Shown here: piece after piece, positions 1 through 64,000 of the stretch
Layout of the letters: each line of letters starts with the position of its first letter
Numbering within the stretch: the first letter of the stretch is position 1
Assembly: GCA_024694965.1 (NCBI GenBank)
Contig: JAILJC010000180.1
Span: 117,778 to 181,777, forward strand
DNA length: 64,000 bases
Direction of reading: 5' to 3'
Source: Lachnospiraceae bacterium
Lineage (GTDB): Bacteria; Bacillota; Clostridia; Lachnospirales; Lachnospiraceae
Position numbers and translations under genes: made by a program
Notes under the pieces: generated by a model
Database searches by the model: none
Told to the model about the DNA's origin: nothing
What the model saw: only the letters and a program-made list of their open reading frames with translations

Positions 1-822
1 AAGGGGCACGGCGGCGCCGTAAATACAGGTATTGCGAATGCGAGCGGCATGTACTTTAAGGTACTTGATTCCGATGACTGGCTGAAGGAGTCGGCATACT
101 TAAAGGTGCTTGATAAGTTGAGGGATTTAGCCGGCGGCAGCAGGGTGCTTGACCTTATGATATGCAACTTTGTGTATGAGAAAGAGGGCAAGGAACATAA
201 AAAAGTAATGACATACAAGTCTGCCCTGCCTGTTGATGAAATCTTCACGTGGAAGGATGTAAAACACTTTAAGAAGGGTCAGTACCTTTTGATGCACTCG
301 GTGATCTACCGTACAAAGCTGCTGAAAGAATGCGGGATGACTCTTCCCGAGCATACCTTCTATGTAGATAATATATTTGTGTTTGAACCCCTGCCGTTTG
401 TCAACACTATGTATTACATGGACGTTAATCTGTACAGATATTACATCGGCCGCGAAGATCAGTCGGTAAACGAGGAGATAATGATAAAGCGCATCGATCA
501 GCAGTTGAGGGTAAACAGGATAATGATCGATTACATGGCGGGAACAAGGCGGTGTCTTGAGCCCAAGCTTGAAAAGTATATGCTTAATTATCTTGATATA
601 ATGATGACCGTTTCCTCTATTTTCCTCATAAAGGCCGGCAGCGAAGAGGCACTGGAAAAGAAGAGGGGACTATGGGAGTATCTTAAGGATACGGACAGCC
701 GTGATTATTTCAGGCTCCGTTTCGGACTCCTGGGGACCTCGATGAACATACCGGGAAGGGGCGGGCGTAAGATTTCGGTGCTTGAGTATAAGATAGCCCA
801 AAGGTTCGTGGGATTCAATTAG
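1..822 (+). CDS. Glycosyltransferase family 2, 5'-truncated by the window edge
   Basis: Frame 1 is open from base 1 (KGHGGAVNTGIANASGMYFKVLDSDDWL...), with the GT2 'DSDDW' motif; the ORF-track start at 49 is internal. Confidence 0.85.
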   Translation, partial: KGHGGAVNTGIANASGMYFKVLDSDDWLKESAYLKVLDKLRDLAGGSRVLDLMICNFVYEKEGKEHKKVMTYKSALPVDEIFTWKDVKHFKKGQYLLMHSVIYRTKLLKECGMTLPEHTFYVDNIFVFEPLPFVNTMYYMDVNLYRYYIGREDQSVNEEIMIKRIDQQLRVNRIMIDYMAGTRRCLEPKLEKYMLNYLDIMMTVSSIFLIKAGSEEALEKKRGLWEYLKDTDSRDYFRLRFGLLGTSMNIPGRGGRKISVLEYKIAQRFVGFN

Positions 823-831
823 TGTAAGTTA

Positions 832-860
832 TTGTGTTTTAAAAGAAGTTCCTATATAAT
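832..860 (+). promoter_or_regulatory. Sigma-70-type promoter for glyA (TTGTGT-N17-TATAAT)
   Basis: -35 at 832-837, -10 at 855-860, 17-nt spacer, upstream of the glyA RBS (ggaggtaag). Confidence 0.6.
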
Positions 861-911
861 GATACGAGGGTTTCGGCCCTGTGCAAATGTATTGAATAAC
901 GGAGGTAAGAT

Positions 912-2150
912 ATGTATTCACTGGATGAAGTAAGAACAGTCGATCCCGAGATCGCAGAAGCCATTGTCAAGGAGCAGGAGAGGCAGAATTCACACATCGA
1001 GCTTATTGCTTCGGAAAACTGGGTAAGCAAGGCGGTTATGGCGGCTATGGGAAGCCCGCTTACAAACAAGTATGCCGAGGGTTATCCGGGAAAAAGGTAT
1101 TACGGCGGATGTGACTGTGTAGATATAGTGGAAGAGCTGGCAAGGGAAAGGGCCAAGGAACTGTTCCACTGCGATTATGCGAATGTTCAGCCGCATTCGG
1201 GTGCGCAGGCTAACATGGCTGTATTTTTTGCAATGCTTGAGCCCGGGGATACCTTCATGGGAATGAACCTTGATCACGGCGGCCATCTGTCTCACGGTTC
1301 ACCGGTGAACATGTCGGGTAAATATTTTAACTGTGTTCATTACGGTGTTAATGACGACGGTTTCATCGATTATGATGAAGTAAGGCGCATCGCGCTTGAA
1401 TGCAAGCCCAAGATGATACTTGCGGGTGCAAGTGCATATGCAAGAAAGATCGATTTTGCAAAATTCAGGGAGATATGCGATGAAGTAGGTGCATATCTTA
1501 TGGTTGATATGGCTCATATAGCGGGACTTGTTGCTTCGGGTTATCATGAGAGCCCTATCCCCTATGCCGATGTTGTTACCACAACTACGCATAAGACCCT
1601 TCGCGGTCCCAGGGGCGGCCTTATACTCTGCAATCAGGAAGCGGCGGATAAGTTCAACTTCAATAAGGCTATCTTCCCGGGAACCCAGGGCGGTCCGCTC
1701 ATGCATGTTATCGCAGCCAAGGCTGTATGTTTCAAAGAGGCTCTGTCTCCCGAATTCAAGGAATACGGAAAGAACATCGTCGACAATGCGAAAGCTCTTG
1801 CAAAGGGTCTGCTTGACAGGGGATTGAGCATTGTGTCTGGCGGTACGGATAATCACCTCATGCTTCTTGATCTTCGCCCCCAGGGACTTACGGGTAAGGA
1901 AATAGAGAAGCTGCTTGACGAAGCTCATATCACGGCCAATAAGAATACGGTTCCGAACGATCCTCAGAAGGCTTTCGTTACAAGCGGAATAAGGCTCGGA
2001 ACACCTGCCGTTACCTCAAGGGGAATGAATACGGAAGATATGGATAAGATCGCCGAAGCCATTGCTTTTGTTGTAAAGGAAGGTGCCGACGGAGTTGCAA
2101 AGGCACGTGCAATAGTTGATGAGCTGACAAAGAAATATCCTCTGATTTAA
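912..2150 (+). CDS. glyA: Serine hydroxymethyltransferase
   Basis: 412 aa; [27 protein letters not shown]-lysine motif. Confidence 0.97.
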
Positions 2151-2162
2151 TACGGAGATATC

Positions 2163-3533
2163 ATGATCTTCAGTTCTCTGTTGTTTATTTTCTGGTTTAT
2201 ACCGATATTTTTCGCGGTGTACTATATTGTACCCGTGAAGCTTAAAAATCCGGTTCTCTTTATCGGGAGCCTGGTCTTTTACGGGTGGGGCGAGCCCAAG
2301 TATCTTATACTGCTTGCCGTATCCATCCTTGTTAATTATCTTGCGGGCATACTGATGCATCGTTACAAAGGGAGGGCAGACAAGCCTGTGCTTGTCTGCG
2401 CCCTTGTTTTTGATATCGGTATGCTTTTCTTTTTTAAATATATCAATTTCTTTATAGAAAACATAAATGCCGTAAGCGGTGCGGGGGTAGAAAAGGTTAA
2501 CATAACGTTGCCGCTGGGTATAAGCTTTTATACTTTTCAGATCATGTCATATGTCATCGATCTTTACCGTGGCAAGGTAGATGTAGAGAAGTCCGTTATA
2601 AACCTTGGCACATATCTGTGTATGTTTCCCCAGCTTATTGCCGGACCCATCGTGGTATACTCCGATGTATCCGCCGCACTTAAGGAAAGAAAAATTGAGC
2701 TTAAGGACATTGAAGACGGACTTAAACTGTTTATTCTGGGGCTCGGTTCCAAGGTACTCATTGCAAACAATGCGGGTGAGTACTGGAAGGAGCTTGAACA
2801 GATAGGTTATGCAGGGATATCAGCGCCCATGGCATGGCTTGGGATGCTGGCATATACGATACAGATATACTTCGACTTTAACGGTTATTCCATGATGGCG
2901 ATCGGCCTTGGTAAGATGCTCGGTTTTGAGTTCCCGAAAAATTTCAACCTGCCGTATACATCAAGGTCTATAACCGAATACTGGAGAAGATGGCACATGA
3001 CTCTCAGCGGGTGGTTCAGGGATTACCTGTATATCCCTTTGGGCGGCAACAGAAAAGGTAAGCTTCGGACTGTATTTAATCTGTTCATTGTATGGTTTGT
3101 CACGGGATTCTGGCACGGAGCCGACTGGAACTTCATATTCTGGGGCTTGTATTTCTTTGTGCTCCTTATGATAGAACGGGCGGGCTTATTAAAGTTCCTT
3201 GAGAAAAACCGTTTGCTTTCGCATGTATATTCGCTGCTTGCCATAGGATTCGGTTGGATGCTGTTTGCCATTACGGATCTGAAGGCGCTTTTTGTCTATC
3301 TTTCAAGGCTTTTTGTCGGGGGATCATCGCCGATGATCATTTATTATCTTAAGAATTACGGCGTTATACTAATACTGGGCTGCCTGTTCTCATCGGGACT
3401 TGGCAACAGGTTATATGATAATATCAAGGATAAAAAGGCAATTACGATCCCCGTCTTTGCGGTTGTTTTTATCCTGTCTGTGGCATACCTTGCCGATGCT
3501 TCGTTTAACCCCTTCCTGTACTTCCGTTTTTGA
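2163..3533 (+). CDS. MBOAT family O-acyltransferase (AlgI/DltB-like)
   Basis: 456 aa polytopic; SITEYWRRWHMTLSGWFRDYLYIPLGGNRKG and FWHGADWNFIFWG motifs. Confidence 0.95.
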   Translation: MIFSSLLFIFWFIPIFFAVYYIVPVKLKNPVLFIGSLVFYGWGEPKYLILLAVSILVNYLAGILMHRYKGRADKPVLVCALVFDIGMLFFFKYINFFIENINAVSGAGVEKVNITLPLGISFYTFQIMSYVIDLYRGKVDVEKSVINLGTYLCMFPQLIAGPIVVYSDVSAALKERKIELKDIEDGLKLFILGLGSKVLIANNAGEYWKELEQIGYAGISAPMAWLGMLAYTIQIYFDFNGYSMMAIGLGKMLGFEFPKNFNLPYTSRSITEYWRRWHMTLSGWFRDYLYIPLGGNRKGKLRTVFNLFIVWFVTGFWHGADWNFIFWGLYFFVLLMIERAGLLKFLEKNRLLSHVYSLLAIGFGWMLFAITDLKALFVYLSRLFVGGSSPMIIYYLKNYGVILILGCLFSSGLGNRLYDNIKDKKAITIPVFAVVFILSVAYLADASFNPFLYFRF

Positions 3534-3561
3534 TTGAAAAAGCTGTGAGAAACAGTATAAT
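3534..3561 (+). promoter_or_regulatory. Sigma-70-type promoter (TTGAAA-N16-TATAAT) for the response regulator-GGDEF gene
   Basis: -35 3534-3539, -10 3556-3561; implies the ORF-track start (3567) is too early and 3612 is the real start. Confidence 0.55.
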
Positions 3562-3611
3562 ATATTATGTGTATTTATGCGCAATTCAGCATGATAGGAG
3601 ATAAGTACCCA

Positions 3612-4967
3612 ATGAGTTATTGGATAGTTGTTGTCGATGATGAGCCGATAAGTCTCGCAAATGCCAAAAATCTTCTTGTCGAACAGGATATGAAGGTAAG
3701 TTGTCTGCGCTCGGGCAAGGATCTTATGAGGTTTATAAAGAACAATACTCCGGATCTTATCCTGTTGGATATCCTGATGCCCGAAATGGACGGTTTCGAA
3801 ACATATCGTGCTCTCCGCCAGCATGAAGAGAATACCGGCATGGCAAAGACACCGGTCATCTTTCTGACCGGAGAAAGCAACAGCGAGACCGAACGAAGGG
3901 GACTTAAGGCAGGCGCCTCTGATTACATACGAAAGCCCTTTGATAAGGATATATTTATAAAACGTATCAACAATACGTTAATGAACAGCAAAATGATCGA
4001 AAGCCTTACCGAAGAGGCTACGATCGATAAGCTTACGGGATTCTTAAATAAATCAAGCGGTACCGACAGGATTTCGCAGCTCATAAAAACACGTGCAGGT
4101 GCCCTGGTGGTTTTTGATCTTGACAGTTTTAAGCTGGTCAACGATCTTTACGGCCATGATATGGGCGATCGTATTCTTGTGGCATTTTCCGGTATTGTCA
4201 GGAATAACATACGGGCAGAGGATGTTGTAAGCCGGATAGGCGGCGATGAGTTCATGGCCTTTTTTGTCGATGTGGACGAAGAGGAAGCGATCTCATCGCT
4301 TACGAACCGCCTTAACGAGCAGCTGGTGCGGGAAGCGGAAGCCCTTATGGGCGGGGACTGCGGGATCCCGCTTGGGATATCTGTAGGAGCAGTATTTGCT
4401 TCGGATCAGAACAACGATTACCAGATACTTTTCCAATATGCCGACAGCGCTCTGTATAAAGTCAAACAGAACGGAAAACACGGGTATGCGATATATGACC
4501 GGGGCAGTGAGGACGAGGCCGGGGAAGTTGACCTTGAGAATGAGCTGCTCCGTGTTACAAAGATCGTTGAAGAGCGCGGAGAAGGAAAGGGCGCTATGCT
4601 TTTGGGCCGTGAAGCCTTCTCGTGGAATTACCGTCTCATCATCAGGCTTATAAAGCGTTATCGTACGGTTGCGGGCAGGATACTGTTTTCCGTTGAGTCA
4701 GATAAGAAGGATGTTATATTTTCGGAGATTGTTGCCGAATTTGGCAATGTCCTTAAGAATTCGCTGCGCAAGAGCGATATAATCTTTCAGAGTAAACAGA
4801 ATCAGTTTTTTGTGGTGCTCCTGCAGCTGACGCAGAAGGATACGCCAAAGGTTATCGAACGCGTGATGAAGAACTGGGAAAAGTCCGGGTATCACGACAG
4901 GGTAAAGATCGATCATGTGACCGGAGCTTTGACTGCGGATGATGAGAGGAAGCAGAGGAAAGAATGA
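3612..4967 (+). CDS. Response regulator receiver-GGDEF diguanylate cyclase with an extra C-terminal domain
   Basis: VVDDEP...LLDILMPEMDG...RKPFDK receiver; SRIGGDEFMAFF active-site motif; start at ATG 3612 after AGGAG. Confidence 0.9.
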   Translation: MSYWIVVVDDEPISLANAKNLLVEQDMKVSCLRSGKDLMRFIKNNTPDLILLDILMPEMDGFETYRALRQHEENTGMAKTPVIFLTGESNSETERRGLKAGASDYIRKPFDKDIFIKRINNTLMNSKMIESLTEEATIDKLTGFLNKSSGTDRISQLIKTRAGALVVFDLDSFKLVNDLYGHDMGDRILVAFSGIVRNNIRAEDVVSRIGGDEFMAFFVDVDEEEAISSLTNRLNEQLVREAEALMGGDCGIPLGISVGAVFASDQNNDYQILFQYADSALYKVKQNGKHGYAIYDRGSEDEAGEVDLENELLRVTKIVEERGEGKGAMLLGREAFSWNYRLIIRLIKRYRTVAGRILFSVESDKKDVIFSEIVAEFGNVLKNSLRKSDIIFQSKQNQFFVVLLQLTQKDTPKVIERVMKNWEKSGYHDRVKIDHVTGALTADDERKQRKE

Positions 4968-6094
4968 AAATCACAGTAAGGGAATATCCGCTGACTATCC
5001 TTATGGCAGTTCTGATACTTGCGTGTTTTGCAGGGTATCTTACCGGAGGGGATGGCGGGTTTTCGGCTACCGAGAACAGATATCTGGCAAAGCGTCCCGC
5101 CTTTTCGGTATCGGCAGTTGCCGACGGGAGCTTCATGGAGCAATTTGAGCTGTATGTAAAGGAGCAGCTTCCGCTGCGTGATATGCTGATAAGGTTAAAG
5201 GCAGCGGCTTCGGGAGTAATGCTCAAGAACGAAAACAACGGCATTGTTATGGGGAAGGACGGCTATCTGTTTGAAAAGCTCGTAAATACAGGGGAACAGC
5301 TGGATAAGAACAGGGCGGCGCTCAATGCTTTTGCGGATAAGTCGGGCAGGGACATACATGTGTGTATCGTCCCGAATTCATGTGAAATACTGTCGGACCT
5401 TAAACCGGCAGGTTTTCCCGGCATATCGCAGAAGGCTTATATAGATGATCTGTACGGAGAACTTTTAACTCACGGGAACGTGGGTACAACGGACTTATCG
5501 GGTATTCTTACGGAACATGCGGATGAATATATCTATTACCGTACGGACCATCATTGGACAACACAGGGTGCATATTACGGATATCTTAAGCTGTGTGATG
5601 ACATGGGACTTGAGGCTGTCGGATCAGATGAGCTTTCGGTGTTAAGGGAAGAGGCTTCCGGTTTTTACGGGACTTATTATTCAAAATACCGGGGACCGGG
5701 GGTGAAACCGGACACGATCACATATTATGATATACCGGTATTAAACTTTACGGCAGGAGATAAGGTTTATGATTCCATGTATGATCCCGAGAAGCTGAAG
5801 ATATATGACAAGTATGCGATGTTCATGCACGGTAACGAGGGGATCAGTGTTATCGAGTCGGTTCCCGGCGGCAGGGAAAAGAAAAATGAACTTATAATAT
5901 TCAAGGATTCATATGCCAACTGCCTGATACCTTTTTTAACATATGATTATGGCAGGATAACCGTCATAGATTTAAGGTATTATGCGGATCCCGTAAGTGA
6001 ACTGTTAAGCGAGCATCCCGATGCCGATGTCCTTCTTTTGTACAATTTTATGCATTTTAACGAAGATAATCACTTTTACAGGCTTACAGGCTGA
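4964..6094 (+). CDS. DHHW family protein (AlgX/AlgJ-like SGNH acetyltransferase fold)
   Basis: YYRTDHHWTTQGAYYGY motif, IIFKDSYANCLIPF; ATGA overlap with upstream CDS. Confidence 0.85.
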   Translation: MKITVREYPLTILMAVLILACFAGYLTGGDGGFSATENRYLAKRPAFSVSAVADGSFMEQFELYVKEQLPLRDMLIRLKAAASGVMLKNENNGIVMGKDGYLFEKLVNTGEQLDKNRAALNAFADKSGRDIHVCIVPNSCEILSDLKPAGFPGISQKAYIDDLYGELLTHGNVGTTDLSGILTEHADEYIYYRTDHHWTTQGAYYGYLKLCDDMGLEAVGSDELSVLREEASGFYGTYYSKYRGPGVKPDTITYYDIPVLNFTAGDKVYDSMYDPEKLKIYDKYAMFMHGNEGISVIESVPGGREKKNELIIFKDSYANCLIPFLTYDYGRITVIDLRYYADPVSELLSEHPDADVLLLYNFMHFNEDNHFYRLTG

Positions 6095-6105
6095 CAATAT
6101 GACGC

Positions 6106-6134
6106 TTGCAAGTTAATGCGTTTATTGATATATT
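6106..6134 (+). promoter_or_regulatory. Sigma-70-type promoter (TTGCAA-N17-TATATT)
   Basis: -35 6106-6111, -10 6129-6134, upstream of the SGNH gene. Confidence 0.45.
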
Positions 6135-6165
6135 GGAGTTGCGTATCTGATCGTATTTTAATCGG

Positions 6166-7302
6166 ATGGTGAGGGGAAAGGCTTTGAGCAGTAATAATCC
6201 GTTATTCAATTTATTTGGTCCGTCTTCATCGCAGGGCGGAATGAGCGAGGAGGAACTTGCCGTAGTTGAGCGCAGGCGTACGGTCAGGGTGATCTCCGTT
6301 GTTTTTGTTGTCCTCTGCACCCTCTTTCTTGCCGTGATGGCGGGAGCGATGATCGCACTGTGGGATACCGGAAAGTCATCCAGGGACCTTCTGGCCGTTA
6401 TGAACGGAAGTTATGTATATGCAAAAACCCAGGAAGAACTTGAACGCATCGCTAATGAAGAGGAAGCCATCGCACAGGCGGATCAGGAAAGCGAGATCAT
6501 AGATGAGGAAAACGATGAAGAAGGCTTAAGTGTCGTAAACGAGGTCTCAGCTGTCGATGATGCTGCTTTGAGTGAATCCGATGATGTATCTTTGCAGGAC
6601 AGTTCGGAATCGGGCATTGATTTTGTTGAGGATGCCGGGGCCGATGCGGAAGCTTCCATGATGTCAGGCCCGAAGATAAACGTTTATGTTGATCCCAACG
6701 TCAATTATCCGCTTCCTTTCAGCGAAGTTGACGAATCGTATTTTAATGATGCGCTGTTCATCGGGGATTCAAGGCTTCAGGGTTTTGGAATGTATTCCGG
6801 GATGCCGGGGACATTCTATGCCGCTACAGGCTTCCAGTTATATAAATATGATTCTATGGACGTGGTTACTACCGACAGCGGAAAAGTACCGATCACAGAG
6901 GCAATGCCTTATGATACCTTTACCAAGATATATATAAAGGTGGGGCTTAACGAAATGGGCGGTAACGATAATGTATTTTTGAGCAGATATAAGGAACTTA
7001 TCACATGGCTTAGGGAGAATGAGCCCAGGGCGGTCATATATATCCACGGACTGCTGCCGGTTACCGCAGCGAAATCGCAATCGGACAAGGTGCATAACAA
7101 TGACAATGTTAATGCCAGGAATGAGTCGCTTAAGCAGCTGGCAATGGAGCAGCGGGCATATTATCTGGATGTAGGATCGGCAGTGGCCGGAGCCGACGGA
7201 AGCCTGCCTTCCGAGATGGCTGCCGACGGTATTCACCTTAAGGCACAGTACATGGATATATGGAAGCAGTATCTATTGTCGCATGCGGTAGTGGTTCAAT
7301 AA
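6166..7302 (+). CDS. Membrane-anchored SGNH/GDSL hydrolase-type protein
   Basis: N-terminal TM (VISVVFVVLCTLFLAVMAGAMIAL), acidic linker, FIGDSRLQGF block I, DGIHLK block. Confidence 0.8.
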   Translation: MVRGKALSSNNPLFNLFGPSSSQGGMSEEELAVVERRRTVRVISVVFVVLCTLFLAVMAGAMIALWDTGKSSRDLLAVMNGSYVYAKTQEELERIANEEEAIAQADQESEIIDEENDEEGLSVVNEVSAVDDAALSESDDVSLQDSSESGIDFVEDAGADAEASMMSGPKINVYVDPNVNYPLPFSEVDESYFNDALFIGDSRLQGFGMYSGMPGTFYAATGFQLYKYDSMDVVTTDSGKVPITEAMPYDTFTKIYIKVGLNEMGGNDNVFLSRYKELITWLRENEPRAVIYIHGLLPVTAAKSQSDKVHNNDNVNARNESLKQLAMEQRAYYLDVGSAVAGADGSLPSEMAADGIHLKAQYMDIWKQYLLSHAVVVQ

Positions 7303-7320
7303 AAATTCGGAGGGGAAGTA

Positions 7321-7782
7321 ATGAAAAGAAAGATTATAAGTGTTTTTTCGGTTGTTTTGATCCTTGCGGTGTTAGCGGGATGCAAGGGTAACGCAGATGT
7401 GGATGCAGGTGCTCTGGCAGATGAGCTTAAGGGCCAGGTTACGTATAATGATGACCTTTCTGCAATAGACCTGGATACGGCAGGAATGTTTTACAGCTTT
7501 GGTGATGCGGATATCACGGAAGCATACTTTTATGAGAGCAGCGGAGCTACTGCCGAAGAGATCGCTGTAATAAAGTGCTCGTCCGATGCGGATGCCGGTA
7601 AGGTGGAGGAAATACTTAAGCGGCGTGTTGAGGAACAGAAGGAAAGTTTTAAGGATTATGTTCCCGCAGAGCTTGAGAAGCTCAATACAGCCATAGTACA
7701 AAGGTCCGGTAAGTGTGTGATCCTCTCTGTAAGTGACGAGCCGGACAAGGCAAGGGATATTATAAAGAAATATACAAAATAG
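7321..7782 (+). CDS. DUF4358-type lipoprotein
   Basis: Lipobox VLAGC; overall similarity from memory to DUF4358 proteins. Confidence 0.7.
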   Translation: MKRKIISVFSVVLILAVLAGCKGNADVDAGALADELKGQVTYNDDLSAIDLDTAGMFYSFGDADITEAYFYESSGATAEEIAVIKCSSDADAGKVEEILKRRVEEQKESFKDYVPAELEKLNTAIVQRSGKCVILSVSDEPDKARDIIKKYTK

Positions 7783-7921
7783 GATCACGAAGGAAGGCTG
7801 TTCCCGAGCTTAATTGATTGAATAGTATAAACAATTAGATGATTTATGAATATATAAACTAATAATGCAGCTTATTTGTGAAAAATTATCGAAAAATATT
7901 TAATAATTTATGAAAAAAGTA

Positions 7922-7950
7922 TTGACAATTCACAAATGCAGCATTATAAT
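7922..7950 (+). promoter_or_regulatory. Consensus sigma-70 promoter TTGACA-N17-TATAAT with an A/T-rich upstream stretch
   Basis: -35 TTGACA 7922-7927, -10 TATAAT 7945-7950, 17-nt spacer. Confidence 0.85.
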
Positions 7951-7956
7951 CTAGTT

Positions 7957-8303
7957 GTGAATTGAAAGAACAGAATTGATCATAAGTTTCGAATACGCGA
8001 TGCGGGTGTCGGGACTTGGGCAGTGGTCTTAGGGACACGATATTAGAACAGGACAGGCGATGTAAAGCACAGTACATTGAGAAGGGTATGTACATTATAG
8101 GTCCGGGTATCGAAGCCGAAGTCGGGAAAACTGAATAGGGAGTCGGATAATTATCGAGTGCAGGAGCACTTAAAAATTTATATAAATAAGTCGACCCCGG
8201 AAAGGTATTTGAAACGGAAAAGTGAGGTGCAGTCCATTGGGAACTGACGTGACTGAATGAGGGCGGATGCAGACGTAAAGAAGTCGCATCCGCTCTCATT
8301 TTT
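7957..8303 (+). ncRNA. Putative structured non-coding RNA (~345 nt), family unknown
   Basis: Consensus promoter, no plausible + strand ORF, several internal hairpins (8006-8010/8034-8038; 8072-8077/8088-8093; 8157-8161/8166-8170; long-range 8102-8113/8191-8201), ends at a 14-bp hairpin plus T-run. Confidence 0.65.
8257..8303 (+). terminator. Intrinsic terminator of the putative ncRNA
   Basis: ATGAGGGCGGATGC (8257-8270) pairs with GCATCCGCTCTCAT (8286-8299, one G-T wobble), followed by TTTT. Confidence 0.85.
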
Positions 8304-8393
8304 GTGCAGAGCACCCGGCGAGGTATTGTAAAGCTTAGCGGGGATGCCCCGAACGGGGTTTCTTTTTTGGGGATGAAATGTTAAAATATATGC

Positions 8394-9758
8394 ATGAAAA
8401 GGCTGGTCTTTCCGTTTATTATCATATTGTGCTGCCTAATTTTAGCAAGAAGGGTCGAAGCATCGGATAAGGTTGTCATAGTCATAGATCCCGGACATGG
8501 CGGTATAGGGGATGACGATACCGAAAACGGTGCACTTTATAAGGACGGTTTGGCAGAGAAGGATATCAATCTTGTAACCTCGCTTGCGATGAAAGACGAG
8601 CTTATGAAATACAATAACGTCGCGGTGTATCTTACCAGGGAGGATGACACAAAGCTGTCACTGGGAGAACGTGTTGATTTTGCCAGTATGGTACAGGCCG
8701 ACGTGATGATAAGCTGCCATTATAACGCCTCACAGGATCACCTGTTTTATGGTTCCGAGATATTTACATCCGCTTTCGGTAACTGTTATATGACGGGTAA
8801 TGCACTCGCACAGTGCATAATGAAGCGCTGGGTCGATAACGGTCTTGACGAAAAGGGTATCAAGGTACGTATAGGTAAAAACGGAAACGATTATTACGGA
8901 GTCATAAGAAAGGGAAGGGAAGCAGGCCTTCCCGTCATAATAATAGAACACGGTTATCTTGACAATCATATAGATTATGAGAGGCTCGGGACCTACGAGG
9001 ACTGGGAGAGAATGGGAAGGCTTGATGCGGCAGGAATAGCCGACTACTACGGGCTGAGCAGGGATGAGATCCTTGATGAAGTCCTGCCTGCTTTTTTCGC
9101 ACCGGAACCTGACGGGTATGTGGAACCCGATACAACCGAGCCTGAGGATGTTACCTTAAAGATCACCGATCTTGACATTGATACGAGTGAGATCAGCTAT
9201 GAGATAAAAGCAACTGAGCCTGACGGCTGCCTTATGTATTACGGACTTGCGCTGGGTGAGCCTGTCGATATACCACCGTCCGATTACGGGGATCTTATGC
9301 TGTGGGATAAGGGTAAGGACGTGATGAGGGGAACTTTCAGTGTTCCCACAGGATACAGTGGTAAGGTTACAGCCAGGGTATATAACATATACGAACTCTA
9401 TACCGATAGTCTTTCGAAGGATGTTGATATGCGTTCGCTGCTTGAAGAGAGGACCAGGCTTCTTGAGAAGGAAGCAAGGGAGGCTGCCGAGGAAGCAAGG
9501 AAAAAGGAAGAGGCCGCCGCGGAAAAAAGGCGCATAGCGAGCGAAAAGGCAAAGGAGAGAGAAGAGGTTGGAGATTTTTCCATCCTGCTCGGCGGACGAA
9601 ATGACGGAAGCGGGAAGATGAGTGAAGCAACCAGGAAAAGGAGGGTGGCCGCGCTTGTGACCGTGTTCATAATACTGACGGTTACACTGTTATGCATCAT
9701 AATATACAGTATGAGAAAGAAAATTATTAAATTTCTTAAAGATAGAGAAGGATTATAG
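8394..9758 (+). CDS. N-acetylmuramoyl-L-alanine amidase (amidase_3) with C-terminal coiled coil and TM
   Basis: VIVIDPGHGG, ISCHYNAS, VIIIEHGYLDN motifs; C-terminal TM VAALVTVFIILTVTLLCIIIY. Confidence 0.92.
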   Translation: MKRLVFPFIIILCCLILARRVEASDKVVIVIDPGHGGIGDDDTENGALYKDGLAEKDINLVTSLAMKDELMKYNNVAVYLTREDDTKLSLGERVDFASMVQADVMISCHYNASQDHLFYGSEIFTSAFGNCYMTGNALAQCIMKRWVDNGLDEKGIKVRIGKNGNDYYGVIRKGREAGLPVIIIEHGYLDNHIDYERLGTYEDWERMGRLDAAGIADYYGLSRDEILDEVLPAFFAPEPDGYVEPDTTEPEDVTLKITDLDIDTSEISYEIKATEPDGCLMYYGLALGEPVDIPPSDYGDLMLWDKGKDVMRGTFSVPTGYSGKVTARVYNIYELYTDSLSKDVDMRSLLEERTRLLEKEAREAAEEARKKEEAAAEKRRIASEKAKEREEVGDFSILLGGRNDGSGKMSEATRKRRVAALVTVFIILTVTLLCIIIYSMRKKIIKFLKDREGL

Positions 9759-9769
9759 GAGGGTTGGGT

Positions 9770-11371
9770 ATGAAGCTTACATTTGTGGGTGCCGCTCACG
9801 AGGTTACAGGGAGCTGCCATTATATCGAAGCATGCGGAAAACACATGCTGGTCGATTACGGAATGGAGCAGGGGATCAACATTTATGAGAATGTCGATCT
9901 TCCGGTAGATGCGTCTATGATCGATTGTGTCTTCCTGACACACGCGCATATCGATCATTCGGGTCTGCTTCCGCTTTTATATGCAAGGGGATTCAGAGGG
10001 CAGATATACGCGACCGATGCAACCTGCGACCTGTGCAGCATAATGCTGCGAGACAGTGCTCATATACAGATGTTTGAGGCGGAATGGCATAACCGCAAGG
10101 CCAAGAGGGGCAGGGATGTAGAAGAATACGTACCGCTTTATAACATGCAGGACGCCGACGGAGCTATCAAGTGTCTGGTTCCGTGTAAGTATGATGCGGT
10201 TGTAAAGGTAAGCGAAGATATAAAGATAAGGTTTACCGATGTCGGGCATCTGCTCGGATCCGCAGCGATAGAGGTGTGGCTTACGGAGGGGGATGTAAGC
10301 AGAAAGATAGTCTTTTCGGGTGATGTAGGTAATTTAGACCAGCCGCTTATCAAGGATCCCGCAACTGTTGATGAAGCGGATTACGTGGTGATCGAGTCGA
10401 CATACGGCGACAGGCTCCATGACAGGGGCAGGCTCGATTATGTATCCGAACTTACGAAGATACTTAAAAAGACCTTTGACAGGGGAGGAAACGTGGTTAT
10501 CCCTTCGTTCGCGGTAGGACGTACCCAGGAGATGCTGTATTTTTTCCGCCAGATAAAGGAGGAGCGGCTTGTCGAAGGGCACGAGGATTTTGAAGTATAC
10601 ATGGACAGTCCCCTTGCTGTGGAAGCAACGGGAGTATTTAACAAGAATATTTACGATTGCTTTGACGAAGAAGCAATGGAGCTGGTCAACAAAGGGATAA
10701 ATCCCATAAGTTTTGCCGGACTTAACCTGTCGATCACAAGTGATGAATCCAAGGCCATCAACTTCGATGAGAAACCAAAGGTCATTCTTTCAGCTTCGGG
10801 AATGTGTGAGGCCGGTCGTGTAAGACATCATCTTAAGCATAACCTGTGGCGGCCCGAATGCAGCATACTGTTTGTCGGATATCAGGCCGTGGGCACACTG
10901 GGGCGCGCGATCGTCGACGGTGCAAAGGAAGTAAGGCTGTTTGGTGAGACCGTGGAGGTAAGGGCTGAGATAATAAAGCTGGCAGGACTTTCGGGACATG
11001 CCGACAAAGCCGGACTTACCGCATGGATGCGTGGCTTTAAGAACGATCCGAAGAGAGTGTTTATAGTACACGGACAGGATCAGATATGTGATGACTTTGC
11101 TTCTTATCTTAAGGAAGAGTATTCGTTTAATACATATGCTCCGTATTCCGGAACCTGTTACAATATGGCTGAAGATGTATTTGATTATGAGGCAACAGGT
11201 ATAAGGATCGTGCCCAAGAAGAAGAAAGGCCTCAGTTCCGTATTCGAGCGTCTGGTTGCGGCTGGTCAGCGTCTTCTTACCGTCATTCAGCATAATGAGG
11301 GCGGAGCCAATAAGGATCTTGCAAAGTTTGCGGATCAGATCAATTCGTTATGCGATAAGTGGGACCGTTAA
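9770..11371 (+). CDS. MBL-fold beta-CASP (CPSF/YSH1-like) ribonuclease/exonuclease family protein
   Basis: FLTHAHIDHSG, SGDVGNLDQP, SASGMCEAGRVRHHL, GLSGHADKAGL; ATG 9770 fits the AGGAGG RBS better than TTG 9764. Confidence 0.92.
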   Translation: MKLTFVGAAHEVTGSCHYIEACGKHMLVDYGMEQGINIYENVDLPVDASMIDCVFLTHAHIDHSGLLPLLYARGFRGQIYATDATCDLCSIMLRDSAHIQMFEAEWHNRKAKRGRDVEEYVPLYNMQDADGAIKCLVPCKYDAVVKVSEDIKIRFTDVGHLLGSAAIEVWLTEGDVSRKIVFSGDVGNLDQPLIKDPATVDEADYVVIESTYGDRLHDRGRLDYVSELTKILKKTFDRGGNVVIPSFAVGRTQEMLYFFRQIKEERLVEGHEDFEVYMDSPLAVEATGVFNKNIYDCFDEEAMELVNKGINPISFAGLNLSITSDESKAINFDEKPKVILSASGMCEAGRVRHHLKHNLWRPECSILFVGYQAVGTLGRAIVDGAKEVRLFGETVEVRAEIIKLAGLSGHADKAGLTAWMRGFKNDPKRVFIVHGQDQICDDFASYLKEEYSFNTYAPYSGTCYNMAEDVFDYEATGIRIVPKKKKGLSSVFERLVAAGQRLLTVIQHNEGGANKDLAKFADQINSLCDKWDR

Positions 11372-11431
11372 TTGTAAGGGGTTAAGCCGGAGCTCTTATA
11401 TTATGGGTAATAATACCGAAAGGATAGCAAT

Positions 11432-12277
11432 ATGAGTTACGCTGATAAAGTATTTATAGAAATGTGCCGGGATATCCTGGAAAACGGATGCAGTACCGAA
11501 GGAGAAAAAGTAAGGCCCAGATGGGAGGACGGCTCTTTTGCGTATACGATAAAGAAGTTCGGCGTTGTGAACCGCTATGACTTAAGGAAGGAGTTCCCTA
11601 TAATAACGCTGCGAAAGACCGCTCTTAAAAGCGCGACCGATGAGCTTTTGTGGATTTGGCAGAAGAAGTCGAACCGCGTCAGCGAACTAAGCTCCCATAT
11701 ATGGGATGCATGGGCCGACGAAAACGGCACGATCGGCAAGGCATACGGTTACCAGCTCGGCGTAAAGCATAAATATAAAGAGGGTATGATGGATCAGGTT
11801 GACAGGGTTATATATGACCTTAAGAACAATCCCTTCAGCCGCAGGATAATGACGAATATCTATGTGCATCAGGATCTCCATGAGATGATGCTGTATCCTT
11901 GTGCCTACAGCATGACTTTTAATGTGACCCAGAGAAGAGGAGAGGATAAGCTTACGCTGAATGCAATCTTAAATCAGCGTTCACAGGATGTTCTTACCGC
12001 TAATAACTGGAACGTAGTTCAATATGCGGTACTTGTGCATATGCTGGCGCAGGTATGCGATATGAATGTGGGCGAGTTTGTGCATGTGATAGCGGATGCC
12101 CATATTTATGACCGTCATGTGGAGCTGGTAAAGGAACTTATAGAAAGGCCTGTATATGACGCACCGAAGTTCTGGATCAACCCGGAAGTAAAGGATTTCT
12201 ATGACTTTACAAAGGATGATGTAAGGGTTGACGGCTACAGGTTCGGTGAACAGATAACCATACCCGTTGCCGTATAG
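11432..12277 (+). CDS. thyA: Thymidylate synthase
   Basis: LYPCAYSMTFNV catalytic Cys region, LNQRSQDVLTANNWNVVQYA. Confidence 0.96.
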   Translation: MSYADKVFIEMCRDILENGCSTEGEKVRPRWEDGSFAYTIKKFGVVNRYDLRKEFPIITLRKTALKSATDELLWIWQKKSNRVSELSSHIWDAWADENGTIGKAYGYQLGVKHKYKEGMMDQVDRVIYDLKNNPFSRRIMTNIYVHQDLHEMMLYPCAYSMTFNVTQRRGEDKLTLNAILNQRSQDVLTANNWNVVQYAVLVHMLAQVCDMNVGEFVHVIADAHIYDRHVELVKELIERPVYDAPKFWINPEVKDFYDFTKDDVRVDGYRFGEQITIPVAV

Positions 12278-12283
12278 GAGATA

Positions 12284-13369
12284 TCAGTATATTATCCTGT
12301 TACGTCCGGATTCCTTGCCCTGATACAGCTTGTTGTCGGCACTCTTTATAGTTTCGGCTATGCCGATGGAGCTGTCGTATTCCTCAAGGCCGAAGGTCAT
12401 GGTAACATTGAATGTGTAATCCTTATATGTGAACTGTTTCTTTTCGATTGAGTATTTAAGTTTATCCAGCTGTTCGAAGGCGTAATCGCCGTTGTTGTTC
12501 TCGAATGCAAACAGGAATTCCTCGCCGCCCCATCTTGCTATCCAGCCCTTATCCTTCATGAATTCCTTAAATGTCTTACCAAGCTCTACAAGAACGTAAT
12601 CGCCCGCATCATGTCCGTACGTATCGTTTACCTTCTTGAAAAAGTCAATATCGCTTATTGCAAGCGAAAGCTGTGAATGGCTTGCGGAATCTGATACAAA
12701 GGCTTCCAGATGGTTCATCATACCCCTTCTGTTGGTCAACTGGGTAAGAGGATCCATGGTTGCAAGCTTTTCGAGCTTTTTGGCGTATTTGATGATCTTG
12801 TGTTCACTGGATGCAAATTTCAGATAGTAGAAATACGATATCGTAACATAAGTGCAGGAAAGATAAATCGTACATGCCAGCAGCAGAATGATGTTCTGCA
12901 GTTTGGTGAACTCGACGACTTTCTCCACATACACGAGATAGAACCATATTCCTATAACGGAGAACGAGATTACGATCGCTGCAATGCCCTTGAAAATGGG
13001 GTTTTCATCGGTTTTATAATAGAAGAGCAGTATCAGCGAATAAAGCGAAAACTGGAATCCGACCGAGGGACCCAGTGCAAATGCATAAATAAGCATGGAA
13101 AGTATTATGGCTGAGGTATATACAGACAAAGCACCGTTTGTCCTGTCCCAGTATGTCATCCAGAGGATGAGACCGAATATAACTATAAAACCGATAGACC
13201 ACTGGAACAGACGGCTTGAAAGGAATACAAGATAAAATACGGTAAGTATTACGTTGAAAAGCACATTAATAATGCATAAAATGCGCATAAGGACAGAGAG
13301 ATCTTTCGACTCGTTTTCGGTCGAGACATCCTTAAACAATATGTCCTTCAGCTTGTGAATAAGATTCAT
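12284..13369 (-). CDS. Membrane-associated GGDEF diguanylate cyclase
   Basis: N-terminal hydrophobic segments, DPLTQLTNRRGM, RWGGEEFLFAF. Confidence 0.92.
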   Translation of the reverse strand: MNLIHKLKDILFKDVSTENESKDLSVLMRILCIINVLFNVILTVFYLVFLSSRLFQWSIGFIVIFGLILWMTYWDRTNGALSVYTSAIILSMLIYAFALGPSVGFQFSLYSLILLFYYKTDENPIFKGIAAIVISFSVIGIWFYLVYVEKVVEFTKLQNIILLLACTIYLSCTYVTISYFYYLKFASSEHKIIKYAKKLEKLATMDPLTQLTNRRGMMNHLEAFVSDSASHSQLSLAISDIDFFKKVNDTYGHDAGDYVLVELGKTFKEFMKDKGWIARWGGEEFLFAFENNNGDYAFEQLDKLKYSIEKKQFTYKDYTFNVTMTFGLEEYDSSIGIAETIKSADNKLYQGKESGRNRIIY

Positions 13370-13469
13370 GGCCCTACCATCCGCCGCATGTCATAATGTG
13401 TCACAGAAACACTATATACAGGGTCAGTATACCATAATGCGGGGGTGTTGTAAATTATATTTAGTACCC

Positions 13470-13498
13470 TTGCATGAAAGCAGATTATCGTTTATATT
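13470..13498 (+). promoter_or_regulatory. Sigma-70-type promoter (TTGCAT-N17-TATATT) for ilvE
   Basis: -35 13470-13475, -10 13493-13498. Confidence 0.45.
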
Positions 13499-13510
13499 AA
13501 TTTAATAGTG

Positions 13511-13540
13511 TCTTAATATGCTTTTTCTTAATATGCTTTT
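13511..13540 (+). repeat. Perfect 15-bp tandem duplication (TCTTAATATGCTTTT x2) in the ilvE leader
   Basis: 13511-13525 and 13526-13540 are identical. Confidence 0.95.
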
Positions 13541-13557
13541 AAAGGAGATGGTATCAA

Positions 13558-14592
13558 ATGGAAAAGAAAAACATTGATTGGAGCAATCTCGGATTTGGAT
13601 ACATACCTACGGATGTGAGGTATGTTTCGGATTATAAGGGAGGAAAATGGGACGACGGAGTCCTTACGGCTGACAGTACCGTTACGATCAGCGAGTGTGC
13701 AGGAACGCTTCAGTATGCACAGACCTGTTTTGAAGGACTTAAGGCATATACTACGAAGGACGGAAAGATAGTCACATTCAGGCCCGACATGAACGCTGAG
13801 AGGATGATAGATACCTGTAAACGTCTGGAAATGCCGGTATTCCCCAAGGAAAGGTTTCTTGAGGCGGTTGATAAGGTTGTTGCGGGAAATGCCGCCTTTG
13901 TTCCGCCCTTCGGTTCGGGTGCTACACTGTACCTTAGGCCTTATATGTTTGCGAGTTCCCCGGTCATCGGTGTAAAACCGGCTGAGGAATATCAGTTCAG
14001 GCTTTTCGCAACCCCCGTTGGTCCGTATTTTAAGGGTGGTGCAAAACCCATATCTATAAGAGTGTGCGATTACGATCGTGCGGCTCCGCACGGAACCGGT
14101 CATATAAAGGCAGGACTCAATTATGCGATGAGCCTTCATGCTATTGTTGAAGCCCATGAACTGGGATTTGATGAGAATATGTATCTTGATGCGGCAACAA
14201 GGACAAAAGTCGAGGAGACAGGCGGTGCCAACTTCATGTTCATAACAAAGGACGGTAAGTTTGTGACTCCCAAGTCGGGCAGCATTCTTCCTTCGATCAC
14301 AAGGCGCTCGCTCATGGTTGTGGCAAAGGATTATCTCGGTCTTGAAGTTGAGGAAAGAGAAGTGCTCTTTGACGAGGTAAAGGATTTTGCGGAGTGCGGT
14401 CTTTGCGGCACGGCAGCGGTCATCTCACCCGTCGGCAAGATAAATGACCATGGTAAGGAAATATGTTTCCCTTCGGGCATGGATGAAATGGGTCCGATAA
14501 CGAAGAAGCTTTACGATACGCTTACAGGAATCCAGATGGGAACGATAGATGCACCCGAAGGCTGGATCAGGGAAATAAAGGTTACGGAATAG
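13558..14592 (+). CDS. ilvE: Branched-chain amino acid aminotransferase
   Basis: YAQTCFEGLKAY, GTGHIKAGLNYAMSL, CGTAAVISPVG. Confidence 0.95.
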   Translation: MEKKNIDWSNLGFGYIPTDVRYVSDYKGGKWDDGVLTADSTVTISECAGTLQYAQTCFEGLKAYTTKDGKIVTFRPDMNAERMIDTCKRLEMPVFPKERFLEAVDKVVAGNAAFVPPFGSGATLYLRPYMFASSPVIGVKPAEEYQFRLFATPVGPYFKGGAKPISIRVCDYDRAAPHGTGHIKAGLNYAMSLHAIVEAHELGFDENMYLDAATRTKVEETGGANFMFITKDGKFVTPKSGSILPSITRRSLMVVAKDYLGLEVEEREVLFDEVKDFAECGLCGTAAVISPVGKINDHGKEICFPSGMDEMGPITKKLYDTLTGIQMGTIDAPEGWIREIKVTE

Positions 14593-14604
14593 CAGGAAAC
14601 AGAC

Positions 14605-16350
14605 ATGGAAGAAAAAAAAGTAATGATGCTCGGTAACGAGGCGATCGCACGCGGAGCATATGAAGCCGGCGTCAAGGTATCGGCTGCATATCCGGGAACG
14701 CCGAGTACCGAGATAAGCGAAAACATAGTTAAGTACAAGGATGAACTGTATTGTGAATGGTCGCCGAATGAGAAGGTTGCCATGGAGGTTGCGATAGGTG
14801 CATCCTTTGCAGGCGTGCGCTCTTTGGTATCGATGAAGCATGTTGGCGTGAATGTTGCGGCTGATCCGCTGTATTCGATGTCCTATATCGGGGTTACCGG
14901 TGGACTTGTACTGGTTGCGGCTGATGATCCGGGACTTTACAGTTCGCAGAATGAGCAGGATTCAAGGATGGTGGCGAGAGCGGCCCAGGTTCCGGTAATC
15001 GAGCCGTCCGATTCTCAGGAGGCGAAGGATTTCATCAAATTTGCCTATGATTTGAGTGAAAAATATGATACTCCCGTTATTTTCAGGACAACTACCAGGC
15101 TGTCACATTCACAGGGACTTGTTAAGCTTTCGGAGAGGAGCAATATAGCCGATAAGCCGTACGAGCGTAATATCGCCAAGAATGTCATGATGCCGGGGAA
15201 TGCAAAGATAAGGCATCTTGCGGTTGAGGAAAGGGAAAAGAAGCTTATAGAGGATTCGTGCGATTTCCCGATAAACAGGGTGGAAATGAACGATACTTCG
15301 ATAGGCGTTATCACAAGCGGCATACCTTATCAGTATGTTAAGGAGGCGCTTCCGCACGCATCGGTGCTTAAGCTCGGACTTGTAAATCCGCTTCCGCGCA
15401 GGCTTATAGAGGATTTTGCCTCAAAGGTTGACAAGCTGTATATTGTCGAGGAACTCGATCCCCTTATTGAGACACAGGTAAAGTCATGGGGCATCAAGGC
15501 GATCGGCAAGGAAATATTCACGATACAGGGCGAATACAGCGCCAATATGCTGAGGAAGGCCGTGCTTTTACAGGAGCCCGATATAAAGGAAGAGGCAAAG
15601 GTTCCGGGCAGGCCGCCGATCCTGTGCCCCGGATGCCCTCACAGGAGTGTGTTCACCGTGCTCAACAAGCTTAAGGTACATGCTGCGGGCGATATAGGCT
15701 GCTATACACTCGGCGCGGTACCGCCTCTTGGCGTTATCGATACTACCGTGTGCATGGGTTCCAGCATATCAACGCTCCACGGCATGGAGAAGGCACGCGG
15801 AAGGGAATTCATTAAGGACTGGGTTGCTGTTATCGGTGATTCTACCTTTATGCATACAGGCGTAAATTCCCTTATGAACATGGTATACAATCAGGGAACG
15901 GGCACGGTGCTAATCCTTGACAATTCAACGACGGGCATGACCGGTCATCAAGATCATGCCGCGACAGGAAAGACACTCCAGGGCGATGAGGTTCCTGCCA
16001 TCGATATCATGAAGCTGTGCAGCGCTCTCGGTGTAAAGAATGTATTTGAGATCAACGTTTTTGACGTTGAAGGCCTTGAAAAGCTCATAAAACAGGAGCT
16101 TGCAAGGGAAGAGGTTTCGGTTATAATCACCAGGACTCCCTGCGTGCTTCTTAACAGGACGCCCGTAACGCATGTGTGCAAGGTCGATCCTGATAAGTGT
16201 AAGAAGTGCGGTATGTGTTTAAAGCCCGGATGTCCTGCCGTGACCAAGCTTGCCGACGGAACAACGAAGATTGACGCCAATATGTGCAACGGATGCGGAC
16301 TGTGTAAGAGTCAGTGCAAGTTCGGTGCGATAGAAGATGAGGCTGTATAG
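14605..16350 (+). CDS. iorA: Indolepyruvate ferredoxin oxidoreductase, alpha subunit
   Basis: CPGCPHRSVF, TPP-binding GDSTFMHTG, C-terminal 4Fe-4S motifs CKKCGMC and CNGCGLCKSQC. Confidence 0.93.
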   Translation: MEEKKVMMLGNEAIARGAYEAGVKVSAAYPGTPSTEISENIVKYKDELYCEWSPNEKVAMEVAIGASFAGVRSLVSMKHVGVNVAADPLYSMSYIGVTGGLVLVAADDPGLYSSQNEQDSRMVARAAQVPVIEPSDSQEAKDFIKFAYDLSEKYDTPVIFRTTTRLSHSQGLVKLSERSNIADKPYERNIAKNVMMPGNAKIRHLAVEEREKKLIEDSCDFPINRVEMNDTSIGVITSGIPYQYVKEALPHASVLKLGLVNPLPRRLIEDFASKVDKLYIVEELDPLIETQVKSWGIKAIGKEIFTIQGEYSANMLRKAVLLQEPDIKEEAKVPGRPPILCPGCPHRSVFTVLNKLKVHAAGDIGCYTLGAVPPLGVIDTTVCMGSSISTLHGMEKARGREFIKDWVAVIGDSTFMHTGVNSLMNMVYNQGTGTVLILDNSTTGMTGHQDHAATGKTLQGDEVPAIDIMKLCSALGVKNVFEINVFDVEGLEKLIKQELAREEVSVIITRTPCVLLNRTPVTHVCKVDPDKCKKCGMCLKPGCPAVTKLADGTTKIDANMCNGCGLCKSQCKFGAIEDEAV

Positions 16351-16359
16351 GAGGGGAAT

Positions 16360-16926
16360 ATGGAAACCAGGAATATCATGATAGTCGGTGTCGGAGGCCA
16401 GGGAACCCTTCTTACCAGCCGTATACTGGGCGGGATAATGCTTAATGCCGGGTATGACGTGAAGATGTCCGAGGTTCACGGGATGGCCCAGCGCGGCGGT
16501 TCAGTGGTAACTTACGTAAGGTATGGGGATTCTGTTGCGGAACCGATAGTCGAGGAAGGACAGGCGGATGTACTCATTGCCTTTGAGCAGCTTGAAGCAC
16601 TGCGTTATGCCCACTTCCTCAAAAAAGACGGAGTCATAATAGTCAATACACAGCGTATAGATCCGATGCCGGTGGTCATCGGAGCGGCCGAATATCCCGA
16701 AGGGATCATAGATGATCTTAAGAAGGAATATAAGGTAATAGAGGTGGATGCGATGAGCGAGGCGTTAAAGCTGGGTAACCCCAAGGTATTTAACGTCATT
16801 GTGCTTGGAGTCGCGGCAAGGCACATGGATTTTGAAAAGGATGAATGGTTTAAAGTCATAGAAAAGACGGTTAAGCCCAAATTCATCGACATAAACAAAA
16901 AGGCTTTCGAAGCCGGATACAATTAA
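16360..16926 (+). CDS. iorB: Indolepyruvate ferredoxin oxidoreductase, beta subunit
   Basis: GVGGQGTLLTSRILG, SEVHGMAQRGGSV. Confidence 0.93.
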   Translation: METRNIMIVGVGGQGTLLTSRILGGIMLNAGYDVKMSEVHGMAQRGGSVVTYVRYGDSVAEPIVEEGQADVLIAFEQLEALRYAHFLKKDGVIIVNTQRIDPMPVVIGAAEYPEGIIDDLKKEYKVIEVDAMSEALKLGNPKVFNVIVLGVAARHMDFEKDEWFKVIEKTVKPKFIDINKKAFEAGYN

Positions 16927-18020
16927 CCAAGTGTTTTTCTTATCACATTGATAAGCTTATCATTCATGTCGGGAGACATGAAGCATATCCTGAAATATTT
17001 ATTGTCAAGAAAAGGGAAGGTACAGCAGTTGCGGATCATCATGCCTTCCCTTATGCATGCATCAAACAGTATATCCGCATTCATATCATCCTTAAGTATC
17101 CTGGACAGTATAAAATTGGCCGAAGGTTCATAAACCTTAAGCGTATCCATGGCTGAAAGTGCAGCCTTTACCCTGTTTCTTTCGCTGCTGATAAGCTCTT
17201 TTGTCCTGTCTATATAATCATTGTCCGAAAACATAATACGGCCCGCTTCCTCGGCGAGGGAATTGATGGTCCAGGGATTCCTGCGCAGGTTTATCGCCTT
17301 TATGAGGTCCTGATTCCCCGTCAGTGCATACCCGAGCCTTAAACCGGGAGAAGCGAAGAATTTGGAGATGCCCCGGAGTATGATTATATTGTTGTAATAC
17401 TGTGTGAGAGGCACGCAGTTTATCTTTTCGTAATCCTCCACGAACTCGATGTAAGTCTCATCCACCATGACAAAAATATCATTCTGCTTGCATATATCAA
17501 GTATGCTGCGCATTGTCTGCCTGCTTACACAGGTTGAGGTGGGATTGTTCGGATTGCAGAGGATCAAAAGGTCGATGCTTTCGTTAAGCTGTTCCATCAG
17601 CTTGTCACAGTCGAGCTTGAAGTCATCCTTTTCCTTGAGCGGGAAATAGAGGGATGTTCCGCCTCCCAGCGAAACCTCGCGTTCGTATTCCGAATAAGTC
17701 GGACCTACTATCAGAGCTTTGCGGGGATGGGCTATCTGGATAAAAAGGGAAATGAGCTCGGTTGAACCGTTCCCGACGATAACGTGTTCGTATTCGGTGC
17801 CGCAGTAATCGGCTATGGTGCGGCGCAGGGAAACGTATTCGCGATCGGGGTATCCGGTGATCACATCAAGATGACCGGCAAGTTCGTTCCTTAAGCGTTC
17901 GGATAAGCCTAAAGGGTTTACGTTTGCCGAGAAACTAACTATCTTTTCACGGGGTATCCCGTATATCTTTTCTATCTTTTCAAGGTCGCTTCCGTGGAAA
18001 TGATCCGAGTGCTGTATCAT
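16923..18020 (-). CDS. PLP-dependent class I/II aminotransferase, CobD/HisC-like
   Basis: HGSDLEKIEKIYGI...FSANVNPLGLS N-terminus, LILCNPNNPTS, LRGISKFFASPGLRLGY. Confidence 0.85.
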   Translation of the reverse strand: MIQHSDHFHGSDLEKIEKIYGIPREKIVSFSANVNPLGLSERLRNELAGHLDVITGYPDREYVSLRRTIADYCGTEYEHVIVGNGSTELISLFIQIAHPRKALIVGPTYSEYEREVSLGGGTSLYFPLKEKDDFKLDCDKLMEQLNESIDLLILCNPNNPTSTCVSRQTMRSILDICKQNDIFVMVDETYIEFVEDYEKINCVPLTQYYNNIIILRGISKFFASPGLRLGYALTGNQDLIKAINLRRNPWTINSLAEEAGRIMFSDNDYIDRTKELISSERNRVKAALSAMDTLKVYEPSANFILSRILKDDMNADILFDACIREGMMIRNCCTFPFLDNKYFRICFMSPDMNDKLINVIRKTLG

Positions 18021-18042
18021 GCCTTATTTACCTCTTTTATAA

Positions 18043-18072
18043 TTGCTAACCAAGTTGCAGATATGTTATACT
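18043..18072 (+). promoter_or_regulatory. Possible promoter (TTGCTA-N18-TATACT) for the DUF5717-like locus
   Basis: -35 18043-18048, -10 18067-18072 in the divergent intergenic region. Confidence 0.4.
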
Positions 18073-18098
18073 TAATCCTGTATAAAGTCAAGTAAAGT

Positions 18099-21000
18099 GT
18101 GGTGAGACTCTTGCATGAGATTGTAGACAAGCTGCTTAACGGGTTTTTCGATTATGATAACGGGAAGCTCTCTTTTTCTGTGTCTAGAATTGAAGAAGTA
18201 CTCACCGTAGGCGAAATATACGAAGGTTCCTTTACAATCGAGAGTCTGGATGATCTTCCCGCTTCGGGAAATGTATACACGTCAAGCATGCGTCTCGTAT
18301 GCCGGATCGACAGCTTTGAAGCCAAGAGCGTCGATGTCGCCTTTTTGTTTGATTCTACCGGACTTGAACCCGGAGATACAATAAAGGGCGATGTTCAGAT
18401 AGTTTCCAACAAAGGCGAATATTATATCCCTTTTGCATTTTCAATAGTACGCAGTATCGTAAAGAGCTCCATGGGGAGCGTCAAGAATCTTTTCCATTTC
18501 ACCAATCAGGCCCAGATAAGCTGGGAGGAAGCGGTATCGCTGTTCTACTCACGTGAATTTGAGCAGGTGTTTGACGGGAATGAGAGGGTTCATCTTACAA
18601 AGTACAGGGGCTTCTGCGGTTTTCCCGGAAACGAAGAGAGTGTGGATGAGTTCCTGATCGCAATAAACAAGAAGCAGCCTGTGCTTTACAGTGTCGATAA
18701 GACCATACATGAGTTTTTGAATATCTCAGAGTCACTAAGGTGTGAACTGCCTGTAAGGAAGTCAACCTGGGGCTATGTAAGTCTATCCGCATCTACGGAT
18801 TGCGAATTTCTGCGTATAGAAAAGGATAAGCTCAATTCCAATGATTTCCTCGGAAATGTCCACCGGTTTGTGTTCTTTGTGGAGGAGGACAAGCTCCACG
18901 AGGGGAGGAACTTCGGAAGGCTGATCTTTGAAAGCTCACATCAGAAGCTCATAGTCACCATAGTTGCATCCAAAAGGATGAGCAACGAGGGACTGAGGAT
19001 AGAGCGTCGGGAAAAGCGCAACCTTACGATGCGTCTTATGCGCTGCTATATAGCATTCCGCACAAAGCATATCAACGTGAATACATGGGTAAGGGATTCG
19101 CTTAAGATCGTTGAGCGTTTAAACGTGCTTGATGACAAGAATCCGGAGTCAAGGCTGTTCCAGGCGCAGCTTTTGCTCGTATCGCAGCGTTTTAATGAGG
19201 CAAAGTGGATAATAGACCATGTGGCAAATGACCTTAAGATACAGCAGAAGGATCCCACAATGTACAGCTATTATCTTTATCTTACGACCCTGTATCTTAG
19301 GGATGAGTCATATATAAACGAAGTGGCGGCCGAGGTTGAGGAGTTGTATAAACAGAACAGGGATGATTACAGGATACTGTGGACGCTGCTGTATCTTGAT
19401 GAGGAACTGTCAAATAATCATTCCCAGAAGATCGAGCTTATAGAGGAGCAGTACAGGAACGGATGCAGGAGCCCCATCATATATGTCGAGGCATATCAGT
19501 ACTATGTCAACAATCCGGTAACCTTGAACAAGCTTACCGAGTTTGAACTCCAGATCCTCCTATGGGCAGCCAAGAACGGCCTTATGAACAACGAACTGTG
19601 CAAGCAGGTCCTGTATATCTGCGCGCGCACCAAGGAGTTTTCCGAGCATCTTTTGAATCTCCTCATAAAGATCTATAGGATAAACGAGGACCCGGATGTG
19701 GTAAGCGCTATTTGTTCGATGCTCATCAAAGAGGGACGGACGGATGAGAAGTATTTCGAGTGGTACAGCATGGGAGTCCAGATGGAATTAAGGATCACCA
19801 AGCTTTACGAGTACTATATGCTGTCAATACCGCTTGAGCGCGAAGAACTTCTTCCCAAGTCGGTCATCATGTATTTCGGATTCAGGAATCATCTCGATCA
19901 TGTTCATCTTGCATACCTATATGCAAATATGCTAAGGCACAGGTTTGATATTCAGAGGCTGTGTGAGGAATATGAGCCGGCCATGAAGGCCTTTGCAATG
20001 GAGCAGATAACAAAAGGCCACATAAATGCGGATCTTGCATATCTGTACGAGCAGGTTATAGTTCCGTACGATATAGATCCCGGTATCGTTAATTCTTTCG
20101 TGAAGCTGCTGTTTACATTTGACGTAAAGGTCGACGATCCCGATGTTATAAGGATATGCGTTATCCAGGATGAATTTGAAGGTGAGAAACTGTATCCGGT
20201 ATCGGGCAGGCATGCTTATCCTGATATTTACAGTTCAAACTATATGATATTTACCGAAGACGGTCAGGGCAGAAGGAGGATACTGCCTCTTGATAAAGCC
20301 GTAAGGCTGATGGATGAGACGATGTATGTCCCGTACATAAAGAATTATGTTATGGAAAATGCCGGATTCAACCTATACCTTTGCAGCGGACGCCGCCATT
20401 ATGTCACGGTTGATTCCGAAAATGTGGATTTCTGCCGCAATCTCGTAGATTCGATAGAAATAAAGGAGAGCTTCAAGAAGGACGTAAGGATGGAGCTCTT
20501 AAGGCATTATTACGACAACAACGAGATATCAACTCTCGATGAATTTCTTATAAGCATAGATCCGAGGATATTAAGCGGCAAGGACAGGGCCGAGCTGGTC
20601 GGGTATTTTGTCCTGCGTGGAATGTATGACGATGCATATGATCTGCTTACGGTTTACGGCGCCGAGAAGGTGCCGGTAAAAACTGTCGTGAAAATATGCT
20701 CGCATATGATAGGCCGCAAGGAGGAACTGTATGATGTCATGCTTGTAAAGGTAGCGTATTTTGCTTTCATAAACGGCAAGTATGACGTTCTGACCCTGCA
20801 GTATCTTGTGGAGAATTTCAACGGCCTTACCAAGGAACTCCGTAACCTGTGGAAGGCGGCAAGGCAGTTTGATGTCGACTGCGGCAAGCTTATGGAGAAG
20901 CTCATAATACAGATGCTCGCTACAAGGACAACGATAGGCGAGAAGGAAGAACTGTTCGAGGAGTATGTGAAACAGGGCCCCAGCACCAAGGTGGAACTGG

Positions 21001-21665
21001 CTTATCTGTCTTACTGTGCATATGATTATTTCATAAAGGAGAGAATGCTTGACAAGCGGGTATTTGAGCATCTTGTCAAGAATTACAGGCGGGGTGAGGA
21101 GCTTAATGAGGCGTGTAAGCTTGCTCTGCTTAAGTATTATGCCGAGGATGAGAAGGAATACGATGAGCGTATCAGTGTGATGCTTGCCGATTTCCTTAAG
21201 GAATTCCTTCAGGAGAATATTTACTTTGTATTCTTTAGGGAGTTCGTTCATATCATGCCCGAGATAGCCGTTTACGACGATAAGACGATCATCGAATACA
21301 GGACCCGTCCGGATGTGCGAGTGCTGCTGCATTACATAATCGAGGGCGAGGAGGAAGAAGAGAATTATCACACCGAAGAAATGCGGAATATGTACGGCGG
21401 AATTTTTTCGCGGGATTTCATTTTGTTCTTCGGAGAGAACCTACAGTATTACATTACCGAGGAAAAGGACGGTCACGAAGAGCTTACGTTCTCGGATGCC
21501 GTTTCCATATCGGATGTGGTCGCTGACGGGCGTGAATCACGCTATGCGCTGTTAAACGACATGGTCGTATCAAAGACGCTTCAGGATGATGACACGCTGA
21601 TGCAGCTTATGGAGGAATATGTGAGGGATGAATGCTTTACCGAAAGGGCATTTTCATTCCTTTGA
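18099..21665 (+). CDS. Large (~1.19k aa) DUF5717-like protein: N-terminal beta-sandwich-like domains plus long helical/TPR-like repeats
   Basis: Intact ORF; helical repeats after ~aa 310; TTG 18111 is an alternative start. Confidence 0.75.
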   Translation: MVRLLHEIVDKLLNGFFDYDNGKLSFSVSRIEEVLTVGEIYEGSFTIESLDDLPASGNVYTSSMRLVCRIDSFEAKSVDVAFLFDSTGLEPGDTIKGDVQIVSNKGEYYIPFAFSIVRSIVKSSMGSVKNLFHFTNQAQISWEEAVSLFYSREFEQVFDGNERVHLTKYRGFCGFPGNEESVDEFLIAINKKQPVLYSVDKTIHEFLNISESLRCELPVRKSTWGYVSLSASTDCEFLRIEKDKLNSNDFLGNVHRFVFFVEEDKLHEGRNFGRLIFESSHQKLIVTIVASKRMSNEGLRIERREKRNLTMRLMRCYIAFRTKHINVNTWVRDSLKIVERLNVLDDKNPESRLFQAQLLLVSQRFNEAKWIIDHVANDLKIQQKDPTMYSYYLYLTTLYLRDESYINEVAAEVEELYKQNRDDYRILWTLLYLDEELSNNHSQKIELIEEQYRNGCRSPIIYVEAYQYYVNNPVTLNKLTEFELQILLWAAKNGLMNNELCKQVLYICARTKEFSEHLLNLLIKIYRINEDPDVVSAICSMLIKEGRTDEKYFEWYSMGVQMELRITKLYEYYMLSIPLEREELLPKSVIMYFGFRNHLDHVHLAYLYANMLRHRFDIQRLCEEYEPAMKAFAMEQITKGHINADLAYLYEQVIVPYDIDPGIVNSFVKLLFTFDVKVDDPDVIRICVIQDEFEGEKLYPVSGRHAYPDIYSSNYMIFTEDGQGRRRILPLDKAVRLMDETMYVPYIKNYVMENAGFNLYLCSGRRHYVTVDSENVDFCRNLVDSIEIKESFKKDVRMELLRHYYDNNEISTLDEFLISIDPRILSGKDRAELVGYFVLRGMYDDAYDLLTVYGAEKVPVKTVVKICSHMIGRKEELYDVMLVKVAYFAFINGKYDVLTLQYLVENFNGLTKELRNLWKAARQFDVDCGKLMEKLIIQMLATRTTIGEKEELFEEYVKQGPSTKVELAYLSYCAYDYFIKERMLDKRVFEHLVKNYRRGEELNEACKLALLKYYAEDEKEYDERISVMLADFLKEFLQENIYFVFFREFVHIMPEIAVYDDKTIIEYRTRPDVRVLLHYIIEGEEEEENYHTEEMRNMYGGIFSRDFILFFGENLQYYITEEKDGHEELTFSDAVSISDVVADGRESRYALLNDMVVSKTLQDDDTLMQLMEEYVRDECFTERAFSFL

Positions 21666-21679
21666 AAGGATAAGGACAG

Positions 21680-23059
21680 ATGGACACCGGTACGAGATAT
21701 GTGGTCGGGTATGATCTTAATGATACCCTTACACAGATCAGTTATTTTGAATTGGATAATGATGCGCCCAAAACGCTGGTTTCCGACGGTGAGAACGAGC
21801 GGCTTGGGATTCCCACCCTGCTTTGCAAACGAAGGAAGGTAAACCAGTGGAGCTTCGGCACGGAGGCAAAGAGGCTTATCATGAATGAGGGTGAGAGCGA
21901 GGCCGGAAAGCTTTTGAGCATGGCAGTTAACGAAAGCTCGATAGTTATAGACGGGGAGTCGTTTGAAGGGATAGACCTGCTGATACTGTTTGTGCGCAAG
22001 TCTTTGAACCTTCTTTCCGTATATGTGCCTATGGAGCAGGTGGAGAGCTTTATCTTTACCGTGCCTTCGCTTGACCGCGACATGATAAAGGTGCTTGAAA
22101 GGGTATCGGCGGCAATACCGGTGGAGAGAAGCAGGATACTGTTCCAAAGCTACAGCGAGAGTGTCTATTATTATATGATCCATCAGCAGAGCGAGCTTTG
22201 GGAGACCGAAAGTGCGGTCTTCGACCACAACGGAAAGAACATGACCTGTTATCACTTAAGGATGAACCATAGGACTACACCCATAGTAGGCGTTATAGAC
22301 GAGTATACATTCGATAATGTCTTGGTCCCGGAGCCTGGCAGGATATATGCGGAAAAATACGATGAAGACAGCGAAGATGATAATGAAGAAAAAGACGATG
22401 CCGCAGGGGATGAGGGCGATGCGGACGAGATATCTTTTGAAGATAAGTTAAGAGAAGAGACAGACAGGATGGATGAGGCTCTGCAGGAGCTTCTGCATGA
22501 TTTTCTCATGTCCCGTCCCATAAGATCCGCTTATCTTTTAGGTGACGGATTTGAAGGGGAATGGTGCAAGAAAACGATAGGCTTCCTCTGTATGGGACGG
22601 CGTGTATTTCAGGGAAAGAATATGTATTCCAAGGGTGCATGCCATTACGGTATGGATAAGTTAAAGCCTACGGAATTAAACAGCAAGTATATATTCCTCG
22701 GGAAGGATAAGCTTCAGTTTAACCTGGGTATGAACATGAAGCGCAAGGACAAAGAGGAATACATCGCCCTTGCGGACGGTGGTGAGAACTGGTTTGACAT
22801 AAGCACGGTAGTTGAATTCCTTTTAACACAGGGGAGCAGAGTGGATATGCTCGTTACCCCGCTTGACGGAAAGGAAGTAAGAAATATCACGGTGAACCTT
22901 GACGGGCTTCCAAACCGCCCGGAAAAAACAACGCGTCTTAAGATGCGGGTCGGTTTCACCTCGGGCGATACCCTTAAGTTGAGGATAGAGGATATGGGCT
23001 TCGGCGAGATATTCCCCTCATCGCAGCTTAAGTGGGAGAAAGAAGTAAGGATAGTATGA
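21680..23059 (+). CDS. Divergent Hsp70/actin-like ATPase-fold protein (DUF5716-like)
   Basis: YVVGYDLNDTLTQISYF resembles phosphate-1 loop; SAYLLGDGFEGEWC...RRVFQGKNMYSKGACHYG resembles the lobe-2 GGxSxxP/A-rich region; internal acidic linker. Confidence 0.7.
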   Translation: MDTGTRYVVGYDLNDTLTQISYFELDNDAPKTLVSDGENERLGIPTLLCKRRKVNQWSFGTEAKRLIMNEGESEAGKLLSMAVNESSIVIDGESFEGIDLLILFVRKSLNLLSVYVPMEQVESFIFTVPSLDRDMIKVLERVSAAIPVERSRILFQSYSESVYYYMIHQQSELWETESAVFDHNGKNMTCYHLRMNHRTTPIVGVIDEYTFDNVLVPEPGRIYAEKYDEDSEDDNEEKDDAAGDEGDADEISFEDKLREETDRMDEALQELLHDFLMSRPIRSAYLLGDGFEGEWCKKTIGFLCMGRRVFQGKNMYSKGACHYGMDKLKPTELNSKYIFLGKDKLQFNLGMNMKRKDKEEYIALADGGENWFDISTVVEFLLTQGSRVDMLVTPLDGKEVRNITVNLDGLPNRPEKTTRLKMRVGFTSGDTLKLRIEDMGFGEIFPSSQLKWEKEVRIV

Positions 23060-23069
23060 GGTATCACGG

Positions 23070-23906
23070 ATGACGAATCTGATATTGTGCCATATGAGTA
23101 CGGCTGACAGGCCTTATAATGTTGTCGGTCTCGGTATAAATATATATTCGGGTGAGGAGCTCTGTTATCTTATTGCTCAGAATGCGCATACGCTCGATCA
23201 TGATTTTATGGATGAGCGTCTGTGTGATTTCCTTGACAAGCAGCTTGAGCTTACGGAACTTGCCGATAAACTCAGGGAGATCCTGCGAGATAAGGGGAAT
23301 CTGAGTGATTTTGTCATGGCTATCCTTGATGAGATAGGGTACTGTGATGCCGATGAGATGCGAAACATTAAACAGATCCTTATTGAGAGTGCCGGCTTAA
23401 GCCCCGCAAGGAAGCATAAAAGCAGGGGTGATAACCTGTTAAAGGCAAGAAAGTTCGCCCGGGCGATAGATGAATACGCGGGAACATTAAAGAAGATAGA
23501 TGTTGACGCGGAGCCGATCCTGTACGCCGCCGTACTTCATAATATGGGGACCGCATATGCAAAGCTTTTGTTATATGAAAAGGCGGCAGAGTACTATATG
23601 GAGGCCTACCGGCTTAACATGGATGATGAGAGTCTTATAATGCACATAGTATGCTGCAGGCTCTATATGACGGATGAAAAGTACGACAGGATGATCATAA
23701 GGTGCGGATATTCGGACCGCGTGATAAGTGCGGCCGGCGATATACTTAAGACAAGGGATGATTATGCCGGTTCCGCAAATAAATACGCAAAGCAGCTTGC
23801 GGAACTCAAGGGTCTTAAGGAAAGCGGCCAGGTGAGCAGATATTATGAGACTCTCGATGCAACGCTTGACATATGGAAGCGGGAGTACAGAATGAGCCTT
23901 ACATAA
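23070..23906 (+). CDS. TPR-containing protein, uncharacterised
   Basis: ARAIDEYAGTL...AAVLHNMGTAYAKLLLYEKAAEYYMEAYRLN TPR-like repeats. Confidence 0.7.
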   Translation: MTNLILCHMSTADRPYNVVGLGINIYSGEELCYLIAQNAHTLDHDFMDERLCDFLDKQLELTELADKLREILRDKGNLSDFVMAILDEIGYCDADEMRNIKQILIESAGLSPARKHKSRGDNLLKARKFARAIDEYAGTLKKIDVDAEPILYAAVLHNMGTAYAKLLLYEKAAEYYMEAYRLNMDDESLIMHIVCCRLYMTDEKYDRMIIRCGYSDRVISAAGDILKTRDDYAGSANKYAKQLAELKGLKESGQVSRYYETLDATLDIWKREYRMSLT

Positions 23907-23925
23907 GGCTTTGCAGGGAGACAAA

Positions 23926-25152
23926 GTGCGTATATTTGACTTTATACTTGAAAAGCTGGGTTTTTTGGATGACGACGATGATGAGCTGGATTTCGGTATC
24001 GGCATGCAGCCCGTTGAGGATGCCGAGGAGATCACCGAGGTCTTAAAGCGCGCACCGATAAAGCGCGCGGATATCAATATACTTGATTATCGCGAACGCG
24101 AGCTTTATATAAGGGACAAGTGTGAACAGATGAAAGCTGCCGCCGACGATATGGAGGGGCAGAAAAGCGAGTATGAACGCGTCACCCAGCAGCTGGCTGA
24201 TGTGGACGAGATCTGTAACCTTCCTCTTGACCGCTTCAGCGAGCTTGAGCGCCTGGCAAAAAGGATCGAAAAGATAGAAGAGGACGATAAGCAGTATGTC
24301 CGTCCGCTTTCAAAGATAACGGAAGCTCAGTACCGTGATATGGAGCGGCTTGAGGATGATATTCCCGATATTTTGAAAAAGCTTAAGAAGGAAGAGGAGT
24401 ATCAGATGACCGTCAAGAGGGACTTAAACCTTCTTGAGGGTGAAAAGGGGGCGCTGGCATATCAGCGCAAGGAGGAGAAGGAAAAGGCGGCCAATGCCAA
24501 GGCGCTTTTGTTTATCTGCTTTTTCGTTTCCGCACTGGCAATGGCGCTTCTGTTTGCGCTTCAGGTGACTCTTAAGTTTGATGTAAAGATCGGTTACTAT
24601 ATAGTGCTGGCCCTTCTGGCGATGGCAATGACAGGAGTTTTTGTAAGCTACAGGAATGCACAGGAAGCACAGCTGAGCGCGGAAAAGAAGATCAACAGGG
24701 CAATAAACCTGCAGAACAGTGTCAAGATAAAGTATGTTAATGCAACCAATCTCATTGATTTTTATTATTCCAAATACAAGGTAAACAACTCATATGAGCT
24801 AAGCTATATGTGGGAGAAATACCTTGAGGAGAAAAAGGCCAGGCATCATTCCGAAGAAGTGGCGGAAAAGCTTGAAAAGGCACGGAGGGAGCTTGGAAAC
24901 GAACTAAGGAACTACAGGCTTAACGATCCCGCGATGTTCATTTATCAGACTGAACTCCTTACGGATGATGATGCGATGCGGGATATGAGACGCGGACTCA
25001 TTATCCAGCGGAAGAAGATCAAAAAGGGATTGGATTTTAACAGTTTAAGCCTCGAGCTGTCAAAGAACGAGATCGAGAACATCGTCAGGGAGTATCCAAA
25101 GTTCAGCGGAGAGATACTTGCAATAGTCAGTGAGTATGAAGAGAATTCTTGA
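23926..25152 (+). CDS. Acidic coiled-coil membrane protein, uncharacterised
   Basis: GTG start after AGGGAG; amphipathic N-terminus MRIFDFILEKLGFLDDDDDELD; long coiled coil around a TM hairpin (ALLFICFFVSALAMALLFAL...YYIVLALLAMAMTGVFV). Confidence 0.75.
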   Translation: MRIFDFILEKLGFLDDDDDELDFGIGMQPVEDAEEITEVLKRAPIKRADINILDYRERELYIRDKCEQMKAAADDMEGQKSEYERVTQQLADVDEICNLPLDRFSELERLAKRIEKIEEDDKQYVRPLSKITEAQYRDMERLEDDIPDILKKLKKEEEYQMTVKRDLNLLEGEKGALAYQRKEEKEKAANAKALLFICFFVSALAMALLFALQVTLKFDVKIGYYIVLALLAMAMTGVFVSYRNAQEAQLSAEKKINRAINLQNSVKIKYVNATNLIDFYYSKYKVNNSYELSYMWEKYLEEKKARHHSEEVAEKLEKARRELGNELRNYRLNDPAMFIYQTELLTDDDAMRDMRRGLIIQRKKIKKGLDFNSLSLELSKNEIENIVREYPKFSGEILAIVSEYEENS

Positions 25153-25198
25153 TTTATGGCATGAAACATGGTACCATGGGTGCTTGGTTAAGGGATGT

Positions 25199-25552
25199 TT
25201 AAGATGATTTCAGCTTCGTTTTAAAGTCATCGAGCATCTTTGCGACACGCGGAGAGATGGATACGAATTCGCTGCCGTAATGATATAATCCGTCACCGAC
25301 GGACTGGCTTCTTATGATCCTTATATCGGTGATTATCTGGGGCAGTTCCTTGTCAAGCTCAATATTCGCGATAAACATGAAGCCTACAGGAAGGGCGGCA
25401 TCACACAGAAAACCGATGCCCTTCGGTGAGATATCCGTGACTTCTATGGGAGATGACATTTCAATGATACCTGTCATATCCTCGGGATACAGGTCCGATA
25501 CCGACAGTTTGATGTCGATGGGTATTCTTGTTTCACTGCGTTTTTCTTGCAT
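25199..25552 (-). CDS. PilZ-domain c-di-GMP-binding protein
   Basis: RSETR (RxxxR) and DISPKG (DxSxxG) motifs, 117 aa stand-alone. Confidence 0.88.
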   Translation of the reverse strand: MQEKRSETRIPIDIKLSVSDLYPEDMTGIIEMSSPIEVTDISPKGIGFLCDAALPVGFMFIANIELDKELPQIITDIRIIRSQSVGDGLYHYGSEFVSISPRVAKMLDDFKTKLKSS

Positions 25553-25649
25553 GATGGAACCTCACGTTTTTTGTAGTAAATGATTATATATCAAAAATAT
25601 CAACTTATCAAGTCGGCCGGATGCCGGCTGAATTAATGAAAGGACAGAG

Positions 25650-27083
25650 ATGATGACGGATAAATATGTAAGTCCCCTTTCGGAAAGATATGCAAGTGCA
25701 AAGATGCAGTATAATTTTTCTCCCGACATGAAGTTTAAGACGTGGAGGCGTTTATGGATTGCCCTTGCCGAAACCGAGAAGGAGCTTGGACTTAATATTA
25801 CGCAGGAGCAGATAGACGAGTTAAAGGCGCATGCCGAGGATATCAACTATGATGTCGCAAAGGAGAGGGAGAAGGTCGTAAGGCACGATGTAATGAGCCA
25901 TGTGTATGCCTACGGCGTACAGTGTCCGAATGCGAAGGGTATAATCCATCTCGGCGCGACTTCATGCTACGTGGGTGATAATACCGATATCATCGTGATG
26001 ACGGAGGCACTTAAGCTTGTAAGGGAGAAACTGATAAACGTGATCGCCGAGCTGGCGGGATTTGCCGATAGGTACAAGGCTTTACCGACACTTGCGTTTA
26101 CACATTTTCAACCGGCCCAGCCCACTACCGTCGGAAAGCGTGCGACGCTTTGGATGAATGAATTCATGCTCGATCTCGAGGAGCTTGACTTTGTTCTTTC
26201 TAATATGAAACTTTTGGGTTCCAAGGGAACTACCGGCACTCAGGCCAGTTTCCTTGAACTGTTTGACGGCGATGATGAAAAGATCGACAAGATCGATCCC
26301 ATGATAGCAAAGAAGATGGGATTTAAGGAGTGCTGCCCGGTATCCGGACAGACATATTCAAGGAAGGTTGACACAAGGGTGGCTAATGTTCTTGCGGGAA
26401 TTGCGGCAAGCGCCCACAAGTTTTCAAATGACATAAGGCTTCTGCAGCACTTAAAGGAGGTTGAGGAGCCTTTTGAGAAGAATCAGATCGGCTCGTCGGC
26501 CATGGCATATAAGCGTAATCCCATGAGGAGCGAGAGGATAGCATCACTCAGCAGATATGTAATGATAGATGCATTAAACCCCGCAATAACATCCGCCACG
26601 CAGTGGTTTGAGAGGACGCTGGATGATTCTGCAAATAAGAGGCTTTCCATACCGGAAGCTTTCCTTGCTACAGACGGCGTACTCGACCTGTGCCTTAATG
26701 TGGTAGACGGCCTTGTGGTTTATGAAAAGGTGATCGACCGTCACTTGAGGAGCGAGCTTCCCTTTATGGCAACGGAAAATATCATGATGGATGCGGTAAA
26801 AGCAGGCGGTGACAGGCAGGAACTTCATGAGCGGATAAGGGAACTGTCCATGGAGGCTGCAAGGAACGTAAAGCAGGAGGGCGGAGAGAATGATCTGCTA
26901 AAGCGTATAGCAGAAGATCCCGCGTTCAACATGTCGTATGATGAACTGTTAAAGACGATGGATCCCGCTAAGTATGTCGGACGTGCACCACGTCAGGTTG
27001 AAGTTTATCTAAAAGAAGTGATAAAACCCATGCTTGATGCCAATAAGGATGTTCTTGGCATGCATGCGGAAATAAACGTTTGA
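25650..27083 (+). CDS. purB: Adenylosuccinate lyase
   Basis: Signature GSSAMAYKRNPMRSE; start may be 25650 or 25653. Confidence 0.96.
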   Translation: MMTDKYVSPLSERYASAKMQYNFSPDMKFKTWRRLWIALAETEKELGLNITQEQIDELKAHAEDINYDVAKEREKVVRHDVMSHVYAYGVQCPNAKGIIHLGATSCYVGDNTDIIVMTEALKLVREKLINVIAELAGFADRYKALPTLAFTHFQPAQPTTVGKRATLWMNEFMLDLEELDFVLSNMKLLGSKGTTGTQASFLELFDGDDEKIDKIDPMIAKKMGFKECCPVSGQTYSRKVDTRVANVLAGIAASAHKFSNDIRLLQHLKEVEEPFEKNQIGSSAMAYKRNPMRSERIASLSRYVMIDALNPAITSATQWFERTLDDSANKRLSIPEAFLATDGVLDLCLNVVDGLVVYEKVIDRHLRSELPFMATENIMMDAVKAGGDRQELHERIRELSMEAARNVKQEGGENDLLKRIAEDPAFNMSYDELLKTMDPAKYVGRAPRQVEVYLKEVIKPMLDANKDVLGMHAEINV

Positions 27084-27105
27084 TCTAAAACAGGAGGATA
27101 ACAGG

Positions 27106-28383
27106 ATGGTTAAGGCTATAGTAGGCGCAAACTGGGGTGATGAAGGCAAGGGCAAGATGACCGATATGCTGGCACAGGATGCCGATATCGTTGTGCGTTT
27201 TCAGGGAGGAGCAAACGCAGGACATACTATCGTTAACAAGTACGGTAAGTTTGCACTTCATACGCTTCCTTCGGGAGTTTTCTGCGAAAATGTGACAAGC
27301 ATAATAGGTAACGGTGTGGCCTTAAACATACCGCTCCTTTTTAAGGAGATACAGGATATTACTTCAAAGGGCGTACCCATGCCTAAGCTTCTTATCTCGG
27401 ACAGGGCGCAGGTTGTGATGCCTTACCATGTTGATTTTGATACATATGAGGAGGCCAGGCTTGCAGGAAAGTCATTCGGTTCTACCAAGTCGGGTATCGC
27501 GCCTTTTTATTCCGATAAGTACGCAAAGATAGGCTTCCAGGTTAGTGAACTGTTTGAAGACGAGGAAGCGTTAAGGGAGAAGATTGCAAGGGTATGTGAG
27601 ATAAAGAACGTTACTCTTAAGTATCTTTACGATAAACCTGCGATCGATGAAGACAAGCTGTATGATACGCTTATGGAATACAGGGATATGGTAAAGCCCT
27701 ATGTGTGCGACACATCACTGTTTTTGTGGAACGCCGTGCAGGAAGGGAAAAACATACTGCTCGAGGGACAGCTCGGTTCCTTAAAGGATCCCGACCACGG
27801 AATCTATCCCATGGTAACTTCTTCGTCAACTCTTGCCGCATATGGCGCTATCGGAGCCGGTATACCTCCGTATGAGATAAAGAAGATAATAACGGTATGC
27901 AAAGCTTATTCGTCGGCAGTGGGCGCCGGTGCGTTCGTATCCGAGATATTCGGGGATGAAGCCGATGAATTGAGAAGGCGCGGCGGTGACGGAGGCGAAT
28001 ACGGTGCCACAACCGGCCGGCCGAGGAGGATGGGCTGGTTTGACTGCGTGGCAAGCAGGTACGGCTGCCGTATACAGGGTACCACCGATGTGGCCTTTAC
28101 CGTGCTGGACGTTCTCGGATATCTGGATGAGATACCGGTATGTACCGGTTATGAGATAGACGGTAAGGTCACGACAGATTTCCCGACTACGGGACTTCTT
28201 GAAAAGGCCAAGCCTGTTCTTGAGATACTGCCGGGGTGGAAGTGTGATATAAGGGGCATAAAGAAGTATGAAGATCTGCCGGAAAACTGCAGAAACTATA
28301 TTGAATTCATTGAAAAGAAGATCGGCTTCCCGATAACAATGGTGAGCAACGGTCCTTCCAGGGATGATATAATATACAGGTAA
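27106..28383 (+). CDS. purA: Adenylosuccinate synthetase
   Basis: GANWGDEGKGK, FQGGANAGHTIV. Confidence 0.97.
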   Translation: MVKAIVGANWGDEGKGKMTDMLAQDADIVVRFQGGANAGHTIVNKYGKFALHTLPSGVFCENVTSIIGNGVALNIPLLFKEIQDITSKGVPMPKLLISDRAQVVMPYHVDFDTYEEARLAGKSFGSTKSGIAPFYSDKYAKIGFQVSELFEDEEALREKIARVCEIKNVTLKYLYDKPAIDEDKLYDTLMEYRDMVKPYVCDTSLFLWNAVQEGKNILLEGQLGSLKDPDHGIYPMVTSSSTLAAYGAIGAGIPPYEIKKIITVCKAYSSAVGAGAFVSEIFGDEADELRRRGGDGGEYGATTGRPRRMGWFDCVASRYGCRIQGTTDVAFTVLDVLGYLDEIPVCTGYEIDGKVTTDFPTTGLLEKAKPVLEILPGWKCDIRGIKKYEDLPENCRNYIEFIEKKIGFPITMVSNGPSRDDIIYR

Positions 28384-28418
28384 CAATGCCCTTATGCTAA
28401 CGATCTGAGGATTGCCGA

Positions 28419-29525
28419 ATGTTATTAAGAGCGTTGAATGATATTTGGACTGCCTTAAGGAGCTTCGACGAACAGGCCTTAACCTTTGCGAGCCGGGCGG
28501 TCCTTATATACGTTATATACATATTGGTCGTTAATATAATAAAAAAAGCCAGCGGGAAAAAGCACCTAAAGCTGTGGCAGATGCTGCTGTCTGTCTTCGT
28601 GTTCAGTGTTTTGTGTGTTTATATGTCCTATCTGGTTTCTTTGACTTTGTCCGGCCGTGAAGCCGGCAGCAGGCCAAATAAGATAAACCTTGAGATATTC
28701 GGTACATGGGGGAGTGAGGGGATTTCGGCATATGCCATCGAGAATGTGCTCCTCTTTATCCCCTTCGGTATACTGGTGCCGCTTATGGCAAGGTTTTTCA
28801 AAAAGTGGTGGAACCTTGTCCTTGCGGCTTTTATTACAAGCTTGCTGATAGAGCTTACTCAGCTCATTACCGGCAGGGGATACTTTGAAACGGATGACAT
28901 ACTGTTAAATACTTTCGGGGCGTTTGTCGGATATGTTGTTTTCTGGATAGCATACCACAGCTATATAGCAGTCAAGCATGAGACGCAGATACCTTTAAGC
29001 AGGCATGAGCAGCAGCTTAACAGGATAACGCTCTTTATAATACAGCTGCTCCCGGTCGTGCTGCTGGTGCTCATGATAATCGGGTTCGGTAGTGATGATG
29101 CCCTTAAGTCGGCCGAACTCTCAAAGTTTGTGACCGAGAAGCTGCTTTATATAGTTAACAAGGTATTTAACTTAAAGTGGACGGCTCAGAAGATCGAGGA
29201 ATCTGTACCGGTATATGAGGGGGCGGTGAGAAAAGGTGCTCATCTTACGGAATTTGCACTACTTACTCTGTTTACCTTCGTCTTTCTTTATTGCAGAAAA
29301 CTAAAGGGACGAACGGCGCGTATAATAACGTTTTTCTTTGCATTTTTTGTTGCAGTCATTGATGAACTTAACCAGTATCACGGTGACGGAAGGAGCGGTT
29401 CGCCGCTTGATGTTGCACTTGACTGTTTTGGGAGTGTTATCGTCCTTATCATCATTTTCATTTTATTAAAGATCGCAGGCCATTACCACGGACATTCGGC
29501 GGGAAAGGCCGGGGCTGCGGGATAA
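28419..29525 (+). CDS. VanZ family protein with two VanZ-like domains
   Basis: First: NVLLFIPFGILVPL...IELTQLITGRGYFETDDILLNTFGAFVGY; second: RKGAHLTEFALLTL...VIDELNQYHGDGRSGSPLDVALDCFGS. Confidence 0.88.
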   Translation: MLLRALNDIWTALRSFDEQALTFASRAVLIYVIYILVVNIIKKASGKKHLKLWQMLLSVFVFSVLCVYMSYLVSLTLSGREAGSRPNKINLEIFGTWGSEGISAYAIENVLLFIPFGILVPLMARFFKKWWNLVLAAFITSLLIELTQLITGRGYFETDDILLNTFGAFVGYVVFWIAYHSYIAVKHETQIPLSRHEQQLNRITLFIIQLLPVVLLVLMIIGFGSDDALKSAELSKFVTEKLLYIVNKVFNLKWTAQKIEESVPVYEGAVRKGAHLTEFALLTLFTFVFLYCRKLKGRTARIITFFFAFFVAVIDELNQYHGDGRSGSPLDVALDCFGSVIVLIIIFILLKIAGHYHGHSAGKAGAAG

Positions 29526-29539
29526 CAAAGGAGTAACTG

Positions 29540-31348
29540 ATGGATCAGTCACGGATCAGGAATTTTTGTATAATAGCACATATTGACCACGGTAAGTCGA
29601 CTCTGGCAGACCGTATCATCGAGAGCACCGGGCTTCTTACCAGCCGTGAGATGCAGGCACAGGTACTTGATAATATGGACCTTGAGCGCGAGCGAGGTAT
29701 CACTATAAAGTCACAGGCGGTCCGTACCGTTTACAAGGCAAAGGATGGTAAGGAGTATATCTTTAATCTTATAGACACTCCTGGCCATGTCGATTTTAAT
29801 TATGAAGTATCAAGGAGCCTTGCGGCATGCGACGGCGCCATCCTTGTGGTAGATGCGGCTCAGGGTATCGAAGCCCAGACGCTGGCAAATGTATACCTTG
29901 CGCTGGATCATGACCTTGACGTATTTCCGGTAATAAACAAGATAGACCTGCCGAGTGCCGAGCCCGACCGTGTAGTAAATGAGATAGAAGACGTGATAGG
30001 GATCGAGGCGCAGGATGCCCCCAGGATTTCGGCAAAAAACGGCATAGGAATAGATGAGGTATTGGAGCAGATAGTGACTAAGATACCTGCTCCTAAGGGT
30101 GACCCCGGTAAACCTCTTAAGGCACTGATCTTTGATTCGCTGTATGATTCTTACAAGGGCGCCATTGCCTTTGTAAGGCTTATGGATGGGCGTGTTTCAA
30201 AAGGCACACCCATAAAGATGATGGCTACGGGAGCAACCGCGGAGGTTGTGGAAGTCGGTTATTTCGGCGCCGGCCAGTTCATCCCCTGTGACGAGCTCAG
30301 TGCCGGCATGGTCGGATATATAACGGCAAGTATAAAGAATGTCAGGGATACGGCTGTCGGCGATACAATAACCAATGCCGCAAAGCCGTGTGATGAGGCC
30401 CTGCCCGGATATAAGAAGGTGCTTTCCATGGTGTACTGTGGAATGTATCCGGCCGATGGTGCAAAATATCCCGATTTAAGGGATGCTCTGGAAAAGCTTC
30501 AGCTTAACGATGCTTCGTTAAATTACGAACCTGAGACTTCGGTAGCTTTAGGCTTCGGATTCAGGTGCGGTTTTCTTGGACTGCTGCATCTCGAAGTTGT
30601 TCAGGAAAGGCTTGAACGTGAGTACAATCTCGATCTGGTCACTACGGCTCCAAGTGTTATATACAAAGTCCATAAAACAGACGGTGAAGTGATCGACCTT
30701 ACAAATCCCACGAATCTTCCGGATCCGTCCGTTATAGATTATATGGAGGAGCCCATAGTGGATGCGGAGATAATGGTCACAAAGGATTTCGTTGGGCCCA
30801 TTATGGAGCTGTGCCAGGAGAGGCGGGGACGGTATGTAAGCATGGAATATATGGAGGAAACAAGGGCTCTCCTTAAGTATGAACTTCCGCTTAACGAGAT
30901 AATCTATGACTTTTTTGATGCGTTGAAATCGCGTTCGCGCGGATATGCATCTTTTGATTATGAGATGAAGGGATACGAGAAATCCGATCTGGTCAAGCTG
31001 GATATACTTATAAACAAAGAGGAAGTCGATGCTTTAAGCTTCATTGTCCATGCCGAGAGCGCTTATGAGAGGGGAAGAAGGATGTGCGAGCGGCTTAAGG
31101 ACGAAATCCCGAGACATCTGTTTGAAATCCCCATTCAGGCGGCTGTCGGAAGCAAGATAATAGCGCGTGAGACGGTTAAAGCAATGCGTAAGGATGTACT
31201 TGCAAAGTGCTACGGCGGAGATATAACCCGAAAAAAGAAGCTGCTTGAGAAGCAGAAGGAAGGCAAGAAGAGGATGCGGCAGATAGGTAATGTCGAGATT
31301 CCGCAGAAGGCCTTCATGAGCGTGCTTAAGCTGGATGAGGATAAATAG
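29540..31348 (+). CDS. lepA: Elongation factor 4
   Basis: [17 protein letters not shown], full-length 602 aa LepA C-terminus. Confidence 0.98.
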
Positions 31349-31371
31349 CAAAAATTGTCGGAGGCGAAAAT

Positions 31372-32517
31372 ATGCGGCCGCTGGGTATTTATATACACGT
31401 TCCGTTTTGTGTCCGTAAATGCGGTTATTGTGATTTTTTGTCCATGCCTTCAGGTAAAGAGGGCATGGATGATTATATTTTTGCGCTTATAGAAGAGATA
31501 AAGGGATATGGGGAAAAGTATAAATGCGAAGGAAGTGAGTATGAGGTAAAAAGCGTTTATATAGGCGGCGGGACACCGAGCCTGCTTTTGCCGGATGCTG
31601 TGGGCAGGGTGATGGACAGCCTGCATGAAACCTTTGCGTTTGCCAATGATAAAGGTGTGGAGGTCACCCTGGAATCAAACCCGGGCACTGTCACCATGGC
31701 TTCTCTTAACGGGTACGTAAAGTGCGGGATAAACAGGCTGAGTATCGGACTTCAGTCGGCAAACGACAATGAACTTAAAACACTCGGAAGGATCCATGAC
31801 AGCGCTGCTTTTTTTAAGGCCTTTGATATGGCCGTGGATGCGGGATTTGAAAATATAAATGTTGATATAATGACTGCCATCCCGGGGCAGACTTTAAACA
31901 GCCTTGAAAATACTCTCAAAACGGTGACTGGGCTTGGATGTACACACATTTCCGCATATTCGCTGATCCTCGAAGAGGGAACCCCGTTTTATGAAAAGTA
32001 TTCTTCGAAAGAAGGCCTGCCGGATGAAGATGAAGAGAGGGAAATGTACCATTTTACGGTTTCATATCTTGAGAGGCGGGGTTACCTTCGATATGAAATA
32101 TCCAATTTTTCCCTTCCGGGTTATGAAAGCAGACATAACACGGCTTACTGGGAGAGGGATGACTATATCGGATTCGGACTCGGGGCCTCCTCGCTTATAA
32201 AAGATACAAGATATAAAAACACCGCAATCATGAAGGAGTACATCATGTCCCCCTTGTCCCGCGATATTTTTTCGGAACAGATAACTTTAAGCGGCCGCGA
32301 CAGGATGGCTGAGTATATGTTCCTCGGCCTTCGGATGAGCAGGGGAGTGTCGGAGGACGGTTTTAAAAAGGAGTTTCTTACGGGAATAGACGGGATATAC
32401 AAAAATGAACTTGATGCCCTTAAGAGGGACGGGCTTATATTACGGGATTCGGGTCGTATAAAACTGACAGAGAAGGGCATTGATTACGGAAATTATGTTT
32501 TTAGCCGATTTTTGTGA
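31372..32517 (+). CDS. hemW: Radical SAM HemW (coproporphyrinogen III oxidase-like)
   Basis: YIHVPFCVRKCGYCDF, IGGGTPSLL. Confidence 0.95.
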   Translation: MRPLGIYIHVPFCVRKCGYCDFLSMPSGKEGMDDYIFALIEEIKGYGEKYKCEGSEYEVKSVYIGGGTPSLLLPDAVGRVMDSLHETFAFANDKGVEVTLESNPGTVTMASLNGYVKCGINRLSIGLQSANDNELKTLGRIHDSAAFFKAFDMAVDAGFENINVDIMTAIPGQTLNSLENTLKTVTGLGCTHISAYSLILEEGTPFYEKYSSKEGLPDEDEEREMYHFTVSYLERRGYLRYEISNFSLPGYESRHNTAYWERDDYIGFGLGASSLIKDTRYKNTAIMKEYIMSPLSRDIFSEQITLSGRDRMAEYMFLGLRMSRGVSEDGFKKEFLTGIDGIYKNELDALKRDGLILRDSGRIKLTEKGIDYGNYVFSRFL

Positions 32518-32528
32518 CTTTATCACAT

Positions 32529-32559
32529 TAAAACAGTTGTTATTGACTGTTTTTTTTTG
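32529..32559 (+). terminator. Possible intrinsic terminator after hemW
   Basis: AAAACAGT-N8-ACTGTTTT stem followed by a long T-run; A/T-rich stem. Confidence 0.5.
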
Positions 32560-32565
32560 TATAAT
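32537..32565 (+). promoter_or_regulatory. Promoter TTGTTA-N17-TATAAT for the GGDEF-EAL gene
   Basis: -35 32537-32542, -10 32560-32565; overlaps the hemW terminator-like hairpin. Confidence 0.5.
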
Positions 32566-32617
32566 CAAACTGTATATTTATTGTTTTTTTGCTGAATACA
32601 GCGTACGGGGTGCTGCT

Positions 32618-35600
32618 ATGAGTAAATTAGGTGAAGATCTGTTTCAGAATGCAATGGATATAAACGATATCATAATTTTTGAGTATGATATCGATAATGA
32701 TGTGATAAAGTTTTCCGACAATGTCGACAGGTATATCCCGATACCGAAGGAAGTCGCTTCTTTTGCCGGAAACATAAGCATACGCGGCCGTATTCACGAT
32801 GACGATGCGAAAAAGGCCATCTCTTTTTTCACCAATCAACCCGAAGAGGGCAAAATAAAGATGGAATATGTCCGGTTCCTGGATCTTAACGGGGACTATT
32901 TCTGGTATCAGCTTAAGGGCAGGATGAAGGATCCCGAAGATGCCGGCCGCAAGGGAAGCATTCTTTACGGGACCATGACCTACATAGACGATGAGACCAA
33001 GCACCGCAGTGAGGAGGCTGAAAAGAACAAGGACGGCCTGACGCATGTGCTTAACAGGGAGGCTTTTTTGGGCTTTGCCGATGAATACTTAGGCTCCATG
33101 AGCAAGGGTGCCCTGCCGAATCTCATGCTCATAGATATAGATGATTTTGACGAGTGGAAGGAGATGAACAGCGATGTAAGCGCCGACGGAGTTCTTGTCG
33201 AGCTTGCGAGGATAATAAAGCGCGCGTTCAGAAGCTCGGATATAATCGGGCGTGTCGGCAACGACAGGTTCGCGGTCCTCATGAAGGGAATACGGAATAC
33301 CGGTATTTTGGAGGAACGCGCATCATATGTATGTAAGACCGTCAAGGAAGTATGGGGCGAACTTGACAAGGTAGTGACGGTATCCATCGGTATAAGTGCT
33401 TTTAAGAAAGACGAGGGTTCGGTTGATTCTCTGTTTGATCACTCGCTGGCAGCCCTTGAAGACGCAAAGCATTCAGGAAAAGACACCTATGTAATGTACC
33501 ATGACAATATGGAAAGGGTCGATAAAAAGGCCGATCCGATTCTCTCGACAAGGGAAATGGAGCTTGTTACCAATATCCTTGATCCGATGTGCAGCTGGGC
33601 ATATGCGGTGGATGAGGATTATCATATACTTTATCAGAACGAGATGTTAAGCGACAGGTTAACCGGACAGGACTCGGGTTTGTGCTATGAACGCAACAAG
33701 GGTTACAGCGAGCCGTGTCCCGATTGCCCGATAGCGCGCATGCGAAAGGACGAATCCTCCTATGATTCCGAGATATATTCAACGACACTGCGCTGCTCCG
33801 TGCCGTCAAGGACAACACGTATCAACTTAAGGAACGGTAAGAACATCTATCTTATCGCATCTATAAAGGAAAATGTCGAAAGGCAGGAGGAGAGGATAAG
33901 CGAAAGCCGTAACCGCGTCCGCGATGCCGTTATTTCAATGCAGGACATCATATGGGATGTTGACATTGACAGGAACAGCTGTATCAGGATAAAAGAAGAG
34001 AACATAAAGAGCATAATGGACCGCAGGATAAAGAATTACCATACTTTAAGGGAGTACTTTTCCGCGAAAGTATTATGCTCCGAGGATAAGGGAGCCTTTA
34101 ATGAGGCTACAGATCCCAAGTACCTTAAGCAGGCAAGGAGCCTCGGCACGCAGATGCTGTGCCGTGAGGTGAGGCTCCTTAACATAGAGGGAGAGTACGA
34201 ATGGTATAACCTGTATTCTGTTCTTCAGGGTACCGATGACGGAAGGGCCCTTATCATCTTCCTCAATGTGAATGAATATATGAAACACCGCCTCGAGAAT
34301 ATCGAGACAAAGGTCAAGTATGAGATCATGAAGCAGAAGAGTGACATTCTTAAGGAAATGGCGCTGAGCAACGAGCGTCATGAGAATGTAAACGAGATGA
34401 CCGGCATACTTGTATACGAGTATTATGTGACCGATGATGAATACTATATCTGCCCGATGTTTGACGAGGTGTTCAATATCGACAAAAAGCGCCTTAAGGG
34501 AGCCTGGGCTGTGATCGATATGCTTAAGCCCTATGAGGATGAGGCATACGCCTTTAAGGAGTTCATTGAAAAGATCAAGGAAACGGGGAATACCCATAAG
34601 CTGACCCTGAGGCTGTATAACAAGAACAATGTTCCGGTCTGGTACACAGTGATCATACAGCCCCTGCATGGGCTTAATAATGCCACGGTACGTTATCTTG
34701 CAACCTTCCAGAATGTTGATGCGGAAATGCGGATTAAGGGTGAGATGGAATACCGCGCGGACTATGATTCTTTAACGGATCTTTTGAATTCCGATTCCTT
34801 TTACAGAAAAGCCGGGAATTACATGCATCTTAATGATGATAAGAACCTTGCCATCATTGCCGTTGATATCGACAAGTTCAGGCTGATAAACGACCGCTAC
34901 GGTATCGATTCGGGAAATAAGTGCTTAAAGGCACTCGGAGGTGAGATACGCAGGCTGCTTCCTAGAGAGCTGCCGGCATGCCGTTATCAGGCCGATATGT
35001 TCAGTATTCTGTATGAATACGAAAGCGAGCAGGACATCATAGACTTTATGACGGAACTGAGCAAGGCCATCAGAAGTGTTCCCGACATGCCAACGGTCCT
35101 GTCACTTGTCTACGGCATTTATAAAGTGGTGGATATCGATATTCCCGTAAGGCTTATGTGCGACAGGGCAAGGGCGGTCAAAAAACAGGTTAAGGGAAGC
35201 GCTCTGAGCAATTACGCGGTGTATGATGATGTGATCAGGCTTAAGATGCGCGAACAGGCCGAGATAGAAAATGAAATGGAACAGGCGCTGGCAAACGGAG
35301 AGTTTGTAATGTATCTGCAGCCGCAGATCGATATAAAGACCGGAAAGATCCGCGGAGCGGAGGCACTCGTCAGATGGAAACATCCCGCAAAGGGAGTACT
35401 GGTTCCCGCCAATTTCCTTTCTCTTTTTGAAGACAACGGTTTTATCACAAGGCTCGACCTGTTCATGTGGGAGGAAGCCTGCAAATATATCACCGATCTT
35501 CAGAAGAGGGATATCATGCTTCCGATATCTGTCAATGTATCACGAAGGCATGTGGGTGAAACCGATATAGTAAAGAGCCTTACCGGACTTGTTGAAAAAT

Positions 35601-36019
35601 ACGGGTTCCCAAACAGGTATCTTGAGATAGAGATAACGGAAAATCTTTTCCTTGAAGATGTTACCGAGCTGTTTGAAGAGATGGGTGAGCTCAAGGACAG
35701 GGGATTCAGGATACTGATGGATGATTTCGGATCGGGTTATTCATCGTTAAATATGCTCAGGAAAGCGCCGATAGATACAATGAAGATCGACAGGTTCTTT
35801 TTGGATGAGATAATGTCGACCGAAAGGGGCAAGATCATAGTTGAGTCGTCTGTCAGGATGGCCAAGATGATAGGTCTCGATGTTATTGCCGAGGGTGTGG
35901 AGACGAAGGAGCAGCTTGAGTTTTTAAGATCGATAGATTGCGACATGGCACAGGGGTATTATTATTCAAAACCGATTCCGGTTGAGGAATTTGAGGAGTT
36001 TTTACTACACTACATGTGA
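32618..36019 (+). CDS. Multi-domain PAS/GGDEF(degenerate)/PAS/GGDEF(degenerate)/EAL protein
   Basis: EALVRW, EITENLF, LMDDFGSGYSSLN, AEGVET EAL motifs; the ATG at 32618 (MSKLGEDLF) avoids the 32480 start inside hemW. Confidence 0.92.
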   Translation: MSKLGEDLFQNAMDINDIIIFEYDIDNDVIKFSDNVDRYIPIPKEVASFAGNISIRGRIHDDDAKKAISFFTNQPEEGKIKMEYVRFLDLNGDYFWYQLKGRMKDPEDAGRKGSILYGTMTYIDDETKHRSEEAEKNKDGLTHVLNREAFLGFADEYLGSMSKGALPNLMLIDIDDFDEWKEMNSDVSADGVLVELARIIKRAFRSSDIIGRVGNDRFAVLMKGIRNTGILEERASYVCKTVKEVWGELDKVVTVSIGISAFKKDEGSVDSLFDHSLAALEDAKHSGKDTYVMYHDNMERVDKKADPILSTREMELVTNILDPMCSWAYAVDEDYHILYQNEMLSDRLTGQDSGLCYERNKGYSEPCPDCPIARMRKDESSYDSEIYSTTLRCSVPSRTTRINLRNGKNIYLIASIKENVERQEERISESRNRVRDAVISMQDIIWDVDIDRNSCIRIKEENIKSIMDRRIKNYHTLREYFSAKVLCSEDKGAFNEATDPKYLKQARSLGTQMLCREVRLLNIEGEYEWYNLYSVLQGTDDGRALIIFLNVNEYMKHRLENIETKVKYEIMKQKSDILKEMALSNERHENVNEMTGILVYEYYVTDDEYYICPMFDEVFNIDKKRLKGAWAVIDMLKPYEDEAYAFKEFIEKIKETGNTHKLTLRLYNKNNVPVWYTVIIQPLHGLNNATVRYLATFQNVDAEMRIKGEMEYRADYDSLTDLLNSDSFYRKAGNYMHLNDDKNLAIIAVDIDKFRLINDRYGIDSGNKCLKALGGEIRRLLPRELPACRYQADMFSILYEYESEQDIIDFMTELSKAIRSVPDMPTVLSLVYGIYKVVDIDIPVRLMCDRARAVKKQVKGSALSNYAVYDDVIRLKMREQAEIENEMEQALANGEFVMYLQPQIDIKTGKIRGAEALVRWKHPAKGVLVPANFLSLFEDNGFITRLDLFMWEEACKYITDLQKRDIMLPISVNVSRRHVGETDIVKSLTGLVEKYGFPNRYLEIEITENLFLEDVTELFEEMGELKDRGFRILMDDFGSGYSSLNMLRKAPIDTMKIDRFFLDEIMSTERGKIIVESSVRMAKMIGLDVIAEGVETKEQLEFLRSIDCDMAQGYYYSKPIPVEEFEEFLLHYM

Positions 36020-36036
36020 CTGCGGGGGAGAAATAA

Positions 36037-37143
36037 ATGAAATTTGTTAAAACCGAGGACTTAAAGGACGGCATGCGTCTTGCCAAGCCTATTTATAACA
36101 AGAAGGGCGTCCTGCTTTATGAGAGGGATTCAAAACTGACGGGACAGAGCATTGGCTCGGTCCGCAATTTCGGATTGATGGGCGTATACGTGCTGGAGCC
36201 GGCAGAACCGCTCCCGCCGATGTCGCCTGAAGATATCGCGCTTGAGAAGTTTCTAACCGTTTCCGAGTTCAGGTTAATGGATGAGCTTACGGAGATGATC
36301 AAGTCGGGGAAGAGTTCAAAGATCCGTAACCTTGCCGATTCATTTGTTTCGGAATGCGGACGTATGAGCCTTCCCGTAAATTTCATTCAGAACTTAAGGG
36401 GTGCGGAGGATTACGTTGTCAAGCATTCTTCAAATGTTGCGCTTTTGTGTGCTCTTCTTTCCCGCAGTATGGGACTGAACCTTGACGAGCGGAAGGATGC
36501 TATCCTTGCGGGTCTTGTCCATGATGTGGGCAAGCTGAACATTCCGGCATCAATGATGGCGCAGGAGGAATTAAGTGACGAAGACCGTCATGAGATGCGC
36601 CGGCATGAACTGCACGGTGCCGAAATCATAGAGGGATGCTTTACCTCGGCTCCCGCGATAAAACGCACCATGCTTCAGGCGTGCAAGCATATCGGGGCTT
36701 TTGAGAACGGTGAGGAACAGGACAATGCAAAGATGGTCAAAACCGCCAAGGTGCTGGTTGTTGCAGATATGTTCGATAAGCTTACCGCAATGAGTCTGCA
36801 GCACGAGCCGATGAGTTATATAAGTGCACTTAAGTTCCTTATGTCCAAGCCCGATTGGTTTGATAAGGATGTAGTAAAGGCACTCATAAAATGTGTCAGC
36901 TTTCTTGGAGAGGGTACAAGCGTTGAACTCTCAAACGGCGAGAAAGCACTGGTACTGGCTACCAATCCGGATAACCTGTTAAAGCCGCTGGTCCTCATTT
37001 TTTCCGGGAATACCATTATCGACCTTGCAAGGAGTACGGTGTATGAAGGCCTTGAAGTTGTCGATACGATGAAAACGCTTGATTCCCGTTACGTCATGGA
37101 TAAGGAAGCTATCGCCAAGTTAAAGAATGACACACTTAACTGA
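36037..37143 (+). CDS. HD-GYP-like protein with eroded GYP motif
   Basis: N-terminal VKTEDLKDGMRLAKPIYNKKGVLL domain, LVHDVGKLNIP HD motif, ADMFDKLTAMS; no HHExxxGxGYP. Confidence 0.82.
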   Translation: MKFVKTEDLKDGMRLAKPIYNKKGVLLYERDSKLTGQSIGSVRNFGLMGVYVLEPAEPLPPMSPEDIALEKFLTVSEFRLMDELTEMIKSGKSSKIRNLADSFVSECGRMSLPVNFIQNLRGAEDYVVKHSSNVALLCALLSRSMGLNLDERKDAILAGLVHDVGKLNIPASMMAQEELSDEDRHEMRRHELHGAEIIEGCFTSAPAIKRTMLQACKHIGAFENGEEQDNAKMVKTAKVLVVADMFDKLTAMSLQHEPMSYISALKFLMSKPDWFDKDVVKALIKCVSFLGEGTSVELSNGEKALVLATNPDNLLKPLVLIFSGNTIIDLARSTVYEGLEVVDTMKTLDSRYVMDKEAIAKLKNDTLN

Positions 37144-37156
37144 CCGAAATAATGTT

Positions 37157-37185
37157 TTGACTTTCTGAAATAAATGTATTATCAT
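37157..37185 (+). promoter_or_regulatory. Promoter TTGACT-N17-TATCAT upstream of comM
   Basis: -35 37157-37162, -10 37180-37185. Confidence 0.5.
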
Positions 37186-37208
37186 AACTAAGCACAATCA
37201 TCACAGGG

Positions 37209-37236
37209 TAACCGTAATGCGGTTATGTCTTTTTTT
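37209..37236 (+). terminator. Hairpin plus T-run between the HD-GYP-like gene and comM
   Basis: TAACCG-TAATG-CGGTTA followed by TGTCTTTTTTT. Confidence 0.55.
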
Positions 37237-37272
37237 GTTTTCCTGAAATATTAAATTAAATACGGAGGAGAG

Positions 37273-38796
37273 ATGTTCAGTAGTGTATTGTCTTTTGGCA
37301 TACGCGGGATTGAGGGCTTCTGCGTCAATGTGGAGGCTGATATTTCCGACGGGATGCCTATGTTTGAACTTGTAGGATATCTGTCCGGTGAAGTTAAGGA
37401 GGCAAGGGAAAGGGTCCGTACGGCATTAAAGAATTCAGGCTTTGACTTTCCCGTAAAGCGGATAACCCTTAATCTTTCGCCCGGAAATGTCAGAAAACAG
37501 GGGACAGGGTACGATCTGCCTATGGCAGTGGCCATACTCGCAGCCATGGGTGCGATCGATAAAGCGGCTCTGAGTAAAACCCTTATTATAGGAGAACTTA
37601 AGCTAAACGGAGATGTAGGCGGGATAAACGGAGTGCTGCCCATGGTCATATGCGGCAGGAAAATGGGTATAAAAAGATGTATAGTCCCTGCGGATAATGC
37701 CGCCGAAGGAGCGATGGTAAGAGATGTTGAGATCATTGCGGTATCTGATCTAAAACAGGCCGCCGATCACTTAAACGGAAAAGAGGTTATAGGACCTTAT
37801 ATCCCGGATGAGGGATCCGGGCCAAAACCCGTGGAAAAAGGTGGCGCGGATCTAAAATATGTTAAGGGACAGGCGGCTGCAAGAAGGGGTCTTGAGATAG
37901 CGGCCTGCGGCATGCATAACCTATTGATGGTAGGTGCACCGGGGGCGGGCAAGTCTATGCTCGCAAAATGCATACCGGGTATATTGCCGCCCCTTTCGGG
38001 AGAGGAAGCATTGGAGGTATCGAGTATTTATTCCGTTGCGGGCCTGTTGGGGGATAACAGAAAGCTTATAACTGAGAGGCCTTTTGTAAGTCCGCATCAT
38101 ACGGTAACGGATGTCGCAATGACGGGAGGAGGTACTTATCCGAGGCCCGGAAATATCTCGCTTTCCCACAGGGGAGTATTATTCCTTGATGAGATGCCCG
38201 AGTTTTCAAGGTATACGCTGGAGGTATTAAGACAGCCGCTCGAAGACAGGAAGATCACCGTTTCAAGAAATTACGGAACATATGTCTATCCTGCTGATTT
38301 CATGCTCGTCGGGGCCATGAACCCATGTCCCTGCGGCGCCTATCCTGACCTTTCCAAATGCAGCTGCACGGAAACTGCCAGGAAAAGATATATGAGCCGT
38401 TTGAGCCGCCCGCTGCTTGACCGTATGGACATTTGTGTCGATGTCATGAAGCTTGGATATGATGATATGCTTAGCGGAAAGATGGCAGAGTCATCCGGGG
38501 AGGTAAGAAAGAGAGTGATAAGGACCCAGAAGATCCAGAGTGAGAGGTTTTTGGGAACCGGCATGATGTTTAATTCCCAAATGGGAGCGGATGAGATACT
38601 TGAGTATTGTTCGCTAAAACCGGAGGTAAGGGAATGGTTTTCACATGCTCTTAAAAAGCTCGATATTTCGGCCAGGGGTTATTCAAAGATACTGAAGGTT
38701 GCCCGTACGATAGCGGATATTGACGAACTTGAGGAGATCGGGCGCGATCACCTTGCAGAAGCCATACAGTTTAATAATTCATACATAATGGGTTAG
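37273..38796 (+). CDS. comM: YifB/ComM family Mg-chelatase-like AAA ATPase
   Basis: VGAPGAGKSMLAKCIPGILPP, HRGVLFLDEMPEF, GAMNPCPCG. Confidence 0.95.
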   Translation: MFSSVLSFGIRGIEGFCVNVEADISDGMPMFELVGYLSGEVKEARERVRTALKNSGFDFPVKRITLNLSPGNVRKQGTGYDLPMAVAILAAMGAIDKAALSKTLIIGELKLNGDVGGINGVLPMVICGRKMGIKRCIVPADNAAEGAMVRDVEIIAVSDLKQAADHLNGKEVIGPYIPDEGSGPKPVEKGGADLKYVKGQAAARRGLEIAACGMHNLLMVGAPGAGKSMLAKCIPGILPPLSGEEALEVSSIYSVAGLLGDNRKLITERPFVSPHHTVTDVAMTGGGTYPRPGNISLSHRGVLFLDEMPEFSRYTLEVLRQPLEDRKITVSRNYGTYVYPADFMLVGAMNPCPCGAYPDLSKCSCTETARKRYMSRLSRPLLDRMDICVDVMKLGYDDMLSGKMAESSGEVRKRVIRTQKIQSERFLGTGMMFNSQMGADEILEYCSLKPEVREWFSHALKKLDISARGYSKILKVARTIADIDELEEIGRDHLAEAIQFNNSYIMG

Positions 38797-38811
38797 GAGG
38801 AAGCCGATAAT

Positions 38812-39915
38812 ATGGAAGAATTAAAATACGAATACTGGTGGGCGGCAATGCCCAGGGCACATCCGGGAAGGGTAAAGGCCGTTGCCGAAGCGGCCGGAAG
38901 CACAAGGCGGCTTTATGAGGCGGACAGGGAAGAACTTATAAGTATAGACGGGATAAGCGAAAAATACGCCGATGACATAATAAGGAAGCGGAGCGAGTGG
39001 GATATTGACAGGGAATACGATAAGTTTCTGTCCATGGGCATTGACTTCATCCCCTGGTATGATCCGAGGTATCCCGGTAGGTTAAGAGAGGTGTCCGGCC
39101 ATCCGTTTGCCATATTTACGATCGGAAAGGTGCCGGCTGAAGATAAACCCAGTGTTGCGATAATAGGGGCAAGGAACTGTTCGGAATACGGGCGTATGGT
39201 CGCGAAGAATTTCGGCAGTGATCTTGGATCGCAGGGTGTGCAGGTAGTGAGCGGGATGGCTTACGGTATAGACGGTCTGAGCCAGACGGCGGCACTTGAC
39301 GCCGGAGGAGATTCATTTGCCGTATTGGGATGCGGAGTAAACATATGTTATCCAAGGTCCAACCAAGGGCTGTATGAGAGGCTGAAAGTAAGCGGCGGGA
39401 TCATATCGGAATACGGGATCTACACTGAACCCAAGGCTAACCTGTTTCCTGCGAGGAACAGGATAATAAGCGCACTTTCCGATGTTGTGATAGTGGTTGA
39501 GGCACGCACTGAAAGCGGTACGATGATAACAGTTGACATGGCTCTTGAGCAGGGCAGAGAGGTGGCGGTCGTACCCGGCAGGATAACGGATCCTTTAAGT
39601 ACCGGATGCATCATGCTGTGGAAACAGGGAGCCCTGCCCGTGACCTGCGCTTCGGATGTATTAAGCCTGCTGGGAGGCGGATATGAGGATAAAAGGTGTG
39701 TAAACAGCATTCCCGTCATAAAACTGCCGGCTGATGAGAAGAGGGCTTACTCCGTGCTTGAACCCTATGCAAAGAGCGTAGGTGAGATATCAGATATTAC
39801 CGGTATGGATTTAAGAACAGCTGTATGCGCGCTGGTTGAATTGTGCATAAAAGGGCTTGCTCATGAAGCTTCGAGCGGATATTACGTAAGGGTAAAGGAA
39901 TGCAGGGTCGTATGA
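38812..39915 (+). CDS. dprA: DNA-processing protein DprA
   Basis: VAIIGARNCSEYGRMVAKNFG, SGMAYGIDGLSQTAAL, LFPARNRIISALSDVVIVVEA. Confidence 0.95.
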   Translation: MEELKYEYWWAAMPRAHPGRVKAVAEAAGSTRRLYEADREELISIDGISEKYADDIIRKRSEWDIDREYDKFLSMGIDFIPWYDPRYPGRLREVSGHPFAIFTIGKVPAEDKPSVAIIGARNCSEYGRMVAKNFGSDLGSQGVQVVSGMAYGIDGLSQTAALDAGGDSFAVLGCGVNICYPRSNQGLYERLKVSGGIISEYGIYTEPKANLFPARNRIISALSDVVIVVEARTESGTMITVDMALEQGREVAVVPGRITDPLSTGCIMLWKQGALPVTCASDVLSLLGGGYEDKRCVNSIPVIKLPADEKRAYSVLEPYAKSVGEISDITGMDLRTAVCALVELCIKGLAHEASSGYYVRVKECRVV

Positions 39916-40016
39916 ATTGCCCCTTGAAAATGGAGAATTTTTATGTTAAGGTATGCCTTGTTGTGAGTATAAAGGCGGATAATGCCGCATATTGCTAATA
40001 CAGTTACGGAGTAAAA

Positions 40017-42101
40017 ATGAGTAAGAATCTTGTTATTGTGGAATCGCCGGCCAAGGTAAAGACTATAAAGAAATTCCTGGGATCCAATTACGAGGTAATG
40101 GCCAGTAACGGTCATGTCAGGGATCTTCCAAAGAGCAGCCTTGGTGTCGATACAGAAAACGATTATGAGCCGAAATACATTACGATACGCGGAAAGGGAG
40201 ACCTTGTAGCGGCGCTTAAAAAAGAGGTTAAAAAGGCCGATAAGATATATCTCGCGACTGACCCGGACCGTGAGGGGGAAGCGATCTCCTGGCATCTTTA
40301 TTATGCGCTTAAGCTGGATGGAAAAAAGGTGTATCGCATCACGTTTAACGAGATCACAAAGGGCGCAATAAAAGAGTCGATCAAAAATGCAAGGGAGATA
40401 GATATGAACCTTGTAAATGCCCAGCAGGCGCGCAGGATCCTTGACCGCATGGTGGGTTACCGTATATCACCTCTTTTGTGGGCCAAAGTAAAGAGGGGAC
40501 TGAGTGCGGGCAGGGTTCAGTCCGTAGCACTCCGTATCATATGCGAGAGGGAGGATGAGATCAACGCATTCATCCCGAGGGAGTATTGGACGCTGGATGC
40601 GCTTCTAAAGTGCGGGAACGATAAGAATACCGTAAAAGCACACTATATGGGCGGCTCGGATGACGGAAATGAGATCCCGTCGGGAGAGGCCCTTGAAAAG
40701 GTGCTTAAAGATGTTAAAAATGCGGAATTTAAGGTTACCGACGTGAAAAAGGGCGTCAGGATAAGAAAGCAGCCTCTTCCGTTTACGACATCGACACTTC
40801 AGCAGGAGGCAAGCAAGGTACTTAATTTTTCAACCCAGAAAACCATGCGTATCGCCCAGCAGCTGTATGAAGGCGTGGATATTAAGGGAGAGGGTACAGT
40901 CGGTGTGATCACCTATCTGCGTACCGATTCCACCCGTGTGGCAGCTGAAGCCAGTGCTTCTGCAAAGAATTATATAGAAGATAATTACGGCAGCGATTAT
41001 GTGGCCGAAGACAGGTTAGATAAAAAGGAAACCAAGAAGATACAGGATGCTCATGAAGCTATAAGGCCTACGGATATAAACAGGACTCCCGAAGCTATAA
41101 AAGCTTCGCTGTCACGTGATCAGCACCGCCTGTACACGCTTATCTGGAAGCGCTTTGCTGCCAGCATGATGAGTCCTGCGCGTTATGAAACCGTCAATGT
41201 AAGGATAGATGCCTCGGGCAGCAGGTTCGGTGCTTCCGCATCCAAAATGGTGTTTGACGGATTCATGCGTGTATACAGTACCGATGAAGACAAGGATGAC
41301 AATATGGGTACGCTTCCCGCAGGTATTAAGGAGGGAACCGTACTTAAGAGTGTTGATTTTGACAGCAGACAGCATTTCACACAGCCGCCTGCGCATTTCA
41401 CCGAGGCCTCGCTCGTCAAGGCGATGGAGGAGCTTGGCATAGGAAGGCCCAGTACCTATGCGCCTACTATAACGACCATACTTGCAAGGCGCTATATAAC
41501 AAAAGAGGGCAGGAACCTGTATGTTACAGAACTGGGAGAAGTCGTTAACCAGATGATGGTGGGTGCTTTCCCGGGTATAGTGGATAAGGAATTCACAGCA
41601 AATCTCGAGATGCTCCTTGATAATGTTGAGGAAGGCAAGGTCGACTGGAAGACGATAATAAGGAACTTCTATCCGGATCTTGATACCGCCGTAACTGAAG
41701 CGGAAAAGGAACTTGAGAAGGTTGATATAGCTGATGAAGTGACGGATGAAGTGTGTGACCTTTGCGGGCGCAACATGGTACTTAAGTACGGTCCTCACGG
41801 CAAATTCCTGGCTTGTCCGGGATTTCCGGAGTGCAGGAACACGAAGCCTTATCTTGAGAAGATAGGCATAAAGTGTCCGAAGTGCGGTAAGGATATAGTG
41901 GTGCGCAAAACAAAGAAAGGCCGCAGGTTCTATGGATGTGAGAGCGGCGCGGAATGTGAGTTTATGTCATGGCAGAAGCCCGTTGCCACTCCGTGTCCCA
42001 AGTGCGGCGGACTTATGGTGGAGAAGGGGCCCAAGCTTATGTGCACCGATCAGGATTGCGGCCATATCATGAATAAGCCGGCGTCAAAGGCTGAAGCATA
42101 A
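40017..42101 (+). CDS. topA: DNA topoisomerase I
   Basis: LVIVESPAKVKTIKKFLG, TDPDREGEAISWHL, YLRTDSTR, C-terminal Zn ribbons. Confidence 0.97.
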   Translation: MSKNLVIVESPAKVKTIKKFLGSNYEVMASNGHVRDLPKSSLGVDTENDYEPKYITIRGKGDLVAALKKEVKKADKIYLATDPDREGEAISWHLYYALKLDGKKVYRITFNEITKGAIKESIKNAREIDMNLVNAQQARRILDRMVGYRISPLLWAKVKRGLSAGRVQSVALRIICEREDEINAFIPREYWTLDALLKCGNDKNTVKAHYMGGSDDGNEIPSGEALEKVLKDVKNAEFKVTDVKKGVRIRKQPLPFTTSTLQQEASKVLNFSTQKTMRIAQQLYEGVDIKGEGTVGVITYLRTDSTRVAAEASASAKNYIEDNYGSDYVAEDRLDKKETKKIQDAHEAIRPTDINRTPEAIKASLSRDQHRLYTLIWKRFAASMMSPARYETVNVRIDASGSRFGASASKMVFDGFMRVYSTDEDKDDNMGTLPAGIKEGTVLKSVDFDSRQHFTQPPAHFTEASLVKAMEELGIGRPSTYAPTITTILARRYITKEGRNLYVTELGEVVNQMMVGAFPGIVDKEFTANLEMLLDNVEEGKVDWKTIIRNFYPDLDTAVTEAEKELEKVDIADEVTDEVCDLCGRNMVLKYGPHGKFLACPGFPECRNTKPYLEKIGIKCPKCGKDIVVRKTKKGRRFYGCESGAECEFMSWQKPVATPCPKCGGLMVEKGPKLMCTDQDCGHIMNKPASKAEA

Positions 42102-42140
42102 AACCGTGCGAAAACAGATGAAATTTATTGACTCTGTCTG

Positions 42141-42155
42141 AATAGTTTGAAAATT
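42141..42155 (+). promoter_or_regulatory. CodY-box-like site upstream of codY
   Basis: AATAGTTTGAAAATT: 3 mismatches to AATTTTCWGAAAATT. Confidence 0.5.
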
Positions 42156-42178
42156 AAGATAAAATTAAAAAATATTCA

Positions 42179-42219
42179 ACAAACAAGCGTAATAATCATT
42201 GATTATCACGCTTGTTTGT
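42179..42219. repeat. Long dyad symmetry (12 bp + 6 bp arms) in the codY upstream region
   Basis: ACAAACAAGCGT-A-ATAATC-ATT-GATTAT-C-ACGCTTGTTTGT. Confidence 0.9.
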
Positions 42220-42227
42220 GCTATGAT
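42199..42227 (+). promoter_or_regulatory. codY promoter TTGATT-N17-TATGAT
   Basis: -35 42199-42204 lies at the apex of the dyad; -10 42222-42227. Confidence 0.5.
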
Positions 42228-42229
42228 TT

Positions 42230-42244
42230 AATTGTTGGAAAATT
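42230..42244 (+). promoter_or_regulatory. CodY-box-like site at the predicted codY transcription start
   Basis: AATTGTTGGAAAATT: 3 mismatches to AATTTTCWGAAAATT. Confidence 0.5.
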
Positions 42245-42289
42245 TGCGTGAACAAATTCAAATTGGCATTTGATGTCCGGAGGTAGCAC

Positions 42290-43069
42290 ATGAGCAGTGT
42301 TCAATTGCTTGATAAAACTAGGATGATACAGAAGCTGTTACATAACAACAGCTCCAGTAAGGTAGTGTTTAACGATATTTGTGATGTGCTTAAGGATATA
42401 CTTGAATCCAATGTTCTGGTCATCAGTAAAAAGGGTAAGATACTGGGGACCGGTGCAAGGGAGGACATAGGTGAGATAGAGGGACTGCTCAAGTATGAGG
42501 TGGGCGGTATCATAGATCATATGCTAAATGAGAGGCTTTTGGGCGTGCTTTCCACAAAGGAGGACGTTAACCTTGAAACACTCGGCTTTGAAGTTTCGGA
42601 GAGCAACAAATACCAGGCGATAGTAACCCCTATCGATATAGCGGGCGAAAGGCTGGGCACTTTATTTATCTATAAGGTTAAGGAACACTACACAATTGAC
42701 GATATAATATTGTGTGAATATGGATCAACCGTAGTCGGGCTTGAGATGTTAAGGGCGGTCAATGAGGAGAGCGCCGAAGAGAACAGGAAGCTTCAGGTAG
42801 TGAAATCGGCCATAGGCACACTGTCGTTTTCCGAGATGGAGGCGATCATACATATTTTCGACGAGCTTGACGGCAATGAGGGCATTCTGGTCGCCAGTAA
42901 GATAGCCGACCGTGTGGGCATCACACGTTCTGTCATTGTAAATGCTCTCCGCAAGTTCGAAAGCGCCGGAGTAATTGAGTCGAGGTCTTCGGGAATGAAG
43001 GGTACCTATATCAAGGTGCTCAATACCGTGATATTTGACGAGATCGAGGAGCTGAAGAAGAAAAAATAG
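42290..43069 (+). CDS. codY: GTP-sensing pleiotropic transcriptional regulator CodY
   Basis: ASKIADRVGITRSVIVNALRKFESAGVIESRSSGMKGTYIKVLN HTH and GAF-like N-terminus. Confidence 0.96.
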   Translation: MSSVQLLDKTRMIQKLLHNNSSSKVVFNDICDVLKDILESNVLVISKKGKILGTGAREDIGEIEGLLKYEVGGIIDHMLNERLLGVLSTKEDVNLETLGFEVSESNKYQAIVTPIDIAGERLGTLFIYKVKEHYTIDDIILCEYGSTVVGLEMLRAVNEESAEENRKLQVVKSAIGTLSFSEMEAIIHIFDELDGNEGILVASKIADRVGITRSVIVNALRKFESAGVIESRSSGMKGTYIKVLNTVIFDEIEELKKKK

Positions 43070-43100
43070 AGCAACACCTTATAAACGGATTTGTAGGGAT

Positions 43101-43145
43101 ACACAAACGGATTTGCACATATGTCGGTCCGTTTGTGTTTTTTTA
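43101..43145 (+). terminator. Intrinsic terminator of codY
   Basis: ACACAAACGGA (43101-43111) / TCCGTTTGTGT (43128-43138) followed by T-run. Confidence 0.85.
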
Positions 43146-43196
43146 TAAAATTTTACGAAATAAACACAATATATGGTGGAAAAATGCAAAAACAGC

Positions 43197-43224
43197 TTGT
43201 GTTTTCGGCGATTTTATTTATAAT
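43197..43224 (+). promoter_or_regulatory. Sigma-70-type promoter of the flagellar operon (TTGTGT-N16-TATAAT)
   Basis: -35 43197-43202, -10 43219-43224, immediately upstream of flgB. Confidence 0.6.
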
Positions 43225-43246
43225 AGAGAAAGGGTAGGTGAGTATA

Positions 43247-43645
43247 ATGATTAATACGGGTGTATATAATTACGTCAATGTGCTTGAAAAAGCAGCTGAT
43301 GCAGCATGGATGCGCAATGATGCCATATCCAATAACATTGCGAACGTTGACACTCCGGGATATAAGAGGGAGGATGTTTCCTTTGAAACGGAGCTGCGTC
43401 ATGCGCTCAGGTCTACTAAGTATGTCAGCCTTGATAAAAAGGTGGAAGCCTTGAATGAAGGCAGGCTGTCAAGGATCGAACCCCGTAAATATATCGATCA
43501 TCCGGGCTTCTCATACAGGCTGGACGGTAACAACGTTGACATCGATACGGAAAACGTTGAGCTGGCCTCGAATGAGATCAAATATAATGCCCTGATACAG
43601 AGCATAGATCAGGAATTTAAAAACATTAAGTCCGTGATCAAGTAG
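43247..43645 (+). CDS. flgB: Flagellar basal-body rod protein FlgB
   Basis: RNDAISNNIANVDTPGYKREDVSFE; ATG 43247 fits the RBS. Confidence 0.95.
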   Translation: MINTGVYNYVNVLEKAADAAWMRNDAISNNIANVDTPGYKREDVSFETELRHALRSTKYVSLDKKVEALNEGRLSRIEPRKYIDHPGFSYRLDGNNVDIDTENVELASNEIKYNALIQSIDQEFKNIKSVIK

Positions 43646-43656
43646 GAGGTGAGGGT

Positions 43657-44106
43657 ATGAGTATATTCAAATCGTTCGGTGTAAATGCATCAGGTATGAC
43701 GGCGCAGCGTTACAGGATGGATATCATATCCCAGAACGTGGCCAATGCCAATACTACAAGGACAGAGGACGGAACCCCTTACAAGCGTAAGATAGTTACG
43801 TTTACCGAGAAGACAAACGACCCCACTACCTTCGGTACGATATTTGCAAGGAGCAGGGGGATGGATATAGGTGACGGAGTAAAGGTCAGCAGGGTATTTG
43901 AGGATAACACTTCGGAGATGAAGAGGGTATACGACCCTTCGCATCCGGATGCGGATGAAGACGGATATGTATGGTATCCGAATGTGGATATCGTTACCGA
44001 GATGACAAACATGATCGACTCGACAAGGGCCTATGAAGCCAACGCAACTGCATTCACAGCCAGTAAATCAATGGCGATGAAGGGTCTCAACATAGGTCAG
44101 AGCTGA
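43657..44106 (+). CDS. flgC: Flagellar basal-body rod protein FlgC
   Basis: GMTAQRYRMDIISQNVANANTTRTEDGTPYKRK. Confidence 0.96.
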   Translation: MSIFKSFGVNASGMTAQRYRMDIISQNVANANTTRTEDGTPYKRKIVTFTEKTNDPTTFGTIFARSRGMDIGDGVKVSRVFEDNTSEMKRVYDPSHPDADEDGYVWYPNVDIVTEMTNMIDSTRAYEANATAFTASKSMAMKGLNIGQS

Positions 44107-44125
44107 TAAGGGGGTGTAACGGTAT

Positions 44126-44443
44126 ATGGATATATCATCATTACTTAATGTAAGTTCGCCGGCGATAGCCACCAGGGCGGCACAGGCGTCAACTAAAACC
44201 GGCGAAGGGCAGGATCAGAGTTTTGATACTCTTTTTAAGTCGGCGCTGAGCAATATAAGTGAAACAAACTCACTCCTTAATAAGCAGGAAGAGGAGGAGA
44301 TAAAGTTTGCATTGGGTATCTCGGAGAATACCCACGACTTAAGCATCGCGGCAGCTAAGGCATCAACGGCGTTAAGCTACACGGTTGCACTTCGCGACAA
44401 ATTCATAGAGGCATATAAGGAGATAATGCAGATTCAGATCTGA
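44126..44443 (+). CDS. fliE: Flagellar hook-basal body protein FliE
   Basis: C-terminal ALRDKFIEAYKEIMQIQI; position. Confidence 0.92.
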   Translation: MDISSLLNVSSPAIATRAAQASTKTGEGQDQSFDTLFKSALSNISETNSLLNKQEEEEIKFALGISENTHDLSIAAAKASTALSYTVALRDKFIEAYKEIMQIQI

Positions 44444-44491
44444 CGGGCCATGCAGGGGAGTATGGTTCTTGTTTAATGGGGAGATGTTTAT

Positions 44492-46108
44492 ATGGTTGAC
44501 AGGTTAAGGGAGATACCGCAGAGGATCCTGGAGTGGTGGAATAAGTTTACCACCAAGCAAAAGACTATAATAATCAGCGTCGCAGCCGGTGTTGTGGTTG
44601 CGCTTGCGATCCTTGCGACCATTTTGACAAGGCCACAGTATGAAGTGCTGATCACATGTGAATCAACCAAACAGGCATCCGAGATCATAGATCTCCTGGA
44701 CGGCCAGGGCATAACACATAAGGTCACGGATGACGGACTTATAATTTCCGTTCTTAAGGAAAATGTCGCATCCGCGACTCTTCTTTTGGGTGCGAACAGT
44801 ATCCCTGCCGACAGCTACAGCATAGAAACTGCGCTGGGCGGAGGGTTTTCAGCCACCGAATCCGACAAACAGAAGCGGTACAAGCTTTATCAGGAGGAAC
44901 ACCTTGCCGAGATCATGGAGGCACAGGCTGCGGTAAACAAGGCTTATGTGACTCTCAATATACCTCAGAACGACGGTACGCTCCTTTCAAAGGAGGAAGA
45001 GTCATTCGCAAGCGTGATGCTTGACTTGAACGAGGAACTCGGAGCAGGCGTTGCGGAAAACTTTGCCAAGAATATTGCAACAGCCCTCGGAAACAAGACA
45101 ACGGATAACATTACGATCCTTGATTCCAACGGCAACCTTCTGTTTTCTGGTGCGGACGAAGCCGCTGACGGCTCCGGCACTATAAATACATCAAATCAGA
45201 TAGCGCTTAAGAACGAAGCGGAACGACTGGTAAAGCAGGAAGTTACGCAGGTTCTTCTCGGCTCCAATCTTTACGAGGATGTCAAGGTAGCGACCAATCT
45301 TATTTTTGATTTTTCCACACTTAACGAGACCGAACATACTTATACCCAGGCCGATGAGAACGGGACTAACGTAATATCCCATGAAAATACGTATGAAGCT
45401 GAGGGAACGGGCGGAACCGCCGGTGTTCCGGGAACCGACACGAATAATGAAGAAACCACCTACGTAATGGAGAACGGCGGTAATTCCAATTACAGCGTAA
45501 CCGAGGAAACGAGGGACTATCTTCCCGGAGAAAAGATAACCGACAAGGTTACACCGGGCGGCGTGATCCAGTACGGCAATTCATCCATAGCAATTACGGC
45601 ATCGCATTATGTGATATATAAGGAGAGCGAACTTAAAAAGCAGGGAGCTCTTGACGGTATATCGTTTGATGAATTCATCGCAGGCAACAGCGACATGGTA
45701 AAGAAAGAGGTCGATCCCGAGATGATCGCACTCGTTGCCAATGCAACCGGCATACCTTCGGGCAACATTTCGATAATAGCTTATGATGTCCCGATATTCC
45801 AGGCTGACGAGAACGGCGGAATGAGCGCTTCGGACATCGCACAGATAGCGCTTATCGTTATAATACTTGCGCTTCTTGCAGTAGTGGTATTCTCAAGTCT
45901 CAGGAGAGAGAAGCCCGCTATCGAGAAAGAAGAAGAACTTTCGGTTGAGGATCTGCTCCAGACCACGCAGGAGCAGCAGCCGATGCTTGATGATATAGAA
46001 CTTGAGACCAAGTCCGAGGTAAGGCTTGCGGTTGAAAAATTCGTGGATGATAATCCGGATGCCGCAGCAGCACTTTTAAGGAACTGGCTAAACGGAGATT
46101 GGGGGTAA
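44492..46108 (+). CDS. fliF: Flagellar M-ring protein FliF
   Basis: N-terminal TM, AYVTLNIPQ, ITASHYVIYKES, C-terminal FliG-binding tail. Confidence 0.94.
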   Translation: MVDRLREIPQRILEWWNKFTTKQKTIIISVAAGVVVALAILATILTRPQYEVLITCESTKQASEIIDLLDGQGITHKVTDDGLIISVLKENVASATLLLGANSIPADSYSIETALGGGFSATESDKQKRYKLYQEEHLAEIMEAQAAVNKAYVTLNIPQNDGTLLSKEEESFASVMLDLNEELGAGVAENFAKNIATALGNKTTDNITILDSNGNLLFSGADEAADGSGTINTSNQIALKNEAERLVKQEVTQVLLGSNLYEDVKVATNLIFDFSTLNETEHTYTQADENGTNVISHENTYEAEGTGGTAGVPGTDTNNEETTYVMENGGNSNYSVTEETRDYLPGEKITDKVTPGGVIQYGNSSIAITASHYVIYKESELKKQGALDGISFDEFIAGNSDMVKKEVDPEMIALVANATGIPSGNISIIAYDVPIFQADENGGMSASDIAQIALIVIILALLAVVVFSSLRREKPAIEKEEELSVEDLLQTTQEQQPMLDDIELETKSEVRLAVEKFVDDNPDAAAALLRNWLNGDWG

Positions 46109-46111
46109 ATC

Positions 46112-47128
46112 ATGGCGCAGCATAATGATAATACGCTGTCGGGCGTACAAAAGGGCGCGATACTGCTGATAACCCTTGGACCTGAAAGGTCAGCGATGAT
46201 CTTTCAGCATCTTAAGGAAGAGGAGATTGAGGATCTTACGCTTGAGATAGCAAATACACGAAGCGTTACGCCTCAGGTCAAAGAGCAGGTAATGGAGGAA
46301 TTCTATCAGGTGTGCCTTGCCCAGCAGTATATTGCGGAAGGCGGTATCGGCTACGCCAAGGAGCTGCTTGAGAAAGCTCTCGGTGAGCAGAAGGCCAATG
46401 ACGTTATCGGTAAGCTTACAGCTTCTCTCCAGGTTAAGCCGTTTGAATTTATACGTAAGACGGAAGCATCACAGCTTCTTAACTTCATACAGGATGAGCA
46501 TCCTCAGACGATCGCTCTTATATTGTCCTACCTCAATGCTTCGCAGGCCGCTATGATCGTATCGGCTCTTGCTCCCGACAGGCAGGCCGATGTTGCAAAG
46601 CGTATAGCCCTGATGGACCGTACTTCTCCCGATGTTGTCAAGGAGGTGGAGCGTATTTTGGAAACAAAGCTGTCTTCGCTTGTTAACCAGGATTATACAG
46701 TCATCGGTGGCGTGGATTCGGTAGTCGAGATCTTAAATACCGTAGACCGGAGCACAGAAAAGCACATTATGGAAACCCTCGAGATCGACGAGCCCGAGCT
46801 TGCCGACGAGATCCGCAAGAAGATGTTCGTATTCGAGGATATCCTTCTGCTTGATGACAGGGCGATCCAGCGTGTTCTGCGTGATGTGGATAACGGAGAT
46901 CTTGCGATCGCGCTTAAGAGTGCGAACGAGGAAGTGCAGAACGCGATATTCAACAACTTGAGTAAACGTCTGGCCGTGATGATAAAGGAAGATATGGAAT
47001 TTATGGGACCTGTCCGTATGAAGGATGTTGAAGAGGCCCAGCAGAAGATAGTAAATGTCATCAGAAGACTTGAAGATTCGGCAGAGATCGTTATTTCCAG
47101 GGGCGGAGGTGATGAGATTATTGTCTAA
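46112..47128 (+). CDS. fliG: Flagellar motor switch protein FliG
   Basis: FEDILLLDDRAIQRVLRDVDNGDLAIALK. Confidence 0.97.
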   Translation: MAQHNDNTLSGVQKGAILLITLGPERSAMIFQHLKEEEIEDLTLEIANTRSVTPQVKEQVMEEFYQVCLAQQYIAEGGIGYAKELLEKALGEQKANDVIGKLTASLQVKPFEFIRKTEASQLLNFIQDEHPQTIALILSYLNASQAAMIVSALAPDRQADVAKRIALMDRTSPDVVKEVERILETKLSSLVNQDYTVIGGVDSVVEILNTVDRSTEKHIMETLEIDEPELADEIRKKMFVFEDILLLDDRAIQRVLRDVDNGDLAIALKSANEEVQNAIFNNLSKRLAVMIKEDMEFMGPVRMKDVEEAQQKIVNVIRRLEDSAEIVISRGGGDEIIV

Positions 47129-48005
47129 TCTTTTAAAGTCAAGTTACGTCGTAAAAAGAGACGAGAAGAGGGTAATCGATTCTAACGACCTTATCGCGGT
47201 AAAGCTCCAGAAACTGAGCACCGAAGCCGAAGAGACTCCCGAAAACGTTGAGGATGTAAGGTTTGAGGAATTCAGTGAGGGCCTTAACGCCGAACAGCTC
47301 GAGATGCTCCTTGAGGATAATCCTCAAAGAGAATACGATGAAAACGGCGAAGTGGTAGGGGAAGGTTATGAAGAACCTGAGCCTGAACAGAATGCGATAT
47401 CCCTTGAAGAAATCAATTCCCAGGCGGAGGAGATCTTAAGGAGCGCCCAGGAAGAGGCTGAGAGGTTGACTGATGAAGCAAGGCAGGAAGCCTCGTCAAT
47501 AAGGGATGCGGCCGAAAAGGAAGGTTATGATGCCGGTCTTAAGCAGGGACACGAAGAGGCTCAGAAATATATTGAGGAAAAAACCGAGGAACTTGAAGAA
47601 AAGGAAGCGGCCAGAGAACTTGAGTATGATAAAAAGCTTGAAGAGATGGAGCCGCTGCTTGTTGACGCCATAACGGATATATATGAGCATATATTCCACG
47701 TATCGCTTTCCGCAAACCGTGAGATCATGTTAAATCTCCTGCATGATACGGTAAGAAACGTAGAGGGCGGAAAGAACTTCATCGTTCATGTCTCAAAGAA
47801 TGATTTTGAATATATAAACGACAGAAAAGATCAGCTTACGGACGGACTGGGAAGCACGGACACCGTCGAGGTTATAGAGGATCTTACACTGCGGCAGTCA
47901 GAATGTTTTGTTGAAGCTGAGGGCGGAATATACGACTGCGGTATCGGAACGGAGCTTGAGCTGCTTAAGAAGGAGCTCATGCTTTTGTCTTATCAGAAGG
48001 GTTGA
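47112..48005 (+). CDS. fliH: Flagellar assembly protein FliH
   Basis: MRLLSNLLKSSYVVKRDE start at 47112 (RBS GGAGGTG), overlapping fliG by 17 nt; coiled-coil and FliH-like C-terminus. Confidence 0.88.
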   Translation: MRLLSNLLKSSYVVKRDEKRVIDSNDLIAVKLQKLSTEAEETPENVEDVRFEEFSEGLNAEQLEMLLEDNPQREYDENGEVVGEGYEEPEPEQNAISLEEINSQAEEILRSAQEEAERLTDEARQEASSIRDAAEKEGYDAGLKQGHEEAQKYIEEKTEELEEKEAARELEYDKKLEEMEPLLVDAITDIYEHIFHVSLSANREIMLNLLHDTVRNVEGGKNFIVHVSKNDFEYINDRKDQLTDGLGSTDTVEVIEDLTLRQSECFVEAEGGIYDCGIGTELELLKKELMLLSYQKG

Positions 48006-48026
48006 CAACCATAAGGAGCAGGCGGG

Positions 48027-49325
48027 TTGAACATAGATAAATACCATAAGCTTAAGGAGAAAACCTTTTATAAAAGGCTCGGCAAGGTTGTCAATGTTGT
48101 CGGCCTTACCATAGAATCCCTGGGCCCGGATGCGAGCCTCAATGACCTGTGCAGGATCAGTATCGATGAAGAAGGGGATAATTATGTCCTCGCCGAGGTT
48201 GTGGGCTTCAGGAATAACAGAACGCTTCTTATGCCCTGTGACAGCACCGAAGGTATCGGATTCGGATGCATAGTTGAGAACCTGGGTTATCCACTGTCCG
48301 TGAGCGTGGGCGATGAAATGCTCGGACAGTGTCTTGACGGGCTGGGACGTCCCACTGACGGTTCCGTGATCAAAACAGCCATATCATATCCGGTCGAGGC
48401 AATGCCCCCGGATCCCATGGACAGGATAATAATCGATACGCCGCTGCCGCTCGGAGTTAAAGCGGTGGATGGTATCATGACGATCGGAAAAGGACAGCGT
48501 ATAGGTATCTTTGCCGGATCGGGTGTCGGGAAGAGTACACTGCTCGGAATGTTTGCACGAAATACCAAGGCGGACATAAACGTGATCGCACTTATAGGAG
48601 AGCGCGGCCGTGAGGTAAGGGAATTTATTGAAAGGGATATGGGCGAGGAAGGTATGCGGCGTTCGATCGTTGTAGTAGCAACTTCGGACAAGCCTGCCCT
48701 TATGCGAAAGAAGGCCGCCCTTACCGCGACAGCAATAGCGGAGTATTTCAGGGACCAGGGCAAGGATGTACTTCTTATGATGGACTCCCTGACGCGTTTT
48801 TCCATGGCGCAGCGGGAGATAGGACTTGCGAGCGGCGAACCGCCGGTAACAAGAGGTTATCCGCCAAGTGTTTATGCGGAAATGCCCAAGCTCCTCGAAC
48901 GTGCCGGAAATTCGGATAAGGGCTCGATAACCGGCCTGTATACGGTTCTTGTAGACGGTGATGATTTCAATGAGCCCATTACGGATACGGCGCGCGGAAT
49001 CCTTGACGGACATATAATGCTCAACAGGAAGCTGGCACATAAGAATCACTATCCCGCCATCGATATCCTGCAGAGTATATCAAGGTGCATGAGCCAGATA
49101 GCGACCAAAGAACATAAGGCGCTGGCAGGAAAACTGAAGAATGTACTCGCAACCTACAACGAGGCTGAAGATCTGATAAATATAGGTGCATACAAATCCG
49201 GGGCAAACCCGAGTATAGACTATGCCATAGAGAAGATAGACAGCGTTAATGAGTATCTGTGTCAGGATGTGGATGCCAAGTTTTCGTTTGATGATGAGAT
49301 AAAGATGCTTCAGGAGATATTCTAA
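48027..49325 (+). CDS. fliI: Flagellum-specific ATPase FliI
   Basis: GIFAGSGVGKSTLLGMFAR, ERGREVREFIE; TTG start. Confidence 0.96.
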   Translation: MNIDKYHKLKEKTFYKRLGKVVNVVGLTIESLGPDASLNDLCRISIDEEGDNYVLAEVVGFRNNRTLLMPCDSTEGIGFGCIVENLGYPLSVSVGDEMLGQCLDGLGRPTDGSVIKTAISYPVEAMPPDPMDRIIIDTPLPLGVKAVDGIMTIGKGQRIGIFAGSGVGKSTLLGMFARNTKADINVIALIGERGREVREFIERDMGEEGMRRSIVVVATSDKPALMRKKAALTATAIAEYFRDQGKDVLLMMDSLTRFSMAQREIGLASGEPPVTRGYPPSVYAEMPKLLERAGNSDKGSITGLYTVLVDGDDFNEPITDTARGILDGHIMLNRKLAHKNHYPAIDILQSISRCMSQIATKEHKALAGKLKNVLATYNEAEDLINIGAYKSGANPSIDYAIEKIDSVNEYLCQDVDAKFSFDDEIKMLQEIF

Positions 49326-49338
49326 GCGGTGACGGATT

Positions 49339-49776
49339 ATGGCTAAATTCTTTTATAAAATGCAGAATATCCTGGATATCAAGATAAAACTTGAAACTCA
49401 GGCAAAAAACGAATATGCCGTGGCTAATGCGGAACTTAATGAGGAAGAAGAAAAACTAAGTGTTCTTTTAGACAGGATGCGCGGATATGAAGAAAAGCTG
49501 GCCGCGCTTTATAATGATAAACTGGATCTTAAGGAAATAGGCGAGACTGCGGATGCCGTGGAAATAATGAAGTATCATGTGAGCCTGCAGGAGGAAAATG
49601 TAAAAAAGGCCCGAAGGAAGGTTGAGGTTGCCCGAGAGAAACTCCAGGAGGCGGTTCAGGAACGTAAGACCCATGAAAAACTCAAGGAAAATGCTTTCGA
49701 GGTATTTAAGCTTGAAGTGGCTGCGGCCGAGAGTAAGGAGATAGATGAGCTTGTAAGTTATCGCCACGGATCATAA
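49339..49776 (+). CDS. fliJ: Flagellar export protein FliJ
   Basis: Short coiled-coil protein directly after fliI. Confidence 0.9.
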   Translation: MAKFFYKMQNILDIKIKLETQAKNEYAVANAELNEEEEKLSVLLDRMRGYEEKLAALYNDKLDLKEIGETADAVEIMKYHVSLQEENVKKARRKVEVAREKLQEAVQERKTHEKLKENAFEVFKLEVAAAESKEIDELVSYRHGS

Positions 49777-49809
49777 ATATGAAAATGTGAATCGGTAAGG
49801 AGCAGGATA

Positions 49810-50688
49810 ATGGCTAAAGAAGATGAAGAGGTAATGGAGGGCGAATCTGCCAAGGAGCGTAAGAAGCGTGAAAAGGCGGAGAAAAAAGAACTTAAGAAGC
49901 GCGAGAAAGAAGGCGGTTTTGATGCTGCGGTGACAGATTCCGGAACTCTTTATCTTGATGCCGAGGAGGACGAAGATGAGGGTTCGGTATCAATGGCACT
50001 CATTACGCTGTTTATCGTACTTATATGGCTTGCGATTCTGTGTCTGCTCATTAAACTTGATGTGGGAGGATTCGGATCCGGAATAATGGCGCCCATATTC
50101 AGAAACGTTCCCGTGATAAACAAAATACTTCCCGATAAGGATGTGTATGTCGAAAATGAAAGAGAGTTTAAGGATCTCAATGAGGCAATGACCGAGATCG
50201 AAAGACTGAGGGCAGAGAACGAAGCGCTTAAGAATGAGCTCGAGACCGGAGCGGCGGCAAATACGGAAGCCGAGGTCGAAAGCTTAAAAGAGGAGATAAA
50301 CCGTCTTAAGACATTTGAAGATTCACAGGTGGAGTTCCAGAAGTTAAAGACCGAATTCTATGAGGAAGTGGTCTTTTCGGACGAAGCCCCGGATATATCG
50401 AATTACAAGGCCTACTATGAACAGATAGATCCGGAGAATGCCGAATATCTGTATAAACAGGTGGTGCAGCAGATGGCGGAGGACCAGGAACTTTCGGACT
50501 ACGTGAAAGCATATACCGAAATGAAGCCGAAGAGTGCCGCAAAGGTATTTGAGGAGATGTCCGGTAACCTTGATCTAGTTGCAAAGATACTCGGAAAGAT
50601 GGACGCTTCAAGCAGGGCAAAGATTTTAAACGTTATGGATCCCGATATAGCTTCATCGCTCACGAAGATAATGGATCCGGACAGATAA
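49810..50688 (+). CDS. MotE/MgtE-N-like flagellar operon protein
   Basis: Single TM, coiled coil, C-terminal KSAAKVFEEMSGNLDLVAKILGKMDASSRAKILNVMDPDIASSLTKIM. Confidence 0.8.
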   Translation: MAKEDEEVMEGESAKERKKREKAEKKELKKREKEGGFDAAVTDSGTLYLDAEEDEDEGSVSMALITLFIVLIWLAILCLLIKLDVGGFGSGIMAPIFRNVPVINKILPDKDVYVENEREFKDLNEAMTEIERLRAENEALKNELETGAAANTEAEVESLKEEINRLKTFEDSQVEFQKLKTEFYEEVVFSDEAPDISNYKAYYEQIDPENAEYLYKQVVQQMAEDQELSDYVKAYTEMKPKSAAKVFEEMSGNLDLVAKILGKMDASSRAKILNVMDPDIASSLTKIMDPDR

Positions 50689-50696
50689 ATTTAGGC

Positions 50697-50723
50697 TAAA
50701 TTTTTCCGGCACGGGGCCGATAT
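50697..50723 (+). promoter_or_regulatory. Sigma-D/sigma-28 flagellar promoter TAAA-N15-GCCGATAT upstream of fliK
   Basis: TAAA 50697-50700, exactly 15 nt, GCCGATAT 50716-50723. Confidence 0.8.
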
Positions 50724-50784
50724 ACTTATTGGCAGGTATATTATTGCCAAAAGCAGCCCCGGCTGTTAAGGAAAGGAGGAAAAT

Positions 50785-52197
50785 ATGGGAACAGCACCGA
50801 TCAAAGACGTTATGTCCTATTTCCCTTCGAATATGGGTGTCGACGCAGCGGGCAAGGCTCCGCAGGCAGGCGAGGTTTTTGCAAGGGCGATGAGTGACGC
50901 GGCCGCAAAGACAGGCGCGGCAGGCAAGGATGATCTTGCAACCGGTGGAGTTAAACAGGCGGAAGACGCAGGCAGGCGCATAAGAAAAGCCGACAATTCA
51001 GGACTTAAAAGGCTTGATCAAAAGGAAGTATCCGGCGAAGACAGCGGCAAAGAAAACAAAACAGCAACCGTTGAAGACGGTCAGAAAGCCGGAAAGGTCA
51101 TTTCTGAGAAGACGGATAAGATCAGGGAAGCCATCAAGGAAGAGTTTGATATTACCGATGAAGAACTTGAGCTTTTCATGGCGGAACTGGGACTCATCCC
51201 TTCAGATCTTCTTGAACCGGACAATATCAAGGCACTTATTCTTGACATATCCGGTGAGCAGGATCCAATGGCTCTTATCACAAACGAGGAGCTTCTCACA
51301 AGTATCAACAGCATAACAGAACTTGTCCTGGAATCCGTAGAAGAGATTTCGCAGGAACTTGGGATATCTGCGGAGGAAATAAGCGGTATCATCGATAAGA
51401 TGCATGAGCAGGCTAATGCCGCAGTGCCCGAACCGGAAGCTGAGGACTTAAGCGATGAAGCGGAAGATGAAGGGACGATGCAGGCAGGCGATGCGGTAAA
51501 GGTCGAGATAAACAGGACCGACGGATCAGAAGCGCAGGTAAGGCCCGAGCAGGTTTCCGCAGAGCGGGCATCTATGGAACGTAAGGTTTCTCAGATGATG
51601 AACGGGCGGAAGCAGGAAGACGGCATGCAGGATGCAATGCCCGGCCAGCAGTTTACGGGTGATGTATCAAATGTGGATGCGGTTTCCGAAGCACAGGCTC
51701 CGATGCCGGTTTCATACACCGATACCGAGGAGATCTTAAGGCAGGTTACAGACCGTATAAAGGTTGATATTGGAGTCGATTCCACATCCATGGAACTTCA
51801 GCTTCATCCGGCAAGCCTGGGAACGGTAAATCTCCAGATAGCATCCAGCAACGGGGTGATAACCGCAAACCTGCTGGTACAGAATGAGTCGGTAAAAGCA
51901 GCTCTTGAAAGCCAGATGGTAAGGCTTCTCGAAACATTTGAAGAGCAGGGTCAGAAAGTTGAGGCGATCGAAGTATCCGTAGCGGGTTACGACCTTGACA
52001 GGAGCTTAAGCGGCGATGGCAGGAACGAAGGAAGTGACAGGCAGGATAAGGATGCGGCCCGCATAGGAAGGGCAACAAGGCGAAGGATCAACCTTAACGA
52101 ACTTGACGAAGAGGAATTTGAGGACTTAACGGAAGAAGAACAGTTGGCAGCAAAGATCATGGATGCCAACGGAACAAGCGTAGATTTTAAGGCGTAA
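50785..52197 (+). CDS. fliK: Flagellar hook-length control protein FliK
   Basis: C-terminal STSMELQLHPASLGTVNLQIASSNGVITANLLVQNESVKAALESQMVRL. Confidence 0.92.
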   Translation: MGTAPIKDVMSYFPSNMGVDAAGKAPQAGEVFARAMSDAAAKTGAAGKDDLATGGVKQAEDAGRRIRKADNSGLKRLDQKEVSGEDSGKENKTATVEDGQKAGKVISEKTDKIREAIKEEFDITDEELELFMAELGLIPSDLLEPDNIKALILDISGEQDPMALITNEELLTSINSITELVLESVEEISQELGISAEEISGIIDKMHEQANAAVPEPEAEDLSDEAEDEGTMQAGDAVKVEINRTDGSEAQVRPEQVSAERASMERKVSQMMNGRKQEDGMQDAMPGQQFTGDVSNVDAVSEAQAPMPVSYTDTEEILRQVTDRIKVDIGVDSTSMELQLHPASLGTVNLQIASSNGVITANLLVQNESVKAALESQMVRLLETFEEQGQKVEAIEVSVAGYDLDRSLSGDGRNEGSDRQDKDAARIGRATRRRINLNELDEEEFEDLTEEEQLAAKIMDANGTSVDFKA

Positions 52198-52225
52198 ACA
52201 ACATCATTAAGAAAGGAGTGATAGA

Positions 52226-52891
52226 ATGAGTTTGGCAGCATCCGTAGTTAACGGAGAATTGGTACAGCAGACTACCTCGGCAAATTCGGCAAACGGTAAG
52301 TCACAACAGTCTTCAGGCTCTACGATGGACAAGGAATCCTTCCTTCAGCTGCTGGTAGCGCAGATGAAGTACCAGGATCCGATGGAGCCTACATCGAACA
52401 CAGAGTATGTTGCACAGTACGCACAGTTTTCGGAACTTGAGGCAATGCAGAACCTGTCTTCGAACATGGACATCCAGAGGGCAACAGGGCTTGTCGGCAA
52501 GGAAGTCATAATGAAGACGACAGGTGCATCGGGAGAACCGATCTATGTACAGGGCAAGGTGGATTTCGTATCCATGGAAGGAAGCAAGGCATATCTTACG
52601 ATCAACGGCAGCAAGTACAGCATTGACGATCTTGATACCGTTGTTGACGAGGATTACATGAATGCCGTTAACCTGGCGAATGATTTTACGAACAGCTTAA
52701 ACAAGCTTCCGCAGCTGGCACTTCTTACAAGTGAGTATAAGGATGTTATCGAGAATCTCACGAATGTATACAATGATATGACAGCATACCAGAGGAGCTA
52801 TTTAAGTCAGGATACCGTAAACAAATTCAATCAATACGCTGAGCAGATGAAACAGATCCTGGCGGCACAGGAATCCGCGGCAACCGAATAA
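52226..52891 (+). CDS. flgD: Flagellar hook assembly protein FlgD
   Basis: MDKESFLQLLVAQMKYQDPMEPTSNTEYVAQYAQFSELEAMQN. Confidence 0.95.
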   Translation: MSLAASVVNGELVQQTTSANSANGKSQQSSGSTMDKESFLQLLVAQMKYQDPMEPTSNTEYVAQYAQFSELEAMQNLSSNMDIQRATGLVGKEVIMKTTGASGEPIYVQGKVDFVSMEGSKAYLTINGSKYSIDDLDTVVDEDYMNAVNLANDFTNSLNKLPQLALLTSEYKDVIENLTNVYNDMTAYQRSYLSQDTVNKFNQYAEQMKQILAAQESAATE

Positions 52892-52934
52892 AATAAGCAG
52901 CGGCTTGGGATGATCGTGTGAAGGAGGAATACCG

Positions 52935-53306
52935 ATGAATATAACGAACGGAACATTCCCTTCCATTGAGCAGGCGGCCGGAAACTATTTAAAACAACCC
53001 GCAAAAGCAAAAGAAAACTCAGATAGCGGACGGTCATTTGCAGACGTATTCGAAGAACTTAAGTTTTCGAAGCATGCGTCAACAAGGCTCCAGGACAGGA
53101 ATATCGAATTGTCCGACAGCCAGATAGACAGGTTGAGTGCAGGGATGCAGAAGGCAAACGAGAAGGGAATCAACGAATCACTGGTACTTATGGATCAGAT
53201 GGCTTTCATAGTAAATGTTAAGAACAATACGGTGATCACAGCTCTTAATGAGCAGGAGATCAAGGAGAACGTGTTCACGAACATAGACGGAGCCGTCATA
53301 GTATAG
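52935..53306 (+). CDS. TIGR02530-type flagellar operon protein
   Basis: LKFSKHASTRLQDRNIELSDSQIDRLSAGMQKANEKGINESLVLMDQMAFIVNVKNNTVITAL. Confidence 0.9.
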   Translation: MNITNGTFPSIEQAAGNYLKQPAKAKENSDSGRSFADVFEELKFSKHASTRLQDRNIELSDSQIDRLSAGMQKANEKGINESLVLMDQMAFIVNVKNNTVITALNEQEIKENVFTNIDGAVIV

Positions 53307-53378
53307 TAAGCCGGACCTTAGGGAGGCTTGGATATCCCGGAATGACTGAAGGGATACATACAAAGGAGGTCATTGATT

Positions 53379-54812
53379 ATGATGAGATCACTTTTTTCTG
53401 GTGTTGCAGGTCTTAGGACACACCAGGGCAAGATGGACGTTATAGGTAACAACATCGCGAACGTTAATACTGTCGCATACAAGTCTCAGAGCGTTACGTT
53501 CCAGGAACTTATGTATCAGACAACATCAAATGCTTCGGGCGCCAATCAGGAAACAGGGCGTGCAGGCGTAAATGCCAAGCAGATAGGTCTTGGCGTTACG
53601 ACAGGTGCAATAAACACAAATATTTCAACACAGGGAGCTTCGCAGTCAACAGGTAATCCGTTCGATATCCAGATATCGGGAAACAGCTTCTTCATCGTTA
53701 ACGACGGTTCCAATAACTATTTCACCCGTGCCGGTTCATTCTACGTTGACGGCGCAGGTAACCTGGCAATGACCAGTAACGGATACAACGTTATGGGCTG
53801 GCAGGAGGATCCCGATGCTCCCGGTACGATAAAGCCCGATACGGTAACTCCGCTTAAGATCATGTCACCCGAGAATATGGTATCTGAACCCGAGCAGACA
53901 AGGGAAGCATATATCACGGGTATAATTGATAAAAACTCGACAACCGTATCTTCTACAAGCGGTCAGGTTATGAACATTTCCTTCTACGATAACCTCGGAT
54001 ATTCATATGTTGCGAAGTTTTCGCTGTTCAATTACAAAGAAACAGGAACTCCTCCGGTTAAAGAAGAATATGAAGAGGGCGTGTACAGGCTGAAGCTTTC
54101 CGATATTGTTGATGCGACCACGAACGAATCCGTGCTTTCACCATCGGTAACAGCTTCTTTGGATAATGGGACTAATTCGGCACAGGAGATTTTCTTGATG
54201 TATAACACTGAAACGGGTGAGTATAAGGGATTCCAATATACCGAGCCCGCAGATAACGCTCCCGGTACCGATCCTGCAATAAAGGCGGATTCGGCAGACT
54301 ATAAGGTGACCTTAAATGTAGGTTTGGACAGTATGCCGGAAGGAGTTAATATAGCCTTTAACACATCCACGATGTACGATAACAACGGTACTTCCACCGT
54401 TTACGGTACCTACGGCGATTACGACGGCAATTACGGCGGACGTAAAGTCGGATCGATGTCAGGTGTGGCGGTACAGCAGGACGGTAAGATTTATGCGACC
54501 TACGATAACGGAACAACTAAGCTCTTAGGTCAGATAGCAGTAGCATCGTTCTCGAATCCTTCGGGTCTTGAAAAGGTAGGAGAAAACCTTTATCAGACGA
54601 CCATGAACTCGGGACAGTTCGACGGTATAGGAAAGGATGTTACCGCGGATGGAGCAGGTGCGTTAAAGACAGGCGTTCTGGAAATGTCGAACGTGGATCT
54701 GTCGGCTGAATTTACAGATATGATCACCACGCAGAGGGGCTTCCAGGCAAACAGCCGTATAATAACCGTTTCCGATACCATGCTTGAGGAACTGACGAAT
54801 CTTAAGAGATAA
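53379..54812 (+). CDS. flgE: Flagellar hook protein FlgE
   Basis: MRSLFSGVAGLRTHQGKMDVIGNNIANVNTVAYKS and C-terminal FTDMITTQRGFQANSRIITVSDTMLEELTNLKR. Confidence 0.96.
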   Translation: MMRSLFSGVAGLRTHQGKMDVIGNNIANVNTVAYKSQSVTFQELMYQTTSNASGANQETGRAGVNAKQIGLGVTTGAINTNISTQGASQSTGNPFDIQISGNSFFIVNDGSNNYFTRAGSFYVDGAGNLAMTSNGYNVMGWQEDPDAPGTIKPDTVTPLKIMSPENMVSEPEQTREAYITGIIDKNSTTVSSTSGQVMNISFYDNLGYSYVAKFSLFNYKETGTPPVKEEYEEGVYRLKLSDIVDATTNESVLSPSVTASLDNGTNSAQEIFLMYNTETGEYKGFQYTEPADNAPGTDPAIKADSADYKVTLNVGLDSMPEGVNIAFNTSTMYDNNGTSTVYGTYGDYDGNYGGRKVGSMSGVAVQQDGKIYATYDNGTTKLLGQIAVASFSNPSGLEKVGENLYQTTMNSGQFDGIGKDVTADGAGALKTGVLEMSNVDLSAEFTDMITTQRGFQANSRIITVSDTMLEELTNLKR

Positions 54813-54827
54813 GCTTAAATGAAAGGT

Positions 54828-54863
54828 AGTGGCAAGAGGATATCTCTTGCCACTGCTGTTTTA
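54828..54863 (+). terminator. Strong hairpin terminator between flgE and motA
   Basis: AGTGGCAAGAG-GATAT-CTCTTGCCACT (perfect 11 bp) then GCTGTTTTATT. Confidence 0.7.
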
Positions 54864-54968
54864 TTGTTGTCTGAATTGTAAAAGTTTTCTAAATTTAATA
54901 GACAAGAAGTGAAAAATCGGGTAAAATCATTTAAAGGGTTAATTACGCTCATTAGGTAGGTGGGAGTA

Positions 54969-55766
54969 TTGGATATTGCTACACTGATCGGTATAGTAGC
55001 CGGTTTTGTATTCATAATCATATCGATCGGACTTGGTAAGGATGGCTTTGCCGGTATCACCTATTTCCTTGATGCACCAAGTGCGATGATAACTTTCGGA
55101 GGCGCTATCGCTGCGATATTTGCGAGTTACAGCATAGCGGACTTCCTGGGCGGACTGAAAAGTATAAAGATTGCCTTTAAGGTGCCATCCCTTGACGCGG
55201 GTTCTGTCATCCAGAAGATCATAGATCTGTCGAATGTTGCGCGTAAGGAAGGGCTTCTTTCATTGGAAGAAGCCGCAGGAGAGCTTGATGATGCATTCCT
55301 TCAGAAGGGAATCATGCTGATAGTCGACGGTACTGACCCCGATCTTGTAAGGGGTATAATGGAAACCGAGCTTGTAAGTATCGATGGCCGCCATCGCAAT
55401 AATATAGGCTTCTGGGAAAACTTAGGTTCTATGGGTCCCGCCTGGGGTATGATCGGTACCCTTCTGGGACTTGTTATGATGTTGTATCATATGGATGATG
55501 TAAGCTCGCTGGGACCGAACATGGCGGTTGCGCTCATTACGACATTTTACGGTTCGGTACTGGCAAACTGGCTTTGTACGCCCATAGCAACAAAGCTAAA
55601 GTCAATAAATGACGGTGAGATGCATGTTAAGGAGATCATAGTCGAGGGGCTCCTGTCTATACAGGCAGGTGAGAACCCAAGGGTTATAGAGGAGAAGCTT
55701 AAGTCATTCCTTTCGCCTAAGGTTAGGGGGACACTGGGCAAGGGTGAAGAAGGGGGAGAAGAGTAA
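54969..55766 (+). CDS. motA: Flagellar motor stator protein MotA
   Basis: Four TM; PAWGMIGTLLGLVMML, TTFYGSVLANWLCTPIATKL; TTG 54969 more likely than GTG 54960. Confidence 0.94.
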   Translation: MDIATLIGIVAGFVFIIISIGLGKDGFAGITYFLDAPSAMITFGGAIAAIFASYSIADFLGGLKSIKIAFKVPSLDAGSVIQKIIDLSNVARKEGLLSLEEAAGELDDAFLQKGIMLIVDGTDPDLVRGIMETELVSIDGRHRNNIGFWENLGSMGPAWGMIGTLLGLVMMLYHMDDVSSLGPNMAVALITTFYGSVLANWLCTPIATKLKSINDGEMHVKEIIVEGLLSIQAGENPRVIEEKLKSFLSPKVRGTLGKGEEGGEE

Positions 55767-56563
55767 TGGCCAAACGCAAGGCGGAAGAGCCGCCGAAAGG
55801 CGCGCCGGCGTGGCAATCCACCTTTGCGGACTTGATGAATCTGCTGCTTTGCTTTTTCGTTATGCTGTTCGCAATGTCGGATGTAGATAAACAGAAGTTT
55901 GAACTCATAGCCGCTTCGTTCACACAGAGTTTCAGCGTTTTTTCCGGTGGAGCGCAGGCGATCGGAGACGGCATACTAATATCAAACGGTGTAAGTCAGC
56001 TTAATGAGCTTGATGAATATATGACAACAATGGGTAAGGCTGCCGAGTCGGATCCCGAGGAAAAGGATAAGTGGGACGAGATAGAGCAGGAACAGCTTCA
56101 GGAATCGGAATCCCTAAGCGAGCTGGTGGAGGAGGCGCTTAACGAACAGAGCCTCGACGGGATGGTGGATGTTGATTTTACCTCCCAGTATGTATCCCTT
56201 ACACTGAACGGTGCTCTGCTTTTTGATTCCGGCAGCGCCGAGATCAAAACGGATTCCCTGCCCATCCTCGAAAAGCTGGGCGTGATCCTTAGGAAATACG
56301 GAAAAAGCATAATTGAGATCGAAGGTCATACGGATAACGTTCCCATACATAACAGCAGGTATGCGGACAATAATGAGCTTTCAAGTGCAAGGGCGCTGTC
56401 CGTATTTAATTATCTTGTAGAAAACAGCAATCTTGATCCGGCCATGGTCAAGCATACCGGGCGCGGAGAATATGTTCCCATAGCTGACAATTCCACCGAA
56501 ACCGGAAGGGCCAAGAACAGGCGGGTTGAGATAAAGATTTATCATACCCTCAGCACTTATTAA
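55766..56563 (+). CDS. motB: Flagellar motor stator protein MotB (OmpA domain)
   Basis: WQSTFADLMNLLLCFFVMLFAMS plug/TM, IEIEGHTDNVPI. Confidence 0.95.
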   Translation: MAKRKAEEPPKGAPAWQSTFADLMNLLLCFFVMLFAMSDVDKQKFELIAASFTQSFSVFSGGAQAIGDGILISNGVSQLNELDEYMTTMGKAAESDPEEKDKWDEIEQEQLQESESLSELVEEALNEQSLDGMVDVDFTSQYVSLTLNGALLFDSGSAEIKTDSLPILEKLGVILRKYGKSIIEIEGHTDNVPIHNSRYADNNELSSARALSVFNYLVENSNLDPAMVKHTGRGEYVPIADNSTETGRAKNRRVEIKIYHTLSTY

Positions 56564-56582
56564 AGATTGGAGATATTAAGCA

Positions 56583-57098
56583 ATGAAAAAAAACCTGCTA
56601 TCGGTGATAATCCTGGCACTTCTGGTAGTGAATGTAGTCCTTACGGGTATAGTGATGATCTCTACGGTAAGCGCGAATAAGAAGACCGTGGCTTTAGTAA
56701 ACCAGATCGCATCAATACTCAATTTAAGTGCTCAGGCTCCCGAGGAAGAGGAGGAAGCCAAAGAAATCTCGATTTTGGACAGCGAGACATATAATATAGC
56801 TGATGAGATGGTAATAACCTTAAAGCACGGTGAAGATGGGGCGGATCATTATGCGATCGCACAGGTTTCAATGTCGATCGATAAGAAGGACGAAAGATAC
56901 TCGGAACTCCAGCCACTCGTTGCAGAGAATGAAAGCAAGATCAAGAGCGTGATAAACAGTACATTCAGTAATTATACGAAGGAAGAGGCATTGGCCAATC
57001 AGCAGGCGATCGCAGATGAGATACTGAACCAGATCCAGGCCATGTTTGATTCCAAATTTATATACGAGGTCTATTTCAGGGATCTTAAGTTCCAATAA
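56583..57098 (+). CDS. fliL: Flagellar basal body-associated protein FliL
   Basis: Single N-terminal TM, position between motB and fliM. Confidence 0.88.
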   Translation: MKKNLLSVIILALLVVNVVLTGIVMISTVSANKKTVALVNQIASILNLSAQAPEEEEEAKEISILDSETYNIADEMVITLKHGEDGADHYAIAQVSMSIDKKDERYSELQPLVAENESKIKSVINSTFSNYTKEEALANQQAIADEILNQIQAMFDSKFIYEVYFRDLKFQ

Positions 57099-57136
57099 AG
57101 TGCGAGGCATGACTATAAAAGAGTGAGGTGAGCTTA

Positions 57137-58117
57137 ATGGGTGAGGTACTCTCCCAAAATGAGATAGACAGTCTGCTTCAAGCGTTAAGCTCGGGTGAAC
57201 TTGATGCCGATGATATCGGCTCCGGAGAAGAACGAAGCACCAAAAATTACGACTTCCGTCGCCCGGCTAAGTTCTCCAAAGAGCATTTAAGGACTCTTGA
57301 GATCATTTTCGAGCATTATGGCAGATTGTTATCAACCAACCTGCCGGTGTACCTTAGAAAGAATATTCAGGTTGCGGTCGTTAATTCGGAGGCCTGCACC
57401 TTTTCGGAGTTTTCGACAGCCCTGGCTAACCCGGTGCTGCTCGGTATTGTTAATTTTGAGCCGCTTAACGGAAGCATCATGGTCGAACTGGCAGCCAATC
57501 TGGGCTTCACCATGGTAGACAGGATGCTTGGCGGTCCCGGAAATCCGCTGGAAAAGAACAGGGATTTCTCCGAGATAGAGCGAACGATCGTCGATAAGAT
57601 GATGGCTGTGTGTGTGTCGCTCCTCAGGGAACCGTGGAAAAACGTTGTGGATATAAGTCCTATCCTTGAAAGGGTCGAAACGAACCCGCAGTTTGCTCAG
57701 ATAATCGCACCGAGCGAGATGATAGCGATAGTGACTCTCAATATAAAGATAGGCGATGTGGAAGGCCTCATGAACATCTGTCTCCCGTATTTCACGCTTG
57801 AGACTGTAATGGATAAGCTCAATACCAAGTACTGGTTCGCATCCATGAAGGAGAGCAGCGATGAGGATTATGAGGAGTACATCGAAGCTATAATCCGAAA
57901 AGTATCGATGCCGATAAGAGCTGTATTGGGGAAGAGCTCAATAACGGTAAGCGATTTTGTTAATTTGCAATGTGGTGATATAATTAAACTGGGGTCTAAG
58001 GTTGACAACGAAATGGAAGTATATGTAGGCAACCTTAAAAAGTTCAGGGCATTGCCCGGATCCGCTAAGGATGCGTATGCAGTGCGGGTGACACAAGTAC
58101 TTAGAGAGGAGGAGTAG
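57137..58117 (+). CDS. fliM: Flagellar motor switch protein FliM
   Basis: MGEVLSQNEIDSLLQALSSGE, NYDFRRPAKFSKEHLRTLEIIFEHYGRLL; ATG 57137 with GAGGTG RBS. Confidence 0.96.
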   Translation: MGEVLSQNEIDSLLQALSSGELDADDIGSGEERSTKNYDFRRPAKFSKEHLRTLEIIFEHYGRLLSTNLPVYLRKNIQVAVVNSEACTFSEFSTALANPVLLGIVNFEPLNGSIMVELAANLGFTMVDRMLGGPGNPLEKNRDFSEIERTIVDKMMAVCVSLLREPWKNVVDISPILERVETNPQFAQIIAPSEMIAIVTLNIKIGDVEGLMNICLPYFTLETVMDKLNTKYWFASMKESSDEDYEEYIEAIIRKVSMPIRAVLGKSSITVSDFVNLQCGDIIKLGSKVDNEMEVYVGNLKKFRALPGSAKDAYAVRVTQVLREEE

Positions 58118-58122
58118 CGGAT

Positions 58123-59394
58123 ATGGATGGAATGCTGTCGCAGGATGAGATAAATGCCCTGCTGAATGGCATGATGGATGGCGGTGGATCCGATGAAGGC
58201 GGAGCCGCACCCGAAGAACCTGCCGCACCTGCGGAGGCTGCACCGGCAGCTTCGGACGGCGGAGGAGCGGGACCGGATGAAAGCCTCCTTACTGATGCGG
58301 AGAAAGACGCAATAGGTGAAGTTGCAAATATCAGCATGGGAACTTCTGCAACCACCTTGTATTCGCTGGTTAACCGGAAGGTAAATATCACTACACCGGT
58401 TGTCACTCTCGCAACGTGGAGCCAGATAATCGAGGATTACGAGAGACCCTGTGTATTTATTAAGATAAAATACACTGTCGGTCTGGAAGGCACCAATATA
58501 CTGGTGCTTAAAGAGGACGACGTTAAGATAATCACCGACCTTATGATGGGAGGTGACGGAACAAGTACGGATGGTGAGCTCGGAGAACTGCACTTAAGTG
58601 CCATATCCGAGGCCATGAACCAGATGATGGGTTCGGCAGCCACCTCACTGTCATCTATGCTTGGTAAGATGATAGATATAAGTCCCCCGGAGGCCTCCCT
58701 CGTGGAACTTGGGACCATTGACCCGGCGGATGAAGTATCGGCATTCCTTCAGGATACTTTTGTAAAGATCACTTTCAGGATGCAGATCGGTGATCTTATC
58801 GACAGCAAGATAATGCAGCTGTATCCGGTGGATTTTGCCAAGGATCTGTACAGTTACTTTATTGAGAACAAAGAGCCCGAACCGGCACCGGCTCCGCCAC
58901 CGGCACCTGAGCCCGCTCCGGCACCGGGACCGGCACCAATGCCGGCAATGCCCACACCTCCTCCGATGGATATGGGAGTCGGAATGCAGGGCGCACCGAT
59001 GAATATGGGTGCTCCGGCGATGGGAATGGGCATGAACATGGGCATGGGTATGATGCCGGGCATGGGAATGGGCATGCAGCCTCAGATGAACATGCCGAAC
59101 ATCAACATTCAGCCGGCTTCCTTCCAGCCTTTCTCTGCAGATATAAATGCGATGCAGAGTCAGGAAAACATCGAGCTCATTAAAGATGTACCGCTCGAGG
59201 TTACGGTGGAACTGGGGCGGACCCAGAAGTCCATAAGCGATATTCTCGATTTTGCTCCGGGTACCATTATCGAACTTGACAGGATCGCCGGTGAACCGGT
59301 AGATGTTCTGGTAAACGGCAAGCTTGTCGCAAAGGGCGAAGTAGTGGTAATCGAAGAAAACTTTGGTGTGAGAGTAACAGAAATAATAAATTAA
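58123..59394 (+). CDS. fliY: Flagellar motor switch phosphatase FliY (CheC-like + SpoA/FliN)
   Basis: LSQDEINALLNGM N-terminal peptide, AIGEVANISMGTSATTL, C-terminal VTVELGRTQKSISDILDFAPGTIIELD. Confidence 0.95.
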   Translation: MDGMLSQDEINALLNGMMDGGGSDEGGAAPEEPAAPAEAAPAASDGGGAGPDESLLTDAEKDAIGEVANISMGTSATTLYSLVNRKVNITTPVVTLATWSQIIEDYERPCVFIKIKYTVGLEGTNILVLKEDDVKIITDLMMGGDGTSTDGELGELHLSAISEAMNQMMGSAATSLSSMLGKMIDISPPEASLVELGTIDPADEVSAFLQDTFVKITFRMQIGDLIDSKIMQLYPVDFAKDLYSYFIENKEPEPAPAPPPAPEPAPAPGPAPMPAMPTPPPMDMGVGMQGAPMNMGAPAMGMGMNMGMGMMPGMGMGMQPQMNMPNINIQPASFQPFSADINAMQSQENIELIKDVPLEVTVELGRTQKSISDILDFAPGTIIELDRIAGEPVDVLVNGKLVAKGEVVVIEENFGVRVTEIIN

Positions 59395-59411
59395 AGTTAG
59401 GAGAATGAAAA

Positions 59412-59774
59412 ATGGCAAAGAATATTTTGATCAGTGATGACGCAGCTTTCATGAGAATGATGATCAAGGACATCCTTACCAAGAACGGTTACAACGTTAT
59501 AGGTGAGGCTGAAAACGGCGCACGTGCGGTTGAGAAGTATAATGAACTCAAGCCGGATCTTGTTCTTATGGACATCACAATGCCTGAAATGGACGGTATA
59601 CAGGCACTCAAGAAGATCAAAGAAAATGATCCGAGTGCACTTGTTATCATGTGTTCGGCAATGGGCCAGCAGGCGATGGTTATCGAATCCATCCAGGCAG
59701 GCGCAAAGGACTTCATTGTTAAGCCGTTCCAGGCAGATCGTGTTATTGAGGCCGTTAAGAAGGTTGTCGGATAA
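59412..59774 (+). CDS. cheY: Chemotaxis response regulator CheY
   Basis: ILISDDAAFMRMMIKDILTKNGYNVIGEAENG...LMDITMPEMDG...KPFQ. Confidence 0.95.
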   Translation: MAKNILISDDAAFMRMMIKDILTKNGYNVIGEAENGARAVEKYNELKPDLVLMDITMPEMDGIQALKKIKENDPSALVIMCSAMGQQAMVIESIQAGAKDFIVKPFQADRVIEAVKKVVG

Positions 59775-60155
59775 ATGCTGCTCTCGGTGATCATATCGGG
59801 ATCGGTTGAAGGTGCCGCCCAGTTTGCGACTGTTTTCCTGATCTTTCTGGCTGTATTAGCCATTACCTATTTGACGACTCGTTTTGTGGGTAATTATCAG
59901 AAAATGCAGGGACAGGGCAGTAACTTCGAGGCTGTCGAGACTTACAGGGTGACCGGTAACAGGTTTCTTCAGATTGTCAGGGTTGGAAAGCGATATTTTC
60001 TGATCGCAGTATCCAAGGACGATATAAGCCTTATTTCCGAGCTTTCAGAGGATGACTTTGACAACTGTGGGAACGAGAACGTTGTTAATGACCGTTTTAA
60101 GCAGGCACTTAAGTGTGCGAAGGATAAGGTAACAAAACGGGGCGATAAGCAATGA
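59775..60155 (+). CDS. fliO: Flagellar biosynthetic protein FliO
   Basis: Single TM plus YRVTGNRFLQIVRVGKRYFLIAVSKDDISLISEL. Confidence 0.88.
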   Translation: MLLSVIISGSVEGAAQFATVFLIFLAVLAITYLTTRFVGNYQKMQGQGSNFEAVETYRVTGNRFLQIVRVGKRYFLIAVSKDDISLISELSEDDFDNCGNENVVNDRFKQALKCAKDKVTKRGDKQ

Positions 60156-61033
60156 ATATATGTTTTATAGGTAGGAGCAGGCCCGGGTGTATCATTGGTT
60201 GCCTGCTTCTGTGCATATTTTTGGCGGTGCTTTTTCCAAGGCAGGTATCGGCCGCCAATGTGGATGCACTTGGGATAACCGATGATGAAGGTATAAATGA
60301 AAACAGGACTGTTATTAACGATCCGGGTACTGCAGAGGATGCGGGAGATTTAAGGGAGCTTAATGTAGCAAACAATCTTACCGTAACCTATCAGGATGGT
60401 GAAGGCAATCTGTCAGGTACGCTGAGGATACTGATCACACTGACACTGATCGCTCTTGCTCCGACTCTCATCATCATGATGACGAGTTTCACACGTATTT
60501 TGGTCGTAATGCATTTTGTCAGATCAGCGTTGGGTACCCAATCAGCGCCACCAAATCAGGTTTTGATAGGGTTATCCCTGTTTCTGACTTTTTTTATTAT
60601 GAATCCCGTTATCACTCAGATAAACGATAATGCGGTTAAGCCGTTTGAGGCGGGAGAATTGTCTCAGGCGGAATTTCTGGATACGGCGGTAAAACCGCTT
60701 CGGGAATTCATGTACGGGCAGACTCAGACTAAAGATGTCAGGCTTTTTCTTGATATAGACGGGATCGATACCGTGGAGGACATAGATGATATTCCCACAA
60801 GGGTATTGGTACCCGCATTCATGATAAGTGAGCTCAGAACGGCGTTTATTATAGGTTTTCTTATTTATATTCCTTTTATTGTGATAGATATGGTAGTGGC
60901 GTCGACGCTTATGTCAATGGGTATGATGATGCTTCCGCCTACAACCATATCAATGCCGTTTAAGATATTGCTCTTCGTACTTGCGGATGGATGGAGCCTG
61001 GTAATAGGAAATCTTGTTAAGACGTTTTATTAA
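60152..61033 (+). CDS. fliP: Flagellar type III export protein FliP
   Basis: TSFTRILVVMHFVRSALGTQSAPPNQVLIGLSLFLTFF. Confidence 0.97.
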   Translation: MNICFIGRSRPGCIIGCLLLCIFLAVLFPRQVSAANVDALGITDDEGINENRTVINDPGTAEDAGDLRELNVANNLTVTYQDGEGNLSGTLRILITLTLIALAPTLIIMMTSFTRILVVMHFVRSALGTQSAPPNQVLIGLSLFLTFFIMNPVITQINDNAVKPFEAGELSQAEFLDTAVKPLREFMYGQTQTKDVRLFLDIDGIDTVEDIDDIPTRVLVPAFMISELRTAFIIGFLIYIPFIVIDMVVASTLMSMGMMMLPPTTISMPFKILLFVLADGWSLVIGNLVKTFY

Positions 61034-61048
61034 TTTGGGGGAGATAAT

Positions 61049-61318
61049 ATGACTGTCGATAATGTGGTTGAAATAACGAGAACTACCGTTTATACGATAA
61101 TTCTTACATCTGCGCCGATGCTGCTTATATCGCTTGTTATAGGTCTGGCGGTAAGTATTTTTCAGACAGTCACATCGATACAGGAGCAGACATTAACCTT
61201 TGTCCCTAAGCTTATCGGTATATTCGTAATGCTGATGCTGCTGGGTCATTGGATGCTTAATAATATGACTGAGTTCATGACAGAACTTTGGTCGGATTTT
61301 TCCTTGTATATCAGGTAA
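61049..61318 (+). CDS. fliQ: Flagellar type III export protein FliQ
   Basis: GLAVSIFQTVTSIQEQTLTFVPKL. Confidence 0.97.
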   Translation: MTVDNVVEITRTTVYTIILTSAPMLLISLVIGLAVSIFQTVTSIQEQTLTFVPKLIGIFVMLMLLGHWMLNNMTEFMTELWSDFSLYIR

Positions 61319-61321
61319 GCT

Positions 61322-62104
61322 ATGATAGATTTAACATTTTCTTATGAGGATCTGGAGTTTTTTCTGATGATATTTGTAAGGATCAGTTGTTTTGTGGTTA
61401 CTGCTCCCTTTTTCTCGTTAGGAAATGTACCGCGCAGGTATAAAGCGGGTTTTGCGTTCTTTGTTTCGTATATTGTTTTCGGTACGATGCCTATACATGA
61501 TATTCCGGCATACAACACGGTGTACGGATATGCGGCGCTGGTGCTTAAGGAAGCTATAGCCGGGCTTATCATCGGCTTCGGAGCTAATATATGCAACTCG
61601 GTGATCAACCTTGCAGGCAGGCTTGCCGATATGGAGATAGGTATCTCGATGGTTTCGCTCCTTGATCCTACGACCAAGGAACAGAGCGGCTTCACCGGAG
61701 TTTTGTATCAATACTCGATAATGCTTGTGATGTTGGTCACAAACCTGCATCATTATTTCATAAGGGCCATAGTTGAGACGTTCAGCCTTATACCCATTGG
61801 AAGGCCGGTATTTGCTTCGGATAAGATAATGACTGTCATTATGCAGTACTTAAATGATTATGTTTCGATCGCCTTCAGGATATGCCTGCCTATCGTGGCA
61901 ACAATAATGCTTACTAACGCAGTACTGGGTATACTTGTAAAAACGGCACCGCAGATAAATATGTTTTCGGTCGGAATACAGATAAAGCTGTTTGCCGGTC
62001 TGGCCGTGCTGATGATCACGATTGGGGTGCTGCCCAGTGCGTCCGAATATATTTTTAAAGAGATGCGGGTTATGATGACCGCCATGATAAGGAGCATGAC
62101 ATAG
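61322..62104 (+). CDS. fliR: Flagellar type III export protein FliR
   Basis: Polytopic; order after fliQ; KEAIAGLIIGFGANI. Confidence 0.95.
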   Translation: MIDLTFSYEDLEFFLMIFVRISCFVVTAPFFSLGNVPRRYKAGFAFFVSYIVFGTMPIHDIPAYNTVYGYAALVLKEAIAGLIIGFGANICNSVINLAGRLADMEIGISMVSLLDPTTKEQSGFTGVLYQYSIMLVMLVTNLHHYFIRAIVETFSLIPIGRPVFASDKIMTVIMQYLNDYVSIAFRICLPIVATIMLTNAVLGILVKTAPQINMFSVGIQIKLFAGLAVLMITIGVLPSASEYIFKEMRVMMTAMIRSMT

Positions 62105-62130
62105 GCTATCGTTAAGGACAGGTTACGGAT

Positions 62131-63243
62131 ATGTTGTTTGAACTAAACCTGCAGTATTTTGCCAAGGAAGGTCCGGGCGGTGAGAAGACCGAACCGGCGA
62201 CCCCCAAGAAAAGATCAGATGCCAGGAAAGAAGGCCAGGTTGCCAAGAGTAAGGAATTAAACGGTGCCATTTCCCTTTTCTGTATGTTTCTGGTAATGAA
62301 GATATTTATTGGCACTATGGGAACGTCGTTTCTGGAGGTATTTTCGATTGCCTACAGGCTTATCCCGGAAATGACAGTCATATTTGACGGAAGGATCATC
62401 GCCAGGGATTTTGCGGCGATGATGAATATGATTATTTTAAAGATACTCACAATGCTGCTTCCGTTTTTGGCTGTTGCCTTTTTAGTTGCGTTCATTGTTG
62501 ACCTTGTTCAGGTAAAATGGAAGCCCACAACTAAGCCGCTAAAGCCTAAGTTTAATAAGCTTAATCCCATAAATGGGGTAAAGAAGCTATTTAGCAAGGA
62601 TAAACTTGTTGAGCTGCTTAAGTCGGTGCTGAAGCTGTTAATTATCGGTTATATGGCTTATTCCACCCTTAAGGATGAGGCGGGGCAGCTGTTCCTTTTG
62701 TACGATATGGAGCTGATCGGCGCTCTTAAGCTTTTCGGTGACATAGTCATAAATATGGCACTTAAGATTTGCGCCGTATATCTGATAATCGGTATCGTTG
62801 ATTATGTATATCAGCGCCGCAAGTTCAACGAAGACTTAAAGATGACCAAGCAGGAAGTCAAGGATGAGTGGAAGAATGCCGAGGGAGATCCGCAGATAAA
62901 GGGTAAGCAGCGTCAGAGGATGCAGGAAGCATCAAGAAGACGAATGATGCAGAGTATACCGCAGGCTGATGTTGTCATCACAAATCCTACGCATTTTGCG
63001 GTGGCACTTAAATATGATCCTCAGGTTGCACCTGCACCTTACGTGCTGGCCAAGGGTGAGGACTTTCTGGCAGCAAGGATAAGAGAGGAAGCTGAGAAGC
63101 TTGATATCGATATCGTAGAAAACAAGCCGCTTGCAAGGATGCTGTATTACAATGTGGATCTGGGGGCGCAGATACCACCGGAACTGTACAGCACTGTTGC
63201 GGAGATACTGGCGGTTATCTATAACAAGCGGGAATCCGCTTGA
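62131..63243 (+). CDS. flhB: Flagellar type III export protein FlhB
   Basis: GEKTEPATPKKRSDARKEGQVAKSKEL, autocleavage motif NPTHFAVALKY. Confidence 0.97.
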   Translation: MLFELNLQYFAKEGPGGEKTEPATPKKRSDARKEGQVAKSKELNGAISLFCMFLVMKIFIGTMGTSFLEVFSIAYRLIPEMTVIFDGRIIARDFAAMMNMIILKILTMLLPFLAVAFLVAFIVDLVQVKWKPTTKPLKPKFNKLNPINGVKKLFSKDKLVELLKSVLKLLIIGYMAYSTLKDEAGQLFLLYDMELIGALKLFGDIVINMALKICAVYLIIGIVDYVYQRRKFNEDLKMTKQEVKDEWKNAEGDPQIKGKQRQRMQEASRRRMMQSIPQADVVITNPTHFAVALKYDPQVAPAPYVLAKGEDFLAARIREEAEKLDIDIVENKPLARMLYYNVDLGAQIPPELYSTVAEILAVIYNKRESA

Positions 63244-63281
63244 CATTTTGGGGGAAACAATAAAGAGGGGAGGTGAACGGT

Positions 63282-64000
63282 TTGAAGATAGGAAGAGCTG
63301 ATCTTGGCGTGGCATTGTATCTTTTGTGCGCCTTTGTTTTCCTTATCATACCGATTCCCTCTACGCTTCTTGACATATGTCTTGCCCTGAATATGTCGGT
63401 TGCCTTTGCGATCATGTTCAATTCGATGTTCGCAAAGGAAGTCCTGGATATGTCATTCTATCCTACCATGCTTCTGTTCACGACTCTTTTCCGTATTTCG
63501 CTGAACGTATCGTCGACAAGGCTCATACTTACCACAGGGTCTCCCGGTAATGTCGTTGAGACTTTCGGAAGTTTCGTCGGCGGCGGTGACCTGGTAATGG
63601 GAAGCATAGTCTTCATAATCCTGATCATCGTCCAGTTCATGGTTATCAACAAGGGTTCCGAGCGAGTTGCCGAAGTTACGGCAAGGTTTACGCTGGACGC
63701 GATGCCCGGTAAGCAGATGGCCATAGATGCCGACCTTAACACCGGAGCAATAACCGACGAGGAAGCAAAAAAACGAAGGGATAAGATACAGGAAGAATCA
63801 AGCTTCTTCGGTTCCATGGATGGTGCGGTCAAGTATGTAAAGGGAGACGCAACAGCCGGCCTTATTATAACGGCCGTAAATATCGTCGGCGGCATAATAA
63901 TGGGTATGACAAGGGGCGGCCTGCCTTTTCAGGAAGCTCTTCAGAAATATGCGATCCTTACGATAGGTGACGGCCTCGTATCGCAGATACCTTCACTTGT
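63282..64000 (+). CDS. flhA: Flagellar type III export protein FlhA (3'-truncated by window)
   Basis: TTG start after GGGGAGGTG; translation contains IPIPSTLLDICLALNMSVAF, FTTLFRISLNVSSTRLIL, RFTLDAMPGKQMAIDADLN. Confidence 0.95.
   Translation, partial: MKIGRADLGVALYLLCAFVFLIIPIPSTLLDICLALNMSVAFAIMFNSMFAKEVLDMSFYPTMLLFTTLFRISLNVSSTRLILTTGSPGNVVETFGSFVGGGDLVMGSIVFIILIIVQFMVINKGSERVAEVTARFTLDAMPGKQMAIDADLNTGAITDEEAKKRRDKIQEESSFFGSMDGAVKYVKGDATAGLIITAVNIVGGIIMGMTRGGLPFQEALQKYAILTIGDGLVSQIPSL

Follow-up and report, generated by a model that had tools for sequence, protein, structure and literature searches.

A family-wide class of Lachnospiraceae RNA genes with a predicted micro-ORF at the 3′ end

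The window analysed here, a 64,000-nucleotide stretch of a Lachnospiraceae genome (contig JAILJC010000180.1), contains in a gene-free gap an unannotated RNA gene with its own strong promoter and strong terminator. Sequence comparison shows that this gene is a member of an RNA gene class that is spread across the family Lachnospiraceae and has a near-consensus promoter and a terminator. A covariance model of the 3′ domain finds matches, at E ≤ 0.01 and with E-values that are rough, in 195 of 299 genus representatives of the family. Since the window sequence was included in the model, its own score is not independent evidence, and its membership rests on synteny and shared anatomy. The evidence supports the original prediction that the gene stands alone, has a strong promoter, is specific to a lineage and falls outside Rfam, and its spread is much wider than had been guessed. 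The anatomy of the class points to the ribosome, and the best guess, with a probability of roughly 40%, is a regulatory RNA that engages ribosomes.

The locus, its orthologs and its fold

The features of the gene are collected in Table 1. The promoter and the hairpin with its T-run are present in the sequence as originally predicted, the promoter being an exact match. Both hexamers (TTGACAA...TATAAT) are perfect in all 25 extracted genus orthologs, which is far beyond chance.

Table 1. Features of the RNA gene in the window
Feature	Positions	Strand	Basis or remark
Sigma-70-type promoter, TTGACA-N17-TATAAT	7922..7950	+	12/12 match; hexamers invariant in 25 genus orthologs
Predicted transcript, ~347 nt	7957..8303	+	Spacing from the -10 box and terminator; inferred start site
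Three-way junction	8038..8112	+	P1 8038-8042/8108-8112, P2 8051-8054/8101-8104
Three-way junction, continued		+	P3 8057-8058/8067-8068 (8-nt loop), P4 8072-8077/8088-8093
Conserved block AAAACTGAATAGGG, genus consensus AMAAYTGAATAGGG	8127..8140	+	Kept in all four genus subtypes
Small hairpin AGTGC/GCACT	8157..8170	+	100% paired, one covarying pair
Shine-Dalgarno sequence of the micro-ORF, GAGGT	8224..8228	+	AGG core kept in most relatives
Predicted micro-ORF, TTG GGA ACT GAC GTG ACT GAA TGA (M-G-T-D-V-T-E-stop)	8237..8260	+	7 codons
Intrinsic terminator, 14-bp stem (8257-8270 with 8286-8299) and T-run	8257..8303	+	Sequence; overlaps the micro-ORF stop

The only strong match in the window's own genome is the locus itself. 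Eleven genomes, this one included, match across most of the query at 76-100% identity, while in further genomes the match is confined to the promoter and the 3′ end; most of these genus ortholog genomes also keep the GDSL, DUF4358 and amidase genes on either side. Upstream in the window (4964-7782) lie consecutive DHHW/AlgX-like, GDSL and DUF4358 lipoprotein genes, reminiscent of polysaccharide-modification clusters. Just 5′ of the amidase gene, at 8346-8369, another hairpin resembles a terminator but is weaker (GCCCCGAACGGGGT, followed by T-rich sequence), and ortholog L078 has a similar one.

The genus orthologs fall into four subtypes whose middles hardly align and which have in common short blocks, the micro-ORF region and the terminator. 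Because a one-step MAFFT alignment of the four subtypes is misaligned, helices were counted inside one subtype. In ten sequences of the window's subtype, the three-way junction and the small hairpin have 100% of cells paired, with three covarying pairs. In the other subtypes the P1 and P2 strands differ yet stay complementary, which is weak as sole evidence; the brute-force helix finder is also weak alone, since halves that do not belong together often form 8 of 9 pairs, and all 9 in 60 of 364 cases. The comparative data thus support the three-way junction, with covariation in the middle domain that is modest (three pairs). In the 3′ domain, 13 of the 15 consensus pairs are changed on both sides with pairing kept. 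The fold energy z-score is -6.1 for 7957-8303 and falls to -2.0 for 7957-8236, from which the terminator is excluded, so the terminator provides most of the fold-energy signal.

The helices originally proposed fared unequally. Those at 8072-8093 and 8157-8170 persist through compensatory changes, while one ortholog lacks GTGTC/GACAC, a pairing for which no covariation is seen. The long-range helix 8102-8113/8191-8201 is unsupported: 75% of its cells pair, which does not exceed the level in shuffles; the partner of TCCGGGTATCG is the upstream CGATA..GGAC (8038-8054). The designation as a structured non-coding RNA needs amending: the RNA is predicted not to be wholly non-coding, and the deepest conservation lies in the predicted micro-ORF, its Shine-Dalgarno sequence and the terminator rather than in the fold.

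Distribution and relation to known RNAs

Plain DNA BLAST gives no convincing match in other genera, whereas short-motif and covariance-model searches succeed. The motif AAGGAGGTACRGWCCACC lies near the 5′ end in most subtypes and is absent from the window's own. A search of named genomes with this motif finds at least 120 loci, mostly from Lachnospiraceae among the matches listed, and many of the loci among those listed have a consensus promoter about 30-100 nt upstream. When only good assemblies are counted, 161 of 245 family genomes match the covariance model; about one-third of the genera of the family have no match. In a phylum sample, no genome outside Lachnospiraceae scores above 34 bits. 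In an order sample, scores above 37 bits outside Lachnospiraceae are reached by two genomes, both from a single further family, and one of the two is a chance match at an ordinary gene start. Beyond the order, matches stay at background level. Two loci of another family of the order (L294 and L296) have four-codon micro-ORFs, MDNR* and MDDR*, with a near-consensus promoter upstream and are likely to be distant members; two others (L293 and L295) do not look real, the L293 match being an ordinary gene start.

Among family members, 75 of 86 have a promoter that matches the consensus at 11 or more of 12 positions. The promoter spacer often contains TTTGTCA or TTATCA, as in L176, L259 and L266; together with the -35 box this makes up an imperfect palindrome (TGACAAA...TTTGTCA) that could serve as an operator in some genomes. 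The RNA ranges from about 140 to more than 900 nt across relatives; this variation and the genera that have no match weaken the earlier description of the RNA as housekeeping-like. One locus (L119) has two complete tandem copies (motif 1 at 4178-4195 and 5030-5047, minus strand), and other genomes, for example G343, have two copies on different contigs. An origin in phages or plasmids was rejected, since the 5′ motif occurs in no viral contig and phage and plasmid collections give no match. Six IMG/VR contigs (L204-L209) contain the exact 17-nt 3′ motif GAGGTAYAGTCCATTGG.

The genomic neighbours vary from genus to genus, and the gene most often found downstream (21 loci) lies on the opposite strand. 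A cis-acting leader or attenuator was rejected, there being no conserved co-directional downstream gene across genera. Since the neighbours differ in this way, a cis role is unlikely and the RNA probably acts in trans.

Across the whole window every Rfam 15 family stays below its gathering score, and the matches that appear when 7800-8450 is scanned permissively are all at chance level. In 18 relatives Rfam recognizes only tRNAs, which lie elsewhere in the loci and leave the RNA itself uncovered. RNase P RNA is rejected because the RF00010 match of the genome sits on another contig (C69). 6S RNA is rejected as well: there is no RF00013 match at the locus, and separate 6S genes are present in 37 of 40 sampled family genomes, with none found in the window's own genome, an incomplete assembly. 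Coding on the plus strand at 8016-8138 is rejected because the frame is broken in orthologs.

The genera looked for are not mentioned in two papers on structured RNAs at genome scale (PMC11109978, PMC8632094). The RNA is absent from Rfam and has no description in searchable open-access papers; its novelty is provisional because the literature search covered open-access papers. A study of C. phytofermentans describes a very strongly initiated, unassigned transcript thought to be non-coding (PMC5171806), which may or may not be a member of the family; it lies 3′ of cphy2658, and its start site is the strongest one on cellulose.

The terminal micro-ORF and the start-less modules

The most constant part of the RNA is arranged as a Shine-Dalgarno sequence, about 9 nt, an ATG, TTG or rarely GTG, usually a GAY codon, and a stop at the foot of the terminator stem. 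The start column contains only A, T or G before TG, never CTG. For the GAGGT of the window, the predicted anti-Shine-Dalgarno duplex has an energy of -12.4 kcal/mol. The micro-ORF is usually five to eight codons long and acidic, with the pattern M-D-[S/E/N]-[I/E]-V. In a first set, a start and an in-frame stop before the stem are present in 46 of 47 non-redundant relatives. Of 85 non-redundant relatives in a second, independent set, retrieved with the model, 84 have an in-frame stop before the stem, as against 44 and 42 in the other two frames (Fisher p ~1e-14), and the single exception is probably L293, the start of an ordinary gene. GAT and GAC are used 32:31 at codon 2, and all three stop codons are in use. 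Asp or Glu is residue 2 in 73 of 83 peptides and the net charge is -1 or lower in 76, while residues 3-8 and the length vary.

Translation of the micro-ORF is strongly predicted from this comparison; the 3′ element would be conserved because it is read as a translation start. The earlier statement that no plus-strand ORF of useful length is present is literally right, and it missed the conserved seven-codon ORF. By comparative evidence, the RNA has the conserved ORF with Shine-Dalgarno sequence, start and stop that is one criterion for a dual-function sRNA. RNAIII, SgrS and Spot 42 are dual-function sRNAs of this kind, in which a regulatory-type RNA contains a small ORF. The present class differs from them in that its ORF usually has only five to eight codons and lies at the extreme 3′ end against the terminator, and in its start-less Shine-Dalgarno modules.

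Most relatives have one to eight of these modules, each of about 51-56 nt, with the form AGGAGGUACRGACCACC-RAA-ACN-UAA, in which a Shine-Dalgarno sequence is followed by CCN at the place of the start codon. The inner GG/CC is nearly invariant, the CCACC half is kept even where the 5′ half varies, and the same core recurs at the micro-ORF. Tandem arrays are found in an Anaerobutyricum hallii locus with eight units (L102), in L168 with three in about 200 nt, and in Blautia with three to five. Units collected upstream of model matches, where the 5′ pattern was not used, repeatedly combine an SD-like start with CCACC and, two codons on, an in-frame UAA. In the pattern-selected set, 84 of 133 CCN units have an in-frame stop at codon 4. 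SD-like AGGAGG or GGAGGT occurs in 52 of 73 leaders, compared with 11.2 expected from shuffles. A few units with a true start codon, Shine-Dalgarno sequence and stop encode MRT, MKS, MKK or MY (two to three codons). The shortest RNAs, of about 140-150 nt, have one module or none in addition to the micro-ORF. The window's subtype has no full module; the structured domain and the micro-ORF are retained in it, while the 5′ module has been lost.

Possible function

The repeated Shine-Dalgarno sequences, the strong predicted pairing with the anti-Shine-Dalgarno sequence and the minimal length of the micro-ORF are the reasons why the anatomy points to the ribosome. The modules would pair with the 16S anti-Shine-Dalgarno sequence and would be unable to start translation, while the terminal micro-ORF would be initiated and then quickly terminated. 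In this way the RNA would sequester 30S subunits or initiation capacity, or else sense them, as a counterpart in translation of the action of 6S RNA on RNA polymerase. We infer that the micro-ORF may be just long enough to give an initiating ribosome room ahead of the terminator hairpin. The fuller proposal, a family-wide mimic of mRNA start sites that sequesters or gauges ribosomes through its Shine-Dalgarno arrays and micro-ORF as a counterpart of 6S RNA, is more tentative. Plain Shine-Dalgarno mimicry does not require the CCACC half to be kept, which counts against a ribosome-engaging RNA, as do the missing full module in the window's subtype, the unmatched genera and the modest covariation of the middle domain.

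The nearly invariant inner GG/CC speaks for a rather unlikely alternative, in which the RNA is a decoy, like CsrB or RsmZ, for an RNA-binding protein that recognizes repeated AGGAGGUACRGACCACC and for which the micro-ORF start is one more site. Such a decoy would account for an element that is present two to eight times in some RNAs with the same core at the micro-ORF; it leaves the conserved reading frame unexplained, and the shortest RNAs have one module or none. CsrA itself is excluded as a general partner because many genomes with strong matches lack csrA (G079, G081, G086-G088, G092, G093, G095); the gene is present in 82 of 150 genomes. An ordinary base-pairing sRNA, whose fast-evolving middle pairs with mRNAs and whose micro-ORF is vestigial or stabilizing, is somewhat less probable again: its own promoter and terminator, the trans-type gene and the variable middle are as expected, yet the translation start, the stop position and the modules are most conserved, not a seed region. 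The micro-ORF could instead act as a minigene, its translation releasing peptidyl-tRNA and so slowing translation or depleting a tRNA. ORFs usually of five codons and the modules that are real ORFs of two to three codons suit this improbable reading, as does the reported rise in minigene toxicity with a strong Shine-Dalgarno sequence and UAA; the reported drop in toxicity as the ORF lengthens (PMC8708949) speaks against it, most modules have no start codon, and no single codon is conserved before the stop. Most doubtful is the proposal that the RNA serves to make the acidic peptide, which might act as a signal, for instance: none of the 83 peptides is net positive and residue 2 is mostly acidic, but the remaining residues and the length are not constant, five codons are tiny, and no consistent partner gene lies nearby.

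With its terminal micro-ORF and start-less Shine-Dalgarno sequences, the layout matches no searchable RNA family. The likeness of the proposed ribosome-engaging RNA to 6S RNA (RF00013), a trans-acting RNA with its own promoter thought to imitate the template of a central machine, is one of analogy only, as there is no sequence or fold match and 6S RNA is encoded separately. CsrB/RsmZ-type sponges share repeated short GGA-containing elements in a variable RNA, whereas here the element is longer and SD-like, its presence is not tied to CsrA and there is a micro-ORF predicted to be translated. The two-codon ORF in axe-txe (PMC8708949) and minigenes like it share a very short ORF with a Shine-Dalgarno sequence, translated there and predicted to be translated here; the axe-txe type acts in cis in mRNA leaders, while the present RNA has a gene of its own, complete with promoter and terminator. 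OLE, ROOL, GOLLD and raiA are also large, partly multi-branched RNAs from Bacillota, but they give no covariance match, and here length and fold are poorly conserved and a micro-ORF and modules are present.

Lachnospiraceae are dominant fermenters of the gut and rumen, and the RNA is predicted in about two-thirds of the sampled genera. Annotation pipelines do not report conserved ORFs as short as five codons, so further genes of this kind may exist. With the module array, the idea that an RNA may regulate translation by mimicking ribosome-binding sites can be put directly to the test.
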